From Actinomadura darangshiensis (lineage in GTDB: Bacteria > Actinomycetota > Actinomycetes > Streptosporangiales > Streptosporangiaceae): 64,000 bases of DNA. The stretch's first letter is position 1; the number at the start of each line of letters is the position of its first letter. This document shows positions 1 through 64,000 of this stretch, in pieces. The notes under the pieces were generated by a model. It was not told the origin of the DNA. It saw only the letters and a program-made list of their open reading frames with translations, and searched no databases. The DNA lies in the NCBI RefSeq assembly GCF_004349235.1, contig NZ_SMKY01000014.1:1-64000 (forward strand). The letters run 5' to 3'. The position numbers and the translations under genes are program-made.

Positions 1-1511
1 GCGTTGGTGTTGCCTCGGGGGACGGCCGGCATGACTGAGGCGTCCACTACGCGGAGGGCCTCTACGCCGCGGACGCGCAGTTCCGCGTCGCAGACGGAGT
101 CGCCGGTACCCATCGCGCAGGTGCTCGTGGGGTGGAACAGCGTCGCGGTCTCGCGGCGGACGAAGCCGATGACGGCCTCGTCCGACTCGACCTGCTCGCC
201 GGGCGCCCACTCGCCGCCGATCAGGGACGAGAGCGGGCCGGACGCGGCGATCTCGCGGGCCTGCCGGACGCCGGCGACCAGGATGTCCAGGTCGGCCTTG
301 TCCGCGAGGTAGGCGGGGTCGATCAGCGGCTTGGCGTGGGGGCTGGCGGAGCGGAGGGTGAGCGCGCCGCGGCTCGCGATGGCCACCGCGGTGACCATGA
401 CCGACAGGAGCCGGTCGGACGACTCGGTGAGGCCCTGGTTCACGAACGGGGTCGGGAGGACGTGGTACTGGAGGTCGGGCGCGGGGAGGCCCTCGACCGT
501 CCGGACGAAGCCGCCGGCCTCGGCGACGTTCGAGGCGTAGGGGCCGCGCGCCAGGGCCTGGTAGAGGGCGAAGGAGCGGGCGTTCGCCAGTTCCCACAGG
601 GGCTTCGTGCGGGGGGTCGCGAACATGACGTTCACGAACGGGTGGTCCTGGAGCCGCCGGCCGACCGGGGAGTCGGCGACGACGTCGATGCCCAGCGAGC
701 GCAGGTGGTCGGCCGGGCCGATGCCCGAGAGCATGAGCAGCTGCGGGCTGTTGACCGCGCCGCCGGAGAGGATCACCTCTGCTTCGGCGCGGGCCGAGTG
801 GGTCTCGCCGCGCGCCTCGTAGTGGACGCCGACGGCGCGGCCGTCCTCGATCACGACGCGGGTGGCGAGGGCGTCGGTGACGACCGTCAGGTTCGGCCGG
901 TTCTCGATCGGGTGCAGGTAGCCGGCGGCGGTCGACCAGCGCTTCCCGCGCTTGTGGGTGACCTGGTAGAAGCCGACGCCGTCCTGGTCGGCGCCGTTGA
1001 AGTCGGGGTTGGCGGCGAGCCCGTACGCCTTGGCCGACTGCACCCACGCCCGGGTCAGCGGGTGCCGGTAGCGCAGGTCCTCGACGCGCAGCGGGCCGCC
1101 GACGCCGTGGTAGGGCAGCTCGCCGCGCTGCTGGTCCTCGGCGCGGCGGAAGTAGGGCAGCAGGTCCTCGTAGCCCCAGCCGTCGCAGCCGTAGGAGTCG
1201 CGCCAGGTGTCGTAGTCGTAGCGGGCCCCGCGGATGTAGATCATCGCGTTGGTGGACGAGCTGCCGCCGAGCGTCCGCCCCCGCGGCCAGTACACGCTGC
1301 GGCCCGCCGCGTGCTCCTGCGGGACGGTCGCGTAGTCCCAGTCGTACGGGCCCTTGATCAGCGCGGCCACGGCGGCCGGGATGTGGATCTCCGGGGCGTC
1401 GTCGGGCGGGCCCGCCTCCAGCAGCAGGACCTTGGCGGAGGGGTCCTCGGTGAGCCGGGCGGCGAGCACGCAGCCCGCGCTGCCCGCTCCCACGATGATG
1501 TAGTCGTACAC
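1..1511 (-). CDS. GMC-family FAD oxidoreductase (choline dehydrogenase-like), C-terminus cut by window edge
   Basis: The protein starts at a GTG and opens with an FAD-binding GAGSAGCVLAARL Rossmann motif. It continues with the GMC signature region (GRTLGGSSSTNAMIYIRG) and the second signature (GGAVNSPQLLMLSGIGP). The catalytic-region sequence FHPTSTCAMG is present close to the visible end, so only the last few tens of residues are missing. The family oxidises primary alcohols with FAD; choline or an aliphatic alcohol is a guess from similarity, not from binding residues. It is transcribed away from the plus-strand adenosyltransferase gene, with about 70 bp between the two starts. Confidence 0.85.
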   Translation of the reverse strand, partial: MYDYIIVGAGSAGCVLAARLTEDPSAKVLLLEAGPPDDAPEIHIPAAVAALIKGPYDWDYATVPQEHAAGRSVYWPRGRTLGGSSSTNAMIYIRGARYDYDTWRDSYGCDGWGYEDLLPYFRRAEDQQRGELPYHGVGGPLRVEDLRYRHPLTRAWVQSAKAYGLAANPDFNGADQDGVGFYQVTHKRGKRWSTAAGYLHPIENRPNLTVVTDALATRVVIEDGRAVGVHYEARGETHSARAEAEVILSGGAVNSPQLLMLSGIGPADHLRSLGIDVVADSPVGRRLQDHPFVNVMFATPRTKPLWELANARSFALYQALARGPYASNVAEAGGFVRTVEGLPAPDLQYHVLPTPFVNQGLTESSDRLLSVMVTAVAIASRGALTLRSASPHAKPLIDPAYLADKADLDILVAGVRQAREIAASGPLSSLIGGEWAPGEQVESDEAVIGFVRRETATLFHPTSTCAMGTGDSVCDAELRVRGVEALRVVDASVMPAVPRGNTN

Positions 1512-1582
1512 GGCGGCCTCCCGGGTGTTTCCGAAACACTACCGAACGGGCTTCTACCAGTGGCACGGCTAGGGTGCTGCGT

Positions 1583-2197
1583 ATGGCGAAGAACAGGGAC
1601 ACCCCCGTCGTCCTCTCCCGGATCTACACCCGTACCGGCGACGACGGCAGCACCGCACTGGGCGACGCGTCCCGGACGTCCAAGACCGACCCGCGCCTCG
1701 CCGCCTACGCCGACGTCGAGGAGGCCAACGCCGCGATCGGCGCGGCCCTCGCGCTCGGTTCCCTGCCGGACGACCTCGTCGCGCTGCTGACCGGCGTCCA
1801 GAACGACATGTTCGACGTGGGCGCCGACCTGTGCGCGCCCGTCGTCGCCGACCCGCAGTACCCGCCGCTGCGCGTCGAGGCGCCCTACATCGAGCGGCTG
1901 GAGGCGGCCTGCGACGAGCACAACGCCGATCTTCCGACGCTGCGCAGCTTCATCCTCCCCGGCGGGACGCCCGGCGGCGCGCTCCTGCACATCGCCCGGA
2001 CGGTGACGCGGCGCGCCGAGAGGTCCGCGTGGGCGGCGGTCGAGGCGCACGGGAACGCCGATGAGGGTACGGAGGGCGGGGTGAACCCGCTGACCGCCAA
2101 GTACCTCAACCGCCTGTCCGACCTGCTGTTCATCCTCTGCCGCGTCGCCAACGCCGAGCACGGCGACGTGCTCTGGAAGCCCGGCGGCGAGCGCTGA
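1583..2197 (+). CDS. PduO-type cob(I)alamin adenosyltransferase
   Basis: A 204-residue cytosolic protein. The N-terminus (SRIYTRTGDDGSTALGD) is the ATP-binding P-loop-like motif of PduO-type ATP:corrinoid adenosyltransferases, and RTVTRRAER followed by the LNRLSDLLFILCR helix is the conserved C-terminal signature. Family members transfer the adenosyl group of ATP to cob(I)alamin to make coenzyme B12. An in-frame GTG exists 9 bp upstream, but the ATG gives the usual N-terminus. Family length is normally about 190-200 residues, so the gene is complete. In many actinobacteria this gene lies close to the atp operon, as here. Confidence 0.9.
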   Translation: MAKNRDTPVVLSRIYTRTGDDGSTALGDASRTSKTDPRLAAYADVEEANAAIGAALALGSLPDDLVALLTGVQNDMFDVGADLCAPVVADPQYPPLRVEAPYIERLEAACDEHNADLPTLRSFILPGGTPGGALLHIARTVTRRAERSAWAAVEAHGNADEGTEGGVNPLTAKYLNRLSDLLFILCRVANAEHGDVLWKPGGER

Positions 2198-2312
2198 ACC
2201 GGGCCGGGGTGGGGCTAACCCCACCCCCGGATGACCGGCTCCCCTCCTGGTGGCACCGCCGCGCCTGGAGCAGGCTTGTCCTGTACAGACGGGCGAGACC
2301 GGGAGTGACCAC

Positions 2313-3245
2313 GTGAGGACCCTGACAGTCACGGCCGTCGCGGCGGCGGCCGCGGCGGCACTGGCCGGCTGCGGCAACCTGACCGTCGGCAGGCACCACG
2401 CGGACCGCTCCTACACCGCGCCCGCCGGCGTCACCACGCTGAAGGTCAAGACGCACGGGAGCCGGGTCGAGGTCACCGCGGCCGACGTCCCGAGCATCAA
2501 GGTCAGCGAGCGGCTGCGCTGGACGAACGAGAAGAACAAGCCGAAGGCGCTGCACTCCACCGAGGGGAACACGCTGACGCTGTCGTCCAAGTGCGGCACC
2601 CAGGTGATCGGGTTCAGCTCGTGCGGGGTCTCCTACAAGGTCCAGGTGCCGCGGAGCACGCCCGTGGAGGTCGAGGACCGGGACGGCGCGATCGTCGCGA
2701 CCGGGCTCAGCGGTGCCGTGAAGCTGCACAGCGACAACGGCTCCGTCCGGGCGACCGGCCTGCACGCCAGCACGGCGTCGATCACCTCCAACGACGGCTC
2801 GCTGCGCATCTCGGGCCACGTCACGACCGCGAACGTGCGCAGCGCCAACGGCTCCGTCGACGCGACCGGGCTCACCGCGGACACGCTGACCGCCCGGTCC
2901 CGCGACGGCCGGATCAAGGTGAGCGGACGGATCACCACCGCCGACCTCGGCACCGCCAACGGCTCGATCGACGCCCGCGGGCTGACCGCCGACCGGCTCA
3001 CGGCGAACACCAGGGACGGCGGAATCGCGCTCGGCTTCGACGCGCCGCCCGCGAACGTGAAGGCCGTCACCCAGAACGGTTCGATCCGCCTGCGCCTCCC
3101 GAGCGGGGAGGGCTACGCCATCGAGGCGTCCGCCAGCAACGGCTCCAAGCGGATCGACAGCGCCGTCCACCAGGACTCCGGCTCCAAGCGCCACATCGAC
3201 CTCGCCACCCGCGACGGCGGCATCACCGTCAAACCGGCCGACTAG
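2313..3245 (+). CDS. Secreted lipoprotein with DUF4097-like beta-strand repeats
   Basis: A 310-residue protein starting at GTG. It has a short basic N-terminus, a hydrophobic stretch and a clear lipobox (LAGC, Cys about residue 20), so it should be lipidated and anchored outside the membrane. The rest is a run of imperfect repeats of about 18-20 residues with NGS and RDG turns (for example TANGSIDARGLTADRLTA), typical of DUF4097-type beta-solenoid proteins. No catalytic residues are recognisable and the function is unknown. The next gene is convergent and only 7 bp away. Confidence 0.75.
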   Translation: MRTLTVTAVAAAAAAALAGCGNLTVGRHHADRSYTAPAGVTTLKVKTHGSRVEVTAADVPSIKVSERLRWTNEKNKPKALHSTEGNTLTLSSKCGTQVIGFSSCGVSYKVQVPRSTPVEVEDRDGAIVATGLSGAVKLHSDNGSVRATGLHASTASITSNDGSLRISGHVTTANVRSANGSVDATGLTADTLTARSRDGRIKVSGRITTADLGTANGSIDARGLTADRLTANTRDGGIALGFDAPPANVKAVTQNGSIRLRLPSGEGYAIEASASNGSKRIDSAVHQDSGSKRHIDLATRDGGITVKPAD

Positions 3246-3256
3246 CCAGCGGCTAG
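3242..3256. terminator. Short palindrome carrying the stop codons of two convergent genes
   Basis: CTAGCC-AGC-GGCTAG forms a 6-bp stem with a 3-nt loop. The TAG stop of the lipoprotein gene lies in the left arm and the TAG stop of the M28 peptidase gene in the right arm. It may work as a compact bidirectional terminator. The stem is weak and has no U tract, so the function is uncertain. Confidence 0.35.
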
Positions 3257-4779
3257 CGGAGTAGGTACGGGCCTTGCCAGAGGGGGGTGTAGGTCGGATC
3301 CTGCGCGAGGTCGAGGCGGGCGCCGCCGTTGACGGCAACCGTCGTCTGGGCCAGGTGCTGGATGACGTGCGCGACGCCGTCGGCGTTGCCGTCCAGCAGC
3401 TTGAGGTTGACGTTCTTCAGCCGGTCGCACTTGGCGTGGTAGCACGCGTCGTAGGCCTTGCCGGCCTTCCCGCCGAACGCCTTCGCCTCCGCGGCCGTCT
3501 TCAGGTCCTCGGCGCCGGTGTCGATCCCGCCGGACGGAATGCCCTTCTCGATGAACGGGCCGTAGTCGGACCGCCCGTTGAACTCGCTCTCCGTCGTCGG
3601 CAGCTTGCGGCCCTTGAAGTAGTCCTGGAACATCTTCTCGATCGCCCCCGAACCGGCCGGCGCGCGCGTGCCGGTGCCGGTCGAGTGGTCGCCGTCGTAG
3701 ACGCCGCGGGTGCCGTTCGGCGAGCCGAGCATGTCGAAGTTCAGGTTCAGCGCGATCCGCCCGCGCTGCGCCTCCGACAGGGAGTCCACGTAGTGCGCGG
3801 ACCCCCGCAGGCCCTCCTCCTCGGCACCCCACCAGGCGAAACGCACCCGGTTGCGGAGGTCGCTCTTGCCCAGCTCCTTGATCTTGGTGGCGACGGCGAG
3901 CAGCGCGGCGGCGCCGGTGCCGTTGTCGTTGATGCCCGGCCCGGCCGGGACGCTGTCCAAGTGCGCACCGGCCAGCACCACGTTGTCGGCCCGCCCGCGC
4001 TCGGTGTCGGCGATGACGTTGGACGACTTCTTCTTCCCGTGCACGGTGTCGGTCTTCACCCGCAGCTTCAGGCCGCCCTTCTTCGCGGCCTTCGCCAGCT
4101 CGGCGCCCACCGCGTGGCTCGGCCCGAGGGCCGGGAGCGCGACCGGCTTGGACAGCGTCCCGTTCACCGGCCCCTTCTCCCCCGCCTTGTTGAAGATCAG
4201 CACAGCGGACGCGCCCGCTGCCTTCGCCTTCGCCGCCTTCGTCGCGAAGGTGCAGGTCCCCCGCTGGAGGAGGGCGATCGACCCCTTCGTGAAGCCCTTG
4301 AAGTCCGCCTTCTCGCAGCCGCTCGTCCCGTCCCCCTTCGCGGGGATGTCCACGGCGACGACGGGCGCCGTCACATCGCCGGACCCCGAGTACGCGAGCG
4401 TGAGGAAGTCCTTCTCCAGCTTGTAGGACGCCTTGGACGGCGCCGTCCGCGCGAGCGCCGCGTGCGACCGCTCACGCCAGTACGGGTAGGTGAACTTCTG
4501 CACCTTCGGGGTCAGGCCGGCCTTCCGCAGCCGCCCGACGACGTACCGCACGGACACGTCGTAGCCCGCGCTCCCCGCCGCACGGTCACCGCCGTTGAAG
4601 TCGGCGATCTCCTGGAACGCGGCCAGATGCGCCTTCATGTCCTTGACCGTGACCAGCTTGGCGAGGTCGGGACGGGCGGGTGCGGCACCGGCCGCCGGCA
4701 CGAAGCCGGCCACGGCGGCGGGCAGGACGAGGACGGGCAGCGCCGCGAAGGCGACGATGACGGGCTTGCGCACGTGCAC
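3253..4779 (-). CDS. Secreted M28-family metallopeptidase with PA domain
   Basis: A 508-residue protein. The N-terminus (KPVIVAFAALPVLVLPAAVAG) is a signal peptide ending in an Ala-rich cleavage region. A PA (protease-associated) domain covers roughly residues 130-230. The M28 domain follows with the zinc ligands: AHLDSVPAGPGINDNGTG (His, Asp), WWGAEEEGLRGS (Glu pair, general base and ligand), an Asp in NFDMLGSPN, and a final His in the CYHAKCDRL region. This is the layout of Streptomyces aminopeptidase S/Y-type enzymes that remove N-terminal residues from peptides outside the cell. The start is GTG; a second in-frame GTG lies two codons downstream. Confidence 0.9.
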   Translation of the reverse strand: MHVRKPVIVAFAALPVLVLPAAVAGFVPAAGAAPARPDLAKLVTVKDMKAHLAAFQEIADFNGGDRAAGSAGYDVSVRYVVGRLRKAGLTPKVQKFTYPYWRERSHAALARTAPSKASYKLEKDFLTLAYSGSGDVTAPVVAVDIPAKGDGTSGCEKADFKGFTKGSIALLQRGTCTFATKAAKAKAAGASAVLIFNKAGEKGPVNGTLSKPVALPALGPSHAVGAELAKAAKKGGLKLRVKTDTVHGKKKSSNVIADTERGRADNVVLAGAHLDSVPAGPGINDNGTGAAALLAVATKIKELGKSDLRNRVRFAWWGAEEEGLRGSAHYVDSLSEAQRGRIALNLNFDMLGSPNGTRGVYDGDHSTGTGTRAPAGSGAIEKMFQDYFKGRKLPTTESEFNGRSDYGPFIEKGIPSGGIDTGAEDLKTAAEAKAFGGKAGKAYDACYHAKCDRLKNVNLKLLDGNADGVAHVIQHLAQTTVAVNGGARLDLAQDPTYTPLWQGPYLLR

Positions 4780-4903
4780 TCCAGCGGATGCGGTAGGCAG
4801 CGGACCAGCGCGATCATCACCCCCGCCGCCCCCGCCCGAAAGCAGCGGCGCCGCGGCCGTGCCGAATCCAGACCGAACCCTTACCGGCCCATTCCGGAGC
4901 CGT

Positions 4904-5368
4904 TCACTCTGGCGGGTGCAGGTCCACCGGGAAGCCGGGCGGGGCCGCCTCCAGCCACGCCAGGAAGCCGGTCAGCGCCGCCGCGCCCATCGCCAGCTCC
5001 ACCGTCACGTCCCCGTCCTTGACCTCGATGACGGTCACGTCCGGCAGCAGGCCCTCCGCCTCCTCCCGGTCCGGGGTGCGCCGGTTGGACACGACGAGGC
5101 CCCGGCGGTGGATCACCTGCCGGGGCCGTCCGCGGAAACCGAACACGCGGTGCCAGTGCAGCTCGTCGCCCTTGTAGCGGCCGATACCGAGCCGCCACAC
5201 CCCGGGGGCTCCGCCCTCCAGGGCCAGTTCCCGCAGGCTGCACTCCACGGTGCCGCCGCCGCGCGTGAACAGCCAGCGGCGCACCGCCATGGACACGAAC
5301 AGCAGCGCCGCCACCAGGACGAGCGCGGCGAGCACCCCGCCCACGTCCAGTGCCAGGTGCTCGCCCAA
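4904..5368 (-). CDS. DUF2550 membrane-anchored protein downstream of atpC
   Basis: A 154-residue protein with one N-terminal transmembrane helix (GVLAALVLVAALLFVSMAV), followed by a basic RRW segment and a cytosolic beta-rich domain. The pattern RGGGTVECSLREL and the central WRLGIGRYKGDELHW region match the DUF2550 family, which in actinobacteria lies directly after atpC. The function is unknown. It follows atpC by 37 bp and is probably the last gene of the ATP synthase transcription unit. Confidence 0.8.
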   Translation of the reverse strand: MGEHLALDVGGVLAALVLVAALLFVSMAVRRWLFTRGGGTVECSLRELALEGGAPGVWRLGIGRYKGDELHWHRVFGFRGRPRQVIHRRGLVVSNRRTPDREEAEGLLPDVTVIEVKDGDVTVELAMGAAALTGFLAWLEAAPPGFPVDLHPPE

Positions 5369-5405
5369 ATCCCCCGCCGTCCGTCAGTGCCGCCGCGCCC
5401 GGCGC

Positions 5406-5792
5406 CTAGACCTCGATGCCCGCCGCGCGCAGCCGCGCCCGGGCCCGCCGCTCGGGCGTCGCGTCCTCGGCCGAGAGCGGGAGCGCCGCGTCCAGCGCCC
5501 GCTTGGCGTCGTCCACGTCGATCTCGTCGCCCCGCTCGACCTGCTCCGCCAGCACCGACACCTCGTCGGCGGCGACGGAGAAGAACCCGTTGCCGACCGC
5601 CGCCAGCACCGGCTCGCCGCCGTCCGCCGGCTCGATCTTCACCACGCTGCCGTCCAGGAGGATGCCCAGCACCGGGGCGTGGCCCGGCAGGATGCCGAGC
5701 GAGCCCTCGATGGTCTGGGCGACCACCGTCTTGGCCTCGCCGGACCAGATCTCGCGCTCCGGCGAGACCAGCCCGACCTTCAGGGTTGCCAC
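5406..5792 (-). CDS. atpC: F-type ATP synthase epsilon subunit
   Basis: A 128-residue protein. The beta-sandwich domain starts with the usual LKVGLVSPEREIWSGEA and contains the conserved GSLGILPGHAPVL segment; the C-terminal helical hairpin follows. Epsilon is part of the F1 central stalk and an inhibitor of ATP hydrolysis. A GTG start preceded by a strong GGAGGAGG Shine-Dalgarno sequence defines the N-terminus; the longer open frame upstream runs through atpD in another frame and is not real. It is the last ATP synthase gene of the operon. Confidence 0.95.
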   Translation of the reverse strand: MATLKVGLVSPEREIWSGEAKTVVAQTIEGSLGILPGHAPVLGILLDGSVVKIEPADGGEPVLAAVGNGFFSVAADEVSVLAEQVERGDEIDVDDAKRALDAALPLSAEDATPERRARARLRAAGIEV

Positions 5793-5862
5793 GTCTGCCT
5801 CCTCCAAGTACGGCGGGGACCGCCCCGGGCGCGCGGCCCGGAGGCGGCCCCGCCGGAGCGGA

Positions 5863-8192
<2,330 letters not shown>

Positions 8193-8197
8193 GGCCG

Positions 8198-9832
8198 TCA
8201 GCCCTTCTTGACGCGGGTGATCGTCTCCTGTTTGACGTCCTCCTCGTCGATCGCCTCGACGGGCTCCTCGGCCAGCAGCTCGCCCTCGCTGGTCTGGAAG
8301 CCCTTCTTGAACTCCGTGACGGCGTTCTTGAGGCTCGTGAGTCCGTCGTCGGAGAGCTTGCCCGTCTCCCGGATGGAGGCCAGCAGCCCGGCCTCTTCGC
8401 GCTCGACGTAGTCGAGGAACTCGCGCTCGAAGCGGCGGATGTCGGCGACCGGGACCTCGTCCAGCTCGCCGGACGTGCCCGCCCACACCGACACGACCTC
8501 CTGCTCGACCGGGAAGGGGCTGCCCTGCGGCTGCTTCAGCAGCTCGACCAGGCGCACGCCGCGGTCCAGCTGGGACCGCGAGGCGGCGTCCAGGTCGGAC
8601 GCGAACGCCGCGAACGCCTCCAGGTCGCGGAACTGCGACAGCGCCAGGCGCAGCGTTCCGGCGACCGTCTTCATCGCCTTGATCTGCGCGTCGCCGCCGA
8701 CCCGGGACACCGAGATGCCGACGTTGATCGCCGGCCGGACGCCCTGGTTGAACAGGTCCGACTCCAGGAAGCACTGCCCGTCGGTGATGGAGATGACGTT
8801 CGTCGGAATGTAGGCCGACACGTCGTTGCCCTTGGTCTCGATGATCGGCAGACCCGTCATCGAACCGGCGCCCAGGTCGTCCGACAGCTTCGCGCAGCGC
8901 TCCAGCAGCCGCGAGTGCAGGTAGAAGACGTCACCGGGGTAGGCCTCGCGGCCCGGCGGGCGGCGCAGCAGCAGCGACACCGCGCGGTAGGCCTCGGCCT
9001 GCTTCGACAGGTCGTCGAAGATGATCAGGACGTGCTTGCCCTGGTACATCCAGTGCTGGCCGATCGCGGACCCGGTGTAGGGGGCGATGTACTTGTAGCC
9101 CGCCGGCTCGGACGCGGGGGCCGCCACGATGGTGGTGTACTCCAGCGCGCCGGCCTCGTCCAGGGAGCGGCGGACGTTGGCGATCGTGGAGCCCTTCTGG
9201 CCGATCGCGACGTAGATGCAGCGGACCTGCCTGCTCTCGTCGCCGGACTCCCAGTTCTCCTTCTGGTTGATGATGGTGTCCACGGCGACGGTCGTCTTGC
9301 CCGTCTGCCGGTCACCGATGATCAGCTGCCGCTGGCCGCGGCCGATCGGCGTCATCGCGTCGATGGCCTTGATGCCGGTCTGCAGCGGCTCGCTCACCGA
9401 CTGCCGCTGCACGACCGTGGGGGCCTGCAGTTCGAGCGCGCGGCGCTCGGTGGTCTCGATCGGGCCCTTGCCGTCCAGCGGGTTGCCCAGCGCGTCCACG
9501 ACGCGGCCGAGGAAGCCGTCGCCGACGGGGACCGAGAGGACCTCGCCGGTCCGGCGGGCCTTCTGGCCCTCCTCGATCTTGCTGAAGTCACCCAGGACAA
9601 CGGCGCCGATCTCGCGGACGTCCAGGTTCAGAGCCAGGCCACGGGTGCCGTCCTCGAACTCGATGAGTTCGTTCGCCATCGCGGACGGCAGGCCCTCGAT
9701 GTGGGCGATGCCGTCGCCGGAATCGACGACGGTGCCGACCTCTTCGCGCGCGGCGGCATCGGGCTCGTACGACTGGACGAAGCGCTCCAGCGCGGTCCGG
9801 ATCTCGTCCGGACGGATCGTCAGCTCCGCCAT
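8198..9832 (-). CDS. atpA: F-type ATP synthase alpha subunit
   Basis: A 544-residue non-catalytic nucleotide-binding subunit of F1. The P-loop [13 protein letters not shown], the [15 protein letters not shown] block and the alpha/beta signature [13 protein letters not shown] are all intact. The start ATG follows a good AAGGAA Shine-Dalgarno sequence. The C-terminus carries an extra acidic tail ([15 protein letters not shown]), as is common in actinobacteria. Length is normal for the family with this tail. Confidence 0.97.
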
Positions 9833-9872
9833 GATTCCTTCCTTGCTCCCTAAAAGGTCAGCTCTGCCGGCG

Positions 9873-10694
9873 TCAGCCGGTGCCGAGCCGCCGGCGGAGG
9901 TCGTCCAGCCGTCCGGCGATCGTGCCGTCGATGATCTCGTCCCCGATCTCGACCGACAGTCCGCCGATCGCCGTGGGGTCGAGCTCGATGTTCAGGTGTA
10001 CTTCGTGGCCGTAGGCGGCGGCGAGCACCGCGGCGAGCCGGGTCCGCTGCTGCGCCGACAGCGCGGCCGGCGTCCGGACGAGGGCGACCAGCCGCTGCCG
10101 GCGCTGGGCGACGAGCTTGCCGTAGCCGGCGAGCCCGCCTTCCAGGCTACGTCCTCGCGGACGCAGCACCAGCTCGGTGATCAGCGTCAGCGCCGCCGGG
10201 GTCACCTTGCCGTCCAGCAGCGCGGTGACCACGCCGAGCTTGCGGTCGTCCGGCAGCCCCGGGGCGGCGAGGGCACCGCGCAGCGCGGCCTCCCCCTCGA
10301 TGACCCGGGAGAACCGGAACAGCTCGTCCTCGAGATCGTCGATCCTGCCGTCGGCCTCGGCGCGGGCGGCCTCGGCGGTGACCGCGAGGGCCTCCAGCGC
10401 GTCCGACAGCTCCGAGGGCTTCGTCCAGCGCAGCCGGACGACGTCGCCGACCAGCCCGAGAGCGGCCGGCGACACCTTGCCCTCCAGCAGGATCTGGACG
10501 AGCTGCGCCTTGTCGGCACCGTCCCGCGAGGGGTCGGAGACCGCCCGCCGCAGGCCGTGCTCGCGGTCGATCAGGTGCAGCACCGCGAACAGGTCGCCAC
10601 CGAGCGCGGCCAGGTCGGCGGACGGGATGACCGCCTCCAGCCGCTCCCTTGCCGCGGCCAGCGACGCCCTGCTCACCGCTCCCGTGATGGTCAT
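9873..10694 (-). CDS. atpH: F-type ATP synthase delta subunit (OSCP)
   Basis: A 273-residue protein, longer than the roughly 180 residues of the Escherichia coli subunit, as usual in high-GC actinobacteria. Delta joins the peripheral stalk (b subunits) to the top of the alpha3beta3 hexamer. The C-terminal part ([20 protein letters not shown] followed by [16 protein letters not shown]) is the OSCP-family signature. It lies between atpF and atpA in the normal order. Confidence 0.93.
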
Positions 10695-10797
10695 GGCGCC
10701 GCCCGGTCTGGACTGAGGAGCGAGGTACGAGCGACGAGGGAAGACCGGGCGTTAAAGCGCCATGGCCCGTCGTGCCGGAGGCGCGACATCAAGTAGG

Positions 10798-11373
<576 letters not shown>

Positions 11374-11389
11374 TCAGATGGACCCGCGG

Positions 11390-12531
<1,142 letters not shown>

Positions 12532-12601
12532 GCGGCGTTCCCTTCATCAATGTGGTGATGTATCACGAAGGCTTCCTCGGCGGGTTCCTCTGCGGGGCCG
12601 C

Positions 12602-12826
12602 TCAGGAGGAGTGGCGACCGAACTTCAGGTAGACCAGGTAGACGGCGAGCCCGGCACCGATGACCAGGCCGACGGGGATCAGCCAGGTCTGGTGCGTCCA
12701 TTCGGACAGCAGCCACCCGATGCCGCCCCAGATGATCATCCCGGAGAGGAGGTAGCTGGGCGCGGACCAGGCGACGTCGGCGAATTCCCGTTGGCCGTCC
12801 TCCGGCCGAGGCTTCTGCTCGCTCAT
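12602..12826 (-). CDS. AtpZ/AtpI-type small membrane protein
   Basis: A 74-residue protein with two transmembrane helices (LLSGMIIWGGIGWLLSEW and WLIPVGLVIGAGLAVYLVYL). The G-x-G-W pattern in helix 1 and PVGLVIGAGLA in helix 2 fit the F0F1-ATPase-associated AtpZ/AtpI family, encoded just upstream of atpB. Known members are thought to help c-ring assembly or magnesium/calcium handling. It is 70 bp upstream of atpB. Confidence 0.75.
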   Translation of the reverse strand: MSEQKPRPEDGQREFADVAWSAPSYLLSGMIIWGGIGWLLSEWTHQTWLIPVGLVIGAGLAVYLVYLKFGRHSS

Positions 12827-12910
12827 CGCGCTCCGGACGATAGCAGGCCACCCACGCGGTGGTCATATTGGAGTAGTCCCTGGGCGCCGGTACCCGTCGC
12901 GGGGCCTTCA

Positions 12911-13357
12911 TCACGGGCTCCGGTCGAGGGCGTCGGCGGCCTTCCGCTTCCCGGTTCCGGGGTTCTCGGGTTCGTCGATGTAGGGCCTGCGCTGCATGAC
13001 GACGCGGAACTCGCACGCGATCCACAGCAGCGCGAGGCCGATGACCGTCCAGCCGAAGACCTTGGTGTCCCAGATCGAGACCCTGTCCATGACCGTGACC
13101 AGCACCATCACCGCGAGGATCTTCACGACGTAGCTCGCGAGGGCGCCCAGCATCATGGTCTGGGCCGAGTACTTGGCGGCCCAGGAGACCACCAGGGCGC
13201 TCACCGAGAAGAAGGCGATCACCACGACGGAGGCCGTCGCCGCCGCGAGGGCGCCCTGGGCGCCGGCGGCCAGCAGGCCGATGAGTACGGCGCCCACCCC
13301 GACGACCGCGGTCGGGATCGCGGCGCCGCGGAGCATCCGGGCGTCGGAGGTTTGCAT
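12911..13357 (-). CDS. AtpI-like ATP synthase-associated membrane protein
   Basis: A 148-residue protein with four transmembrane helices (for example AIPTAVVGVGAVLIGLLAAG and GWTVIGLALLWIACEFRVVM) and a charged C-terminal tail. Its position as first gene of the atp operon and its four-helix layout match the ATP synthase protein I family; sequence conservation in this family is low, so the call leans on context. The family is implicated in c-ring assembly. It is followed by the AtpZ-like gene after 84 bp. Confidence 0.65.
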   Translation of the reverse strand: MQTSDARMLRGAAIPTAVVGVGAVLIGLLAAGAQGALAAATASVVVIAFFSVSALVVSWAAKYSAQTMMLGALASYVVKILAVMVLVTVMDRVSIWDTKVFGWTVIGLALLWIACEFRVVMQRRPYIDEPENPGTGKRKAADALDRSP

Positions 13358-13405
13358 GAGGGCTCCGGCTGGTCACGTTCAGTGGTCGTCTGTTGTTCGT
13401 GAAAG

Positions 13406-13433
13406 GTATCACAAGCGTCCGGATTGTCCACAA
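13406..13433 (-). promoter_or_regulatory. Candidate sigma70-type promoter of the atp operon
   Basis: On the minus strand, TTGTGG (13433-13428) and TGATAC (13411-13406) are separated by 16 bp and lie about 50 bp upstream of the AtpI-like start. This is the only AT-richer patch in the 371-bp gap 13358-13728 between wecA and the atp operon. The rest of the gap shows no gene and no convincing hairpin. Confidence 0.45.
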
Positions 13434-13728
13434 TTACCCTAGAGGTAATGCCCCGCCGGGCTCCGCGGACCCATCCTGGCCACGCTCGCACCACGGACTT
13501 TAACCCAGGTCAGACCGTGCGCCGGCGGGAAGCGCGCGGACGCGCCGCCGCACCGGACGCCCCTGGCGAACACGTTTCGTGACACGGGCGAGAGACGTCA
13601 AACCCTTCCCCATCGGGGCCCCAAGGGCAAGACCATCGGACCGAACGGCCGGAGAAATCCTCACGGAGCGTCGGAACGTCCCGGCACAGCGTGACGCAGT
13701 TCACCGGGCGGACCGGTGGGCCCGCAGG

Positions 13729-14889
13729 TCAGACGTGCATCGGGGGCCGGTCGGCGGGACGGTCGCCGGGCCCCGCGGCGGCGCCCCGGGCGGACTTGCG
13801 GCGGCCGGGGATGCGCAGCATCAGCAGCACGCCGCCGGTCGCCACCAGCAGCGTGACGCCGAGGGTGATCCACGCGGCGTCGAACAGCACGAGCCCGACC
13901 AGCCCGGAGGCCAGCAGCCCGACCCAGAAGTACATGATCAGCACGGCCCGGCGGGTGGAGTGGCCGAGTTGCAGCAGCCGGTGGTGCAGGTGCTGCTTGT
14001 CCGGGGCGAACGGCGACCGGCCCTGGCTGGTGCGGCGCAGCACCGCCAGCAGCATGTCGATGAACGGGACCGCGGCCACCGCCGGGACCAGCAGCACCGG
14101 GACGAAGAACGGGAACAGCCCGTTGGCGAGGATGGCCGGGTCGAACTGCCCGGTCAGCATGATCGTGGACGCGCTGAGCAGCAGCCCGATCAGCATCGAG
14201 CCGGTGTCGCCCATGAAGATCTTGGCCGGGCTGAAGTTGTGCGGCAGGAAACCCGCGCACATCCCGAACAGCACCGCGGCGATCAGCGTCGCGGCGGTCA
14301 GCGTGGTCAGCCCGTTCGTCCTCGACAGCAGGTAGGCGTAGGAGAACAGCGCCAGCGCGGCGATCCCGACGACGCCGGCGGCCAGGCCGTCCAGGCCGTC
14401 GATGAAGTTGACCGCGTTGATCGTGGCGACCACGACCAGGACGGTGAGCGGCACCCCGTAGGCGGGCGGCAGCGACAGCGAGTCACCCGTCGGCAGCGGG
14501 ATCACGTAGATCTGGATGCCCTGCATGATGAAGATCCCGGCGGCCGCGACCTGCCCGGCGAACTTGGTGAGCGCGTCCACCTCCCAGCGGTCGTCGGCGA
14601 TCCCGATCAGCACGATCAGGCCGCCCGACAGCAGCAGCGCCTTGCTCACGCTGATCCCGCCGTCGCCGAGGACCTTGCGCATCTCCGGCAGCCCGGTCGC
14701 CACCACCAGCGCGGCCACCATCCCGCCGAACATCGCGAGGCCGCCGAGCCGGGGCGTCGGGATGACGTGCACGTCGCGGTCGCGCGGGACGGCCTGGGCG
14801 CCGAACCAGACGGCGAACCTGCGCACCGACGGGGTCAGCAGGTAGGCGACAAGGGCGGCGACAAGGATGGTGAGCAGGTACTCCCGCAC
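13729..14889 (-). CDS. wecA: Undecaprenyl-phosphate GlcNAc-1-phosphate transferase (WecA/MraY family)
   Basis: A 386-residue integral membrane protein with about 11 hydrophobic helices. Family motifs include IPTPRLGG near residue 43, the GIADDRWEVDALTK segment with the DDxx Mg-binding aspartates, NAVNFIDGLDGLAAG, and FMGDTGSMLIG. WecA-type enzymes start glycan linker synthesis on undecaprenyl or decaprenyl phosphate; in actinobacteria this gene upstream of atp corresponds to the arabinogalactan/teichoic-linker enzyme (Rfe). GTG start. The MraY paralogue of peptidoglycan synthesis is less likely given the WecA-type motifs and location. Confidence 0.9.
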   Translation of the reverse strand: MREYLLTILVAALVAYLLTPSVRRFAVWFGAQAVPRDRDVHVIPTPRLGGLAMFGGMVAALVVATGLPEMRKVLGDGGISVSKALLLSGGLIVLIGIADDRWEVDALTKFAGQVAAAGIFIMQGIQIYVIPLPTGDSLSLPPAYGVPLTVLVVVATINAVNFIDGLDGLAAGVVGIAALALFSYAYLLSRTNGLTTLTAATLIAAVLFGMCAGFLPHNFSPAKIFMGDTGSMLIGLLLSASTIMLTGQFDPAILANGLFPFFVPVLLVPAVAAVPFIDMLLAVLRRTSQGRSPFAPDKQHLHHRLLQLGHSTRRAVLIMYFWVGLLASGLVGLVLFDAAWITLGVTLLVATGGVLLMLRIPGRRKSARGAAAGPGDRPADRPPMHV

Positions 14890-14921
14890 TCCCCTGCGCC
14901 TCCCTTCGCCGGTCTCCGGTG

Positions 14922-16076
14922 TTACGCGCCCCGCCTCGGCGGGGGTTCACCCAGGTCCTCACCTTGGTAGACGGCCCGCCGGGACGATCTGTTCACGTCG
15001 CGACCGACCAACTGTAGTCCCACCGGGCGGCCGTCCGGGGCGGATCGGCCCGCACCGGCCCGGTGCACGCACACGATCCCGGCCCCGACGATGACGAGCG
15101 CGAGGCCGGCGAGGCACCGGTCGCCCAGCGAGAACGCCCACGGGCCGCGCGCCGCGATGTCGTCCCCCGCGTCCGCGACGACGAGCAGCAGCCCGGCCGC
15201 GACCAGGCCGGCCCCGGTCCGCCCGCGCGGCGCCGGGCGCAGCGCCAGCAGCGGGACGGCGGCGAGCGCGAGGGCCAGCACGGCGGTGCCCGGCCAGTCG
15301 CCCGTCCAGCGCGGCGGGACGTACCGCGGCGGCCGCACGGCGATCGCGTGCTTGGGCAGCCGGACCCGGATCTTCATGCCCTCGTGCGGGGCGAGCGCGT
15401 TCTGGATGAAGTCGATGGCGTAGGGGCCGTCGCGGTCGCGCAGGCACCGGGTCGTCGCGCCGGCGGCGCCCGCCCGGCAGGTGGCGTGCCGCAGCGGCAC
15501 CGGCGCCTCCACCCGGACCGCCGCGTTCCCGATGGGGACGGCCCAGCTCGTCCCGATCGCGTCCCAGACCAGCTCGTCGTGGCCGGCGCGCGGGGTGAAC
15601 GCCCGCCCGACCTCGTACTCGATCACGTACGCCTGCCGCCCGCGGACCTCGCGGTTCCGGTCGCCGACGCTGATCTGCACGTCGTGCAGGAACCGCGTCG
15701 TCCGCACCCGCGCCGGGGCGCCGGTGGACGAGCTGCTGCTGACGTTCCGCACGTCGTAGAGCCGGTCGCCGCGGCGGAACGGCACATGCCGCACGATCCC
15801 GTGCTCGCCCGTCCGGTCGAAGTCGTAGGTGATCGTCTCCCGGACGTACAGCACCCCGTCGGTGCCGATGGTGAGGACGACGTCGTAGGCCGGGATGCTC
15901 TCGCCCCGGTAGGAGTGCTCGGGCGGCGGGGCGCCCCTGGATACCCCGGGACCGGGCTCGGCGGCCGCCGCGCCCGCGGTCGGCCCGAGCAGGACGGGCA
16001 GCCCGAGCACGGCGGTCAGCAGCAGCACACCCGCGGCGATCGCGGGCCCCCGGACACGGCCACGCACGTCAGGCAT
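14922..16076 (-). CDS. DUF2207-domain membrane protein
   Basis: A 384-residue protein. A signal-type N-terminus (basic start, then AIAAGVLLLTAVLGLPVLLG) leads to a large extracytoplasmic domain with the DUF2207 pattern (IPAYDVVLTIGTDGVLYVRE and HGIVRHVPFRRG). Three transmembrane helices follow in the C-terminal third. The ATG at 16076 is chosen because it gives a normal signal peptide; a longer in-frame GTG-started form is possible. The function of DUF2207 proteins is unknown. It lies between sua5 and wecA, 32 bp from the latter. Confidence 0.75.
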   Translation of the reverse strand: MPDVRGRVRGPAIAAGVLLLTAVLGLPVLLGPTAGAAAAEPGPGVSRGAPPPEHSYRGESIPAYDVVLTIGTDGVLYVRETITYDFDRTGEHGIVRHVPFRRGDRLYDVRNVSSSSSTGAPARVRTTRFLHDVQISVGDRNREVRGRQAYVIEYEVGRAFTPRAGHDELVWDAIGTSWAVPIGNAAVRVEAPVPLRHATCRAGAAGATTRCLRDRDGPYAIDFIQNALAPHEGMKIRVRLPKHAIAVRPPRYVPPRWTGDWPGTAVLALALAAVPLLALRPAPRGRTGAGLVAAGLLLVVADAGDDIAARGPWAFSLGDRCLAGLALVIVGAGIVCVHRAGAGRSAPDGRPVGLQLVGRDVNRSSRRAVYQGEDLGEPPPRRGA

Positions 16077-16156
16077 GCTCGCACCGTTGCCGCCATCGCG
16101 TCCGCGTAACGCGGCCGGTGCTCCCCGTGTCCGGCCGGGAACGGCCACGGCCCCGG

Positions 16157-16176
16157 CCCGGCGGGGCCCCGCCGGG
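16157..16176 (-). terminator. Perfect 20-bp GC palindrome after sua5
   Basis: CCCGGCGGGGCCCCGCCGGG is a perfect palindrome located 7 bp beyond the sua5 stop codon, able to form a very stable hairpin without a U tract. In GC-rich actinobacteria such hairpins often mark transcript 3' ends. Confidence 0.5.
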
Positions 16177-16182
16177 GTCCGC

Positions 16183-17061
16183 CTAGTCGTCTTTGCCGGG
16201 TTCGGCGGGTGTGCCGGGTTCGGCTGGGGTGCCGGATTCGGCGGGCGCGTCCTTGGTGAGCGAGGGCTTCGCCCCGGCCTCGGGTGCCCCCGCCTCAGAT
16301 GCCTCGGCGGGACCCTCAGCGAGCCCGTCCGGGGCCTCGGCGACCGGCTCCTTGGTGAGGGAAGGCTTGGCTTCCTCCGGCGCGGACGGGGACGCTGCGA
16401 GCTCGTCGGGCTCGTCCTCCTCGGTGAGGAGCACGCCGACCACCGAGCGGATCTTGTCCTCGGGGATGGCGCCCACCCGCAGCAGGCGCGGGACCGGGCC
16501 GGTGAGGTCCACGATCGTGGACGGGTCGCCGCGCCCGGAGGCGCCGCCGTCCAGGTACACCGCGACCGAGTCGCCGAGCATCTTCTCGGCCTCGTCCGCC
16601 GTCCTGGCGGCCTGCTGCCCGCTGAGGTTCGCGCTGCTGACGGCGAGCGGGCCCGTCTCCTTGAGCAGCTCCACCGCCAGCTCGTGCATCGGCATGCGGA
16701 CCGCGACGGTCCCCTTGGTCTCGCCGAGGTCCCACATCAGGTTCGGGTTCGCGCGGCACACCAGCGTCAGCGCGCCCGGCCAGAACTCGTCGATGAGGTC
16801 CTGCCCGTAGGTGCCGAGGTCCTCCACCAGCGCGGTCGCGGCCCGGACGGACCCGACCAGCACCGGCGGCGGCATCTCGCGGCCGCGGCCCTTGGCGTCC
16901 AGCAGGGCGGTCACGGCGGGCGGCACGAACGCGTCGGCGCCCACGCCGTACACCGTGTCGGTCGGCAGGACCACCAGCTCGCCGCGCCGCACCGCCGACA
17001 CGGCCTCGGCGATCCCGCGGGTGCGCTCCATCGGCTCGGAGCAGTCATAACGTCGGCTCAC
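16183..17061 (-). CDS. sua5: L-threonylcarbamoyladenylate synthase with long repetitive C-terminal tail
   Basis: A 292-residue protein. Residues 10-205 form the YrdC/Sua5 fold with ELVVLPTDTVYGVGADA, KGRGREMPPPVLV, the PGALTLV block and PLAVSSANLSG. The enzyme makes threonylcarbamoyl-AMP from threonine, bicarbonate and ATP for the t6A37 modification of ANN-decoding tRNAs. It follows prmC by 53 bp, the usual prfA-prmC-sua5 order. The last 80 or so residues are unusual: acidic, Ala/Glu/Pro-rich, with AKPSLTKE and AKPSLTKD repeated 40 residues apart and a TPAEPG repeat. GTG start. Confidence 0.9.
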   Translation of the reverse strand: MSRRYDCSEPMERTRGIAEAVSAVRRGELVVLPTDTVYGVGADAFVPPAVTALLDAKGRGREMPPPVLVGSVRAATALVEDLGTYGQDLIDEFWPGALTLVCRANPNLMWDLGETKGTVAVRMPMHELAVELLKETGPLAVSSANLSGQQAARTADEAEKMLGDSVAVYLDGGASGRGDPSTIVDLTGPVPRLLRVGAIPEDKIRSVVGVLLTEEDEPDELAASPSAPEEAKPSLTKEPVAEAPDGLAEGPAEASEAGAPEAGAKPSLTKDAPAESGTPAEPGTPAEPGKDD

Positions 17062-17114
17062 CGACCCAGTTTCCCACGCCGCCCGCCTCGCTCAGGCCGC
17101 TTCCGCGCGCGCCG

Positions 17115-17975
17115 TCAGTCGGCGGCCAGGCGGGCGGTGACGAAGCGGTCCCGGTTGGTCAGGTCGCGGCGGTTGCGGACGTCGCGCCAGCCGTTCTCCT
17201 CGGCGAAGATCCAGTAGACGCCGTTGCCCTGCAGGTCGCTGTGCTCGACGGCCACGTAGCCGCCGGGCCGCAGCAGCCGCCGGGCGGAGCGCTCGACCAC
17301 CCGGATCGCGTTCAGCCCGTCGTCGCCGCCGCCCCACAGCGCGTCGGCGGGGTCGTGGTCGCGGACGTCGCGCGGGACGTACTCCCACTCGCTCATCGGG
17401 ATGTACGGGGGGTTGCTGACGACGAGGTCGACGGTGCCGTCCAGCTCGGAGAGGGCGGTGCCGAAGTCGCCCAGATGCGTCCGGACGCGGCCCCGCTCGT
17501 CCAGCTCCTCGACGTTGCGGGTCGCGTGCACGAACGCGGTCGGGTCCTTCTCCACGGCGTGCACGCGGGCGCGCGGCGCTTCGAGGGCGATCGACAGCGC
17601 GATCGCGGCGGAGCCGGTGCCGAGGTCGACGACGAGCGGGTCGCGGACGTCCATGTCGCGGAGCCGCTCCAGCGCCCAGCCGACCATCACCTCGGTCTCC
17701 GGACGCGGGACGAACACGCCCGGCCCGACCTTCAGCTCCAGATACCGGAAGAACGCGCGGCCGGTGATGTGCTGCAGCGGCTCGCCCGCCTCGCGGCGCG
17801 CGACGAACTCCCAGAACCGGGCGTCGAACGCGCTGTCGGGCACGCCGTGCAGCTCCGAGCGCCGCACCCGGTGCACGGCCGCCGCGAGCTCCTCGGCGTC
17901 GGCGCGAGGCGAGGCGGCACCCGCGTCGGCGAGTCGGGCGGTGGCCCTGGCGATCTCGTCGAGCAGCAGTTTCAT
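17115..17975 (-). CDS. prmC: Release factor glutamine methyltransferase PrmC
   Basis: A 286-residue SAM-dependent enzyme that methylates the glutamine of the GGQ motif in release factors RF1 and RF2. An N-terminal helical domain (residues 1-80) recognises the factor. The Rossmann domain has motif I VVDLGTGSAAIALS and the catalytic NPPYIP motif. The ATG at 17975 gives the standard start MKLLLDEIARATARL; the longer frame upstream is prfA shadow. It is encoded directly after its substrate gene prfA (52 bp gap). Confidence 0.94.
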   Translation of the reverse strand: MKLLLDEIARATARLADAGAASPRADAEELAAAVHRVRRSELHGVPDSAFDARFWEFVARREAGEPLQHITGRAFFRYLELKVGPGVFVPRPETEVMVGWALERLRDMDVRDPLVVDLGTGSAAIALSIALEAPRARVHAVEKDPTAFVHATRNVEELDERGRVRTHLGDFGTALSELDGTVDLVVSNPPYIPMSEWEYVPRDVRDHDPADALWGGGDDGLNAIRVVERSARRLLRPGGYVAVEHSDLQGNGVYWIFAEENGWRDVRNRRDLTNRDRFVTARLAAD

Positions 17976-18027
17976 GATCCTGCCCTTCGAGGGGGGACGA
18001 CCCCCCACGCCCCCCGGTTCGCTGCGC

Positions 18028-19092
18028 TCATGACTTTTGGGCTTCGGCCAGCCGGCGTTCCAGTTCGGCGTCGACGAGCGCCTGCGTGACGTTGTGGAGG
18101 TCGCCGTCCAGCACCTGGTCGAGGTTGTAGGCCTTGTAGCCGACCCGGTGGTCGGAGATCCGGTTCTCCGGATAGTTGTAGGTGCGCACCCGCTCGGAGC
18201 GGTCGACCGTCCGGACCTGGCTCTTGCGCTCGGCGGCCGCCGCGGCGTCCGCCTCCTCCTGCGCCATCGCCAGCAGCCGGGACCGCAGGATGCGCAGCGC
18301 CTGCTCCTTGTTCTGCAGCTGGCTCTTCTCGTTCTGGCAGGACACGACCACACCGGTCGGCAGGTGCGTGATGCGGACCGCGGAGTCGGTCGTGTTGACG
18401 CTCTGCCCCCCCGGCCCGGACGAGCGGTACACGTCGATGCGCAGGTCGTTCGGGTCGATCTGGACGTCCACGTCCTCGGCCTCGGGCGTCACCAGGACGC
18501 CGACCGCGCTGGTGTGGATGCGTCCCTGCGACTCGGTCGCGGGCACCCGCTGCACGCGGTGCACGCCGCCCTCGAACTTGAGCCGCGTCCAGACCCCCTC
18601 TTCCTGGGAGGCCCTCGCCTTCACGGCGACGGTGACGTCCTTGTACCCGCCGAGGTCGGACGGGTGCGCGTCGAGGACCTCGGTCTTCCAGCCGACGCGC
18701 TCGGCGTACCGCAGGTACATGCGCAGCAGGTCGCCGGCGAACAGGGCCGACTCCTCGCCGCCCTCGCCGGCCTTCACCTCGAGGATGACGTCCTTGGCGT
18801 CGTTCGGGTCGCGCGGGACGAGGAGGTGCCGCAGCCGCTCCTCCAGCCCCTCGCGGTGCCGGTCGAGCTCCTCGGCCTCGGCGGCGAACGCCGCGTCCTC
18901 CCCGGCCAGCTCGCGGGCCGTGGCGAGGTCGCCCTCGGTCGAGGACAGCTCGCGGTGCGTCTCGACGATCGGCCGCAGCTCGGCGTAGCGCTTGCCGAGC
19001 TTGCGGGCCAGGTTCTGGTCGGCATGGACGGACGGGTCGGCGAGACGTTCCTCGATGCCCGCGTATTCGCTGATCAGATCGTCGAGATTCAC
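18028..19092 (-). CDS. prfA: Peptide chain release factor 1
   Basis: A 354-residue factor that ends translation at UAA and UAG codons. The [15 protein letters not shown] block holds the catalytic GGQ, the tripeptide-type recognition region lies near [12 protein letters not shown], and the conserved tail contains [18 protein letters not shown] start. Length is normal. Confidence 0.96.
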
Positions 19093-19154
19093 GCTGTTCC
19101 TGGCCCGTTCCGGCGCGGAGACGGTCTCGGTCTCCCCGCTCGCCGACTTCGGAA

Positions 19155-19184
19155 GGCCCGGGGACCGTCGAGTGTCCCCGGGCC
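19155..19184 (-). terminator. Hairpin between rpmE and prfA
   Basis: An 11-bp perfect stem (GGCCCGGGGAC / GTCCCCGGGCC) with an 8-nt loop sits in the 123-bp gap downstream of rpmE. It may limit read-through from rpmE into prfA. No U tract is present. Confidence 0.5.
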
Positions 19185-19215
19185 GTCCCTTGGTATCTGT
19201 CGTGCGGCGGTCGCC

Positions 19216-19434
19216 CTACTTGCCGGCCTTCTTCTTGCCGAAGCGCTGCTCGAAGCGCGCCACCCGGCCACCGGTGTCGAGGATCTTCTGCTTGCCCGTG
19301 TAGAACGGGTGGCAGTTCGAGCAGACGTCCGCGTGGATCACGCCGTTCTCGGCGGTGCTGCGGGTCTCGAAGGTGTTGCCGCACGTGCACGTCACGGTCG
19401 TGACGACGTAGTTCGGGTGAATCTCGGGCTTCAT
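19216..19434 (-). CDS. rpmE: 50S ribosomal protein L31, zinc-binding type
   Basis: A 72-residue protein with the typical start [10 protein letters not shown] and the four zinc ligands in [11 protein letters not shown] and [15 protein letters not shown]. This is the zinc-containing (C+) paralogue, not the zinc-free form induced under zinc starvation. It is in the usual rho-rpmE-prfA neighbourhood, although a two-component pair here separates it from rho. Confidence 0.96.
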
Positions 19435-19602
19435 GGGTTCTCCTCGCCTCGGGCGGTCGCCGGGCGCCCCTCGATCTCGCATGGCGAAACCATGGAGGAT
19501 GTGATGGGGCGTGAACCGGTACCGCAGCGGTTGCACCTCAAGTGTGCCAGATACGAGAACGTGGCGAGGTCGCCGGGCATTCCCGATCAGCCGCCGGCCC
19601 GA

Positions 19603-20256
19603 TCAGCTGCCGGCGCGGCCCAGGTAGGCGAGGACCGCCATGACGCGGCGGTGGCCGCCCTGCGCGGGCTGCAGGTCCAGCTTCAGGAAGATGTTCGAGA
19701 TGTGCTTCTCCACGGCGCCCTCGGTGACGACGAGGTCCCCGGCGATGGCGCCGTTCGACCGTCCCTGCGCCATCAGCCCGAGCACCTCGCGCTCCCGCGG
19801 GGTGAGCGCCTCCAGCGGGTCGCCGCTGCGGCGCCGGCCGAGCAGCTGGCCGATCACCTCCGGGTCGATGACCGTCCCGCCGGCGGCGATGCGGCGGACC
19901 GCGTCGATGAACTCCGCGACGTCAGACACCCGCTCCTTCAGCAGGTAGCCGACGCCCTCCGCGCCGCCGCCGAGCAGGTCCGTCGCGTACCGCTCCTCCA
20001 CGTACTGGGACAGGACGAGGATCGGCGTGCCGGGACGGCGCTCGCGCACCGCGAGGGCCGCGCGCAGCCCCTCGTCGGTGAACGACGGCGGCATCCGGAC
20101 GTCCACGATGGCGAGGTCGGGGACGTGCTCGTCGACGACGGGGAGCAGGCCGGGCCCGTCCCCCACGGTCGCCACCGTCTCGATCCCGGCGTCGCCGAGC
20201 AGCCGGACGAGCCCTTCCCGCAACAGCACCGAGTCCTCGGCGATCACTACCCGCAT
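19603..20256 (-). CDS. NarL/LuxR-family response regulator
   Basis: A 217-residue protein with an N-terminal receiver domain (acidic pair ED near residue 7, phospho-acceptor Asp in LAIVDVRMPP, Lys in YLLKERV) and a C-terminal LuxR-type HTH (LTPREREVLGLMAQGRSNGAI). It lies 31 bp downstream of the histidine kinase gene, so the two form a cognate pair. The regulated genes cannot be told from the sequence. A stretch of 170 bp without genes separates it from rpmE. Confidence 0.92.
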   Translation of the reverse strand: MRVVIAEDSVLLREGLVRLLGDAGIETVATVGDGPGLLPVVDEHVPDLAIVDVRMPPSFTDEGLRAALAVRERRPGTPILVLSQYVEERYATDLLGGGAEGVGYLLKERVSDVAEFIDAVRRIAAGGTVIDPEVIGQLLGRRRSGDPLEALTPREREVLGLMAQGRSNGAIAGDLVVTEGAVEKHISNIFLKLDLQPAQGGHRRVMAVLAYLGRAGS

Positions 20257-20287
20257 CCAGCCATTATCGGGGCTGCCGCGGCCGCGA

Positions 20288-21568
20288 TCACCAGCTGCAG
20301 GGAAGATCGGCGCGGATGATCGTGGGACCGCCGGCCGGGCTGTCCACGATGAGCATGCCGTCGATCGTCGCCGCCCGGTCGGCCAGCCCGGACAGGCCGC
20401 CGTCCGGCCGCGCCACCGCGCCGCCCATCCCGTTGTCGATCACCTCGACGACCACCCAGCGGTCCTCCCGGACGACCCGGACGGACGCGCTGGTCGCGCG
20501 GGCGTACTTGGCGATGTTCGCCAGCGACTCGGCCACGATGAAGTAGGCGATGCTCTCGACCGCCGCGGGCGGCCGCTCCGGCAGGTCGACGCTCACCTCG
20601 ACGGGCACGGGGGCGCGCCCGGCGAGCCCGGACAGCGCCGGGTCCAGGCCCCGGTCGGTGAGGATCGCCGGGTAGATGCCGCGGGCCAGGTCGCGCAGCT
20701 CGGAGATCGCCTCCTTGGTGCCCGAGTGGGCCTGCTCGATGAGCGCCCGCGCGCCCTCGGGGTCGTCGTTCAGCTTGGCGCGGGCGCGCCCGATGTCCAT
20801 CGCGACGGCCAGCAGCCGCTGCTGCGCGCCGTCGTGCAGGTCGCGCTCGATGCGGCGCCGCTCGAACTCGGCCGCGTCCACGCCGCGGGCGCGGCTGGCC
20901 TGGAGGTGCTCCGTCCGCTTGCGCAGCGCGGCGTTCTCCGTCTGCGCGGGGCTCGGGCCGAGCATCAGCGCGGCCCACGCGGAGTGCCCGATCGCCATGG
21001 CGCGCGTCACGTACATCGCGATGACGGCGAACACCAGGCCGATGAGCGAGATCGGCAGCGCCTCCACCGGGTTGCCCGCCCAGTACGAGACGTACCCGGC
21101 GTTGACCTCGGCGCCGCCGTTCACCGCCACGACCGCCGGCAGGAACACCAGCGAGCCCGCCGCGCCCCAGGCCGTCACCGACACGACGAACTCGACCAGC
21201 GTGACGGGGAAGAAGACGGCGAGGTAGCCGAGGTCCTTCCAGGTGGCCGGGTCGCCGGCCATGCCCTTGAGCCGGGCGAACGGGTTGCGTCCCTGCGGCG
21301 GCGTCCGGTACGGGTTCGGCACCCGGACGCCGAAGGCCGCCCGGACGAGCTGCCGCTCCAGCATCGCGCCGAACCGCCAGGCGATCATCAGCAGCACCAG
21401 CAGCGGGAGGCCCACCCAGATGATCAGCAGCCCGGCGGACAGGGCCAGCCCGACGACGAGGACTACGAACCAGCCGAGCCCGAACGCCATGCTGACGCCC
21501 AGGTACAGCGCCGACCGCCAGGTCAGCGACGACTTCAGCATCGCGAGCGGATGCCAGGATCCGGTCAT
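20288..21568 (-). CDS. Sensor histidine kinase (HisKA_3 type, with membrane sensor domain)
   Basis: The N-terminal half has a membrane sensor domain with four or more helices, of the putative sensor type, including the cytosolic loop FGVRVPNPYRTPPQGRNP. The phospho-acceptor His lies in RDLHDGAQQRL. The HATPase domain has YFIVAESLANIAKYA (N box), VIDNGMGG and GGLSGLADRA. The ATG at 21568 (MTGSWHPLAML) is chosen because it directly precedes the first conserved helix. Longer starts up to 21709 are open but low in quality. Its signal is unknown. Confidence 0.88.
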   Translation of the reverse strand: MTGSWHPLAMLKSSLTWRSALYLGVSMAFGLGWFVVLVVGLALSAGLLIIWVGLPLLVLLMIAWRFGAMLERQLVRAAFGVRVPNPYRTPPQGRNPFARLKGMAGDPATWKDLGYLAVFFPVTLVEFVVSVTAWGAAGSLVFLPAVVAVNGGAEVNAGYVSYWAGNPVEALPISLIGLVFAVIAMYVTRAMAIGHSAWAALMLGPSPAQTENAALRKRTEHLQASRARGVDAAEFERRRIERDLHDGAQQRLLAVAMDIGRARAKLNDDPEGARALIEQAHSGTKEAISELRDLARGIYPAILTDRGLDPALSGLAGRAPVPVEVSVDLPERPPAAVESIAYFIVAESLANIAKYARATSASVRVVREDRWVVVEVIDNGMGGAVARPDGGLSGLADRAATIDGMLIVDSPAGGPTIIRADLPCSW

Positions 21569-21797
21569 GACGGACGCCGTGTCCCCGCTGGCGCGCGTCG
21601 CCGCGGCCCATCGTGCCGCCGCCCATCCGATGGCGGCGCCGCCCATCCCCGGGTCTTTGCTCAGCTCGCCCACGTCGTCCCTCCGTGCCCGTTCCAACCT
21701 ACGGTCCAAGCGTGCCGGGCCGGAGCCCGACCGACCATGAAGTCCGCCGCCCGATCGGGGGTGGGGCTAACCCCACCATCCTTCCCGCGAGACGGCG

Positions 21798-21828
21798 ACG
21801 CCCCCGCCCGGTGTCCGGACGGGGGCGT
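21798..21828 (-). terminator. Intrinsic terminator-like hairpin after rho
   Basis: The arms ACGCCCCCGCCCGG and CCGGACGGGGGCGT pair with one internal mismatch around a TGT loop, 12 bp past the rho stop codon. It lacks a clear U tract. Confidence 0.55.
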
Positions 21829-21840
21829 GCGCGGTCGCTC

Positions 21841-23871
21841 TCAGCGGTCGTCGGAGACGGTCGTCTTCTGGACCTGGAGCAGGAACTCGGCGTTGGACTT
21901 GGTCTCCTTCATCTTCTCGATGAGGAGCTCCAGCGCCTGCTGCGTGTCGAGCGCGTGCAGCACCCGGCGCAGCTGCCAGACGACCCGCAGCTCCTCCGGC
22001 GCCATGAGGATCTCCTCCTTGCGGGTGGACGACTGGTCGACGTCCACCGCCGGGAAGATCCGCTTGTCGGCCAGGCTCCGGTTGAGCTTCAGCTCCATGT
22101 TGCCGGTGCCCTTGAACTCCTCGAAGATGACCTCGTCCATGCGGGACCCGGTCTCCACCAGCGCGGTGGCGAGGATCGTCAGCGAGCCGCCGTTCTCGAT
22201 GTTGCGGGCGGCGCCGAAGAACCGCTTGGGCGGGTACAGCGCCGTCGAGTCGACACCACCGGACAGGATCCGGCCGGACGCGGGCGCCGCCAGGTTGTAG
22301 GCCCGGCCCAGGCGGGTGATCGAGTCGAGCAGCACGACGACGTCGTGGCCCAGCTCGACGAGCCGCTTGGCGCGTTCGATCGCCAGCTCGGCGACCGTCG
22401 TGTGGTCCTCGGCGGGACGGTCGAAGGTCGAGTGGATGACCTCGCCCTTCACCGTCCGCTGCATGTCGGTGACTTCCTCGGGACGCTCGTCCACGAGGAC
22501 GACCATCAGGTGGCACTCCGGGTTGTTCTTGGTGATCGCGTTGGCGATCGCCTGGAGCACCATCGTCTTGCCGGCCTTCGGCGGCGACACGATCAGGCCG
22601 CGCTGGCCCTTGCCGATCGGCGACACCAGGTCGATGATCCGGGTCGTCAGGATGCCCGGGTCGGACTCCAGCCGCAGCCGCTCCTGCGGGTACAGCGGGG
22701 TCAGCTTGGTGAAGTCGACGCGGCCCTTGGCCTGGTCGGGCTCCACCCCGTTGACGGTGTCGAGGCGGACCAGCGCGTTGAACTTCTCGCGCCGCTCGCC
22801 CTCGCGCGCCTGCCGGACGGCCCCGGTGATGACGTCGCCCTTGCGGAGCCCGTTCTTGCGGACCTGCGCGAGCGACACGTACACGTCGTTCGGGCCGGGC
22901 AGGTAGCCGGTCGTCCGGACGAACGCGTAGTTGTCGAGGATGTCGAGGATGCCCGCGACCGGGATGAGGACGTCGTCCTCGGTGATCACCGGCTCCTCGT
23001 AGCGCTCACGGCCTCCGCCGCGCCCCCGGTTGCGCTCGCGGAACCGGCGCCCGCGCCGGCCCCGGCCGCCGCCGTCGTCATCGTCGTGCTGGCCGCCGCC
23101 GCCCTGGTTCTGACCGCGCTGGCGGCCACCGCCGCCCTGGTCGCGGTCGCCCCTGTCGCGGTCGCCCCGGTCACGGTTGTCGTTGCGGTCGCGGTTGTCG
23201 TTGCGGTCGCGGCCGCCGCGCTGGCGCTGCCGCCCGCCGCCGCCCGAGTTGCCGTCCCGGCCCTCGCGCCCGTCGCGGTTGCCGTCGCGTCCGCCCTGGG
23301 ACTCGCCGTCCTCGGTGTTCTGCTCCCGGCCCTGGTCACGTCCCTGGTCGCGGCCCTGCCGGTCACTGCGCTGGCGGCCGCCGCCCTGCCGCTCGGAGCG
23401 CTCGCCCCGGTCGGACTGCCACTCGGCCTGCTCGCCCTTGTCGGCCTTCTCGGCCTGCTCCGGCTTGCCGGACTGCCCCTCGGCCGGCGCGGTGACCGGC
23501 CCGGCGGACGCGGTGGCCGGCGCGGCGTCCTCGATGGCGACCTGCTCGTCGGACGCCTCGCGCTTGGCCGCCGCGGTGCGGCTCCGCCGCGGCCGCTCGG
23601 CCTTCTCCGGCGCAGCGGCTCCCTGCTCGCCCCCCGCCGAGCCCTGCCCCTGGCCGCCCTGCTTCTCCTGGATGGCGGCGATGAGCTGGCTCTTGCGCAT
23701 CCCGGTCGTGCCGGTGATGCCGAGGCTGGACGCGAGCGCCTTGAGCTCGGGCAGCACCATGGCCGACAGGCCGGTGCCCGCGCGGCGGCGCCGGGGGGTG
23801 GCGGGCTCCGCGCCGGCGTCGGCGGGTCCCGTGCTGGTTGCGTCCGTAAGGAGTTCGCTGGATTCGCTCAC
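21841..23871 (-). CDS. rho: Transcription termination factor Rho with long disordered insert
   Basis: A 676-residue hexameric RNA-dependent ATPase. The Rho N-terminal helical domain lies near residues 45-85 (LPELKALASSLGITG). About 180 residues of low-complexity sequence follow, first Ala/Glu/Lys-rich then very rich in Arg, Gly, Asp and Asn (repeated DRNDNRDR, DRGDRDRG). Then come the RNA-binding domain (GILDILDNYAFVRT) and the ATPase core with P-loop SPPKAGKTMVLQ, VVLVDERPEEVTDM and the Q/R-loop region. Actinobacterial Rho commonly has such inserts, which are known in some species to bind RNA or promote condensates. GTG start with AAGGA six bases before it. Confidence 0.95.
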   Translation of the reverse strand: MSESSELLTDATSTGPADAGAEPATPRRRRAGTGLSAMVLPELKALASSLGITGTTGMRKSQLIAAIQEKQGGQGQGSAGGEQGAAAPEKAERPRRSRTAAAKREASDEQVAIEDAAPATASAGPVTAPAEGQSGKPEQAEKADKGEQAEWQSDRGERSERQGGGRQRSDRQGRDQGRDQGREQNTEDGESQGGRDGNRDGREGRDGNSGGGGRQRQRGGRDRNDNRDRNDNRDRGDRDRGDRDQGGGGRQRGQNQGGGGQHDDDDGGGRGRRGRRFRERNRGRGGGRERYEEPVITEDDVLIPVAGILDILDNYAFVRTTGYLPGPNDVYVSLAQVRKNGLRKGDVITGAVRQAREGERREKFNALVRLDTVNGVEPDQAKGRVDFTKLTPLYPQERLRLESDPGILTTRIIDLVSPIGKGQRGLIVSPPKAGKTMVLQAIANAITKNNPECHLMVVLVDERPEEVTDMQRTVKGEVIHSTFDRPAEDHTTVAELAIERAKRLVELGHDVVVLLDSITRLGRAYNLAAPASGRILSGGVDSTALYPPKRFFGAARNIENGGSLTILATALVETGSRMDEVIFEEFKGTGNMELKLNRSLADKRIFPAVDVDQSSTRKEEILMAPEELRVVWQLRRVLHALDTQQALELLIEKMKETKSNAEFLLQVQKTTVSDDR

Positions 23872-24337
23872 TAAGGGTCCTTCCCAGGGAGCGGGCGTTG
23901 GCCGGCGTTCGGCCAGACCCGGTGGTGCGGCCCGGCGGGGGCGCCGGGACGGGCTCCGCTGATCACGATGGAACCGGGATCTGCGTGTTCTGGGCACAGC
24001 CAGATGGTGGACGGGACGTTCCGCTCGTGCGTGTCCCCTGCACCGTTAGGTCCGAAGTTTCGCTGGAATGCCTGACAACGGGATGTCACGGTGTCGGGGA
24101 GCCTGGTACGCGGGACCGATACGACCGGAGGGCCGGACAGACGACGCGCGGCTGACGAGCACGCTGCCCCGAACGGGGCATCTGGTGCGGCATTCAGCCT
24201 AACATCACCAGGGCACACTGCTATTCCCCAGAGGTCGATGTCTTCGCATTTTACCTAGCGGGATCGTTGCCGAACGGGATCGGGCCGGGGCCCGCACCGG
24301 CCGGTGCGACGCGGCGGCCCCGCCCCCGGCGCGGCGG
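23872..24337 (-). promoter_or_regulatory. Rho upstream region (466 bp without a gene)
   Basis: No plausible CDS is seen. The region contains a small hairpin (TGCCCC-GAAC-GGGGCA, 24165-24180) and an AT-richer patch around 24205-24255 where a promoter would be expected. Long leaders upstream of rho are known from autoregulated rho genes in other bacteria; that this leader is autoregulatory is inference only. Confidence 0.35.
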
Positions 24338-25279
24338 TCAGCCCCGGATCTCGGGTTCCCCGGTCATGACGCGTGCGCCGCGGGTCGCGACGTCCAACGG
24401 GTGCTCGTGCCACCCATTACCCACTTCGCGGCCCATCGAATCAAGTCGTGACGCGGTTGTGAAGGCCAGGACAGCCGGCCCGGCACCGGAGATCACCGCC
24501 GGGACGCCCGCGTCCCGCAGCCTCCCGACCAGTGCCGCGGACTCGGGCATGGCGGGCGCGCGGTAGTCCTGGTGGAGCCGGTCCTCGGTCGCGTCCAGCA
24601 GGACGCCGGCGTCCAGGCCGCCGGTGAGCGCCGCGACGAGCAGCGCGGCACGGCCGGCGTTCGCGGCGGCGTCCCCGTGCGGGACGGTCTCCGGCAGCAG
24701 CCCGCGCGCGCGCTCGGTCGCGAGCCGCTGCTCGGGGACGAGCGCCACGACCTGCGTGACCTTGGATTCCAGCCGCACCGACTTCGGCCCGTCCCACGTC
24801 GTCCAGGCGACGGTGAGGCCGCCGGCGAGACAGGGCGCCACGTTGTCGGGGTGGCCTTCGATGTCGGTGGCGAGACGCAGCGCCGCCTCCTCGCCGAGGA
24901 GGCTTCCGGCGGGGTGCAGCGCGCGGGCCGCGACGATCCCGGCGACGATCGCGGCGGACGACGAGCCGAGGCCGCGGCTGTGCGGGATCCGGTTGCGGCA
25001 CCGCAGCCGCAGCCCGGCCGGGCGGGCGGGACCGGTTCCGGCCAGGTCGTCGAGGACGTCGAACGTCCGGCGCAGCACCTTGACGATGAGGTGCCGGTCG
25101 CCGCGGTCGGCGACCTCGGCGCCCTCGCCGTCCACCTCGATGGCCAGGCCGGCACCGGTCAGTTCCACCTCGACGTCGTCGTACAGCGTCAGCGCGAGGC
25201 CGAGGGAGTCGAAGCCGGGGCCCAGGTTGGCGCTGGTCGCGGGCGTCCGCACCAGCACCGGGCCTTCCGTCCAGCCCAC
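24338..25279 (-). CDS. thrB: Homoserine kinase
   Basis: A 313-residue GHMP-family kinase that phosphorylates homoserine for threonine synthesis. ATSANLGPGFDSLGLAL near the N-terminus, the ATP-binding HSRGLGSSSAAIVAG motif and the C-terminal VISGAGPAVLAF glycine motif are all present. The GTG start directly abuts the TGA of thrC, so translation is probably coupled. Confidence 0.95.
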   Translation of the reverse strand: MGWTEGPVLVRTPATSANLGPGFDSLGLALTLYDDVEVELTGAGLAIEVDGEGAEVADRGDRHLIVKVLRRTFDVLDDLAGTGPARPAGLRLRCRNRIPHSRGLGSSSAAIVAGIVAARALHPAGSLLGEEAALRLATDIEGHPDNVAPCLAGGLTVAWTTWDGPKSVRLESKVTQVVALVPEQRLATERARGLLPETVPHGDAAANAGRAALLVAALTGGLDAGVLLDATEDRLHQDYRAPAMPESAALVGRLRDAGVPAVISGAGPAVLAFTTASRLDSMGREVGNGWHEHPLDVATRGARVMTGEPEIRG

Positions 25280-26347
25280 TCAGGTGAGGCCGAGCTCGGA
25301 TGCGGCGGAGTGCGCGTCCACCTTGATGACGGTGGGCGCGGGTGCGCCGGAGATGGCCCAGTCGGGGTCCTTGAGGCCGTTGCCCGTGAGCGTGCAGACC
25401 ACCGTGGAGCCGGACGCGACCGCGCCCTGCTCGCTCGCCTGCAGAAGACCCGCGACGCTCGCTGCGGAAGCGGGCTCCACGAAGACGCCCTCCTCCCTGG
25501 CGAGGAGCCTGTAGGCGGCGAGGATCTGCCGGTCGGTGACCGAGTCGATGGCGCCGCCGGACTCGTCCCGCGCGGCGACGGCCAGGTCCCAGGAGGCGGG
25601 GTTGCCGATCCGGATCGCGGTGGCGATGGTCTGCGGCTTCAGGACGGGCTCGCCCTTCACGAACGGCGCCGCGCCGCTCGCCTGGAAGCCGAGCATGCGC
25701 GGGGTCCGGGACGCCGTCCTGTCGGCGGCGTACTCCTTGTAGCCCATCCAGTAGGCGGAGATGTTGCCGGCGTTCCCGACGGGCAGGCAGTGGACGTCGG
25801 GGGCGTCGCCCAGCGTGTCCACGATCTCGAACGCCGCCGTCTTCTGGCCCAGCAGCCGGTACTTGTTGACCGAGTTGACCAGCGCCACCGGGTAGTCGAC
25901 GGACAGTTTCCGGGCCAGCTCCAGGCAGTCGTCGAAGTTGCCGTCCACCTGGAGGAGCCGGGCGCCGTGCACCAGCGCCTGCGCCAGCTTCCCCATCGCG
26001 ATCTTGCCGTTGGGGACGAGGACCGCGCACGTCATCCCGGCCCGCACCGCGTACGCGGCGGCGGACGCCGAGGTGTTGCCGGTGGAGGCGCAGATGACCG
26101 CCTTGGCGCCGTCCTCCGCGGCCTTGCTGATCGCCATCGTCATGCCGCGGTCCTTGAACGAACCGGTCGGGTTGGCGCCCTCGACCTTGAGGAAGACCTC
26201 GCAGCCGGTCAGCTGCGACAGCCGGCCCGCCGGAAGCAGCGGCGTGCCGCCCTCCAGCAGCGTGACGACGGGCGTCGCGTCCGTCACCGGAAGCCGCTCG
26301 CGGTACTCCTCGATCAGGCCACGCCACGCGCGGGCGTTCGCGTTCAC
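25280..26347 (-). CDS. thrC: Threonine synthase
   Basis: A 355-residue PLP enzyme that converts O-phosphohomoserine to threonine. The PLP lysine lies in [14 protein letters not shown], the phosphate-binding loop in [16 protein letters not shown], and the substrate-loop sequence is [14 protein letters not shown]. Short class-II-type length, as usual in actinobacteria. GTG start. It lies between hom (89 bp gap) and thrB. Confidence 0.95.
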
Positions 26348-26436
26348 AGTCGGTCTCCTCGGATGACCTGCGTTATTGCCCCGGACCTATTCGTCCGAAT
26401 TCTAGCGGGGTGCGTTCCGGCGGGGACGGGCGTCCC

Positions 26437-27741
26437 TCAGTCGTCGCCCTCGACGCGCATGACGCTCGCCACCTCGCGGACGATCTCGAGACCGCGCAGG
26501 CCCTCCACCGTCGACGACAGCGCCGCGTCGGGCGCGCGGTGCGTCACGACGACGAGTTGCGCCTCGGCACCCGTGCCGACCTGCCGGACCGCCTGGATCG
26601 ACACCCCGTGCCTGGCGAACTCCTCGGCGACCGTGGCGAGGACGCCTGCCTCGTCGGTCACGTCCACCTGGATGTAGTAGCGCGTCACCGTCTCGCCCAT
26701 GGGAAGCACGGGAAGCTTCGCGTACGTCACTTCCACAGGCCCGGGTGAACCGCCGGCCACATTCCGCGCCACCGCGACCAGGTCCCCCAGAATGGCGGAC
26801 GCCGTCGGAGCGCCACCGGCCCCCGCGCCATAGAACATCAGCGAACCCGCCGACTCCGCCTCCACGAACACCGCGTTATAAGCCTCGCGGACACTCGCCA
26901 GTGGGTGCGACCTGGGAATCATCGCCGGATACACGCGAACGGACACGCCGCGGCCGTTTCGTCCACCCTCGGATGGGACCCGCTCGCAGATGGCCAGGAG
27001 TTTGACGACGCAATTCATCCCCTGTGCGCCCGCCACATCGGCGGCGCTCACCTCGGTGATGCCCTCGCGATGGACGTCCGCGGCCGTCACCGGGGTGTGG
27101 AAGGCGAGCTGCGCCAGGATCGCCGCCTTGGCCGCCGCGTCGAACCCCTCCACATCGGCCGTCGGGTCGGCCTCCGCGTAGCCGAGGGCCTGCGCCTCTT
27201 CCAGCGCGTCGTTGAAACCGGCGCCGTGCGCGTCCATCTGGTCGAGGATGTAGTTCGTGGTGCCGTTCACTATGCCGAGCACCCGGTGCACGTGGTCGCC
27301 GACCAGCGACTCCCGCAGCGGCCGCAGCAGCGGGATCGCGCCCGCCACCGACGCCTCGTAGTACAGGTCGGCGCCGCACTCCCGCGCCGCCGCGAACAGC
27401 GTGGCGCCGTCCTCGGCCAGCAGCGCCTTGTTCGCGGTGATGACCGACTTGCCGGCCTTCATCGCCGCCAGCATCAGCGTCCTGGCCGGCTCGATGCCGC
27501 CGATCACCTCGATGACGATGTCGACGTCGTCCCTGGTCACCAGTGCCTGCGCGTCCGTGGTCAGCAGCTCGGGGGCGACGCCCGCGCGCACCTTGTCGGG
27601 CCTGCGCACCGCGATCCCGGCCAGCTCCAGCGGGGCCCCGACGCGCGCGGCCAGGTCGTCGGCCTGCTCGTTCAGCAGCCGGACGACCTCCGTGCCGACC
27701 ACGCCGCAACCGAGCAGCGCCACGCGCAGTCCGGGTTTCAC
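26437..27741 (-). CDS. hom: Homoserine dehydrogenase with ACT domain
   Basis: A 434-residue enzyme reducing aspartate semialdehyde to homoserine. N-terminal NAD(P)-binding Rossmann fold ([17 protein letters not shown]), catalytic domain ([30 protein letters not shown]) and C-terminal ACT domain ([24 protein letters not shown]) for threonine feedback. The GTG overlaps the lysA stop as GTGA, so lysA and hom are translationally coupled. The longer upstream frame is lysA shadow. Confidence 0.95.
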
Positions 27742-29129
27742 GCTTCGACCTCCGCATCGAGCCGCAGCAGGTCCGCCGCGCTCTCCCGGCGGACGATCAC
27801 GCGCGACCTGCCGTCCCGCACCGCCACCACCGCCGGCTTCGGGACATGGTTGTAGTTGCTGGCCATCGACCGACAGTACGCACCGGTCGCGGCGACCGCG
27901 ACCAGGTCCCCCGCCGCAAGATCTTCGGGGAACCACAGGTCGCGCACGACGATGTCCCCGCTTTCGCAGTGCTTGCCGACAAGCCTACTGAGCATGGGCG
28001 GTGCGCCGGACGACCGGCTCGCCAGCGCCCCGGTGTACTCGGCGCCGTACAGCGCCGTCCGCAGGTTGTCGCTCATGCCGCCGTCCACGGAGACGTACGT
28101 GCGCAGGCCCTCGACGTCCTTCACCGTCCCGACCTCGTACAGTGTGACGCCGCCGGGACCGATGATCGCCCGTCCCGGCTCCACCGTCAGCCGCGGCATG
28201 GCCAGGCCGTAGGCCCTGCACTCGCGCGCGACGATGTCCCGGAGCCCGTCCGCCATCGACTTCGGGTCGTGCGGCTCCTCCCCCGGCACGTAGGCGATGC
28301 CGTAGCCGCCGCCGAGGTCCAGCTCCGGAAGCTCGATCCCGTGCTCGTCCCGGATGGCGACCAGCAGCTCGGCCAGCCGGTGCGCGGCGACCTCGAACCC
28401 GTCCACGTCGAAGATCTGGGACCCGATGTGGCTGTGCAGCCCGACCAGCCGGAGCTGCTTGAGCTCCAGTACCCTCCGGACCGCCTCCAGGGCGGCCCCG
28501 GAACTCCTGGAGAACCCGAACTTCTGGTCGTCGTGAGCGGTCGCGATGAACTCGTGGGTGTGCGCCTCGACCCCCGTGGTGACGCGCACCATCACCTTGG
28601 GCGCGGCCCCCATCTCCTGGGCGAGGTACGCCACCCGCGCGATCTCCTCGAACGAATCCAGCACGATTCGCCCGACCCCGGCCTCCAGCGCCTTCTCCAG
28701 CTCCCAGGACGCCTTGTTGCTCCCGTGCAGTGTGATGCGCTCCGTGGGGAAGCCCGCCGCCAGCGCCACGGCGAGCTCGCCGCCGCTGCACACATCGAGC
28801 CCGAGGCCCTCCTCGTCCAGCCACCGGGCGACCGCCGTGCACAGGAACGCCTTGCCCGCATAGTGGACGTCCCCGTCGTGGAACGCCGCGGCATACTCCC
28901 GGGCCCGGCTCCGCACGTCCTCCTCGTCGTAGACGTACAGAGGCGTCCCGTACTCCTGCGCCAGATCCCTGACATCGACGCCGCCGACCGTCAGGACACC
29001 GTCCTCCCGCTTGGCGCTCCGCGGCCAGACCTCGGGCGCCAGCGCGTTCAGGTCGTCCGCCGGCCCGGCCGGATGGTCCTCCGGCAGGACGTCGGCGTGC
29101 CGCGGCCCAGCAGGGTGTACTCGACTCAT
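27738..29129 (-). CDS. lysA: Diaminopimelate decarboxylase
   Basis: A 463-residue PLP enzyme of the alanine-racemase fold that makes lysine from meso-diaminopimelate. The PLP lysine is in [10 protein letters not shown], followed by [10 protein letters not shown], the HIGSQIFD loop, [10 protein letters not shown], the EPGRAI motif, and C-terminal [10 protein letters not shown] with the active-site Cys. Its ATG overlaps the TGA of the preceding ArgS-related gene as ATGA. Confidence 0.96.
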
Positions 29130-29818
29130 ATCCGCTCTCTAGGGGTCTCACCGATCATGTTCAGCCCGTTGCCGAGGACGACCTTGACGGCCTCCGCCAA
29201 GCCGGCCCGTCCCGCGTGCACCGCCCCGGGCTCCTCGTCGCCCAGCGGCACCGCGGGACACCGCTCGTGCACCTCGTGGTACGCCCCGGCCACTCTCTCC
29301 AAACAGAACATCAGCGGCCGGGCATCCCGTTCCCGCTCCGCCTGTTTCGCCCGTCCCGGCACGTCCCCCAAGAAGCCCACTAGCTCGATTTCCTGAGGGC
29401 CGGCCTCCAGAGCCCCCTTGGAGACACCGCACGCCTCAGCCCAGCGCCCGACCCAACAGGCCCGCGCATAGGCGTACCGCACCGAGAACCCAGGATTGTC
29501 CAACGTCCGCGGCCACTCTCGCCACCCGCCCGCCGGCACCTGGGCGACCCCGTAACGAGGATCACCCAGAATCTCCTCGACCAGCTCCCCGGCGGCCACC
29601 ACGACCCGCACGAACCCGGGCCCGGCGACGACGCCCCCGACCCGCCGCGCCAGGACGCCCGGATCGATCCCCAGCTTCAGCGCCACAGGGCTCTCGAAGA
29701 CCCCGCCCCCGCGCCCGTAGACGACGACGCTCTCCGGTACGCGGACGTCGATCTCCCCCTCGGCCACGGCGTCCCGCACCGCACGTACAAGGGCGTCGCC
29801 CACACCGCCTGGAGTCAC
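29126..29818 (-). CDS. nrtL: ArgS-related protein with DALR anticodon-binding domain
   Basis: A 230-residue protein. The C-terminal half resembles the DALR anticodon-binding domain of arginyl-tRNA synthetase ([16 protein letters not shown]; then [18 protein letters not shown]-like helix and [18 protein letters not shown] at the end). No HIGH or KMSKS catalytic motif exists, so it cannot charge tRNA. The N-terminal part is unlike a synthetase catalytic domain. Similar stand-alone proteins, named NrtL in Streptomyces annotation, occur next to lysA, where a full argS lies in other actinobacteria. Function unknown; coupled to lysA by an ATGA overlap. Confidence 0.7.
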
Positions 29819-29839
29819 CCTGGTGAGACTATCCGACCA

Positions 29840-30223
29840 CTATCTGGACACCGCGGCCAGTTTTCGCACCGTCTGGATCAGCTGATTGGGGTCGAAGGGC
29901 TTGGTGACATAAGCGTCGACGCCGATCTCGTGGCCGCGCCGCACATCGTGCTCCTGCGCCCGCGCGGTGATCATCACGACCCGGATATGGGCGGTTCCCG
30001 GGTCCTCCCGCAGGCGGACCGCCGTGACCCATCCGTCCAGCCGCGGCATCATCACGTCGAGCGTGATGACGTCCGGCCGCGCCTCGGCCACCTTCTCCAG
30101 GCAGTCCTGGCCGTCCACCGCGGTCGACACCTCGAACCCCTCCAGTTGCAGGTTCACGGCGATGAGCTGGCGGATCACCTCGTCATCATCGACGACCAGC
30201 ACGCGTCCCAGTGGCTCGGTCAC
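29840..30223 (-). CDS. Single-domain response regulator (receiver only)
   Basis: A 127-residue CheY-like receiver: VLVVDDDEVIRQL acidic cluster, phospho-acceptor Asp in DVITLDVMMPRLDG, Thr in VVMITARAQ and Lys in VTKPFDPNQL. No output domain and no kinase nearby. The GTG at 30223 (preceded by GAGG) gives a compact receiver; a GTG eight codons upstream is also possible. It is transcribed away from the tRNA-Arg gene and its element. Confidence 0.88.
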   Translation of the reverse strand: MTEPLGRVLVVDDDEVIRQLIAVNLQLEGFEVSTAVDGQDCLEKVAEARPDVITLDVMMPRLDGWVTAVRLREDPGTAHIRVVMITARAQEHDVRRGHEIGVDAYVTKPFDPNQLIQTVRKLAAVSR

Positions 30224-30317
30224 GGCCTCGAAGTTAGCCCACTCCACCCCCCGGGCGCACGGCGAACGGCCACGTGCGCGTCACCCTGCCAACCCTGGTA
30301 ACCTCATACCGCGTCGC

Positions 30318-30389
30318 GCCCCCTTAGCTCAGGGGATAGAGCAACGGCCTCCGGAGCCGTGTGCGCAGGTTCGAATCCTGCAGGGGGCA
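30318..30389 (+). tRNA. tRNA-Arg (anticodon CCG), integration target of the element
   Basis: A full cloverleaf can be drawn: acceptor GCCCCCT/AGGGGGC, D arm GCTC...GAGC, anticodon stem ACGGC/GCCGT with loop CTCCGGA (anticodon CCG), T arm GCAGG-TTCGAAT-CCTGC, discriminator A. The 3' CCA is not encoded. The gene stays intact because the element restores its 3' part from the anticodon loop onward. Confidence 0.95.
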
Positions 30390-30391
30390 CC
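30349..30391 (+). repeat. attL core, 43 bp direct repeat inside tRNA-Arg
   Basis: Identical to 47985-48027. It starts exactly at the first base of the anticodon loop (CTCCGGAG...) and ends two bases past the discriminator (...GGGGGCACC). The bases on both sides differ between the copies (C/T before, C/T after). Confidence 0.95.
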
Positions 30392-30402
30392 CCAAAACGA
30401 TC

Positions 30403-30437
30403 AGCCGGTTTCCGCCTTTGACCTGCGGAAACCGGCT
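30403..30437. terminator. Bidirectional terminator between tRNA-Arg and the DGQHR gene
   Basis: A perfect 13-bp stem (AGCCGGTTTCCGC / GCGGAAACCGGCT) with a 9-nt loop begins 14 bp after the tRNA. It could end the tRNA transcript on one strand and the GIY-YIG/DGQHR transcript on the other. Confidence 0.65.
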
Positions 30438-30497
30438 CTCGTCATTCAGGGGCCATGTGACATCAGATGCCACCACTGGACGCCGTATGCCACGGCG

Positions 30498-30516
30498 CGT
30501 GTTCCATTTGTGTTCC
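30498..30516 (+). repeat. Candidate integrase arm-type site near attL
   Basis: CGTGTTCCATTTGTGTTCC contains two GTGTTCC copies 11 bp apart, and 16 of 19 bases match a site at 47912-47930 near attR in the same orientation. Position on the element side of both cores suggests integrase or Xis arm binding. Inference only. Confidence 0.4.
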
Positions 30517-30544
30517 GGCCGACCAGTCGCCTAGCGGACGGTGG

Positions 30545-31828
30545 TCAGGCAACTGGCGGGGGCAGCTGGTAGCCCGGCTCCCCCTTCATCGAGGCCAGGG
30601 TCACGCGAAGCTGGTCCCTGGTCTCGGCCGGGTAGCGGTCGGAGGCACCCGCCAGAAGGTAGGCGATCAGCTCAGCCGCTCGGAGGTAGTTCTCGTTGCG
30701 GGCGATGATGCGCTCGCCGCTGGCGTACACGAGGATGTTCTTCCACAGGTCGCTGCTCATATCCCAGTCGATCTTGTTGATGCGCTTGACCGCCTGGGAC
30801 TCCTTCACGCTGTAGCGGCGCGCGGCGATCAGCAGACCGCGCACCAGGGCGATGTGGGTCGCCGGCTTGACGAGAAGGTTGTTGGCCTCCTTGGTGCGCA
30901 GTTGCGTGATCTTGTCGGGGTTGTCGATCGCCTCCTTGAAGACGCTGATGTATTGCAGGAGCAGCCCCCACCAGTGGGAGACGTTCTCGTACGCCTTGTC
31001 GAGCTCTTCGACACCGGGCCGGATGATGCGATCCCTTTCCTCGAAGTGGAAGCTGTACTCCTTGCAGATGGCCTTGACGGTCTCGTAGACGGCGCTGACC
31101 GTGGTGAGCTGTGCGCTCCTGTCCCCCAGAGTGTTGCTCTTCCAGTTGACGATGAGCTCGCCCTTCACGGTGTCCGTCACCCCGAGCGGCTCGCCCGCTG
31201 CGAGAAGCTTCCGGGTGAGGATGGCGTATCCGTCGTCCTCGCTGGTGATGATGTTGTCGCTGCGGCCAGTCGGCTTGGCCGACTTATTGATCTTGTTGAA
31301 GATCCGACGCGTGGTCTCGTTGTTGATGAACGGAACGAAGATCACCGAGAGTTCGTCATCTCGGACGGCACTGACGAAATCGCCGTTGATGTCCTTGTCC
31401 TTGTCGTCCTTGCGGTTCACCACCAAGCGCAGGGCCGCCCAGCGGTGCTGGCCGTCCAGCACGATGAGGTCGCCCCCGTCGATGGTCAGGACGCCCATCT
31501 GTCCGATGACGCCCATATATGCGGCCGGAGTGTCGTCCTTGAGCCACTTACCGAAGTCCTCGTAGGCGAAGGTCGCCGGCTCGTAGACCAGGATGATGAT
31601 GGAGCCGAAGAACCGGTCCGGTGAGTTGGCCAGGTAGGGAACCAGCTCGTCCCGTACGCGCTTCTCGTTGAGCTTGCGCTGCAGCCGTTCCTCGATGCTG
31701 AGGTTGGCCCAGTCGTCGCCCTTGCTGGCGGCGCGCGCGATGGCCGCGAGGTCTGAGGCACGGAGCTTGGTGTTGTAGAACTCGATCGAGCCCATCTTGC
31801 CCTTGATAGCGGGCACGGTGTTGGCCAT
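30545..31828 (-). CDS. DGQHR-domain protein (DndB/DpdB-like)
   Basis: A 427-residue protein. The signature DGQHR (residues 125-129, in LIVLDGQHRWAALRL) defines the DGQHR/DndB-like superfamily, related to ParB-type folds. Family members include DndB, the regulator of DNA phosphorothioation genes, and DpdB of deazaguanine DNA modification. Here no dnd or dpd partners are present. The C-terminal half is helical and unassigned. The start ATG lies 1 bp after the stop of the GIY-YIG gene, so the two form a tight operon. GC content is lower than in the chromosomal flank. It may be a defence or DNA-modification regulator; the specific function is unknown. Confidence 0.75.
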   Translation of the reverse strand: MANTVPAIKGKMGSIEFYNTKLRASDLAAIARAASKGDDWANLSIEERLQRKLNEKRVRDELVPYLANSPDRFFGSIIILVYEPATFAYEDFGKWLKDDTPAAYMGVIGQMGVLTIDGGDLIVLDGQHRWAALRLVVNRKDDKDKDINGDFVSAVRDDELSVIFVPFINNETTRRIFNKINKSAKPTGRSDNIITSEDDGYAILTRKLLAAGEPLGVTDTVKGELIVNWKSNTLGDRSAQLTTVSAVYETVKAICKEYSFHFEERDRIIRPGVEELDKAYENVSHWWGLLLQYISVFKEAIDNPDKITQLRTKEANNLLVKPATHIALVRGLLIAARRYSVKESQAVKRINKIDWDMSSDLWKNILVYASGERIIARNENYLRAAELIAYLLAGASDRYPAETRDQLRVTLASMKGEPGYQLPPPVA

Positions 31829-31829
31829 G

Positions 31830-32183
31830 TCATGTCTCCTTGCACGTGGTGTAACGGATGTCGTTGCAGAGGGGCTCCAAGTCGCGAATAAGTCGCCGCT
31901 CAAGGTCCATCTGCTCGATGCCCTCGACGAGGATCCAGGCGAAGTCGATCACTCCGACCGGGTGCCGCAAGGCGTAGCGCAGTTGAGGGTTGTGGCTGTA
32001 GTCGTGGTGGGTGTCGAAGCGGTCGTAGAGGTCGTCAGTCCGCCCGATGTACAGGCACCCCCGAAGGTCATAGATGAGGTAGACCCCTCCTCTCTGCGGT
32101 AGATCGAAGGAGTAGCTCGGCCGGAAAGGCACCTGCCCATCAAGCTTCAGGGGCCCGACACGCAGGCGCACTTCTCGATCCAC
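31830..32183 (-). CDS. Small GIY-YIG nuclease-domain protein
   Basis: A 117-residue single-domain protein. It has GVYLIYDLRGCLYIGRTDDL (GVY at 33-35, YIG at 45-47), the conserved Arg55, a His pair at 59-60, the metal-binding Glu95 and a late Asn107, so the catalytic set of the GIY-YIG fold looks complete. Such stand-alone domains can cut or nick DNA. The GTG start has a strong GGGAGGG five bases upstream. It is the first gene of a two-gene operon with the DGQHR gene and is preceded by two matching palindromes. Confidence 0.8.
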   Translation of the reverse strand: MDREVRLRVGPLKLDGQVPFRPSYSFDLPQRGGVYLIYDLRGCLYIGRTDDLYDRFDTHHDYSHNPQLRYALRHPVGVIDFAWILVEGIEQMDLERRLIRDLEPLCNDIRYTTCKET

Positions 32184-32196
32184 CAGAGCCCTCCCA

Positions 32197-32246
32197 GTGT
32201 TTGCACAAACACGATGGCTGTTGACCGTACTCTAGTTTGCGCAAAC
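32197..32246 (-). promoter_or_regulatory. Two palindromic operators before the GIY-YIG/DGQHR operon
   Basis: GTGTTTG-CA-CAAACAC (32197-32212) and GTTTG-CG-CAAAC (32235-32246) are perfect inverted repeats sharing the core GTTTGCRCAAAC, with centres 36 bp apart. The first ends 14 bp upstream of the GIY-YIG start codon. They lie in the only gap between int and the cargo operon (123 bp), so they probably control cargo expression. The cognate regulator is not known. Confidence 0.6.
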
Positions 32247-32306
32247 AGTCAACTCGTTGTCGCGAATCGAGCCGAGGGAGCCTCCACCCTCGGGCAGCTA
32301 AGGCCG

Positions 32307-33674
32307 TTAGCCGCCGAGGGCGTCGTCTATGCGCGCCTCCCACACGTGGTCGTGACCGGCGATGACCTTGGCGTAGATCTTCAGCAGCACCTCCACACTG
32401 TGGCCTGCCCACTCGGCGACCTGGGTGGGCGGGACGCCGGCATTGAGCCGTAGGGAGACGCCTGCGTGCCGTAGGTCATACGGGCGCCGGGCGAGGTCGG
32501 ACGCCTCCTCGGCAGGCGTCAGGGCGAGCGTGCGCGCCTTGTGCCACGTGCGCCCGTAGCCGGACGGGAGGAGCACTCCCCCGCGCTCCGTGCGGAACAG
32601 GCGGCCGTCTGGGGCGACCCCATAGCGGTTGATGTGGTCCCGCAGGATCCTCACGAGTTCCGGCGGGATCGGCACGGGCCGCTTGGCCCTACGGTTTCGC
32701 CCTTTGAGCCCACGATCGTCGTGGTACTCCCCCGAATCAGTCCACTCGGTTCCGACCGATGGCTTGGAGCTGGCGAGCATCAGCCGTCCCCATCCCGTCG
32801 CGGGCAACTCACAATCGGATTCGCGCAGAGAGACAACCTCGCCGGGCCGCATCATCGCGTAATAAATGCACGCGAAGAACGCGACCATTCGAGGGCCTCG
32901 CCGAGGTCCGGCGTAGCTGACCGCCGTGAGGAGTTCCGTCATTTGGCGCGGCGAAGGGACGACGGTCGGGTCTACTTCTTCCCACACGCCGTCTTCTTCG
33001 GTCGGCTTCCAGTCGAGACCGTCGATGGGGTTCGATGCAAGGCGCTTCCGCTGAACGGCGTACTTGAGCACGTTGTAGAGAACGCGGCGGCGCCGGGTGT
33101 AGTAGCTCGCCGCGGCCGGGGTCCCGTCGAGCTTTCGAGCACACGCGCCGAGGGCAAGCGTGATGCCCTCAAACTCGGTGAGGTCGGCCAGCAGTACGGA
33201 TGCCTTGCGGACCCAATTGAGCGCGGCGGCCACCTCGGCGGGTTGGTCGGCATCGCGCCGGTTCTTGTTGTACTCCCAGCGGCGGAGCGCATTCCGCAGC
33301 GTCTCCGAGTCGGGCGCGCCCTTGTGGTTCGCCGTGAGCGCGACTGTGACGGCGGTGAGCGTTTCAGCGATGGATATTCGTTGTTTGGCGGACACCTTCC
33401 CCCATCGGTCGTCTACGTAGTCCCGCGCATGCTGGTACCAGCTCACGGACAGGACCGCGCGAATCATGGACTCGGGTAGCCCGCTCTCGATGTCGAATGC
33501 CTCGCCGCGCCGCGCGGCTTGGATGAGTTCCGACTTGTAGCTGTTGGCGAGTTCCTGCGTAGTGAACGGCTTGGTCTGGACCTTGCCACCCACTCGCCAC
33601 CGAAGGGCGTAGGGCCGTTTCCTGCCCTTCTTTACCGTGACGTTCCAGAACCGGACGTCGTAACTCTTGTTCAC
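32307..33674 (-). CDS. int: Tyrosine-type site-specific integrase of the AICE
   Basis: A 455-residue tyrosine recombinase. The N-terminal part (residues 1-60) is an arm-binding-type domain, a SAM-like core-binding domain covers about 75-235, and the catalytic domain has Arg276 (MMRPGEVVSLR), the box II PYDLRHAGVSLR with Arg402, His425 in AGHS and nucleophile Tyr434 (LLKIYAKVI). It mediates recombination between attP and the tRNA-Arg attB. GTG start overlapping the xis stop as GTGA. Unlike many AICEs, int is not next to att; the GIY-YIG/DGQHR cargo lies in between. Confidence 0.93.
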   Translation of the reverse strand: MNKSYDVRFWNVTVKKGRKRPYALRWRVGGKVQTKPFTTQELANSYKSELIQAARRGEAFDIESGLPESMIRAVLSVSWYQHARDYVDDRWGKVSAKQRISIAETLTAVTVALTANHKGAPDSETLRNALRRWEYNKNRRDADQPAEVAAALNWVRKASVLLADLTEFEGITLALGACARKLDGTPAAASYYTRRRRVLYNVLKYAVQRKRLASNPIDGLDWKPTEEDGVWEEVDPTVVPSPRQMTELLTAVSYAGPRRGPRMVAFFACIYYAMMRPGEVVSLRESDCELPATGWGRLMLASSKPSVGTEWTDSGEYHDDRGLKGRNRRAKRPVPIPPELVRILRDHINRYGVAPDGRLFRTERGGVLLPSGYGRTWHKARTLALTPAEEASDLARRPYDLRHAGVSLRLNAGVPPTQVAEWAGHSVEVLLKIYAKVIAGHDHVWEARIDDALGG

Positions 33675-33865
33675 GCGGCCCTCTCTTCAAGGCTGGAAAG
33701 CCAGTTCTCGAAGTCGACTCGGCGGATTCGAAGCTTCCGGTTGGGCAGGACGGTGCAGGGCGGCGTCTTGCCGAGGGCGCGCCACCGTTGCCAGGTGCGA
33801 CGTGTGATGTCGAGTTCTTCGAGGATTTCGGGGACCGTGATCCACTTGCTTGACCTCTTGGCCAT
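33671..33865 (-). CDS. xis: Excisionase-like MerR/AlpA-type HTH protein (Xis)
   Basis: A 64-residue winged-helix protein: WITVPEILEELDITRRTWQRW followed by RKLRIRRVDFENWL, the typical helix-turn-helix plus wing of actinomycete Xis proteins. The ATG at 33865 is preferred over the longer frame because the conserved domain starts there. Overlaps int by 4 bp. Confidence 0.85.
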   Translation of the reverse strand: MAKRSSKWITVPEILEELDITRRTWQRWRALGKTPPCTVLPNRKLRIRRVDFENWLSSLEERAA

Positions 33866-33973
33866 AGCGGGAATGCACCTCCGCGGAGCGGCGTGAGTGG
33901 GTGGGATGACCTCCACCGGCGGCGGGCTTGGTGGCTTGTGCGCCGGTGTAAGCGTGGCGGTGGTGGGAGGGGT

Positions 33974-34148
33974 AGCCGTACCAGCCGTACCAGCCTCTTT
34001 TTTGCTGGTCAGGTGCGGTACGGCTTGGCGGGTGGTACGGCTTGAGCCGTACCAGGGGGCGGGCGTTGGTACGGCTTGAGCCGTACCAGTCGGGCAAGCC
34101 TCATTGGGTCTGACCTGCGGTGTTGAGGCTGGTACGGCTGGTACGGCC
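33974..34148. repeat. Array of nine GGTACGGCT/AGCCGTACC nonamers, candidate replication origin or Rep site
   Basis: Copies lie at 33974, 33983 (inverted), 34017, 34034 (direct), 34045 (inverted), 34068 (direct), 34079 (inverted), 34131 and 34140 (direct; the last ends GGC C). Two pairs form identical 20-bp palindromes GGTACGGCTTGAGCCGTACC at 34034 and 34068, 34 bp apart, and the copy at 34017 is 17 bp before the first. The array spans the gap between the DUF3631 gene and xis and reaches into the 3' end of the former. Location at the end of the replication operon suggests an origin, partition or transfer (clt-like) locus. Confidence 0.65.
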
Positions 34149-35288
34149 TACCCCCGGCAGGGATAGGACGGTGGCCGGGCCGGTGTCGCCGGGCGGGGTG
34201 TCGTCGGTGGGGCAGTAGCGCGCCCATGCGTCGGTGAAGTCGGCGCGGCGGTAGCCCTTGGCTTGTCCGGTCTGGAATCGGATGGTGTCGGATCGGATCT
34301 CGTATTCGCGCAGGATGGTGCCGAGTTTCATGGCGCTGAGTCCGTTGGGTCCGTAGTCGCCCCAGGGCGCTTCCGGTTCGGCTTTGAGCCGGTCGAGTAG
34401 GACGGCGGTCGGTAGGGCGGTATCGGTGCCGAATGCGGTCCGGCAGTCGGTGAGCAACCGCAGGCGGGTGGACATTTCCCCGTTGTCGTCAGCGTCGGCG
34501 GTGAGGGCGACAACGGCGGCGCGGGCGCGGTCGGGCCAATGGGCGCCGGCGTGGTCGGCGACGGCGACGAGGGGTTCCCAGGTGTCGGCGGCGCGGTCTT
34601 CGACGGGCATGGGCGGTTCGGCCGCTTCGAGAGTGGCGAGGTTGGCGCGCAGCCATGCGGCGAGGTCGGCGGCGAGTTGGCGGAGCGGTGGGCGGTCGCG
34701 GCGGTGCCGGAACGGGGCGACGGTTTCGCCGGGGCCGCGGCGGCGCATGCGGATGACGACGGCGCGGTCCTCGATGGTGTCGGGCATGGCGCCGATTCCG
34801 GCGAGTGCGGCCATGGCGAATGTGGGGATGGACTCGACTCGGTTGGCGTTGGCGTCGTACCGCTTGGCCGGGCGGTTGCGCTGGTGTCCGGCGTTCAGCA
34901 GCCCGCGCAAGTCCTCGTTGCCCTCGGCTTTCGGGCCAAAAATGGTGTCGGCTTCGTCCACGAGCAGGGTGGGCGGGTCGTCGGTGATGGACCGGTAGAC
35001 CGCAGCCGGGGAGGAGTTCACGGTGATGAACGGGGCGTGGCACGTGGCCTCCACCACGTCCAGCAGCCGGGATTTTCCGCACCGCTTTTCTGGGGCACGG
35101 ATGACCAGACGCGGGGCGTGCGGCCAGGCGGGTTGCGCGTGCGTGGCGGCGATCCACAGCGTGACCGCGTCGGCGGCCTGCGAACCCGGCAGGATCACGT
35201 ACCGGGTGAGGGCGGCGCGCAGCGAATCGAGCAGCGCGGCACCGTCCACCGGTTGACCGTCCGAGGTGGCGGGGTTGGGTGTGGTCAT
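34101..35288 (-). CDS. DUF3631 ATPase/helicase-like replication protein
   Basis: A 395-residue protein with a P-loop-type motif (IRAPEKRCGKSRLLDVV) and Walker B (LLVDEADTIFG), followed by the DUF3631 domain with HQRNRPAKRYD and the C-terminal winged-helix-like end (LGTILREYEIRSD). It resembles the helicase partner of plasmid and AICE prim-pol proteins. The ATG overlaps the prim-pol stop as ATGA. Its last codons lie inside the GGTACGG repeat array. Confidence 0.82.
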   Translation of the reverse strand: MTTPNPATSDGQPVDGAALLDSLRAALTRYVILPGSQAADAVTLWIAATHAQPAWPHAPRLVIRAPEKRCGKSRLLDVVEATCHAPFITVNSSPAAVYRSITDDPPTLLVDEADTIFGPKAEGNEDLRGLLNAGHQRNRPAKRYDANANRVESIPTFAMAALAGIGAMPDTIEDRAVVIRMRRRGPGETVAPFRHRRDRPPLRQLAADLAAWLRANLATLEAAEPPMPVEDRAADTWEPLVAVADHAGAHWPDRARAAVVALTADADDNGEMSTRLRLLTDCRTAFGTDTALPTAVLLDRLKAEPEAPWGDYGPNGLSAMKLGTILREYEIRSDTIRFQTGQAKGYRRADFTDAWARYCPTDDTPPGDTGPATVLSLPGVGRTSRTSLNTAGQTQ

Positions 35289-36226
35289 GCTGCGTTCCCC
35301 CTGGTGATGGTGCGCGGGTTGCGGGCGCCGGCGGCGAGCGCGGAGCGGATGGTGGCGCGGGCGTCGGCGGGTGTGAAGGCGTTGGGGCCGGTGCAGAAGT
35401 GGACGGCGGCGGCCTCGTACAGCACCGACCCGGCGAGATCGGCGTCGAGAGCGCCAGCGCCGGCGAGGCGGCCGAGGTTGTAGGCGGCTTTGTTGAGCGC
35501 GTGGTTTCGGCCACCGGTCACCGCGTCGGTGACCCGTTCGGCTTCCCCCTTGAGTGCCGCTTGGACGTAGGCGGGCAGGTCGGCAACCGTCCCGGCAACG
35601 TTCGGGGCACCCAAGAGGGGAGCGGGCGGCGTGGTGAGCAGGTGGGCCAGCCACGCGGGGAGCGGGGCGGGCGCGGTGTCGTGGGCGATGCGGTAGGCGC
35701 CGGCGCCGTCGGGCAGGTCCACGTAGCTGCCGGGCGCCACGACGTAGCCGCCGGCGGCGCGGGTGTCGATGAGCCAGCCCAGACCGGTGCGGTACCGGCC
35801 GGTGGTGTTGCGCAGCCGGGCGCCGCGCGGCGCGGTGAAGTACAGGTGCGTGCCGCCGCGGCGGGTGGTCACGGTGAAGGTGTCGAGCGGGAACGCCTCG
35901 CCGTGCCGTTCGGCGAGGACGGCGAGCACGTCGGCGCCCTCGTTGACGCCCGGCATGTCCCACTCGGGCGGCGGGGTCTCGCCGGGCTTGGGCGTGTCGA
36001 GGTCGACCACCACCAGCCCGGACGGGCCGCACGCAACCGCGACGTTGAACGCCGGGCCGCGGCTCCAGAACGCGCGGATCCGGGCCGGGTCGGTGGTGGC
36101 GTTGGCCTCCCAGTCGGTGAACCGTGGCAGGGGTTGCTTGTCACCGGGGCGCAGCGGGAACACCTGCCAGCCGCGCGCCGCGCACGCCAGCGCCGCGGCG
36201 GCGAGGTTAGTGCTCAAAATCGGCAT
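35285..36226 (-). CDS. Bifunctional DNA primase/polymerase (prim-pol) of the AICE
   Basis: A 313-residue protein. The N-terminal WQVFPLRPGDKQPLPRFTDWEANATTD and the acidic catalytic VVVDLDTPKPG, then TTRRGGTHLYF (histidine motif) and DTRAAGGYVVAPGS, are the prim-pol signatures. Such proteins prime and copy the excised element. The ATG start at 36226 is inside the previous gene (13-bp overlap). The C-terminus is helical (GGRNHALNKAAYNLGRLAGAG). Confidence 0.88.
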   Translation of the reverse strand: MPILSTNLAAAALACAARGWQVFPLRPGDKQPLPRFTDWEANATTDPARIRAFWSRGPAFNVAVACGPSGLVVVDLDTPKPGETPPPEWDMPGVNEGADVLAVLAERHGEAFPLDTFTVTTRRGGTHLYFTAPRGARLRNTTGRYRTGLGWLIDTRAAGGYVVAPGSYVDLPDGAGAYRIAHDTAPAPLPAWLAHLLTTPPAPLLGAPNVAGTVADLPAYVQAALKGEAERVTDAVTGGRNHALNKAAYNLGRLAGAGALDADLAGSVLYEAAAVHFCTGPNAFTPADARATIRSALAAGARNPRTITRGNAA

Positions 36227-36498
36227 GTGCGGCCCATCCCCCGGCAGGTGGAGCAGAAGGTGACGCGGGCGAGGAACTCCACGGGCGCATCGGGGCAGAG
36301 CGCTTCCCACTCGGCGGCCGGGGTGCTGATCACGGCGAGGTCGTCGCGGGCCAGCACAATGAGTGCCTGACCACGTGGCAGCGGCAGGACCGCGACCACG
36401 GGAATGGTGCCGATGCCACGGACGTAGATCGCGTGGCCGCGGCGGAGTTCGGCGGTGGTCCGGGTGACCGCCGCCGGGCTTTTGGTTGGGCGCGTCAT
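36214..36498 (-). CDS. Small hypothetical protein of the replication operon
   Basis: A 94-residue protein not recognised by family. It has a beta-rich middle (RGIGTIPVVAVLPLPRGQALIVLARDDLAVI) and a C-terminal CSTCRGMGRTC motif that could bind zinc. Starts at the ATG sharing one base with the stop of the upstream PAPS-reductase-like gene; it overlaps the prim-pol start by 13 bp, so it is embedded in a translationally coupled operon. Confidence 0.6.
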   Translation of the reverse strand: MTRPTKSPAAVTRTTAELRRGHAIYVRGIGTIPVVAVLPLPRGQALIVLARDDLAVISTPAAEWEALCPDAPVEFLARVTFCSTCRGMGRTCRF

Positions 36499-37595
36499 CA
36501 CGCTGCCCTCCCGGTGTCCGGGGTACCGCTGGCGCACGGCGGACCGGCCACGGTCGGTGCGGTCTGCGCAGCAAGCGCGCGGGCGGCATCAGTGCTCATC
36601 AGCCCTTGGTCGGCCCAGACCTGGAACAGGTCGGTCTGTCCCTCCCGCGGTGCGGGGCAGGATGAGCAGAGCCGCCCGGCGACCGTACCGGGCTTGATGG
36701 TGCTGCTGCCTGCGGGTTTCCGTCCCCACTTGCAGTTGGTGATGCCGAGGTCGGCGGCCTTCTGTTCCAGGGATCGGATGCGGTAGGCGGTGCGGGGGTA
36801 GAAGAACTCGATTTCGTCCAGCTCACCGGGTTTGGCGTAGGAGCCGCACAGGCACTCGGCGGACATGTGTAGGTGGTCGGTGACCTCGTTGCGGGGCAGC
36901 ATGAAGCGGCGCTTGTACTCGGTCATCTGGGCGTTGGTGAAGTGCACGATGGGCGAGCACCACACGATGCCGCCTTGCGGGTCGATCTCTTCGGCGTTGC
37001 GGAACCGGCGATCGGACTCACCCCACCGCATCCCCGCGAGATAGAGCACTTTGCGGGTCCGGCCGGACTTGCCACCGAGGATGGTGGCGCGGTTGCGCTG
37101 CAACGGCTCGTCCTTGAGCCGCCGGTACATCACCTTGTGTCCGGCAGGGCCAGGGAAGCCGAGCCAGACTTGACGCCGGCCGGCGTTGGGGCCAGTGCGG
37201 GCGATGACCTTGCCGAGCACGAGGTCTTCGTAGGAGTCGCGGGGGTGCAGCTCACGCAGCGGCAGACCCCAGGCGGCGGCGGTGTCACGGACGTATTGGC
37301 GAGTGTCCTCGATCCCGATGCCGGTGTTGACGTGCACCATGCCGTCATCGGGTGAGGAGTCCAGATAGCCGCGGACCAGGTGCGCCAGGACGGTGGAGTC
37401 GTTGCCACCCGACACCAGCGCCTGCCGCGCGATGATCGGGTACCGGTCGAGGGCCTCGCCGATGATGTCGTGGCTGCGCTGGATGGCCTCATCCAGCGTC
37501 CGCGCCGGTGGCGGCACGTCGGCTTTTGCGGGCTGCCCGCCGACGGTGTCGGGCATGCCGGGCAGCATGGTCGCGGTGACGATGCGGCGGCCCAT
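36498..37595 (-). CDS. PP-loop PAPS-reductase-family protein
   Basis: A 365-residue protein with the ATP-pyrophosphatase PP-loop SGGNDSTVLAHL (residues 62-73), the HVNTGIGIEDTRQYV strand typical of CysH-like enzymes, and Cys motifs (ECLCGSY, NCKWG, CSSCP) that could hold an Fe-S cluster. Similar genes occur in actinophages and AICEs; DndC of the phosphorothioation system belongs to the same superfamily. No sulfate assimilation genes are nearby, so a role in DNA or tRNA modification, or in coping with host defence, is more likely. ATG after GAGGAG; it overlaps the previous stop as TGATG. Confidence 0.78.
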   Translation of the reverse strand: MGRRIVTATMLPGMPDTVGGQPAKADVPPPARTLDEAIQRSHDIIGEALDRYPIIARQALVSGGNDSTVLAHLVRGYLDSSPDDGMVHVNTGIGIEDTRQYVRDTAAAWGLPLRELHPRDSYEDLVLGKVIARTGPNAGRRQVWLGFPGPAGHKVMYRRLKDEPLQRNRATILGGKSGRTRKVLYLAGMRWGESDRRFRNAEEIDPQGGIVWCSPIVHFTNAQMTEYKRRFMLPRNEVTDHLHMSAECLCGSYAKPGELDEIEFFYPRTAYRIRSLEQKAADLGITNCKWGRKPAGSSTIKPGTVAGRLCSSCPAPREGQTDLFQVWADQGLMSTDAARALAAQTAPTVAGPPCASGTPDTGRAA

Positions 37596-37945
37596 CACGC
37601 CTCCTCAGGAAGGATGATCAGGCCCTCGGGCGTGAGCACGAACTCGTGTCCGTGCTCGCACGTCCACAGGTCGCCGAGGGCGTCGGGGGCGAGCGCGGCC
37701 CAGCAGGTGACCTCGGTTCGGCAGTACGGGCAGTCGGGGCCGTCGGTGACGGGCCAGCGGACGGTGGGGATGGAGAAGTCGGCGGGGCAGGCTCGGCAGC
37801 GCCAGACGTTGACCTCAGCGCCGTCGGCCATGGTGGCCGGGCCGATCCATGCCACGTCGGCGGGGCGCTGGCACGTGGGGCAGTCAGGTCCGGCCAGCAG
37901 CGGCCATTGCTCGACAAGCGGGAGTTCGGGCGGGTTGTGCGTCAT
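37595..37945 (-). CDS. Zinc-ribbon protein
   Basis: A 116-residue protein with three CxxC-type knuckles (DCPTCQ, CRACP, DCPYC) and a CEHGHEF motif, so two zinc ribbons are likely. No known family recognised. The ATG is preceded by GGAGG; it overlaps the start of the PAPS-reductase-like gene. A 148-bp gap upstream separates it from the next gene. Confidence 0.65.
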   Translation of the reverse strand: MTHNPPELPLVEQWPLLAGPDCPTCQRPADVAWIGPATMADGAEVNVWRCRACPADFSIPTVRWPVTDGPDCPYCRTEVTCWAALAPDALGDLWTCEHGHEFVLTPEGLIILPEEA

Positions 37946-38093
37946 GATGGATGGACCTCCATTTCGCGGGTCCTCGTTGGGGCACGTGAGCGGTTGGGTA
38001 GGGCGGTCCGGCGGCGTGCTTGGTGGCTTGTGCGTCGGGCCGCCCGTCTTGCTGTTGGGCGGTCGGCGGCGCCGTCGGGGGCCGGTCGAGTGG

Positions 38094-38363
38094 TCAGCGG
38101 CGGTTGCGGTCGAGGTTCTTAAGGTGGGTCCAGATCCGGCGGCCAGCGCGCAGTTGCGCGCCGCGGCCTCCGCAGCGGTTGCAGTAGCGCCAGGCGCGGC
38201 CGGACGGGGAGCGGAACCGTCCCGCACCCTGGCATTTACGGCAGGCCCGATACGGCCAGATCACGCAGTGGAGCAGGTAGCCGGCGGCGGCGAGCGTGGC
38301 GAGCAGGAGCCACATGCCGGTGGGGTGGGCGGTGTGGCTAGCGGTGGCGAGTAGGGGGCTCAC
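38094..38363 (-). CDS. Membrane-anchored zinc-finger protein
   Basis: An 89-residue protein with one transmembrane helix (GMWLLLATLAAAGYLLHCVIW) followed by CRKCQGAGRFRS and CNRCGGRGAQ, a DnaJ-like CxxCxGxG zinc module. GTG start with GGGAGG five bases upstream. Such small proteins are frequent in actinomycete conjugative elements; function unknown. Confidence 0.65.
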   Translation of the reverse strand: MSPLLATASHTAHPTGMWLLLATLAAAGYLLHCVIWPYRACRKCQGAGRFRSPSGRAWRYCNRCGGRGAQLRAGRRIWTHLKNLDRNRR

Positions 38364-38456
38364 AGGTGCCTCCCGGGGCGGTTTTTGGCATGGGTGCAGG
38401 TAGGGGTCGCTAGATGCTTGATCACAGGTGGGGATGGGTGTGGGTCGCTAGCCGGG

Positions 38457-38494
38457 CCGCTAGGTCTAGCGGTGGGGGCCGCTAGACCTAGCGG
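38457..38494. repeat. Nested CCGCTAG palindromes forming a 16-bp hairpin after tra
   Basis: CCGCTAGGTCTAGCGG (38457-38472) and CCGCTAGACCTAGCGG (38479-38494) are each palindromic and are exact reverse complements of each other, with a TGGGGG spacer. Two more CGCTAG hexamers lie at 38408 and 38446. It may be a terminator for the tra transcript (12 bp beyond the stop) or a protein-binding locus. Confidence 0.5.
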
Positions 38495-38506
38495 GCCGGT
38501 CGGGTG

Positions 38507-40765
38507 TCACGGGGTGACGTTGCCGCGGTCGTTGAGAGCGTCGAGGATGTGTGCGGCGGTGATGCCGCGGCGGTTGGTGCCCTTGCCGGTTTCGTCCTGT
38601 CCCCAAAGCTGCGCGGTGGTGATGCCGTAGGGCTTGAGGGCGGCGGTCAGTTGCTTGGCCTTGCCGGTCGGGTCGAGGTCGTTCCATGCGCCGTAGACGG
38701 TGGGGCGTAGCTCGGCAAGGCGGGTCACGATGACCTCCGACCACACCTTGTCCTCGCCGGGCAGCAGCACGGCGGCGACGTCGTCCAGCAGCGAGGAACC
38801 GTCCTCGGCACCCGGGGTGGTGGTGTCCTCGCCGATGGCGTAGCCGGTGAGGGTGCCGGCGTCCTTGCGGGCGGCGCGGGCGCGGTCGGCAATGCGATCG
38901 GCAGTGGGGCCGTCGAGGTAGTAGCCACGGGCTATCTGGGGTTCGTCGGCCTCGCCAGCGAGGTAGCCGATGCCGCGGTCCTGCTTGGTAAACGTGGTGG
39001 CCCGGATGCCGTTCTTGTACATCGAGGTGCCGAGGATCATGTCGTTCTCCAACTGGCCCATGACCCGCAGGCAGAACCGGATGCCCACGTTCGCCGAGAT
39101 GCCGGTCGGGAGCGAGTCCTTGTCCGGCCGCTGCGTGGCGAGTAGGAGGATGACGCCGAGGGCGCGGCCACGCTTGATGATCGCGGTGGCCAGTTCACCA
39201 GCCTCTTTGCCGTATTCGGGGTGGGAGAACAGCTCTTGGCACTCGTCCACCACGAACACCAGCGGCCCGAGCCCGTAGGTTCGGCTGGCCGCAAGCTGCG
39301 GGGTGACCTTGTTCTCGGGGCGGACGTCCTTGGGCAGCCCGGCCAGCGTCTTCGCGCGCCGTTCCAGGTTCTTGTACACCTCGCGGAGCGAGGCGAGGCA
39401 CTCGCCGATGGTGACGTCGTCGGGACCGGACCCGTAGTGGTGGGCGACCTTCTCGGCGAAGTCCAGGTCACCGGTGCCCTTGAGTTCGAACACGCGTAGC
39501 TGCGCGGTCGGGTCGAGGGCGGCGGCCAGCAACGGGACCTTGAGCGCGAACGTCTTGCCGGCGCCGGGCATAGCGCCGATGAGCATGTTGGCGTACATCA
39601 GGGTGAGGGTGACCGGGCGTCCGCGCTGGTCGGTGCCGAACGGGATCGCCTTGAACACGTCGGCGGTGGTGCCGGCCTTGACCAGCGGCCACACCGGCGG
39701 GCGGACCTGGTTCATGTCCTGGTCACCAACCCACAGCACCAACCGCCCCGCGTGCTGGTGATGCGCGGGTTCGGGCCACACGCACCCCAGCGGCCGGCGC
39801 AGCCCGGACGCCAGGCGGTCACGGCGTTCCATGATGTCGGTCGCCGTGACGCCGTAGGGGAGGTCGACCTCGGCGCGCCAGCCGGGGCCGTCACGGGTGA
39901 TCGGGGCGGGGAAGGTGATCCCGGACCCGCCCTTGCCGACCGCCTTGTTGATCTCGGCATTGCCTAGCGCGGCCAGTGCCCGCACCACGATTTCAGACGT
40001 GAGCTTGGGTGCCTTGGACGAGACAACGGCGGTGTCGAGGATGCGGCGGTCGGTCGGGGTGCCGATCCACCCCAGCAGCAGCACGAGCGCTGCCAGGACG
40101 GCGGTTTGGGTGACGCCACCGGCGGCGGCCACCGACGCGGCGGCCAGCCCGGCACCGACCACACCCGCGCCAGAGATGAACAGGCGGGACCGGACGCGGT
40201 CGTTACGCTCGCCCATCAGCTTCAAATACGACTCGTCATTGCGGCGGTCGATGGCGTGTGTGCGCAGCGGACGCGACTCCAGATCGAATGTCCACCGCCA
40301 CGTACCGGCCACCACTCGGTACAGGCCACGCGGCGAGCGTCCGGCCAGCCGCAGGGAGTACAGCGGGACCCGGACGGCGTGGTAGCCGGTGACGTGACCG
40401 GCGTACCCGACCGCCCACCGCACGGTGGCCTTGGCCTCGCTCGCATCGCGCAGCCACGGCGCGATGATCGGACGACGCTGTGCACGCTCACCGGTCATCC
40501 GGCGGGCGCGCACGTCCGGACGGAACGTGTCCGGACGGTCCACCAGCACGCGGCCTTCAAGCGCCTCGCCGTCGTCCCCGTCCGCGTCGTGGTCTCCAGC
40601 GTCGCCGAATGGCATGGGGCGCGGCGGGTCGGTCGGCGGGTTACTGGCCCCACCGTTGCCGGGTGCGGCGGCCGGGGCGTCGAGGTCGGGCGCCGAGTCG
40701 GCGGGGTGGTCGGCGTGCTGAACGGGCAGGCGAACGACTTCGCCCATGGCCTTTGCGTGGTTCAT
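38507..40765 (-). CDS. traB: FtsK/SpoIIIE-type DNA translocase (Tra) for conjugation
   Basis: A 752-residue protein. A disordered acidic N-terminus (residues 1-90) leads to a pair of transmembrane helices near 195-240 (FISGAGVVGAGLAAASVAAAG, TAVLAALVLLLGWIG). The motor has Walker A IGAMPGAGKTFALK (about 396-406), Walker B PLVFVVDECQELF (about 500) and the LATQRPD motif. The C-terminal part resembles a winged-helix DNA-recognition domain (RRGITAAHILDALNDRG). AICE Tra proteins pump double-stranded DNA between mycelial cells. Starts by an ATGA overlap with the DUF2637 gene. Confidence 0.92.
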   Translation of the reverse strand: MNHAKAMGEVVRLPVQHADHPADSAPDLDAPAAAPGNGGASNPPTDPPRPMPFGDAGDHDADGDDGEALEGRVLVDRPDTFRPDVRARRMTGERAQRRPIIAPWLRDASEAKATVRWAVGYAGHVTGYHAVRVPLYSLRLAGRSPRGLYRVVAGTWRWTFDLESRPLRTHAIDRRNDESYLKLMGERNDRVRSRLFISGAGVVGAGLAAASVAAAGGVTQTAVLAALVLLLGWIGTPTDRRILDTAVVSSKAPKLTSEIVVRALAALGNAEINKAVGKGGSGITFPAPITRDGPGWRAEVDLPYGVTATDIMERRDRLASGLRRPLGCVWPEPAHHQHAGRLVLWVGDQDMNQVRPPVWPLVKAGTTADVFKAIPFGTDQRGRPVTLTLMYANMLIGAMPGAGKTFALKVPLLAAALDPTAQLRVFELKGTGDLDFAEKVAHHYGSGPDDVTIGECLASLREVYKNLERRAKTLAGLPKDVRPENKVTPQLAASRTYGLGPLVFVVDECQELFSHPEYGKEAGELATAIIKRGRALGVILLLATQRPDKDSLPTGISANVGIRFCLRVMGQLENDMILGTSMYKNGIRATTFTKQDRGIGYLAGEADEPQIARGYYLDGPTADRIADRARAARKDAGTLTGYAIGEDTTTPGAEDGSSLLDDVAAVLLPGEDKVWSEVIVTRLAELRPTVYGAWNDLDPTGKAKQLTAALKPYGITTAQLWGQDETGKGTNRRGITAAHILDALNDRGNVTP

Positions 40766-42042
40766 GACGCGTTCTCTCCCTCGGCGGCCGGGGCGGCGTT
40801 GGTCACGGAGTGGGCGGGTGTTTCGGTCTTGAGGCGGGCGAGCAGGGCGCCGACGCGGGCGTTGCCAGCGGTCTGTCCGGCGGCGCGCAGCCGCGCGGCG
40901 AGGCTGTTGCGCGTCAGGGGTTCGCCAGCGGTGTCGAGGTCGGCGGCGATGCGCCAGCCAAGGGGCATGAGGTCGTCCACGTCCGGCGGCGGGGTCTTGG
41001 CTGCTTTGCGGGTGCGGGACGGACGCGCGGACCGTCCACCGGGACCGCCTCCCCCCTTGGGTGCGCTCGTCCGCTTGCGGGTCCCGGACCGGGTGCCGGA
41101 CGGTCCACCGGTCGATATTGCGGACGGTCCAGGCTCCAGCGCCGGACGGTCCACCTCGGCGACGCCCGGACGGTCCACCACCGGTCCGGCGGACCGAGCA
41201 GCGGTCATCTCGGCGGCCGGTCCATCGGCCAGCGGGGCAGGGGCGAGGTCACCGAGTCGGTACAAGGCGCGGACGCGGCGGGGTGCGCGGCGGCGCCATG
41301 CCCACCGGCCGTAGGCGTCCTGCAGATCGGTCAGGGCGAGCACGCGGGCGCGTTCACGGGCGAGCGCGTCGGGATAGGAGCGGATCTCCCACAGCACCAT
41401 GCGGCGCCACAGCTTGAGCGTGGGCCACGGGGCGAGAATCCAGCGCGAGGCGCGGATCCCGTCCATGCGGGTTCCGGCAGCGATGCCGGCGCGGATCCTG
41501 ATCACGTGCGCGGCGATCTCGACCGCGCACACCCACAGCGCCGGGAGCATGGCGTGCGCGAGGCGTCCGAACGCGGTCGACTGCTCGGCGACGTTCAGGT
41601 AGACGGTCGCGGCGGTCAGCGCCCACGGGATGAACCGCAGCCACCGAACGCGCATGTCCAGCCGAGCAAGGACGATGTCGAGGGCGGCAAAGATCGCAAT
41701 GCCCAGGTCGATACCGATCGGCACCGACCACGCCAACCGCCCAAACGACGGCCGGGCAGCGTCGGCGACCGCGGCGAAGCTGTTGATGAACCCCAGCAGT
41801 CCCAGCACGGTCACCAGCGCGGCCACCACGGCAACCGCGGTGAACTCGTTACTGGTGAGCGGACGCCCCTGCGAGGTGTCGCCCTCGGCGCTCTCGGGCG
41901 TGGTCGGCGAGGCGGGCGGGTCGGTCGGGATCTCGTTGGGGGGCGTCAGCGGTCGGAGCGGGATGGCGGCATGGTCGGCGGCGTGCGAGGTGGTGGCCTG
42001 TGCGCCGAGGTTCGCCGGGACGTGGAACGGAGTGGCGGTCAT
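40762..42042 (-). CDS. DUF2637 membrane protein of the transfer operon
   Basis: A 426-residue protein with four transmembrane helices between about residues 65 and 190 (FTAVAVVAALVTVLGLLGFI, SVPIGIDLGIAIFAALDIVL and others), characteristic of DUF2637/SpdB-like proteins of actinomycete plasmids. The C-terminal part is a basic Pro/Arg-rich linker ending in a small helical domain (LTRNSLAARLRAAGQ) that could bind DNA. Likely helps spread of the element in the mycelium. The ATG at 42042 is coupled by ATGA overlap to the gene before. Confidence 0.8.
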   Translation of the reverse strand: MTATPFHVPANLGAQATTSHAADHAAIPLRPLTPPNEIPTDPPASPTTPESAEGDTSQGRPLTSNEFTAVAVVAALVTVLGLLGFINSFAAVADAARPSFGRLAWSVPIGIDLGIAIFAALDIVLARLDMRVRWLRFIPWALTAATVYLNVAEQSTAFGRLAHAMLPALWVCAVEIAAHVIRIRAGIAAGTRMDGIRASRWILAPWPTLKLWRRMVLWEIRSYPDALARERARVLALTDLQDAYGRWAWRRRAPRRVRALYRLGDLAPAPLADGPAAEMTAARSAGPVVDRPGVAEVDRPALEPGPSAISTGGPSGTRSGTRKRTSAPKGGGGPGGRSARPSRTRKAAKTPPPDVDDLMPLGWRIAADLDTAGEPLTRNSLAARLRAAGQTAGNARVGALLARLKTETPAHSVTNAAPAAEGENAS

Positions 42043-42305
42043 GGGTTGTGCCTCCCGTCGGGGGCGGTCCGGACCGGGTTGGAGTCGACGCCCGGACGGT
42101 CGCCGGCCGGGCGGCCGGTCGAGTGGTCGGCGGGGTGGTATTCGGGGTCGAGGTCGGCGGCCATGATCGGTGCGCCGCACGGGTGGCAGCGGAATCGGAC
42201 CGGGCCGCCGTCCAGCGGCGTGCGGCAGGTCAGGCAGCGCTTGACCGGACCGGCGTGCAACGTTCGGCGCGGCGCGGCGGCGTAGCCGGGGGTGGGCGTG
42301 ATCAT
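42039..42305 (-). CDS. Small zinc-knuckle protein
   Basis: An 88-residue protein with RCLTCRTPLDGGPVRFRCHPC, a CxxC...CxxC zinc ribbon, and a hydrophilic tail. No family recognised. Coupled on both sides by ATGA overlaps, which supports it as a real gene. Confidence 0.65.
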   Translation of the reverse strand: MITPTPGYAAAPRRTLHAGPVKRCLTCRTPLDGGPVRFRCHPCGAPIMAADLDPEYHPADHSTGRPAGDRPGVDSNPVRTAPDGRHNP

Positions 42306-42715
42306 GCCGCGGTCACCTCCGCCTCGCCGAGGTCGGCGACCTCGGCGCACTCAAGGCAGGTACCGAGGTGGCGGGGCAGGACGTAACCGGCGTCGCGTCG
42401 GCAGGTCGGGCACAGCCGTCGGGCGGCCAGTGCCTTGCCGAGAGCGAGGCGCTGACGCTCGGACGGGACACGCTTGGGCAGCGCGAGGCGGACATCGTAG
42501 AGATAGGCGGCGCGCACTCCACCGGGCGTGTTGTAGCGGCGGGAGTTCCACAGCACTTGTCCGGCGATCTCCTGACCGCCAGGGCGCAGGCCCTCGGCGG
42601 CGAGCTGGCGGTGGGTGCGCAGGTGCGGCGGCGCCATGCGCCACGGCCACGTGGGGATTCCGAACCGGGCGCCGGTCGGGTCGTAGAACCGGGCAGGGCT
42701 ACGGCGGCGGGTCAT
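42302..42715 (-). CDS. RRQRL-motif zinc-binding protein
   Basis: A 137-residue protein with the block SERQRLALGKALAARRLCPTC and a later CLEC pair, matching the actinobacterial RRQRL motif-containing zinc-binding family found in conjugative elements. The Trp-rich N-terminus (FGIPTWPWRMAPPHLRT) is also typical. Function unknown. ATGA overlaps with both neighbours. Confidence 0.78.
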   Translation of the reverse strand: MTRRRSPARFYDPTGARFGIPTWPWRMAPPHLRTHRQLAAEGLRPGGQEIAGQVLWNSRRYNTPGGVRAAYLYDVRLALPKRVPSERQRLALGKALAARRLCPTCRRDAGYVLPRHLGTCLECAEVADLGEAEVTAA

Positions 42716-42975
42716 GACGCCACACCTCCCGCACGGCTCATGGCGAGCGCGGGCCGCTGCACGGTGACCAGATGCCAGCCGTCCTCACTCAGCGACCGGT
42801 AGGCCATCCGAGCGGCGGCCACCGTCAACGCGACGGCCACCACGGCGGTGAGAGCGAACGTCGGCACGGGGTGCGTGATCAGCAGCACCACACCGGCGCC
42901 GGCGAGGCGGAACGGGGACAGGCTCAGCCAGCACAGACCGGCGAGCACGGCCAGCGACAGGAGCAGGGCGGTCAT
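42712..42975 (-). CDS. Small two-helix membrane protein
   Basis: An 87-residue protein with two hydrophobic segments (MTALLLSLAVLAGLCWLSL and VPTFALTAVVAVALTVAAA). The C-terminal part (AYRSLSEDGWHLVTVQRPALAMSRAG) is cytosolic. Spd-type small membrane proteins in AICEs act in intramycelial spread; this assignment is by context. ATGA-coupled to its neighbours. Confidence 0.65.
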   Translation of the reverse strand: MTALLLSLAVLAGLCWLSLSPFRLAGAGVVLLITHPVPTFALTAVVAVALTVAAARMAYRSLSEDGWHLVTVQRPALAMSRAGGVAS

Positions 42976-43442
42976 GCCGACACCCCCAGCGAGGCCAGCA
43001 GCGCAGCGGCGAACAGCCATCCGACATGCCATGACTGGTCAAGGGCGTAGGCACCCGTGCCGGTCGGTGCGGCGGCGCCGTCGCCGAGCCGGGCGAACTC
43101 GCCCTTCCCGTGGATCAGCGTGCGACCGAGCCAGTCGGCCAGCCTCAGCAGCGTGAACCTACGGTCGGCCCAGTAGTGCGAGACCGCGTCCACCGCCAGC
43201 GCGACGCCGAGGGCGTAGGGGTTGACCGGCAGGGCCAGCACCAGCGCCACCAGCGCGACGGCGGCGGCCTTGACGGCGGTCAACGTGGCCACGTGGCGGG
43301 CACACAGCAGGCGGCCGGACCAGCCGGGCGCGCCCTTGCCGCATGCCTGCCCGTGCGTCTGCAACCAGTGATCTCCCACCTCGTGCGCGGCGTACAGCGC
43401 GGCGAACACGGCCGGGAAGACGATCGGGTCGGCACCGAGCAT
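42972..43442 (-). CDS. DUF3307-like membrane protein of the transfer operon
   Basis: A 156-residue protein with about four hydrophobic segments. FAALYAAHEVGDHWLQTHGQA near the N-terminus, CARHVATLT and AVDAVSHYWADRR contain conserved His/Asp patterns like those of DUF3307-type membrane proteins. The ATG at 43442 shares bases with the WhiB stop (TGATG). Function unknown; likely linked to spread or transfer. Confidence 0.65.
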   Translation of the reverse strand: MLGADPIVFPAVFAALYAAHEVGDHWLQTHGQACGKGAPGWSGRLLCARHVATLTAVKAAAVALVALVLALPVNPYALGVALAVDAVSHYWADRRFTLLRLADWLGRTLIHGKGEFARLGDGAAAPTGTGAYALDQSWHVGWLFAAALLASLGVSA

Positions 43443-43777
43443 CACGCCACCTCGCCCAGGTCGGGCGCGGGCAGGGTCCGGACCTCGCGACGTAGCGCTG
43501 CCAGCTCACGCGGCAGGTGGCCTGCCCAGACACCGAACGTGGGGCGGATCCGCAGCGCGTAGTCCAGGCACAGCTCCCAGACCGGGCAGTCCTCGCACAC
43601 CTCGCGGGCCACGTCCTGACGGGCCAGCCGCTCGGCGATCGGCTCGGACTCGAACGCGTCGGGTCCCATGTGCAGGTCCGGGTCGTGTCGGCAGTCGCCG
43701 CGCGTCGCCAGTTCGGTCACCAGGTTCGCCAGCGACATCGCGGACGGAGCAACGGTCTGCGGGTAGTTGGTCGTCAT
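43442..43777 (-). CDS. WhiB-family Fe-S regulator
   Basis: A 111-residue protein with the four Fe-S cysteines: Cys29 (GDCRHDPDLH), Cys61, Cys64 (CEDC) and Cys70, plus the GVWAG turn (82-86) and a basic C-terminus (PRELAALRREVRT) for DNA contact. Wbl proteins carry a 4Fe-4S cluster and usually work with a sigma factor. It is early in the transfer operon, so it may regulate element genes in response to redox or development. Confidence 0.88.
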   Translation of the reverse strand: MTTNYPQTVAPSAMSLANLVTELATRGDCRHDPDLHMGPDAFESEPIAERLARQDVAREVCEDCPVWELCLDYALRIRPTFGVWAGHLPRELAALRREVRTLPAPDLGEVA

Positions 43778-43783
43778 CGCCGG

Positions 43784-43930
43784 TCAGCCCAGCGAGCCCG
43801 AGAACGTCGTAATCGCGTGGATCACCTGGTTGACCAGTGCGGCGGCCTTCTCCGGGTTGTTGATCGCGAAGATGGCGACGGCGATGCCGGCGAGCCACTG
43901 CGGGATGTTGCTGGACTTCTGCGGGAACAC
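43784..43930 (-). CDS. 48-residue membrane protein, first gene of the transfer operon
   Basis: A very small gene found from its ribosome-binding site: AGGAGG lies six bases before a GTG. The protein is SSNIPQWLAGIAVAIFAINN plus a C-terminal amphipathic part (PEKAAALVNQVIHAITTFSG), so one transmembrane helix is likely. The longer open frame upstream has no start with a good ribosome-binding site and runs across the operator region. It is the first gene downstream of the CGTATACG operators and 6 bp before WhiB. Confidence 0.65.
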   Translation of the reverse strand: MFPQKSSNIPQWLAGIAVAIFAINNPEKAAALVNQVIHAITTFSGSLG

Positions 43931-44000
43931 CTGGAACCTCCTGATGACCTTGCGGGCACTTACGGTGATTCGCTCCGTTGGGAGCGGGTCACTGGTCGCA

Positions 44001-44057
44001 GCGTATACGTAGCTTCGTATACGCACAAGGCCTAGGTATACGATGGTGCGTATACGC
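44001..44057. promoter_or_regulatory. Four CGTATACG operators between the transfer operon and the GntR gene
   Basis: Cores at 44002-44009, 44016-44023, 44035-44042 (GGTATACG, one base off) and 44049-44056. Within each pair the spacing is 14 bp, and the pairs are 19 bp apart (first-to-first 33 bp). The sites lie between the divergent transfer operon and the GntR gene, so the GntR protein probably binds them to repress both. AICE regulators such as KorSA of pSAM2 act in this way. Confidence 0.7.
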
Positions 44058-44097
44058 TGGTCAAAAGGCCACCGAACAGCGAAGGGGTTGATCAGGA

Positions 44098-44763
44098 GTG
44101 GCAGAACCGGCCTACGTCCGCATCGCAGGCGAGTACGCCCGACGTATCCGACGGGGTGAGCTCGCACCCCGCACCCAGCTACCGAGCTACGCCGAGATCG
44201 CCCAAGAGCACGGCGTCTCGGACATCGTGGTTCGGAAGGCCCTCGAACTCCTCCAGAGCCAGGGCCTCGTTCGCTCCGTACGCCGGCGAGGAAACTTCGT
44301 CGCCGACCGGCCGAACCTCGTTCGCGTGTCTCCTGAACGCCAGATGGAGACCGCCGAACGGTCATTCGAGAACGAGTCCGAACAGCAGGTTCAGGTAGAG
44401 CGAGAGACTCAGCAGATCCCCGCCTCAACCGAACTCGCGGAGGCCCTCGGCGTACCGGCGGGGCAGGAGATCAACCACGTCATCACCCGAGCCACCGAGA
44501 ACGGGCGACCGATCTCGATCTCGGACACCTACCAGCCGCGGGACGTCGCCGGCATCTCGGAAGCCGCCTACCTGGAAGAGACGATCTCTGACCAACTACC
44601 AGCGGAGTCGCATGCCGAGTGGCTACGGACTACGCCCGGCGACCTCGTCAAGACAGTTCACCAGCAGTTCCTGTCCGCCGACGACCGAATCATCATGCTC
44701 TCCGACATCTCATATCCCCGCGACCGCTACGACGCGTTCGTGTTCCGCATGACCCTCAAGTAG
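44098..44763 (+). CDS. GntR/HutC-family transcriptional regulator
   Basis: A 221-residue protein. The N-terminal winged helix (LPSYAEIAQEHGVSDIVVRKA; then GLVRSVRRRGNFV) is GntR type, and the C-terminal UTRA ligand-binding domain (IPASTELAEALGVPAGQE, then ITRATENGRPISISDTY) places it in the HutC subfamily, like KorSA/Kor regulators of AICEs. GTG start with AGGAG. The only plus-strand gene of the element; faces the operator cluster. Confidence 0.9.
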   Translation: MAEPAYVRIAGEYARRIRRGELAPRTQLPSYAEIAQEHGVSDIVVRKALELLQSQGLVRSVRRRGNFVADRPNLVRVSPERQMETAERSFENESEQQVQVERETQQIPASTELAEALGVPAGQEINHVITRATENGRPISISDTYQPRDVAGISEAAYLEETISDQLPAESHAEWLRTTPGDLVKTVHQQFLSADDRIIMLSDISYPRDRYDAFVFRMTLK

Positions 44764-44766
44764 AGC

Positions 44767-44812
44767 CATGACAAAGGGGGTGCCGACTCGTTTCGGCACC
44801 CCCTTTGTCATG
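44767..44812. terminator. Perfect 20-bp bidirectional terminator
   Basis: Arms CATGACAAAGGGGGTGCCGA and its exact complement flank a CTCGTT loop. AAAG/CTTT tracts at the stem base give U-rich runs in both directions. It sits 3 bp after the gntR stop and 7 bp before the end of the convergent methyltransferase-like gene, separating the AICE core from the right cargo module. Confidence 0.88.
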
Positions 44813-44819
44813 CACGGAC

Positions 44820-45653
44820 TCAGATTCTGACCCAGCCCTGTGCCATGTCCCTATCTGTCCACCAAGAAACGAAGTGTGGATCTACGGTGTCGAGTCTCCA
44901 GCGAGACGACAAGGCGTCGAAGAAGGCATCGTTGCCCGTCTTGCCGCCCCTCGGCTCCCCAATGTAGACGATTCGCTCGCCGCCAGCAGCCTCGTACAAC
45001 GTGAGCGCCTCACACGACATAGTGTCGCCCCAGCCAGGAGGCCAGCAGAGGAATAGCGTGTAATCCGATGACCGGGCACGCGTCGCAAAATCGGCCATGT
45101 TTCTAACAGGGTGCCAAACGTCAACCTGGCCGACCACTTTGGGGAACGAGGCATTCAGTGCCTTGTCCGGCGGTTCGGAATCATACGCGTCAACCGTCAA
45201 CCCTGCGCGAGCCAACTGCGCAGCCCAATAGCCTCGGCCGGCTCCGAGTTCTACAATCGGGAGATTTCCACAGAAGTTCGCGGCCCATTCGATCGTCTGC
45301 GGGGACGGTATCGCGTACGCGTAGCTAGCCTGCAAGAGCATTTGCGCAAAGGCGAGTCGCGCACTGCCTTCCGCGCGACCACCGTTCACCAAACGACGAC
45401 CATCATGCTCTACGACCAACGGCTCAACAATGTCCCAATAAGGGTTTGTGCTCGCGGTCTTGCCAGCGGTCATATAATGCACGAACCGCAGATCGAACTG
45501 CGCGTCAGTATCGTCATCTCCGGTACCTGCCAGCCGTGCCGCCGTGCTCAGGTACTCGGCCACTTTGGGGTACTCGGACTGAAGCCTCTGCTCATCCCTC
45601 AGCAGCCCAGCAAGTTCGTTCCACCGACTCCGTGTCATGGTCAGCTTGGCCAT
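44820..45653 (-). CDS. Methyltransferase-like protein, right cargo module
   Basis: A 277-residue protein. An unassigned helical N-terminus (1-125) precedes a Rossmann SAM-binding motif (IVELGAGRGYWAAQLARAG, 133-151) and an acidic end of strand 2 (VDAYDSE). In place of a DPPY/NPPY catalytic motif it has LFLCWPPGWGD (200-210), followed by IVYIGEPRGG. This suggests an N- or O-methyltransferase of unknown substrate, or a SAM-binding accessory protein. It follows the GHKL ATPase gene by 52 bp, likely same operon. The ATG at 45653 is used; a GTG six codons upstream is possible. Confidence 0.7.
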   Translation of the reverse strand: MAKLTMTRSRWNELAGLLRDEQRLQSEYPKVAEYLSTAARLAGTGDDDTDAQFDLRFVHYMTAGKTASTNPYWDIVEPLVVEHDGRRLVNGGRAEGSARLAFAQMLLQASYAYAIPSPQTIEWAANFCGNLPIVELGAGRGYWAAQLARAGLTVDAYDSEPPDKALNASFPKVVGQVDVWHPVRNMADFATRARSSDYTLFLCWPPGWGDTMSCEALTLYEAAGGERIVYIGEPRGGKTGNDAFFDALSSRWRLDTVDPHFVSWWTDRDMAQGWVRI

Positions 45654-45705
45654 GGTGCGAGTCTCTCGCACTGCGCACGAGCGGTCTACCCCTTGCCGTC
45701 ACATG

Positions 45706-47706
45706 TCATCCAGTCGGGCTCTCACCTTGCGGCGAAGCATCTTCTTGCCCTTGCCTGAGTTGCTCTGGCAAGGCCCTGGAGTGCACCTTCCTCAGATAGG
45801 CCAAAGACTCCGGTAGTGACGGATCGTGCTCAAGCGCATCAGAGAAAAACTCTAGGCGCGACCTATTTTCGTCGATGATTTCACGCCAACTGCGAACGAA
45901 AGCGCGAACCTTTGGCTGCATTTCGTCCCTTGATGGCGGCTCATAAAACAAGCCGCGTGCATTATCTCCGTGCATTCGATTTCGCGCTGTATCGCTTATC
46001 CTGCTTCCAACAAGAATAAAGTCCCACATGGCTGCCGGATCACGGAATCGAACATCAGAGATAACAGTATTACCATAGTCCTCTACTTGGTCTATCTCCT
46101 TTCGCCCAAGGAGGACACCCGGTGCCTTCAACTCGACAACCAGATGCCTTACTCGGCCGTGCTCACGCTTCGAGACCGCGAGATGTAGGTCAAGTCTGCC
46201 GCTCTTACCCTCAGGCGTACGGACTGGGCGAATTTTATCCGTCGGCAAGCCAGTCAGTTTTAGATGCGTCCGCAATGCCTCAGTGAGGCCGCGTTCACTT
46301 CTCATCACATTATATTCTTCACCAAACACCCACAGTTCTTTCTCAAGCATTCGGTGAAGATGGTCTTTTTCCTTCACATCCTTGGATCCGACTGCATCGT
46401 ACACAATGTGGTCGAGAGCAACCAAGAACCGGCCACGGTCTGCAATCTTCGATGTGGAGCGAATTATGTTACTTAGAGATGTGGAGTCGATAAGCTCGGT
46501 TAGGGCGTCCCTATCGCTTGTCGGGAGCGCAAGCACTTCATGTAGAATTTTGAGCAACGATTCAGGTTCATGGCGAAGCACGTTCTGGAGTAGATGAAGC
46601 GTCAAGCCTGCACTCATCTTCCCTTGGGCGATATGCCCACTAAGAGTGCCCGAAACTAGGTCGAACGTAGCTTGCTCTACACGCTCCACTTCGTTCTGCG
46701 GAGGCTCCTTGTAGGGATAGACGCCAGTCTGCTTCCAATGTTCGATCTGACTCCTTCTGTCTTGCCGACGCCTCCAACTGAAATAGTCACGGACTGCTTC
46801 TCTAACATCTCTCACGATCTCCGCTACAGGAGATGGCGCAAGCTCTCCTAGCGCGACATCTTCGCCGCTTTCACTAAAGCCAGGCCAAGCCACATAGACC
46901 GAAAAATTGTATCGCGGCTCAATATCCTTCCCGTCCACCTCATGGACCGCGTGATCTATGGATTCGCCATAATAGATCGAATGGTGCTTTCCAGCTTTCC
47001 ACTCAATGATTCTGATCGCGTAGGACACCCTACCTTCCTCGGTTTCGATGGTCCGATCCAGAAGCCTGTTCTCCGAGATCTGATCCGTGACATCTATCAA
47101 AGAACCATCATAGAAAATTTCGACGTTTGGATTATTTAGCAAGAACGGGGCGAAAGTGGCCGCTACGCTCTCCCTAGCTCGCGGTGACGCCAAGCGCTGA
47201 ACTCTCGCCGTTTGAGAATCATTGAATGCAGTAAAAACCGTGCCCGATCGTTCTCTCCCGGCGAGCTCAACACTTTCATAGTTAAACCGGTGACGGTCGA
47301 ATCGACTTCCGTTTATGGTCAACTTCCAACGCTTGCCCGCAGTATCGTCACTTATACTGACCCACCGAATCCTGTCGCCTAGAGCGAAAGCATGGAGACG
47401 CCCTTGTCCTTTACTTCCCCAAACTTTTCGCTTGCCGTTCTTACTACGCTTAGCTCTAGATTTCCAGGAGTTGCCTATCTCGCCGAAAGTCCGAGCCACT
47501 TCATCGACACTTATGCCATGTCCCCAGTCCCGGACAATTACCTTGTTGACGGCTTCCAACTCGCCGCGCTCAAAGGAAATATCGATCCGGTCGGACTCAG
47601 CGTCGAGCCCATTCCAGATGAGTTCGATGATCGCGCGGACCGGATCCTTTTCACTCGCAATCCGCTGAACGTGGTCATCACTGGCCGACAGCACCAACTC
47701 GGGCAT
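45706..47706 (-). CDS. GHKL ATPase with C-terminal PD-(D/E)xK-like nuclease domain
   Basis: A 666-residue protein of low GC compared with its surroundings. The N-terminal Hsp90/MutL/MORC-type ATPase has Glu28 and Asn32 in IIELIWNGLDAES, Asp60-x-Gly-x-Gly (VRDWGHGIS), IGNSWKSRAK and the lid WGSKGQGRLHAFALG (96-110). A helical middle follows. The C-terminus carries GRLDLHLAV...LVVELKAP (Asp506, Glu525, Lys527) and a later IDQVEDYG, the pattern of a PD-(D/E)xK (DUF4263/Shedu-like) nuclease. Bacterial MutL/MORC-like ATPases are known in restriction-type systems. With the methyltransferase-like gene it forms a two-gene cargo operon next to attR. Confidence 0.75.
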   Translation of the reverse strand: MPELVLSASDDHVQRIASEKDPVRAIIELIWNGLDAESDRIDISFERGELEAVNKVIVRDWGHGISVDEVARTFGEIGNSWKSRAKRSKNGKRKVWGSKGQGRLHAFALGDRIRWVSISDDTAGKRWKLTINGSRFDRHRFNYESVELAGRERSGTVFTAFNDSQTARVQRLASPRARESVAATFAPFLLNNPNVEIFYDGSLIDVTDQISENRLLDRTIETEEGRVSYAIRIIEWKAGKHHSIYYGESIDHAVHEVDGKDIEPRYNFSVYVAWPGFSESGEDVALGELAPSPVAEIVRDVREAVRDYFSWRRRQDRRSQIEHWKQTGVYPYKEPPQNEVERVEQATFDLVSGTLSGHIAQGKMSAGLTLHLLQNVLRHEPESLLKILHEVLALPTSDRDALTELIDSTSLSNIIRSTSKIADRGRFLVALDHIVYDAVGSKDVKEKDHLHRMLEKELWVFGEEYNVMRSERGLTEALRTHLKLTGLPTDKIRPVRTPEGKSGRLDLHLAVSKREHGRVRHLVVELKAPGVLLGRKEIDQVEDYGNTVISDVRFRDPAAMWDFILVGSRISDTARNRMHGDNARGLFYEPPSRDEMQPKVRAFVRSWREIIDENRSRLEFFSDALEHDPSLPESLAYLRKVHSRALPEQLRQGQEDASPQGESPTG

Positions 47707-47911
47707 AGGCCGAAGGTAACCAGAGTTGGACTCGCTGTCACGTGTTGGGGCCAACTCTGGCCGGATCCCGCTGTGGTGGGTCTCTACCGCCGTCCTGGGC
47801 TGGTTCGCCGGCCGACCCGTGAGACGCCCAGGAAGCACCTTCAGGGGGAGATCGCGAGGCACAAGCTTCGCGCCGCTTCGTTTCTCCTCAGAGCCGCTCA
47901 CAGCGACGCGG

Positions 47912-47930
47912 CGTGTTCCACTTGTGCCCC
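47912..47930 (+). repeat. Candidate integrase arm-type site near attR
   Basis: CGTGTTCCACTTGTGCCCC, 16 of 19 bases equal to 30498-30516 near attL, same orientation, 54 bp from the attR core. It lies in the 278-bp gap 47707-47984 upstream of the GHKL gene, which shows no CDS and must also hold that gene's promoter. Confidence 0.4.
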
Positions 47931-47984
47931 AACGATGACGACCTAGCCGCGTTTCCCCTGGTAAAGGGCCGTATCGGTGGTGGT

Positions 47985-48027
47985 CTCCGGAGCCGTGTGC
48001 GCAGGTTCGAATCCTGCAGGGGGCACC
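47985..48027 (+). repeat. attR core, 43 bp
   Basis: Exact copy of 30349-30391 (3' part of tRNA-Arg from the anticodon loop to two bases past the discriminator). The 5' half of the tRNA is absent here, so this is a partial, non-functional tRNA fragment that marks the right end of the element. Confidence 0.95.
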
Positions 48028-48447
48028 TCTCAATCACCAGCAGAAACATCTGCTGAGCTGCCCGGACAGCAGGAAGGACCAGCCAGCGACGGGTGCGGCA
48101 ATGGGCCGCCGAATGCGGTCGATGGCGACCATCTGTGGACCAGCCAGGGACCAGGCATTTCGCCCGCCCTGGACGTCTCCTCCCCTTCCGAAACAACGGC
48201 AGCACCCTCCCCGGACGACGCGCCGGTCGATCCAAGACCTCCACCGCCAGGACCACCGGATACTGCGGCCGCTTCGTCGGCCGAAGACTTCGCGAGCGAG
48301 CCGGCGTTCGCGTGGTGGGAGTGGTCTGATTGACAGCCGCCCGGACTCTCGGGAGCGTTCCGCACCGCGCGGATGTAAACGCAGCGTTTTGCACATGGTG
48401 CGGCGGCGTCCCGCAGAAACCCGTGAGCGTTTCGCGGCGGTACCGGC

Positions 48448-49389
48448 GTGGACGCTCGATGTTGTGTGGGCCGGGGGCCGTCGGGCCTCCGGGATGGTTC
48501 GGCCGAAGCGTGGCGCCTCTACGCGGCCGTCCTCGACCAAGCGGCACGGGGCAACCGGTCCAGCACGATCGAGACAACGGTCGGACGGCTGGCGGCGCTG
48601 TCTGGCGTGTCGGCCTGTACTGGACGGCGGCGGCTGGCCGAACTGGAGGTCACGAGTCTAGTCGAGGTGGCCCAGCGTGAAGGCGGTTGGTTGTCCTTGC
48701 GGGCGCCGCCGACCCCTGAGCAGGCCACCGCGGCCGCCGCGGCGTTCGCGCTGCATGGGCGGCCTCGAGTCAGCAGGAGCGGCCCCTCTCATATTGCGGC
48801 ACTCGCCCCTCCCAGGAGCCGGGACACAGCGGTGGCAGAGTCCGGCACTCCACCACAGGCACCCGCTACCGATGCTTCCTCTGCTGAGTCACCGCCGCTT
48901 CCCGCCGTAGGCGCCTCCAGCAACCAGGGGCGCGTCACGGTCGCCAAGCGGCGCTGGCCCGCCCCGCCGGCCGCTGGCGCCCTCCCTGGCTTCGCACTCA
49001 CCGAACGACAACCGTCGCCAAGGAAAACCGACTCCGAACGTCGGAACCCACCACCGCAGCAGAGCCGGCCTGATCCTGCCGCCGCGCACCGTCACGCCGC
49101 ATTGGCCCGCCGCCTTCTCCAGGTGCACAGCGCTGCTGAGCGAGAAGCCCTCATGCACCCCACCTCCACCACCCTGACTCCTCATCGAGGGCGTCCGGCG
49201 AGGACATTTGCTTCCGCAACACTTCGTGGTCCGGGCTCTGCTGGAAACTGCGAATCCACCCCCGACCCTAACGCTGTAAGGTTTGGACATGCCTTATTTC
49301 CTCAATGGCCCTGTCCTTGCCGTCAGCGCCAGTGCCCGGATCACCGCTATTTCGTCCGATCGACCTCGACGCGGCAGGGGCGGAAGTGA
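48448..49389 (+). CDS. Doubtful HTH-domain frame in the degenerate region
   Basis: 313 codons open. Only the part AEAWRLYAAVLDQAARGN, LAALSGVSACTGRRRLAELE and VAQREGGWLSL reads like a winged-helix domain of replication- or phage-type proteins. The rest is Ala/Pro/Ser-rich low-complexity sequence with no family match I can see. No good ribosome-binding site precedes the start. It may be the 3' part of a frameshifted gene whose zinc-finger-like start lies in another frame at about 48390. Confidence 0.3.
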   Translation: MDARCCVGRGPSGLRDGSAEAWRLYAAVLDQAARGNRSSTIETTVGRLAALSGVSACTGRRRLAELEVTSLVEVAQREGGWLSLRAPPTPEQATAAAAAFALHGRPRVSRSGPSHIAALAPPRSRDTAVAESGTPPQAPATDASSAESPPLPAVGASSNQGRVTVAKRRWPAPPAAGALPGFALTERQPSPRKTDSERRNPPPQQSRPDPAAAHRHAALARRLLQVHSAAEREALMHPTSTTLTPHRGRPARTFASATLRGPGSAGNCESTPDPNAVRFGHALFPQWPCPCRQRQCPDHRYFVRSTSTRQGRK

Positions 49390-49901
49390 CCGGCATCGTC
49401 AGAGGGCGCCTTCCCCGGAGGTGTCCGGTTGAGCCTTGGGGTCAGCGGTCCCCCTCGTACTCCTCCTCGCGCTCCCCGGCGGCATTGGAGTTGCGGCCGT
49501 TGCCGCTCTTGGCGTTACCGGAATCGGAGACCTTGGACGCCGTGGAGTTCTTGGACGCCATAAAATCGCCGCCCTTCTCCTCCTGAGCGAGTTCGTCATC
49601 ACGTAGCGGCGGAAGTGCGTGAGTTCGAGGCGGGCACGGCGGCCCTGGGCGCGCCAGATGCTGCCGGTCCGCTCGAAGAGGCCCTGCGGGTGGTACTCGA
49701 GGGCGCGGGTCAGGTTCGGCGAGGACACGATGTCAGCGGCGGTGGGGCGCGACTGGGTCGCTGAGAACCAGCGCGGGGCGCGGCGCGGTTCTGCGCTGGA
49801 AGGCGCGTATACAACCGCCGCGACAACATTCGATACACCCAGTCGTATCAGCCCCGAACACCGCCCGGCGAGCACCCCTCGCCTGCATCACCAGCCGCTA
49901 A

Positions 49902-50006
49902 GGGCTCGCCGGCCTCCTGAAGGTCAAGGGCACCGGCAGCGAACCGAACCGCTACGTCACCTTCGACCCTCACGGTCTGGCAGGGACGGCCGCATCCGCC
50001 GACTGA
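49902..50006 (+). pseudogene. Remnant of the C-terminus of an HTH/replication-type protein
   Basis: The 34 codons GLAGLLKVKGTGSEPNRYVT-FDPHGLAG... read like the wing and tail of a winged-helix protein (GLLKV...G..NRY). They are preceded at once by an in-frame TAA and no start codon fits. A gene fragment is the best explanation. Confidence 0.45.
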
Positions 50007-50099
50007 CCCGAGGCGTGCTCCGCATTCGGCCGCGTGACTGTTGCGCACGCTGGAACGCGACCAGGTGCGGCGCTCACGACCTCTCTCCTGACGCCTCGG

Positions 50100-50963
50100 T
50101 CAGGGGGTGTGGGGGCGGATGTCGAGGAGGGCCAGGTGATCAGGGGCGGACACCATGTCGATCATGGTGATCATTTCGTTGGTGATCGTGAAGGCGAAGA
50201 CCACCTTGGGGTGTTCGGCAGAGGGCCAGACCAGGCCGGGGGTGCCGTTGATGAGGGCGGGTCGCGCCGCTTGGGCGCGGCCGGAGAAGGTCCCCGCGAC
50301 GTCGACTGCGCCCAGCACCAGTCCCGGGGCGCCTGCCCGCGCGGCCGTCTGGTCGGCGTGCAGTGCTACGTCAGGGTCGAGGAGGGTGATCAGCGTGCTG
50401 AGGTCGCCCAACTGGGAGGCCCTTAGGAACGCGTCGACCACCGCGCGTTGACGAGCCTTCGCGGCCTCGGGCGGGCCTGGGGCACCCTGGATGCGGCGGC
50501 GGGCCCGGCTCGCCAGTTGCCGGGCGGAGGCGGGCGTCCGGTCCATGATGCGGGCGATCTCGTCGAACGGCACGGTGAAGATGTCGTGCAGCACGAACGC
50601 GACCCGCTCGGACGGTGTGAGTGTGTCCAGGACCATCAGCATCGCGAAGCCGACGGAATCGGCGAGGACAGCCGACTCTTCGGGGCCGTCCTCGTCCGCA
50701 CCCTGGGCGCCCTGGTCGTCCACGAAGTCCTCACGCCGGGAAGCGCGCGACTTGAGCATGTTGAGCGCGACGCGGGTAACGATCGTCGTCAGCCACCCGG
50801 ACAGGTTCTCCACCCCGCCGGCTCCGGCCGCGTTGACCCGCAGCCAGGCCTCCTGAACGGCATCGTCGGCCTCGCTCGGTGATCCGAGCACCCGGTAGGC
50901 CACATTCCGCAGGCGGGCCCGGTGCTCCTCGAAACGGGCCGCCAGGAATTCGTCCTCGGTCAT
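50100..50963 (-). CDS. ECF41-type (SigJ-like) RNA polymerase sigma factor
   Basis: A 287-residue protein. Sigma2 (HRARLRNVAYRVLGSPSEADDAVQEAWLR) and sigma4 (LTPSERVAFVLHDIFTVPFDEIA, MDRTPASARQLASRARRRI) are followed by a SnoaL-like C-terminal domain with a late SAPDHLALLD, the place of the NPDKL motif of ECF41 factors. In this group the C-terminal domain replaces an anti-sigma factor. The ATG at 50963 is preceded by AAAGAG; a GTG two codons upstream is possible. Divergent from the VOC gene (83 bp gap). Confidence 0.88.
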   Translation of the reverse strand: MTEDEFLAARFEEHRARLRNVAYRVLGSPSEADDAVQEAWLRVNAAGAGGVENLSGWLTTIVTRVALNMLKSRASRREDFVDDQGAQGADEDGPEESAVLADSVGFAMLMVLDTLTPSERVAFVLHDIFTVPFDEIARIMDRTPASARQLASRARRRIQGAPGPPEAAKARQRAVVDAFLRASQLGDLSTLITLLDPDVALHADQTAARAGAPGLVLGAVDVAGTFSGRAQAARPALINGTPGLVWPSAEHPKVVFAFTITNEMITMIDMVSAPDHLALLDIRPHTP

Positions 50964-51046
50964 CGTCACACTCTTTCGTCGCGGGTTGTCAGTCCCTTGA
51001 CCACCGGAACGACGTCGATGTGACGTGACAACGCGGGAGCACAGAC

Positions 51047-51394
51047 ATGAACCAAGGCGTCCAGACCATCATCTTCCCCGTCCAGGATCTGGACAAGGCC
51101 AAGGCTTTGCTGGCCGTGCTCGCCGACGGCGAGCCCTACATGGACCAGCCCTACTACGTCGGATTCAAGATCGCCGGGCAGGACGTGGGGCTGGACCCCG
51201 CCGCTCGCGAGAAGGGCCTGATCCACCCGACGCCCTACTGGCATGTCGCCGACATCCGCGCCAAGTACCAGGCGCTCCTGGACGGCGGTGCCGTGTCCGT
51301 GCAGGAGGTCCGTGACGTCGGCGGCGGAAAGCTCGTCGCCTCGGTGAAGGACGGCGAAGGCAACATCATCGGCCTCATCCAGGCCGAGGGCTGA
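51047..51394 (+). CDS. VOC-superfamily (glyoxalase-like) protein
   Basis: A 115-residue protein with one beta-alpha-beta-beta-beta module pair: TIIFPVQDLDKAKALLAVL at the start and VKDGEGNIIGLIQ at the end, the usual end strand of VOC proteins. Substrate unknown. It lies between the divergent ECF41 sigma gene and an MMPL exporter gene 31 bp downstream; ECF41 factors often neighbour genes for small enzymes, so it may be a target gene. Confidence 0.8.
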   Translation: MNQGVQTIIFPVQDLDKAKALLAVLADGEPYMDQPYYVGFKIAGQDVGLDPAAREKGLIHPTPYWHVADIRAKYQALLDGGAVSVQEVRDVGGGKLVASVKDGEGNIIGLIQAEG

Positions 51395-51425
51395 ACGGTG
51401 GCCCGACCGAGGGAAAGGGGGCACC

Positions 51426-53567
51426 ATGCGACGCTGGGCTGAGTTGATGCTGGCCCACCGCCGGCTGGTCATGGTGTTCTGGCTCGTCGTCGCCATCGCC
51501 GGCGGCGCCGTATCCGGCCAGGTCACCGAGCGTATGACGACCGACTACTCGCTGCCGGGCGAGCCCGGCAGCGAGACCGCCGAGCAGATCACCAGGACCT
51601 TCGGCAACGGCGGCTACACCGCGCCCTATCTGGTGACTTTGAGCCTCCCCGAGGGCCGGACGGTCGCGGGCGACCAGGCGGGAGTGGCCGCCGTGTTCGC
51701 CCACGTCCAGGCCGAGGTCCCCAACGTGCGAGTGCTGGACCAGGCCACCACGGGTGATCCGGCCTTCGTCACCGAGGACGGGCGCACCGCCTACGCCATG
51801 GTGTTCTTCCAGTACGAGACGTCGGCCACCGCCAAGATTCCCACCGACGAGATCCACCGGGCGCTGGACGCCGCCAAACCACCGGGCACCACGATCGGTG
51901 TCACCGGTGAGAGCGTTCTGGGCACGGGTTCGGAGTCCGAGGGGCCGGGGATCCTGATCGAGGTGCTCATCGGCTCGGTCGGCGCGCTCGCGGTGCTGGC
52001 GTTCGTGTTCGCCTCGATGCTGGCGTTCCTGCCGCTGATCATCGCCGCGGCGTCTATCCTGGCGACGTTCGCGCTGCTGCTGCCGCTGAGTGAACTCGGT
52101 ACTTTCTCCGCCCTCGTGCAGTTCCTGATCGCGTTGATCGGGCTGGGCGTGGCGATCGACTACTCGCTGCTGGTGGTGACCCGGTGGCGGGAGGAACGCC
52201 ATCGTGGCGCGGACAACCATGAGGCCGTGGTCATCGCGACGCAGACCGCCGGGCACGCCGTGGTGTTCTCCGGGGTGACGGTCGCGATCGGGCTGCTGGC
52301 GCTGCTGGTGCTGCCGGTACCGTTCATGCGCAGCCTCGGTGTGGGCGGGGCGCTGATCCCGCTGGCCAGTGTCGCCGCGACGCTCACTCTGACGCCCGCG
52401 ATCCTCGGCAGCGTCGGTCCCCGTTGGGACTGGCCGAGGATCCGCCGGGAGGACTCCGCCAGCCGGACATGGAGCAGGTGGGCGAGCCTGATGGTGCGGC
52501 GCCGCTGGATCGCGGCGGGCGTGTCGATCGTGGCCCTGCTGGCGCTGGTCGGAGCGTTCACCGGCATCAGGGTCGGGATGTCGTCCAGCGATTCGCTGGC
52601 CGAGAGCGGACCGGCCTACGAGGCGCTGGCCACCCTGGAGCGGGGCGGGGTCACCACCGGCAACCTCACGCCGATCGAGGTCCTCGCGTCCACCGGCCGG
52701 GCACGGTCCGTGGCCGCCGAACTGGGAAGGGTACCGGGGATCGAGCGGGCGCTCGTGCCCCACGGGCCGGCGAGCAACCGGGCCGGCAAGACGGTGGTCG
52801 TGCTGATACCCGACGAGGAGACGGTCAACTCCAAGAGCGTCGACACGGTCAGGGATGTCATCGACCGGGCCGAACGCACCCCGGGTGTCTTGGGCGTCAC
52901 CGGCACGGGAACCGCGCAGATCGACTTCCTCAACGCGGTCTACGGCAACTTCCCCCTGATGCTCGCGCTGATCGCACTGCTCACCTACGTCCTGCTGGTG
53001 CGGGCATTCCGGTCGCTGCTGCTGCCCCTGAAGGCGGTGCTGTTCAACCTGCTGTCGATGGGCGCGACGTTCGGGCTCATCGTGCTGTTCTGGCAGCAGG
53101 GCATCGGATCCGACCTTGTCTTCGGCGTCTCGGAGACCGGAGCGGTCACGTTCTGGGTGCCGCTCACGGTGTTCGCGTTCCTGTACGGCCTGTCGATGGA
53201 CTACGAGGTGTTCATCCTGGCCCGGATGCGTGAGGAGTACGACGCGTCGGGGTCCACCACGACCGCGATCGTGCAGGGCATCGGCCGCACCGGACGCCTG
53301 GTGACGAGCGCGGCGCTGATCCTGTTCCTGGCGTTCGCGGCGCTGGCGTCCAGTCCGGGCACCGACCTGAAAGTGATGGCGACGGGGCTCGGATTCGGGA
53401 TTCTGCTGGACGCCACGATCGTCCGCTCGATGCTGCTTCCATCACTGGTGTCGCTGATGGGCACATGGAACTGGTACCTGCCTGAATCGGTCGCCAAGAT
53501 CCTCCGCGTGAAGCCGTCCCGGCCGGCCACCGCCCCACCCCGGCCGGAGCCCACCCGAGTCGGCTGA
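51426..53567 (+). CDS. MMPL-family (RND-type) membrane transporter
   Basis: A 713-residue protein in two halves, each with one N-terminal helix, a large extracytoplasmic loop and five helices. MMPL signatures: ALIGLGVAIDYSLLVVTRWREE and AFLYGLSMDYEVFILARMREEY (proton-relay Asp-Tyr pairs in helices 4 and 10). Such proteins export lipids or toxic compounds with proton motive force. An AAAGGGGG Shine-Dalgarno sequence precedes the ATG. Likely co-transcribed with the VOC gene. Confidence 0.92.
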   Translation: MRRWAELMLAHRRLVMVFWLVVAIAGGAVSGQVTERMTTDYSLPGEPGSETAEQITRTFGNGGYTAPYLVTLSLPEGRTVAGDQAGVAAVFAHVQAEVPNVRVLDQATTGDPAFVTEDGRTAYAMVFFQYETSATAKIPTDEIHRALDAAKPPGTTIGVTGESVLGTGSESEGPGILIEVLIGSVGALAVLAFVFASMLAFLPLIIAAASILATFALLLPLSELGTFSALVQFLIALIGLGVAIDYSLLVVTRWREERHRGADNHEAVVIATQTAGHAVVFSGVTVAIGLLALLVLPVPFMRSLGVGGALIPLASVAATLTLTPAILGSVGPRWDWPRIRREDSASRTWSRWASLMVRRRWIAAGVSIVALLALVGAFTGIRVGMSSSDSLAESGPAYEALATLERGGVTTGNLTPIEVLASTGRARSVAAELGRVPGIERALVPHGPASNRAGKTVVVLIPDEETVNSKSVDTVRDVIDRAERTPGVLGVTGTGTAQIDFLNAVYGNFPLMLALIALLTYVLLVRAFRSLLLPLKAVLFNLLSMGATFGLIVLFWQQGIGSDLVFGVSETGAVTFWVPLTVFAFLYGLSMDYEVFILARMREEYDASGSTTTAIVQGIGRTGRLVTSAALILFLAFAALASSPGTDLKVMATGLGFGILLDATIVRSMLLPSLVSLMGTWNWYLPESVAKILRVKPSRPATAPPRPEPTRVG

Positions 53568-53583
53568 CCACCCACGGCACCTG

Positions 53584-53623
53584 TCCCGCGAGGGTGCGGC
53601 CCGGAGGCCGCGCCCCCGCGGGA
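53584..53623. terminator. Strong hairpin between convergent MMPL and methyltransferase genes
   Basis: 18-nt arms starting TCCCGCGAGGG and ending CGCCCCCGCGGGA pair at 16 of 18 positions around a CGGA loop. It lies 16 bp after the MMPL stop and 68 bp before the end of the opposite gene. Confidence 0.65.
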
Positions 53624-53691
53624 GGGCCCGAAAGAGATGGCCTCCTCCCGGCTTCCCGCACGACCGGCCCCGTGTCCGCTATGACCAGGGC

Positions 53692-54546
53692 CTAGGGTCG
53701 GCCGGTGCCCTCGAAGCGCATCGCCATGATGGGCAGTCCGCTGACGCCCAGCTCGCGGACCACCCGGACGCGGTTGGCCAGCGGGAAGACGAACCCGTAG
53801 AGCAGGCCCCTGCCGCGCGGCGCCCGCAGGTCGCGCACCTCGGCGACGTGCGGGATCTCGCGGAGCCGGTCCTTCTCCGCCGCGTCCACCGCCCACGGCA
53901 TGGGGGGCGAGACGTATCCCTGCGCGGTCTTCATCTTCCCCTCGACGGTGCGCTGGCTGAACCACGGCGGCACCCCGTCGAAGATCATGGTGGAGCCGCG
54001 GAACCGCTCCGCGCACTCGGCGACGAGCCGGTGCACCTCTTCGCCCTGGAAGTACATCAGCAGGCCCTGCGCGGACAGCAGCAGCCCCTTGGACGGGTCC
54101 ACGTGCTCCATCCACTCACCGTCCAGCGCCGAGCCGCCGACCGTCCGTACCCGGCCCGTGTCGTCCGGCAGCAGCCGCTCGCGCAGTTCGGCGATCTCGG
54201 GCAGCTCGACGCCGAGCCAGCGGACCCGCTCGTTGTCGACCCGCCAGAACTGCGTCTCCAGCCCCTCTCCGAGGGCGACGACCTGGCCGTCGGGGTGCTC
54301 GTCGATAAAGCGTCGTATTTCCTCGTCGAAACGGCGTGCGCGCAAAGCCTGCCATTGGCCGAGGCTGGCCTTGCCGAATCGCTCCTCGAACGGGTAGTCG
54401 ATGACGGAGTCGACCAGTCCGATCGCTTTGGGGTCCTTGAGCACCGCGTCCGGACGCCTTGCCTCGGAGGCGCGCTGGTAGAGGTTCCAGAGAAGCGTCT
54501 CAGGAACACCCTCCAGATCGACCTTCGACTTGGAGTCTTCCGGCAT
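53692..54546 (-). CDS. LCMT-like class I SAM-dependent methyltransferase
   Basis: A 284-residue protein. PETLLWNLYQRASEARRPDAVLKDPKAI and the VVALGEGLETQFWRVDN motif I region belong to the leucine carboxyl methyltransferase/TcmP-like family of actinobacterial O-methyltransferases. LLLSAQGLLMYFQGEEV is also conserved. These often modify small molecules; no biosynthetic cluster is seen here. A shadow-rich region of 158 bp follows upstream. Confidence 0.85.
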   Translation of the reverse strand: MPEDSKSKVDLEGVPETLLWNLYQRASEARRPDAVLKDPKAIGLVDSVIDYPFEERFGKASLGQWQALRARRFDEEIRRFIDEHPDGQVVALGEGLETQFWRVDNERVRWLGVELPEIAELRERLLPDDTGRVRTVGGSALDGEWMEHVDPSKGLLLSAQGLLMYFQGEEVHRLVAECAERFRGSTMIFDGVPPWFSQRTVEGKMKTAQGYVSPPMPWAVDAAEKDRLREIPHVAEVRDLRAPRGRGLLYGFVFPLANRVRVVRELGVSGLPIMAMRFEGTGRP

Positions 54547-54704
54547 GCCACTCCTCTCGACTCCTTAAACGCCACGAGAGCATATCAAGCACCCTTTCCT
54601 GGCATCTCATAGAAGGCCGGAATGCCGCCATTGGTGAGGTTCGGCCGGACGCCCGACGCAGCGTCCGCGAACCCGCCCCGAAGACCCGATCACGGTGGAG
54701 CAGG

Positions 54705-55513
54705 TCAGGAGGGGAGTGCTCCTATGCCGCTGTAGTGGGGGACCTCTGGGGCGTCCTGTGAGAGCGGGTCGGGGCGCCAGCGGGAGCAGGACACCACGCC
54801 CGGGTCCAGTAGGCGGGTTCCGGCGAACAGGGCCTCGATCTCCTCCGGGGAGCGGGCGCGGATCAGGGTGCCGCCGCGTTCCATGACCTCCCGCACTGCC
54901 CGGCGCATGGCTTCGCCGTCCAGTTCGTCGGTCGTGGCGTCGCAGGTGTGGGAGATGACGAGGTAGCCGCCCGGGGCGAGGCCGCGCAGCAGGTCGGCGG
55001 TGAGGCGCTGTACCTCTGCGTCGTCCAGGATGTGGTTCAGGACCCCGAGCAGCATCATGGCCACCGGACGGTCGAACTCCAGCGTCCTGGACGCCTCGGA
55101 AAGCACGGTCCGCGTGTCCTGGATGTCGGCCTCGATGTAGTCGCACGCCCCTTCCGGGGTGCCCGTCAGCAGCGCACGGGCGTGCCCGAGCACCAGCGGG
55201 TCGTTGTCGACGTAGACGATGCGGGAGTCCGGGGCCACGCGCTGAGCGACCTCGTGGGTGTTGTCGACGGTCGGGAGGCCGGCGCCGAGGTCCAGGAACT
55301 GCCGGATCCCCTGGGACACCAGGAAGCGCACCGCCCGGCCGAGGAAGGCGCGGTCCTGCTTCGCGGAGGCGGCGATTCCCGGCAGGACCCGGAGGACGGC
55401 GTCGCCGGCCTCGCGGTCCACCTGGTAGTTGTCCTTGCCGCCCAGCTAGTAGTCCCAGATGCGGCCGAATGCGGGGCGGTCGTGTCGATCTCCGGTCGTG
55501 GCGTGTCCGGCAT
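54705..55513 (-). pseudogene. DUF574-family SAM methyltransferase with frameshift and amber codon
   Basis: The C-terminal 238 residues (from DREAGDAVLRVLPGIAASAK) are a normal DUF574/Methyltransf_19 protein with FLDLGAGLPTVDNTHEVAQ and IVYVDNDPLVLGHARALL. The N-terminal signature usually reads IDTTxPHSARxWDYWLGGKDNY. Here MPDTPRPEIDTTAPHSA starts in frame at 55513 behind GGAGGGG, then one base is missing near 55464, and the second Trp of the WDYWLGGKDNY motif is TAG (55446-55448). Either the gene is dead or a shortened form starts at a GTG (55421). A sequencing error would need to explain two changes. Confidence 0.75.
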
Positions 55514-55554
55514 CCGCGGCCCCTCCGTTGGACGTCGCCCGTCATCCTTCCCGC

Positions 55555-56178
55555 CTACGGTACGGCGTAGACGGTCAGCCAGATCGTGCGGGCCAGGGTG
55601 CGGGCCATCTGCTCGTCGCCCGGTCCTTCGTCGTGGTGGCAGTGCGCGGAGACCGTGCGTTCCACCGTCCAGATCAGGACCTGGGCCGTCGTCGGAGTGT
55701 GCATGCCGGAGCCGACGGTGCCGGCGCGCTGCTCGGCGTCCAGGCGGTTCTGGACGACCTCGGTGAGGCGCCGCATCCGGTCGCGCCAGAAGGCCGCGAC
55801 GTCCGGGTCGTAGCCGGCGACCTCCCCGAGCGCGTGGAGGACGCGGCGGTGCTCGCGGTAGGCGGCGATCGTCTGCCGCATGGCATGGGCGACGCCGTCC
55901 TCGCCGTCGGCGTGGTCGGCCCGCCACCAGGTCACGGCCTCGCCGAACAGGGCCTCGACCGCCTCCTCCGCCATCGCGATCAGCAGCCGGCTCTTGTCCG
56001 GGAAATGCAGGTAGAAGGTCGAGCGGGCCACGTCCGCCCGCTCGGCGATGCGCTGGACGGGCAGCTCGGTGTACGGCGTCCCGTCGGCCATCATCTCGGC
56101 GGCCGTCCGCAGTACGCGGCGCCGCACGTCGTCACGCCGTTCGCGGACCTTCCTGCGCGGCTGCGTGGTGGAGGCCAT
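55555..56178 (-). CDS. TetR-family transcriptional regulator
   Basis: A 207-residue protein. The N-terminal HTH reads VQRIAERADVARSTFYLHFPDKSRLL. The ligand-binding domain is unassigned (DVAAFWRDRMRRLTEVVQNR). The ATG at 56178 is chosen because the HTH starts about 20 residues later; the longer frame lacks a ribosome-binding site. It is divergent from the CrtC-like gene with 142 bp between starts, so it may control that gene and itself. Confidence 0.88.
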   Translation of the reverse strand: MASTTQPRRKVRERRDDVRRRVLRTAAEMMADGTPYTELPVQRIAERADVARSTFYLHFPDKSRLLIAMAEEAVEALFGEAVTWWRADHADGEDGVAHAMRQTIAAYREHRRVLHALGEVAGYDPDVAAFWRDRMRRLTEVVQNRLDAEQRAGTVGSGMHTPTTAQVLIWTVERTVSAHCHHDEGPGDEQMARTLARTIWLTVYAVP

Positions 56179-56209
56179 GGCGGCAGCGTACCCGCCGGCG
56201 ACGTGATCG

Positions 56210-56259
56210 GACAGTGTGTCGACAGTGTGCTTGACAGCCGTTGGCAACCGAATCACACT
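56210..56259 (+). promoter_or_regulatory. Promoter with flanking direct repeats between tetR and the CrtC-like gene
   Basis: TTGACA (56231-56236), a 17-bp spacer and CACACT (56254-56259) form a good sigma70/HrdB-type promoter 60 bp upstream of the CrtC-like start. GACAGTGTG occurs at 56210-56218 and 56221-56229 (11 bp apart), right before the -35 box. This could be a TetR operator. Confidence 0.55.
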
Positions 56260-56320
56260 CGGTCCACGGCTCCACCTGAGGGGCCCGACGTCACGGGGGG
56301 CATGGCCGAGGAGGCTCAAC

Positions 56321-57406
56321 GTGGTACGTCCCTACACCGTCCGCCGGAACCTGGCGCTGCTCTTCTCGCTGGTCCTGGCCGTCACGGCCCTCGCCGCGCT
56401 CGGACCGGCCGGTCGCGCGAAGGCCGGCGACGACCCCGGGTCCTGGATTCCCCGCACCGACATCAAGCGCTCGGACCTCACGCAGGTGCCCGGCAAGCTC
56501 GCCGAGCCCCGCGACGACGGTCCGCACCCCGGGTCCGCCACCGAGTGGTGGTACTCGCACGTCATGGACCCGGCCACCCACCGCACGTTCATCGCGATGC
56601 TGTTCACCGCACCGGTCCCCGTGGGGCTGATCTTCTGGTACCCGGAGGAGGGCGGGAAGACGGTGCTGCCGGAACCGGTCGCCGCGGTGACCGCGAAGGA
56701 CGGCCCGTCCGTCACCAGCAGCGCCGGCGACCTCGTCTACGACCCGCGGCGCGGCTACCACCTGACGTGGCACGGCCTGTTCGCCAAGGCCGACATCTGG
56801 TTCGACAACGCCCTGCCCGGCGTGACCGGCGGGCCGATCGATTATGACGGCGGCCAGACGATGTACTGGTCGTCGCCCGTCGCGACGAGCCATGTGAACG
56901 GATGGCTCCAGCCGCCCGGATCCTCGTCCCGCATCGACGTCAGCGGATGGCGCGGCTACCACGACCACAACTGGGGCAACTTCAACGTCGCCGACCAGCG
57001 CTACTCCGGCTGGGAGTGGGGCGTCTCGCACGAGGCCGACGGCACCGCGACGCTGCTCGGCGGCGTGGTCAAGGGCGACGGGACCTGGCAGGGCGTCGTC
57101 GGCCGGGTGACCGAGGACGAGACCTACGGCTGCATGAGCACGATCAAGCTGTCGGACTGGAAGGTGTCCGGCCTGTTCAGCTACCCGGACAGGACCAGGC
57201 TGACCTGCCCGACCTCGCTGCTCGCGACACCGGACGGCCTCAAGGGCGAGCGGCCGGGGCTGGACCGGACCTTCCACGTCGTGGACCCGTTCATCCTCGA
57301 CTCCGGGCTGCTCGCCCTGCCCGAGTCACTGGGCGAGACCACCCCCGGGTCGCTCGGCCTCATCGAGCACATCCGGACGCTGGCGGCGCGGCTGCCGCGG
57401 TCCTGA
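56321..57406 (+). CDS. Exported lipocalin-like/CrtC-type hydratase-like protein
   Basis: A 361-residue protein. A GTG with GAGGAGG six bases upstream starts a signal sequence (RRNLALLFSLVLAVTALAAL, then GRAKA). The body has the lipocalin-like pattern of AttH/CrtC proteins: PGSATEWWYSHVMDP, GYHLTWHGLFAKADIWFDN and GWRGYHDHNWGNF. CrtC hydrates carotenoid double bonds; whether this one is an enzyme is open. Next gene: an exported flavoprotein, 41 bp on. Longer upstream frame rejected, no ribosome-binding site. Confidence 0.78.
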   Translation: MVRPYTVRRNLALLFSLVLAVTALAALGPAGRAKAGDDPGSWIPRTDIKRSDLTQVPGKLAEPRDDGPHPGSATEWWYSHVMDPATHRTFIAMLFTAPVPVGLIFWYPEEGGKTVLPEPVAAVTAKDGPSVTSSAGDLVYDPRRGYHLTWHGLFAKADIWFDNALPGVTGGPIDYDGGQTMYWSSPVATSHVNGWLQPPGSSSRIDVSGWRGYHDHNWGNFNVADQRYSGWEWGVSHEADGTATLLGGVVKGDGTWQGVVGRVTEDETYGCMSTIKLSDWKVSGLFSYPDRTRLTCPTSLLATPDGLKGERPGLDRTFHVVDPFILDSGLLALPESLGETTPGSLGLIEHIRTLAARLPRS

Positions 57407-57434
57407 CCCCCGCACCCCGAGAAGGACGGCGACC

Positions 57435-57460
57435 ATGGGCAGTGAAAATGGACAGTGAAC
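57435..57460 (+). repeat. 13-bp tandem duplication at the start of the FAD oxidoreductase gene
   Basis: ATGGGCAGTGAAA and ATGGACAGTGAAC are adjacent and match at 11 of 13 bases. The GAAGGA ribosome-binding site is 8 bp before the first ATG, which opens only an 8-codon frame (MGSENGQ, stop). The real protein starts at the second ATG, in another frame. Confidence 0.6.
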
Positions 57461-59235
57461 AGAGCACAGGCGACCGCCGGCCGACCGGCCTCACGCGGCG
57501 CAGCGTCCTGTACGGCACGGCCGCGGTCGGCGCGGCGGCCCTGCTCCCCGCCGCGTCCGCGCACGCGGCGCCGGGCACGAAGAAGAAGGTGGCGATCCTC
57601 GGCGGCGGCATGTCCGGGCTGGCCGCCGCCCACGAACTGATCGAGCGCGGCTTCGACGTCACGGTCTTCGAACGCAAGGCCCTCGGCGGGAAGGCCCGGA
57701 GCATCCCGGTCGAGGGCACCGGCAAGGGCGGACGGCGCGACCTCCAGGGCGAGCACGGCTTCCGGTTCTTCCCCGGGTTCTACCGCAACGTGCCCGACTC
57801 GATGCGGCGCATCCCGGTCCAGGGCAACGCCGACGGCGTCCACGACAACATGATCGACCTGTCGTCGACGCGGATCTCCCGCAACGGCGGCCGCTCGGAC
57901 ATCATCGTCCCCGAACTGCTCGACCCGGGCGGCGGCGGGCTGACCCTCGACGTCCTCAAGGAGACGCTGACGGGTCTCGTCGAGCAGGTGAGCGCCCTCC
58001 CGGCGGACGAGCTGCTGCTGTTCGTCAACCGCTTCATCGTCTACGTGACCAGCAGCGACGAGCGGCGCCTCGGCCAGTGGGAGAACGTCCCGTGGTGGGA
58101 GTACGTGCGGGCGGAGGGCAAGTCCAGGGACTACCAGGCGATCGTGGCGCGGTTCCTGACCCGCGGGCTCGTGGCCGTCAAGGAGGAGGTGGCCAGCACC
58201 AAGACGGTCGGCGCGATGGGGCAGGCGTTCGTGCTGTCGGGCATCGGGCTCGGCACCGACGGCGGCCTGGCGCGCATGCTCACCGCACCCACCAACGAGG
58301 CCTGGATCGATCCGTGGGTGGCCTACCTGCGCGGTCGCGGGGTGAGGTTCGAGGTCGGCCAGACGGCCGAGGCGCTGGAGGTCGCGTCGGGACGGATCCG
58401 GTCCGTGCGGCTCGTGGACGCCGCGGGCACCCGCCGCGGCGCCGAGGCCGACTGGTTCGTCTCCGCGATGCCGGTCGAGCGGGCCCGGGCGCTGCTGAGC
58501 CCCGCCGTCCTGGCCCTGGACCCGTCGCTGGCCGCGCTGAAGGACCTGCACACCGAGTGGATGAACGGCCTGCAGTTCTTCCTGCGCCGCAGCCCGGACG
58601 GCATCGGCCAGGAGGTCAACTTCATGGACTCCCCCTGGCAGCTCACGGCCGTCCTGCAGAGCAGGCTGTGGGACCGGGACTACAAGCGCGACTACGGCGA
58701 CGGCACCGTGGCCGACAGCCTGTCGCTCGACATCTCCGACTGGGACACCCCCGGCATCCTGTACGGCAGGCCCGCGAAGGAGTGCAGCCCCGCCCAGGTC
58801 GCCAAGGAGGCGTGGGCGCAGATGAAGGACCACCTGGAGGACACCGGGCGCTCCGTCCTCCCGGACGACCTCGTCCACTCGTGGGTCCTCGACCCCGCGA
58901 TCAGCTGGGATCCGGCCGCCGGGCGCAGCGCCAACGACGAGCCCCTGATGGTCAACACCGTCGGGAGCTGGAAGAACCGCCCGCATCCCCGGACGGAGAT
59001 CCCCAACCTGTTCATGGCGGGCGACTACGTCCGGACCGGTGTCGACCTCGCCACCATGGAAGGTGCCAACGAGTCGGGGCGGGCGGCGGTCAACGCGCTG
59101 CTGGACGCCGCCGGGTCCCCCGCCGAGCAGGTGACCGTCTGGCCGCTCTACCAGCCGCCGGAGCTCGAAGGCATCAAGGACCTCGACGCCCGCCGCTACC
59201 GGGCCGGAAAACCCAACCTCTTCGACACGCTCTGA
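57448..59235 (+). CDS. Tat-exported FAD-dependent oxidoreductase (hydroxysqualene dehydroxylase/phytoene desaturase-like)
   Basis: A 595-residue protein. A twin-arginine signal (TGLTRRSVLYGTAAVGAAAL, cut after AHA) precedes a Rossmann FAD motif (VAILGGGMSGLAAAHELIERG) and the amine-oxidase-type GGKARS and GEHGFRFFPGFYRNVPDSM. Near the C-terminus the FAD-binding end reads NLFMAGDYVRTGVDLATMEG. The FRFFPGFYR group is annotated as hydroxysqualene dehydroxylase in actinobacteria, which would fit the neighbouring hopanoid genes, but HpnE acts in the cytosol while this protein has a Tat signal. Function is therefore a guess. Confidence 0.78.
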   Translation: MDSEQSTGDRRPTGLTRRSVLYGTAAVGAAALLPAASAHAAPGTKKKVAILGGGMSGLAAAHELIERGFDVTVFERKALGGKARSIPVEGTGKGGRRDLQGEHGFRFFPGFYRNVPDSMRRIPVQGNADGVHDNMIDLSSTRISRNGGRSDIIVPELLDPGGGGLTLDVLKETLTGLVEQVSALPADELLLFVNRFIVYVTSSDERRLGQWENVPWWEYVRAEGKSRDYQAIVARFLTRGLVAVKEEVASTKTVGAMGQAFVLSGIGLGTDGGLARMLTAPTNEAWIDPWVAYLRGRGVRFEVGQTAEALEVASGRIRSVRLVDAAGTRRGAEADWFVSAMPVERARALLSPAVLALDPSLAALKDLHTEWMNGLQFFLRRSPDGIGQEVNFMDSPWQLTAVLQSRLWDRDYKRDYGDGTVADSLSLDISDWDTPGILYGRPAKECSPAQVAKEAWAQMKDHLEDTGRSVLPDDLVHSWVLDPAISWDPAAGRSANDEPLMVNTVGSWKNRPHPRTEIPNLFMAGDYVRTGVDLATMEGANESGRAAVNALLDAAGSPAEQVTVWPLYQPPELEGIKDLDARRYRAGKPNLFDTL

Positions 59236-59253
59236 CCGCGCGGGTCCGCTACG

Positions 59254-59286
59254 CGGGCAGCCCCATCGCATCCGGGGGGCTGCCCG
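59254..59286. terminator. Hairpin between the convergent FAD oxidoreductase and hpnH genes
   Basis: CGGGCAGCCCC and GGGGCTGCCCG pair perfectly (11 bp) around an 11-nt loop, midway between the two stop codons. Confidence 0.65.
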
Positions 59287-59305
59287 TCGTCTTCGGCTCC
59301 GGACG

Positions 59306-60310
59306 TCAGACGGAGCGGACGGCGCGGAGGGACTCCTTCAGGGAGGTGAGGGTGGAGAAGACTGCCGTGGGCTCGTAGCCGCAGTGGGCCATGCAGTTGG
59401 CGCAGCGGGGGTCGCGGCCGCGGCCGTAGGAGTCCCAGTCGGTCTCGTCCAGGAGCTCCCGGTAGGTCTGCGCGTAGCCGTCCGACATCAGGTAGCAGGG
59501 ACGCTGCCACCCGAAGAGGGAGTAGGACGGGATCGCCCAGGCCGTGCAGGGGAAGTCGACCTTGCCTTCGAGGAAGTCCAGGAAGAGCGGTGAGTGGTTG
59601 AACCGCCAGCGCTTGCGGTTGCCGTCCGCGAACGCCTTCTTGAACAGTTCCCGCGTCTCCTGGACGCCCAGGAAGTGCTCCTGGTCGGGCGCCTTGTCGT
59701 AGGCGTAGCCCGGCGAGATCATCATCTCGTCGACCTTGAGGTCGTCGTTGAGGTAGTTCATCACGTCGATGACCGTCTGCGGCGTGTCCGTGTTGAAGAT
59801 CGTCGTGTTGGTGGTGACGCGGAAGCCGCGGCGCTGGCATTCCTTGATGGCGGCGACGGCGTCGTCGAAGACGCCCTCCTTGCAGACGGACTCGTCGTGC
59901 CGTTCGCGGAGGCCGTCGATGTGCACCGCCCACGCGAAATAGGGCGACGGCTTGAACTTGTCGAGCTTCTTCGGGATGAGCAACGCGTTCGTGCACAGGA
60001 ACACGAACTTCTTGCGCTTGACGAGTTCACCGACGAGTTCGTCGATCTGCGGGTGCATGAGCGGTTCGCCGCCCGCGATGGAGACCATCGGGGCACCGCA
60101 TTCCTCGATAGCGGCGACGGCCTGCTCGACCGGCATGCGCTTCTTGAGAATGTCGTGCGGGTGCTGGATCTTGCCGCACCCGGCGCAGGCGAGATTGCAG
60201 GCGAACAGCGGTTCCAGCTCGACGATCAGGGGGAACTTGTCCCTGCGGCGCATCTTGTTCCGGAGGATGTAGCCCCCGATGCGAAGGCTCTGGCGAAGCG
60301 GCATGCTCAT
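59306..60310 (-). CDS. hpnH: Adenosyl-hopene transferase HpnH (radical SAM)
   Basis: A 334-residue radical-SAM enzyme. The 4Fe-4S cysteines are Cys38, Cys42 and Cys45 ([12 protein letters not shown]); [12 protein letters not shown] is the SAM-binding GGE motif. A C-terminal Cys cluster ([16 protein letters not shown]) is conserved in HpnH. It adds the 5'-deoxyadenosyl group to diploptene, the first step to bacteriohopanetetrol. ATG overlaps the ispH stop as ATGA; it is the last gene of the operon. Confidence 0.94.
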
Positions 60311-61794
60311 GGTGTCCGGACCTCCTTGGGCAGGGTGAACTCGGTGGTCTCCACCGTGACCGTGTGTTCCTTCGTCTCGACCGGGCCGAGGCCGCGCAGG
60401 GCGTCGACGACCGCGTCGAGGACGGCGGGCGGGGCGGACGCGCCGGCGGTCAGGCCGATGACGCGCGCGCCGGTGATCCGCCCGAGCGGGATGTCCGCGG
60501 GCCCGTCGATCAGCACGGCGGGGGTACCGCGGCTCTCGGCCACCTCGACGAGGCGGCGGGAGTTGGACGAGTTGGCCGAGCCGACCACGAGCACGAGGTC
60601 GGCGTCGCGGGCGACGCCGGTGACGGCCTCCTGCCGGTTGGTGGTGGCGTAGCAGATGTCGTCGGTGTGCGGGCCGACCGCGTCGGGGAACCGGCCGGTG
60701 ATCGCTTCCGCGACCTCGCCGGCCTCGTCGGCGGCCAGGGTGGTCTGGGTCAGGTAGGCGACCGGGCGGTCGGCGGGCAGCGCCGCGACGTCCTCCGGCG
60801 ACTCGACCAGGAAGGTCGAGGACGGCACTTCGCCGAGGGTGCCCTCGACCTCCTCGTGCCCGGCGTGCCCGATCAGCGCGACGAGGTGGCCCTGCGCGGC
60901 GAACCGCCGGGCCTCCGCGTGCACCTTCGACACGAGCGGGCACGTCGCGTCGATCACCCGCAGGTCGCGGCGGCCGGCCTCCTCCCGGACGGCGGGCGCG
61001 ACGCCGTGCGCGGAGAACACCGTCACCGCGCCGGACGGCACCTCGTCCAGTTCGTCGACGAAGACGGCGCCGCGGCCGCTCAGGTCGTCCACGACATGGG
61101 AGTTGTGGACGATCTGCTTCCGCACGTAGACGGGCGGGCCGTGCAGGTCGAGCGCGCGTTCCACGATCTCGATGGCCCGTTCCACGCCGGCGCAGAACGA
61201 CCGCGGGGCGGCGAGCAGGAGGCGGCGCGGGCCGGCCGCGTCCGCCCATTCCCGCAGGGCCGGGCCGACCGTGCGCAGCCGGCGCAGCGCGGCCGTCCCG
61301 CCGGGGATCGTCGCCGGGCTGACCAGCGGGCGCCCCGGCGTGTCGACGATGGCGCGGACGACCGCGAACGGCCGGTCCCCCGCCGCCGCGGCCAGTTCCG
61401 CCGACTCCATGTCGGCGACCAGCGCACCGGTGGCGGCCAAGGAGCCGCGCTCCAGGCCGGTGGCCATGTGGTCCAGGCTGACCAGCGGCCCGCGGTGGAC
61501 GGTCGCGCCGGTCGTGCGTTCCAGCAGCCCGGCGAGCGGTTCCGCCGAGCGGCACCGGACGGTCCCGGACGGCCCCCGCACCTCGGTCGCGACGAAGAGG
61601 TCGCCGGGGCGCAGCCGGTCGTCCAGCGCGCCGCCGCAGCCCACGACGGCCAGCGCGCCGAACTCCGGCAGGTTCTCTGCGGCGGCCCGCGCCTTGGCCT
61701 CCCCCATGCCGATCCGGATGACGGCCAGCTCGTCGTCCTGCGACACCACGCGGGCCTCGATGCCGAGCGCCGCGCACACCAGGAGCCGCGTCAT
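60307..61794 (-). CDS. HpnG-IspH fusion: hopanoid nucleosidase plus HMBPP reductase
   Basis: A 495-residue protein of two domains. Residues 1-188 are a phosphorylase/nucleosidase-superfamily domain ([36 protein letters not shown] with Glu130) like HpnG, which removes adenine from adenosylhopane. Residues 190-480 are a complete IspH with the three Fe-S cysteines Cys201 ([13 protein letters not shown]), Cys285 ([11 protein letters not shown]) and Cys381 ([11 protein letters not shown]), plus IVHN and SAHG. IspH makes IPP and DMAPP in the MEP pathway. The two are normally separate genes. ATGA overlaps on both sides. Confidence 0.9.
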
Positions 61795-63656
61795 GTGGCA
61801 CCTCCCAGGTACCGGCCCAGGGCGCTGACGGGGAACACCAGCCGGTACAGGTGGTAGTTGATGTAGAAGTCGCCGGGGAACCCGGTGCCGGTGAACTCCT
61901 CCTCGTCCCAGTTCCCGTCCGGGCGCTGGTTGTCGACGAGCCACTGGACACCGGCGTCCACCGCCGGGGAGCGCTCACCGGCGGCGAGCAGTGCCAGCAG
62001 CGCCCAGGCCGTCTGGGACGCCGTGGACGCGCCCCGCCCGATCCACGCGGGGTCCTCGTAGGAGCGCAGGTCCTCGCCCCATCCCCCGTCGTCGTTCTGG
62101 TGCTCCTCCAGCCACGCCACGGCGCGCCGGATCGCGGGCTTGCCGGGCCCGACGCCGGCGGCGATGAGCGCCGGGACGACGCCGCCCGTCCCGTAGACGT
62201 GGTTGGCGCCCCAGCGTCCGAACCACGAGCCGTCCGCCTCCTGCGCCTTCAGCAGCCACACGACGGCCCGCTTGACCACGGTCGTCTCCGCGAGGCCCTC
62301 CTTGGCGAGCGCCTCGACGACGTGCGCGGTGACGTCCGCGGACGGCGGGTCGATGACGGCGCCGAAGTCGCAGAAGGGCAGCTTGGTGCACAGCTCGCGG
62401 GTGTTGTCGGCGTCGAACGCGCCGAAGCCGCCGTCCCGCGACGCCATCCCGTTCAGCCACCGGATCGCCCGCTCGATCGGCGCCTCCGCGTCCGGGTAGG
62501 ACACCTTGCGCAGCGCGAGGATCGCCTCGGCGGTGTCATCGGTGTCGGGGTAGACGTCGTTGTCGAACTCGAACGCCCAGCCGCCCGGCGGGGTGTCCGG
62601 CCGCCGCACCGACCAGTCCCCCGGCCCGCGGACCTCCTCGCCGACGATCCAGGCGGCCGCGCACAGCAGCGCCGGGTCGTCGGCCGGGGCGCCCGCGTCG
62701 CCGAGCGCGTTCATGGCGAGGACGGTGTCCCAGACCGGCGACTGGCACGCCTCCAGGCGGCGGCCCTTCTCGTCCCGGATCGTGAAGCGTTCGAGGCCGT
62801 CCAGCCCGCGCTTGATGACCGGGTGGTCGAGGCCGTAGCCCAGCTCGTGCAGCGCCATCAGCGAGTACACCCACGGCGGCTGGATGCCGCCCCAGCAGCC
62901 GTCGGCCTCCTGCCGGGCGACGATCCAGTCCGCTGCCCGGCGCAGCGCCGCGCGCCGCAGCGGGCGCACCGGCGCCTTCTCGTACACGTGCAGGACGCGG
63001 TCGAGCGCGTTGAACGCCCGCCCCCAGCCCGTCGCGTCGTCCGGCGGCGCGACGCCGCTGCGCAGCTCGGGCAGGTCGAACGGCAGATCCCGGACGGGAC
63101 GCAGCGACCCCAGCACCGTCAGCGGGACGATCGTCTGCCGCGCCCAGCACGCCCAGTCGTAGACGTTGAGCGGCACCCGGCTCGGCAGGAACATCAGCTC
63201 GGGCGGCATGACGGGCAGGTCGTCCCAGGACCACTGGCCGAACAGCGCCAGCCAGATCCGGGTGAACACGCGGCTGCCCTCGATGCCGCCCGCCTCCCGC
63301 GCGAACGCGGCCGCCGTGCGCATGTGCGGGGCGTCCACCGGGTCCCCGGCGAAGCGCAGCGCGACGTACGCCTCGATCGTCGTCGACAGGTCGGCCGGGC
63401 CGCCGTGGAAGTTCGCCCACGTGCCGTCGTCCCGCTGCTGCGCGCGGATCCACCGCGCCGCCTCCTTGGTGTCGGCGTCGGAGCGGATGCCGAGGAACTG
63501 GCGGAGCAGCAGGTCCTCCGCGTCCATCGTGACGTTGGTCTCCAGCTCGGCCTTCCACCAGCCCTCGGGGGACTGCAGCCCGAGCAGGTGGCCGCGGGCG
63601 GCCTCGACGGCGGCGGAGGCCGCGCCGGTGAGTCCGGGAACTTCGGTCGTGGTCAT
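61791..63656 (-). CDS. shc: Squalene-hopene cyclase
   Basis: A 621-residue enzyme that cyclises squalene to hopene and hopanol. The acid motif DTDD (in [13 protein letters not shown], about residue 370) and several QW motifs ([60 protein letters not shown]) are present, as is the GGWAFEFDN block. Membrane-associated alpha/alpha barrel. ATG; its stop overlaps the HpnG-IspH start as ATGA. Confidence 0.96.
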
Positions 63657-63692
63657 GCAGCGCTTCCCTTCTCGTCCGCGCGCGCCTTGGGG

Positions 63693-64000
63693 TCAGTGAT
63701 CCCGGGATGTGACGAACAGTGCGATGTCTCGGAACTCGGCGGCCACGACGTCGTCCATGCCCGAGTCGTCGAGGTAGCGGCCGGCGGAGGCGATCCGCCG
63801 GTCCGCCTCGGCCGCGGCCCAGTCGCGGCCGCCCGCCGCCTCGACGAGCCGCGCCATCTCCCGCAGCGCGTCCTCGGACGGCGGCTCCGGGCGGGTGTAC
63901 AGCTCGGCGAGCCGCTCCGACTCCGGCCGCCCGGAGTTCAGCGCGTACACCACCGGCAGCGACTTCTTGCGGGTCCGCAGGTCGGACAGGACGGGCTTGC
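63693..64000 (-). CDS. Polyprenyl synthetase, C-terminal part (N-terminus beyond the window)
   Basis: At least 102 C-terminal residues. KPVLSDLRTRKKSLPVVYAL is the block just after the second aspartate-rich motif of trans-isoprenyl diphosphate synthases; the rest is the helical tail. As first visible gene of the hopanoid operon (36 bp before shc) it probably makes farnesyl diphosphate for squalene, but chain length cannot be told without the first aspartate-rich motif. Confidence 0.85.
   Translation of the reverse strand, partial: KPVLSDLRTRKKSLPVVYALNSGRPESERLAELYTRPEPPSEDALREMARLVEAAGGRDWAAAEADRRIASAGRYLDDSGMDDVVAAEFRDIALFVTSRDH

What the first reader, a model, noticed from the sequence alone, without database searches (positions are those of the whole stretch)
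44820..47706. Two-gene cargo module: GHKL ATPase-PD-(D/E)xK protein plus methyltransferase-like protein
The genes lie in one operon between a strong bidirectional terminator and attR, outside the AICE core, and the ATPase gene is clearly AT-richer (roughly half GC in places) than the flanks. The ATPase has an intact GHKL site and a C-terminal Asp506...Glu525-x-Lys527 nuclease pattern. Its partner has a SAM-binding motif but a CWPPGWG motif in place of DPPY. MutL/MORC-like GHKL ATPases are known in restriction-type systems; this pairing is not one of the named defence systems I can recall. Inference: an anti-phage or anti-plasmid system in which SAM binding or methylation gates an ATP-driven nuclease.
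Basis: partly seen in the sequence, partly recalled or inferred. Interest (0 to 1): 0.75.

Follow-up and report, generated by a model that had tools for sequence, protein, structure and literature searches.

The report
Lone defence nuclease in AICE bay
One gene probably makes a stand-alone ATP-driven DNA-cutting defence protein of a recently recognised kind; its supposed partner belongs to the mobile element itself, and the stretch between that partner and the element's end is a loading bay that holds different foreign genes in related elements.

Summary
Both genes, their motifs, the terminator and the att repeats exist as described, but they are not a two-gene module. The 666-aa protein (45706-47706, minus strand) has a MORC/MutL-like GHKL ATPase part and a C-terminal PD-(D/E)xK nuclease; Asp506, Glu525 and Lys527 are kept in 101 of 101 aligned relatives. 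Its C-terminus fits the Shedu nuclease domain (HHalign 96-97%; Mrr 1.6%, shuffles at most 0.4%). It is a paraMORC3/GHKL-Shedu type protein, the architecture of VcSduA, which was shown elsewhere to be anti-phage as a single gene. The methyltransferase-like gene (44820-45653) lies beside this ATPase family in no other locus examined. In 20 of 20 close orthologous loci it is convergent to the element's GntR regulator, and in five of these almost nothing separates it from attR. That interval is a variable bay: the 13 bays over 1 kb are AT-rich (GC 0.53-0.59 against 0.69-0.74 for the core) and differ in content, with a type II R-M pair, ShosTA-like, SoFic-like, NACHT and HNH genes among them. Best reading: an autonomous ATP-gated anti-phage nuclease carried as AICE cargo. 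New member of a known kind; defence is untested here.

The parts
45706..47706 (-). GHKL-S5 ATPase / helical middle / C-terminal PD-(D/E)xK (Shedu-like) nuclease, 666 aa; the cargo gene
44820..45653 (-). SAM-binding methyltransferase-like protein, 277 aa from its conserved ATG; AICE backbone gene, not a partner of the ATPase
45654..45698 (-). about 45 nt conserved upstream of the methyltransferase-like gene in orthologues (TGGACC block and, in the window, the palindrome GCGAG-NNN-CTCGC at 45657-45669); marks the inner border of the cargo bay
44098..44763 (+). GntR-UTRA regulator, convergent to the methyltransferase-like gene; a homologue is adjacent in 20 of 20 close orthologous loci
44765..44812 (.). 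bidirectional terminator hairpin between the two convergent genes
   Evidence: sequence; fold
45654..47982 (.). cargo bay between the methyltransferase-like gene and attR; GC 0.54 against 0.71 for about 11 kb of adjoining element
47982..48027 (+). attR, tRNA-Arg(ccg) 3' end repeat
30346..30391 (+). attL, matching tRNA-Arg(ccg) 3' end

Best explanation
The 666-aa protein is a self-sufficient anti-phage (or anti-plasmid) nuclease of the paraMORC3/GHKL-Shedu kind, brought in as cargo in the attR-proximal bay of an AICE. Proposed mechanism: two protomers dimerise through the GHKL-S5 part when ATP binds, forming a clamp on DNA as MORC and MutL ATPases do. Recognition of some feature of invading DNA, or the clamped state itself, then allows the C-terminal PD-(D/E)xK domains to nick or cut that DNA. 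The neighbouring SAM-binding gene takes no part; it is an AICE backbone gene paired with the GntR regulator. Shown by computation: domain order, conserved ATPase and nuclease residues, nuclease-like fold, absence of a fixed partner for this branch of the family, bay position. Inferred: dimer clamp, trigger, DNA cleavage, phage defence.
For: E28, N32, D60, G62, G64, K82, G97, G100 and G102 are kept in 99-100 of 101 aligned homologues; D506, E525, K527, Q540 and Y544 in 101 of 101. The N-terminal part matches MORC3 (Z 19.1, rmsd 3.9 over 283) and MutL (Z 15.7). The C-terminal model (pTM 0.80) matches nickase N.BspD6I (Z 9.1), the B. cereus Shedu nuclease domain 8ti9 (Z 8.1, rmsd 4.0 over 144) and FokI (Z 7.2). 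HHalign of the family C-terminus: SduA_C 96-97%, HSDR_N_2 90% over 41 columns, Mrr_cat 1.6%, 20 column shuffles at most 0.4%, reversed 0.2%. Of 36 members, 31 hit HSDR_N_2 and 7 hit PADLOC SduA at E<=0.1. It occurs on plasmids and in prophage contigs; 3 of 9 annotated surroundings inspected hold R-M genes close by, one of them with DRT2 (searches show none evident). VcSduA, a single gene with the same architecture, protects against phages, and E27A and K557A abolish this (PMC12137116, passages). Bays of related AICEs hold R-M, ShosTA-like, SoFic-like, NACHT and HNH genes.
Against: This protein itself has no Pfam SduA_C, Pfam HSDR_N_2 or PADLOC SduA hit, and its genome has no SduA_C match. The VcSduA sequence was not at hand; its E-to-K spacing is 530, here 499, and none of the 101 aligned homologues has 529-531, so VcSduA may lie in another branch. 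The C-terminal Z of 8-9 is little above the 7-8 that the tool names as typical for models without a clear match, and Foldseek alone found nothing convincing. Some branches do share neighbours: 8 alphaproteobacterial loci of 59, and in 65 prophage-contig loci a repressor-like protein in 22 and a 118-aa protein in 17, mostly in the divergent branch. The excess of defence-like genes in bays is small: PADLOC hits 10 of 16 bay proteins against 3 of 13 outside proteins, one-sided p = 0.04, on proteins that I chose. No assay exists for this protein.
Confidence: 0.7

Rival explanations
1. A two-gene system: the SAM-binding protein modifies DNA or senses SAM and gates the ATPase-nuclease.
For: Same strand, 52 nt apart, so co-transcription is possible. 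In one related AICE (L095) a more distant GHKL nuclease of HgiDII type also lies in the bay beside the methyltransferase-like gene, behind its own cytosine methyltransferase gene.
Against: No other locus has this ATPase family next to the methyltransferase-like gene. The methyltransferase-like gene is present in 20 other AICE loci without it, five with a bay under 0.7 kb. It has its own conserved upstream element and no DNA-methyltransferase family match at E<=1 in Pfam or NCBIfam.
Confidence: 0.05
2. A solitary type II restriction enzyme of the HgiDII/BbrUII (GHKL) kind that has lost, or finds elsewhere, its cytosine methyltransferase.
For: NF050001 hit of 1.4e-12 over residues 27-132; a PADLOC REase_II model hits 25 of 36 relatives at E<=0.1; a true HgiDII-type pair sits in the bay of a related AICE (L095), with a weak C-terminal likeness to this protein (E 0.047 in a two-sequence comparison).
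Against: 47 bits against a cut-off of 550; only the GHKL part aligns well; no DNA methyltransferase beside it, and no methyltransferase neighbour recurs among its relatives, though single relatives have one nearby.
Confidence: 0.13
3. An element-serving DNA-metabolism protein (repair, plasmid competition or replication control), not a defence protein; Iyer and colleagues allowed a function apart from R-M for stand-alone paraMORC3.
For: Many copies on plasmids and in prophage contigs; PMC2292703, parts 1 and 2 read.
Against: Patchy presence (30 of 297 order genomes), low GC, variable bay position, and the anti-phage VcSduA precedent.
Confidence: 0.12

Closest known systems
VcSduA, GHKL-Shedu (type I-D) of Vibrio cholerae WASA VSP-II (PMC12137116)
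   Same: single protein with N-terminal GHKL ATPase, middle part and C-terminal PD-(D/E)xK nuclease of the Shedu kind; carried on a mobile island
paraMORC3 family (PMC2292703)
   Same: GHKL-S5 plus C-terminal RE-fold domain with E-D-ExK; part of the family stands alone
   Different: described as prevalent in proteobacteria and Bacteroidetes; the members of the 2008 set were not compared here
Bacillus cereus Shedu (PDB 8ti8, 8ti9)
   Same: C-terminal nuclease fold
   Different: Z 8.1 and 6% identity to the nuclease domain; no GHKL part was aligned
HgiDII/BbrUII-type GHKL type II restriction enzymes
   Same: GHKL ATPase plus a C-terminal part with a weak likeness; one lies in the bay of a related AICE (L095)
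   Different: that one is paired with a cytosine methyltransferase; the family score is not reached here
AICE families with variable cargo (PMC9513070)
   Same: conserved mobility genes, variable cargo including R-M and phage resistance
   Different: here the bay lies between a GntR/methyltransferase-like pair and attR; that layout was not in the passages read

Membership tests
paraMORC3 / GHKL-Shedu (VcSduA-like) | N-terminal GHKL ATPase with intact motifs and S5-like part | tested here: met
paraMORC3 / GHKL-Shedu (VcSduA-like) | C-terminal PD-(D/E)xK domain with E-D-ExK | tested here: met
   D506, E525, K527 in 101 of 101; E446 invariant in 36 of 36, its role as the first E being my reading; fold matches
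paraMORC3 / GHKL-Shedu (VcSduA-like) | C-terminal domain homologous to SduA_C/DUF4263 | tested here: met
   met by profile-profile comparison of the family, 96-97% with negative controls; the single protein has no SduA_C hit
paraMORC3 / GHKL-Shedu (VcSduA-like) | acts as a single gene, no fixed partner | tested here: inconclusive
   no neighbour recurs in more than 8 of 59 relatives; in 65 prophage-contig loci a repressor-like protein recurs in 22 and a 118-aa protein in 17, mostly in the divergent branch
paraMORC3 / GHKL-Shedu (VcSduA-like) | sequence orthology to VcSduA itself | not tested
paraMORC3 / GHKL-Shedu (VcSduA-like) | anti-phage activity dependent on ATPase and nuclease residues | not testable with these tools
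   needs plaque assays
HgiDII/BbrUII restriction enzyme (NF050001) | curated whole-protein score | tested here: not met
   47 bits against 550
HgiDII/BbrUII restriction enzyme (NF050001) | neighbouring cognate m5C methyltransferase | tested here: not met
   the neighbour has no DNA methyltransferase hit and lies with the GntR gene elsewhere
MutL | curated whole-protein score | tested here: not met
   26 bits against 180 for TIGR00585
DNA methyltransferase (for the second gene) | DNA methyltransferase family match and DPPY-type motif IV | tested here: not met
   Pfam: only Methyltransf_23 at 0.025; CWPPGW in place of DPPY in 21 of 21
AICE | tRNA att repeats, tyrosine integrase, FtsK-like transfer ATPase, AICE-type replication and regulator genes | tested here: met
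   the integrase (20.8 against 27.1 bits) and FtsK (20.0 against 24) hits are below Pfam's cut-offs; that this set defines an AICE is from knowledge and PMC3218068 (passages)

The most novel reading that the evidence does not exclude
The GntR / SAM-binding pair beside the bay is not a bystander but a cargo-management module of this AICE family: the conserved CWPPGW protein, under GntR control, silences or tempers incoming restriction-type cargo (or marks element or transcripts) during establishment, which would explain why different nucleases and abortive-type systems load next to it.
Probability: 0.08. Interest if true: 0.75.

Novelty: new member of a known kind. Interest (0 to 1): 0.42.

Why it matters
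It adds an AICE-borne member to a newly validated nuclease kind and shows that the wider family is large, patchy and mobile. It also locates a short, predictable bay in one AICE family where different AT-rich genes accumulate, so reading that bay across genomes could be a cheap way to find candidate defence genes. It corrects a tempting but wrong ATPase-methyltransferase pairing.

Tried and rejected
Two-gene system: rejected on co-occurrence. HgiDII and MutL membership: rejected by score. Against my reading: a sequence search of solved structures with the C-terminal profile found only a designed repeat protein at 0.039; Foldseek alone gave no convincing C-terminal match (best E 9e-4 to an integrative model, FokI at 0.065). 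The whole-protein model was moderate (pLDDT 74, pTM 0.56) and its fold list covered mostly residues 7-320, so the C-terminus was folded alone. Viral-contig searches with single sequences found no relative; with alignments they found 72 loci (ATPase family) and 4 loci (methyltransferase family). My first gene caller missed AT-rich genes and was replaced by conservation and codon scores. The function of the methyltransferase-like protein stays open: distant relatives in haloviruses and plasmids, PHROG 19090 of unknown function, PDB 3e23 at 3e-4. Its strict palindrome was found once more in the window (39393), which lies in the FtsK-like ORF; regulon evidence is lacking, and several orthologues have only imperfect forms of it.

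Rows dropped or not examined: A2 holds 36 relatives chosen by hand; frameshifted, truncated or near-duplicate ones were left out (for example L032, L033, L046-L048, L050, L051, L059, L133). L110 was missed by the upstream-element script, so 20 of 21 rows were counted. attR was not located for L100, L102 and L114; for L106 and L111 only a T-loop was seen. The bay ORFs of L108 and L111, and some small ORFs of other bays, were not given to any family search. One L100 ORF was scanned but left out of the PADLOC tally; two L102 proteins were kept in it as bay proteins although its attR is unknown. In one search, 10 of 59 loci had flanks of 1.5 kb or less on each side and others end at contig ends; flanks ran from 1.5 kb up, and some loci are the same place fetched twice.
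Full report
What is there. The window holds an integrated element of about 17.7 kb with tRNA-Arg att repeats at 30346-30391 and 47982-48027 (43 bp exact). Its genes include a tyrosine integrase, a DUF3631 protein, an FtsK-like protein, a DUF2637 protein and a GntR-UTRA regulator (the integrase and FtsK hits are below Pfam's cut-offs). This is the make-up of an actinomycete integrative and conjugative element (AICE). At its right end lie, on the minus strand, a 666-aa ORF (45706-47706) and a 277-aa ORF (44820-45653 from its conserved ATG; the longest reading starts at 45671). A near-perfect hairpin (44765-44812, -40 kcal/mol) separates the second ORF from the convergent GntR gene. The ATPase gene has GC 0.52, against 0.69 for the element from attL to 44763.

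The ATPase. Pfam finds HATPase_c_3 (2e-14) and a sub-threshold HATPase_c. NCBIfam gives the HgiDII/BbrUII restriction-enzyme model over residues 27-132 only, at 47 bits against a cut-off of 550, and MutL at 26 against 180. Homologues, many of nearly full length, occur in 30 of 297 genomes of the order, own included (E<=1e-10), in 57 plasmid records (37 of them covering 80% or more) and 2 phage records, in 21 loci of the GTDB contigs and in 72 viral-contig loci. PHROG 6203 (unknown function) matches at 2.5e-65. In an alignment of 101 relatives (36 of A2 plus 65 from viral contigs) E28, N32, D60, G62, G64, K82, G97, G100 and G102 are kept in 99-100 rows, the exceptions being gaps and one K-to-R; D506, E525, K527, Q540 and Y544 are kept in 101 of 101.

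Fold. AlphaFold2 on 18 sequences gave a moderate model (pLDDT 74, pTM 0.56). Its N-terminal half matches MORC3 best (Z 19.1, rmsd 3.9, 283 aligned), with MORC2, Hsp90-type and MutL chains following. The C-terminal 228 residues folded alone gave pTM 0.80 and matched nickase N.BspD6I (Z 9.1), the Bacillus cereus Shedu nuclease domain (8ti9, Z 8.1, rmsd 4.0, 144 aligned), FokI (Z 7.2) and EndoMS (Z 6.8). That answer warns that best Z of 7-8 is typical for models without a clear match, and Foldseek itself gave none, so the structural support is modest; what speaks for it is that the upper rows are nearly all PD-(D/E)xK nucleases (my reading of the titles). Profile comparison is stronger: the family C-terminus against 26 SduA_C sequences of this order (fetched) scores 96-97%, HSDR_N_2 90% over 41 columns, Mrr_cat 1.6%; 20 column-shuffled Shedu alignments reach 0.4% at most and the reversed one 0.2%. 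The window's protein alone hits none of SduA_C, HSDR_N_2 or PADLOC SduA; 31 and 7 of 36 family members hit the last two.

Known relatives. Iyer and colleagues (PMC2292703, parts 1 and 2 of 4 read) defined paraMORC3 as GHKL-S5 proteins with a C-terminal RE-fold domain carrying E-D-ExK, and noted that a subset with the nuclease domain stands alone. PMC12137116 (passages) describes VcSduA, a single protein with GHKL and DUF4263 parts, called a type I-D Shedu; proteins of this organisation were formerly annotated as paraMORC3. It protects against Drexlerviridae in E. coli and against vibriophage X29, and E27A or K557A abolishes protection. PMC12409362 (passages) repeats the essentials. The present protein has the same architecture, but I could not compare it with VcSduA letter by letter, and the E-to-K spacing differs (530 against 499; none of the 101 relatives has 529-531).

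The supposed partner. The methyltransferase-like protein is found at E<=1e-10 in 41 of 297 genomes, 21 of them (own included) at 68% identity or more. In 20 of 20 close orthologous loci a homologue of the GntR gene lies convergent to it. About 45 nt upstream of its ATG are conserved (mean 0.57 bits per column against 0.19 farther up, 20 rows), with a TGGACC block and a palindrome that is imperfect in several rows. In the window this block begins 7 nt after the ATPase stop codon. Of 258 loci held, 154 have the ATPase family and 62 the methyltransferase family; both occur together only in the window and in L004 and L065, which are the window re-fetched. In one search and one other genome (G286) has both at high score, on different contigs. 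In L095 a more distant GHKL nuclease of HgiDII type lies in the bay, one gene away from the methyltransferase-like gene. The simplest reading is that the pairing in the window comes from cargo insertion.

The bay. For the window and 15 of 20 orthologues an exact att repeat pair was located (43-71 bp in 13 cases; 21-24 bp in L098, L099 and L101); for L106 and L111 only a tRNA T-loop; for L100, L102 and L114 nothing. The interval from the methyltransferase-like gene to attR ranges from 190 to 5207 bp. Five are under 0.7 kb (L103, L105, L106, L112, L113), so the methyltransferase-like gene exists without cargo. Thirteen exceed 1 kb (12 with located repeats, the window's among them, plus L111), with mean GC 0.556 against 0.714 for the adjoining core and 0.689 for the host flank; all 13 are lower than their core. 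Between these bays tblastn at E<=1e-3 found only short likenesses of L104 and L095 near attR; the window's ATPase and the L095 enzyme share the GHKL part in a direct comparison (4e-8). Contents: cytosine methyltransferase plus HgiDII-type GHKL enzyme (L095; PADLOC 4e-143 for the enzyme); HNH endonuclease (L097, 4e-13); DnaB-like helicase domain protein (L098); PIN_8 (L099); NACHT (L101); Fic/SoFic (L107, 4e-23); DprA-HAD ShosA-like (1e-52) plus ShosT-like (2e-8) (L109); a weak mREase_IV hit (L110, 6e-6); and the present ATPase. L096 gave one weak hit (8e-4) and L104 none. L108 and L111 were not scanned. So 7 of the 11 filled bays that were scanned hold something R-M- or defence-like, one of them weakly and one (L101) by domain only. 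L102, whose attR was not located, has a PD-T7-4-like protein (5e-13). As a control, PADLOC at E<=1e-3 hit 10 of 16 bay proteins (two from L102) and 3 of 13 outside proteins, two of the latter being matches to kinase-type models (one-sided Fisher p 0.04). The proteins were chosen by me and PADLOC is permissive, so this is suggestive only. PMC9513070 (passages) reports AICE families with variable cargo including R-M and phage-resistance genes. My searches for such a layout in print listed that paper and PMC3218068 (passages); neither set of passages describes it.

Mechanism. Shown: intact GHKL and nuclease residues, domain order, MORC-like ATPase module, no recurrent partner in this branch. Inferred from MutL/MORC and Shedu knowledge: ATP-driven dimer closing on DNA, then licensing of the nuclease against invading DNA. 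Nothing here identifies the trigger, or whether it nicks, cuts or kills the cell.

Relatives' surroundings. Among 59 loci no neighbour recurs in more than 8; those eight are close alphaproteobacterial relatives, and helix-turn-helix regulators recur in up to 8 actinomycete loci (my reading). One ORF with 12 matches (L134) overlaps the ATPase gene on the other strand and looks like its shadow. In 65 prophage-contig loci the commonest neighbours are a repressor-like protein (22 loci, named by my reading) and a 118-aa protein of no known function (17 loci), mostly in the divergent branch; the latter could be a partner in that branch. Of nine annotated surroundings, three have R-M genes close by: type ISP R-M, Dcm/LlaMI with DRT2, an N6 methylase; the other six show none evident.

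Verdict. A real and intact gene, a corrected pairing, and a known kind of nuclease in a loading bay of an AICE family. New member of a known kind.

Noticed in passing
30545-31903 (-) and 31830-32183 (-): A DndB-family protein (PF14072, 7e-29) and a GIY-YIG protein lie between the integrase and attL, so the left end of this AICE may also carry defence-type cargo.
   Followed up: no
36498-37598 (-): A PAPS-reductase-domain protein sits inside the AICE gene run (Pfam 1.8e-6; PHROG 424, 1e-25).
   Followed up: no
L134 (own genome, contig C122, 52875-54779): The same genome holds a second GHKL-nuclease of this family, 36% identical.
   Followed up: no
L095:4313-7401: A complete cytosine methyltransferase plus HgiDII-type GHKL restriction enzyme lies in the bay of a related AICE; the enzyme's C-terminus shows a weak likeness to the present protein (E 0.047), hinting that HgiDII-type enzymes and paraMORC3 share both ends.
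   Followed up: partly
L224-L230, L234, L235, L237, L243-L245, L247-L250: A 118-aa protein of no known function recurs within 3 kb of the divergent prophage-borne GHKL nucleases (17 of 65 loci); a possible partner or inhibitor there.
   Followed up: partly
window 47951-48027 and L096: ARAGORN reads a whole tRNA-Arg at attR as well as at attL; in L096 a second, 28-bp att-like repeat follows 2.4 kb beyond attR, as in tandem insertions.
   Followed up: no
halovirus records HGTV-1, PhiCh1, phiH: Distant relatives of the methyltransferase-like protein occur in archaeal viruses; in PhiCh1 the matched stretch also touches a feature annotated as a DNA methyltransferase.
   Followed up: no
L035, L037, L039, L041-L045: In these relatives the GHKL gene is preceded by a protein with a zinc-ribbon-like CxxC pair and, in seven of the eight loci, a TauD-like ORF (the labels are my own reading of the sequences).
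   Followed up: partly
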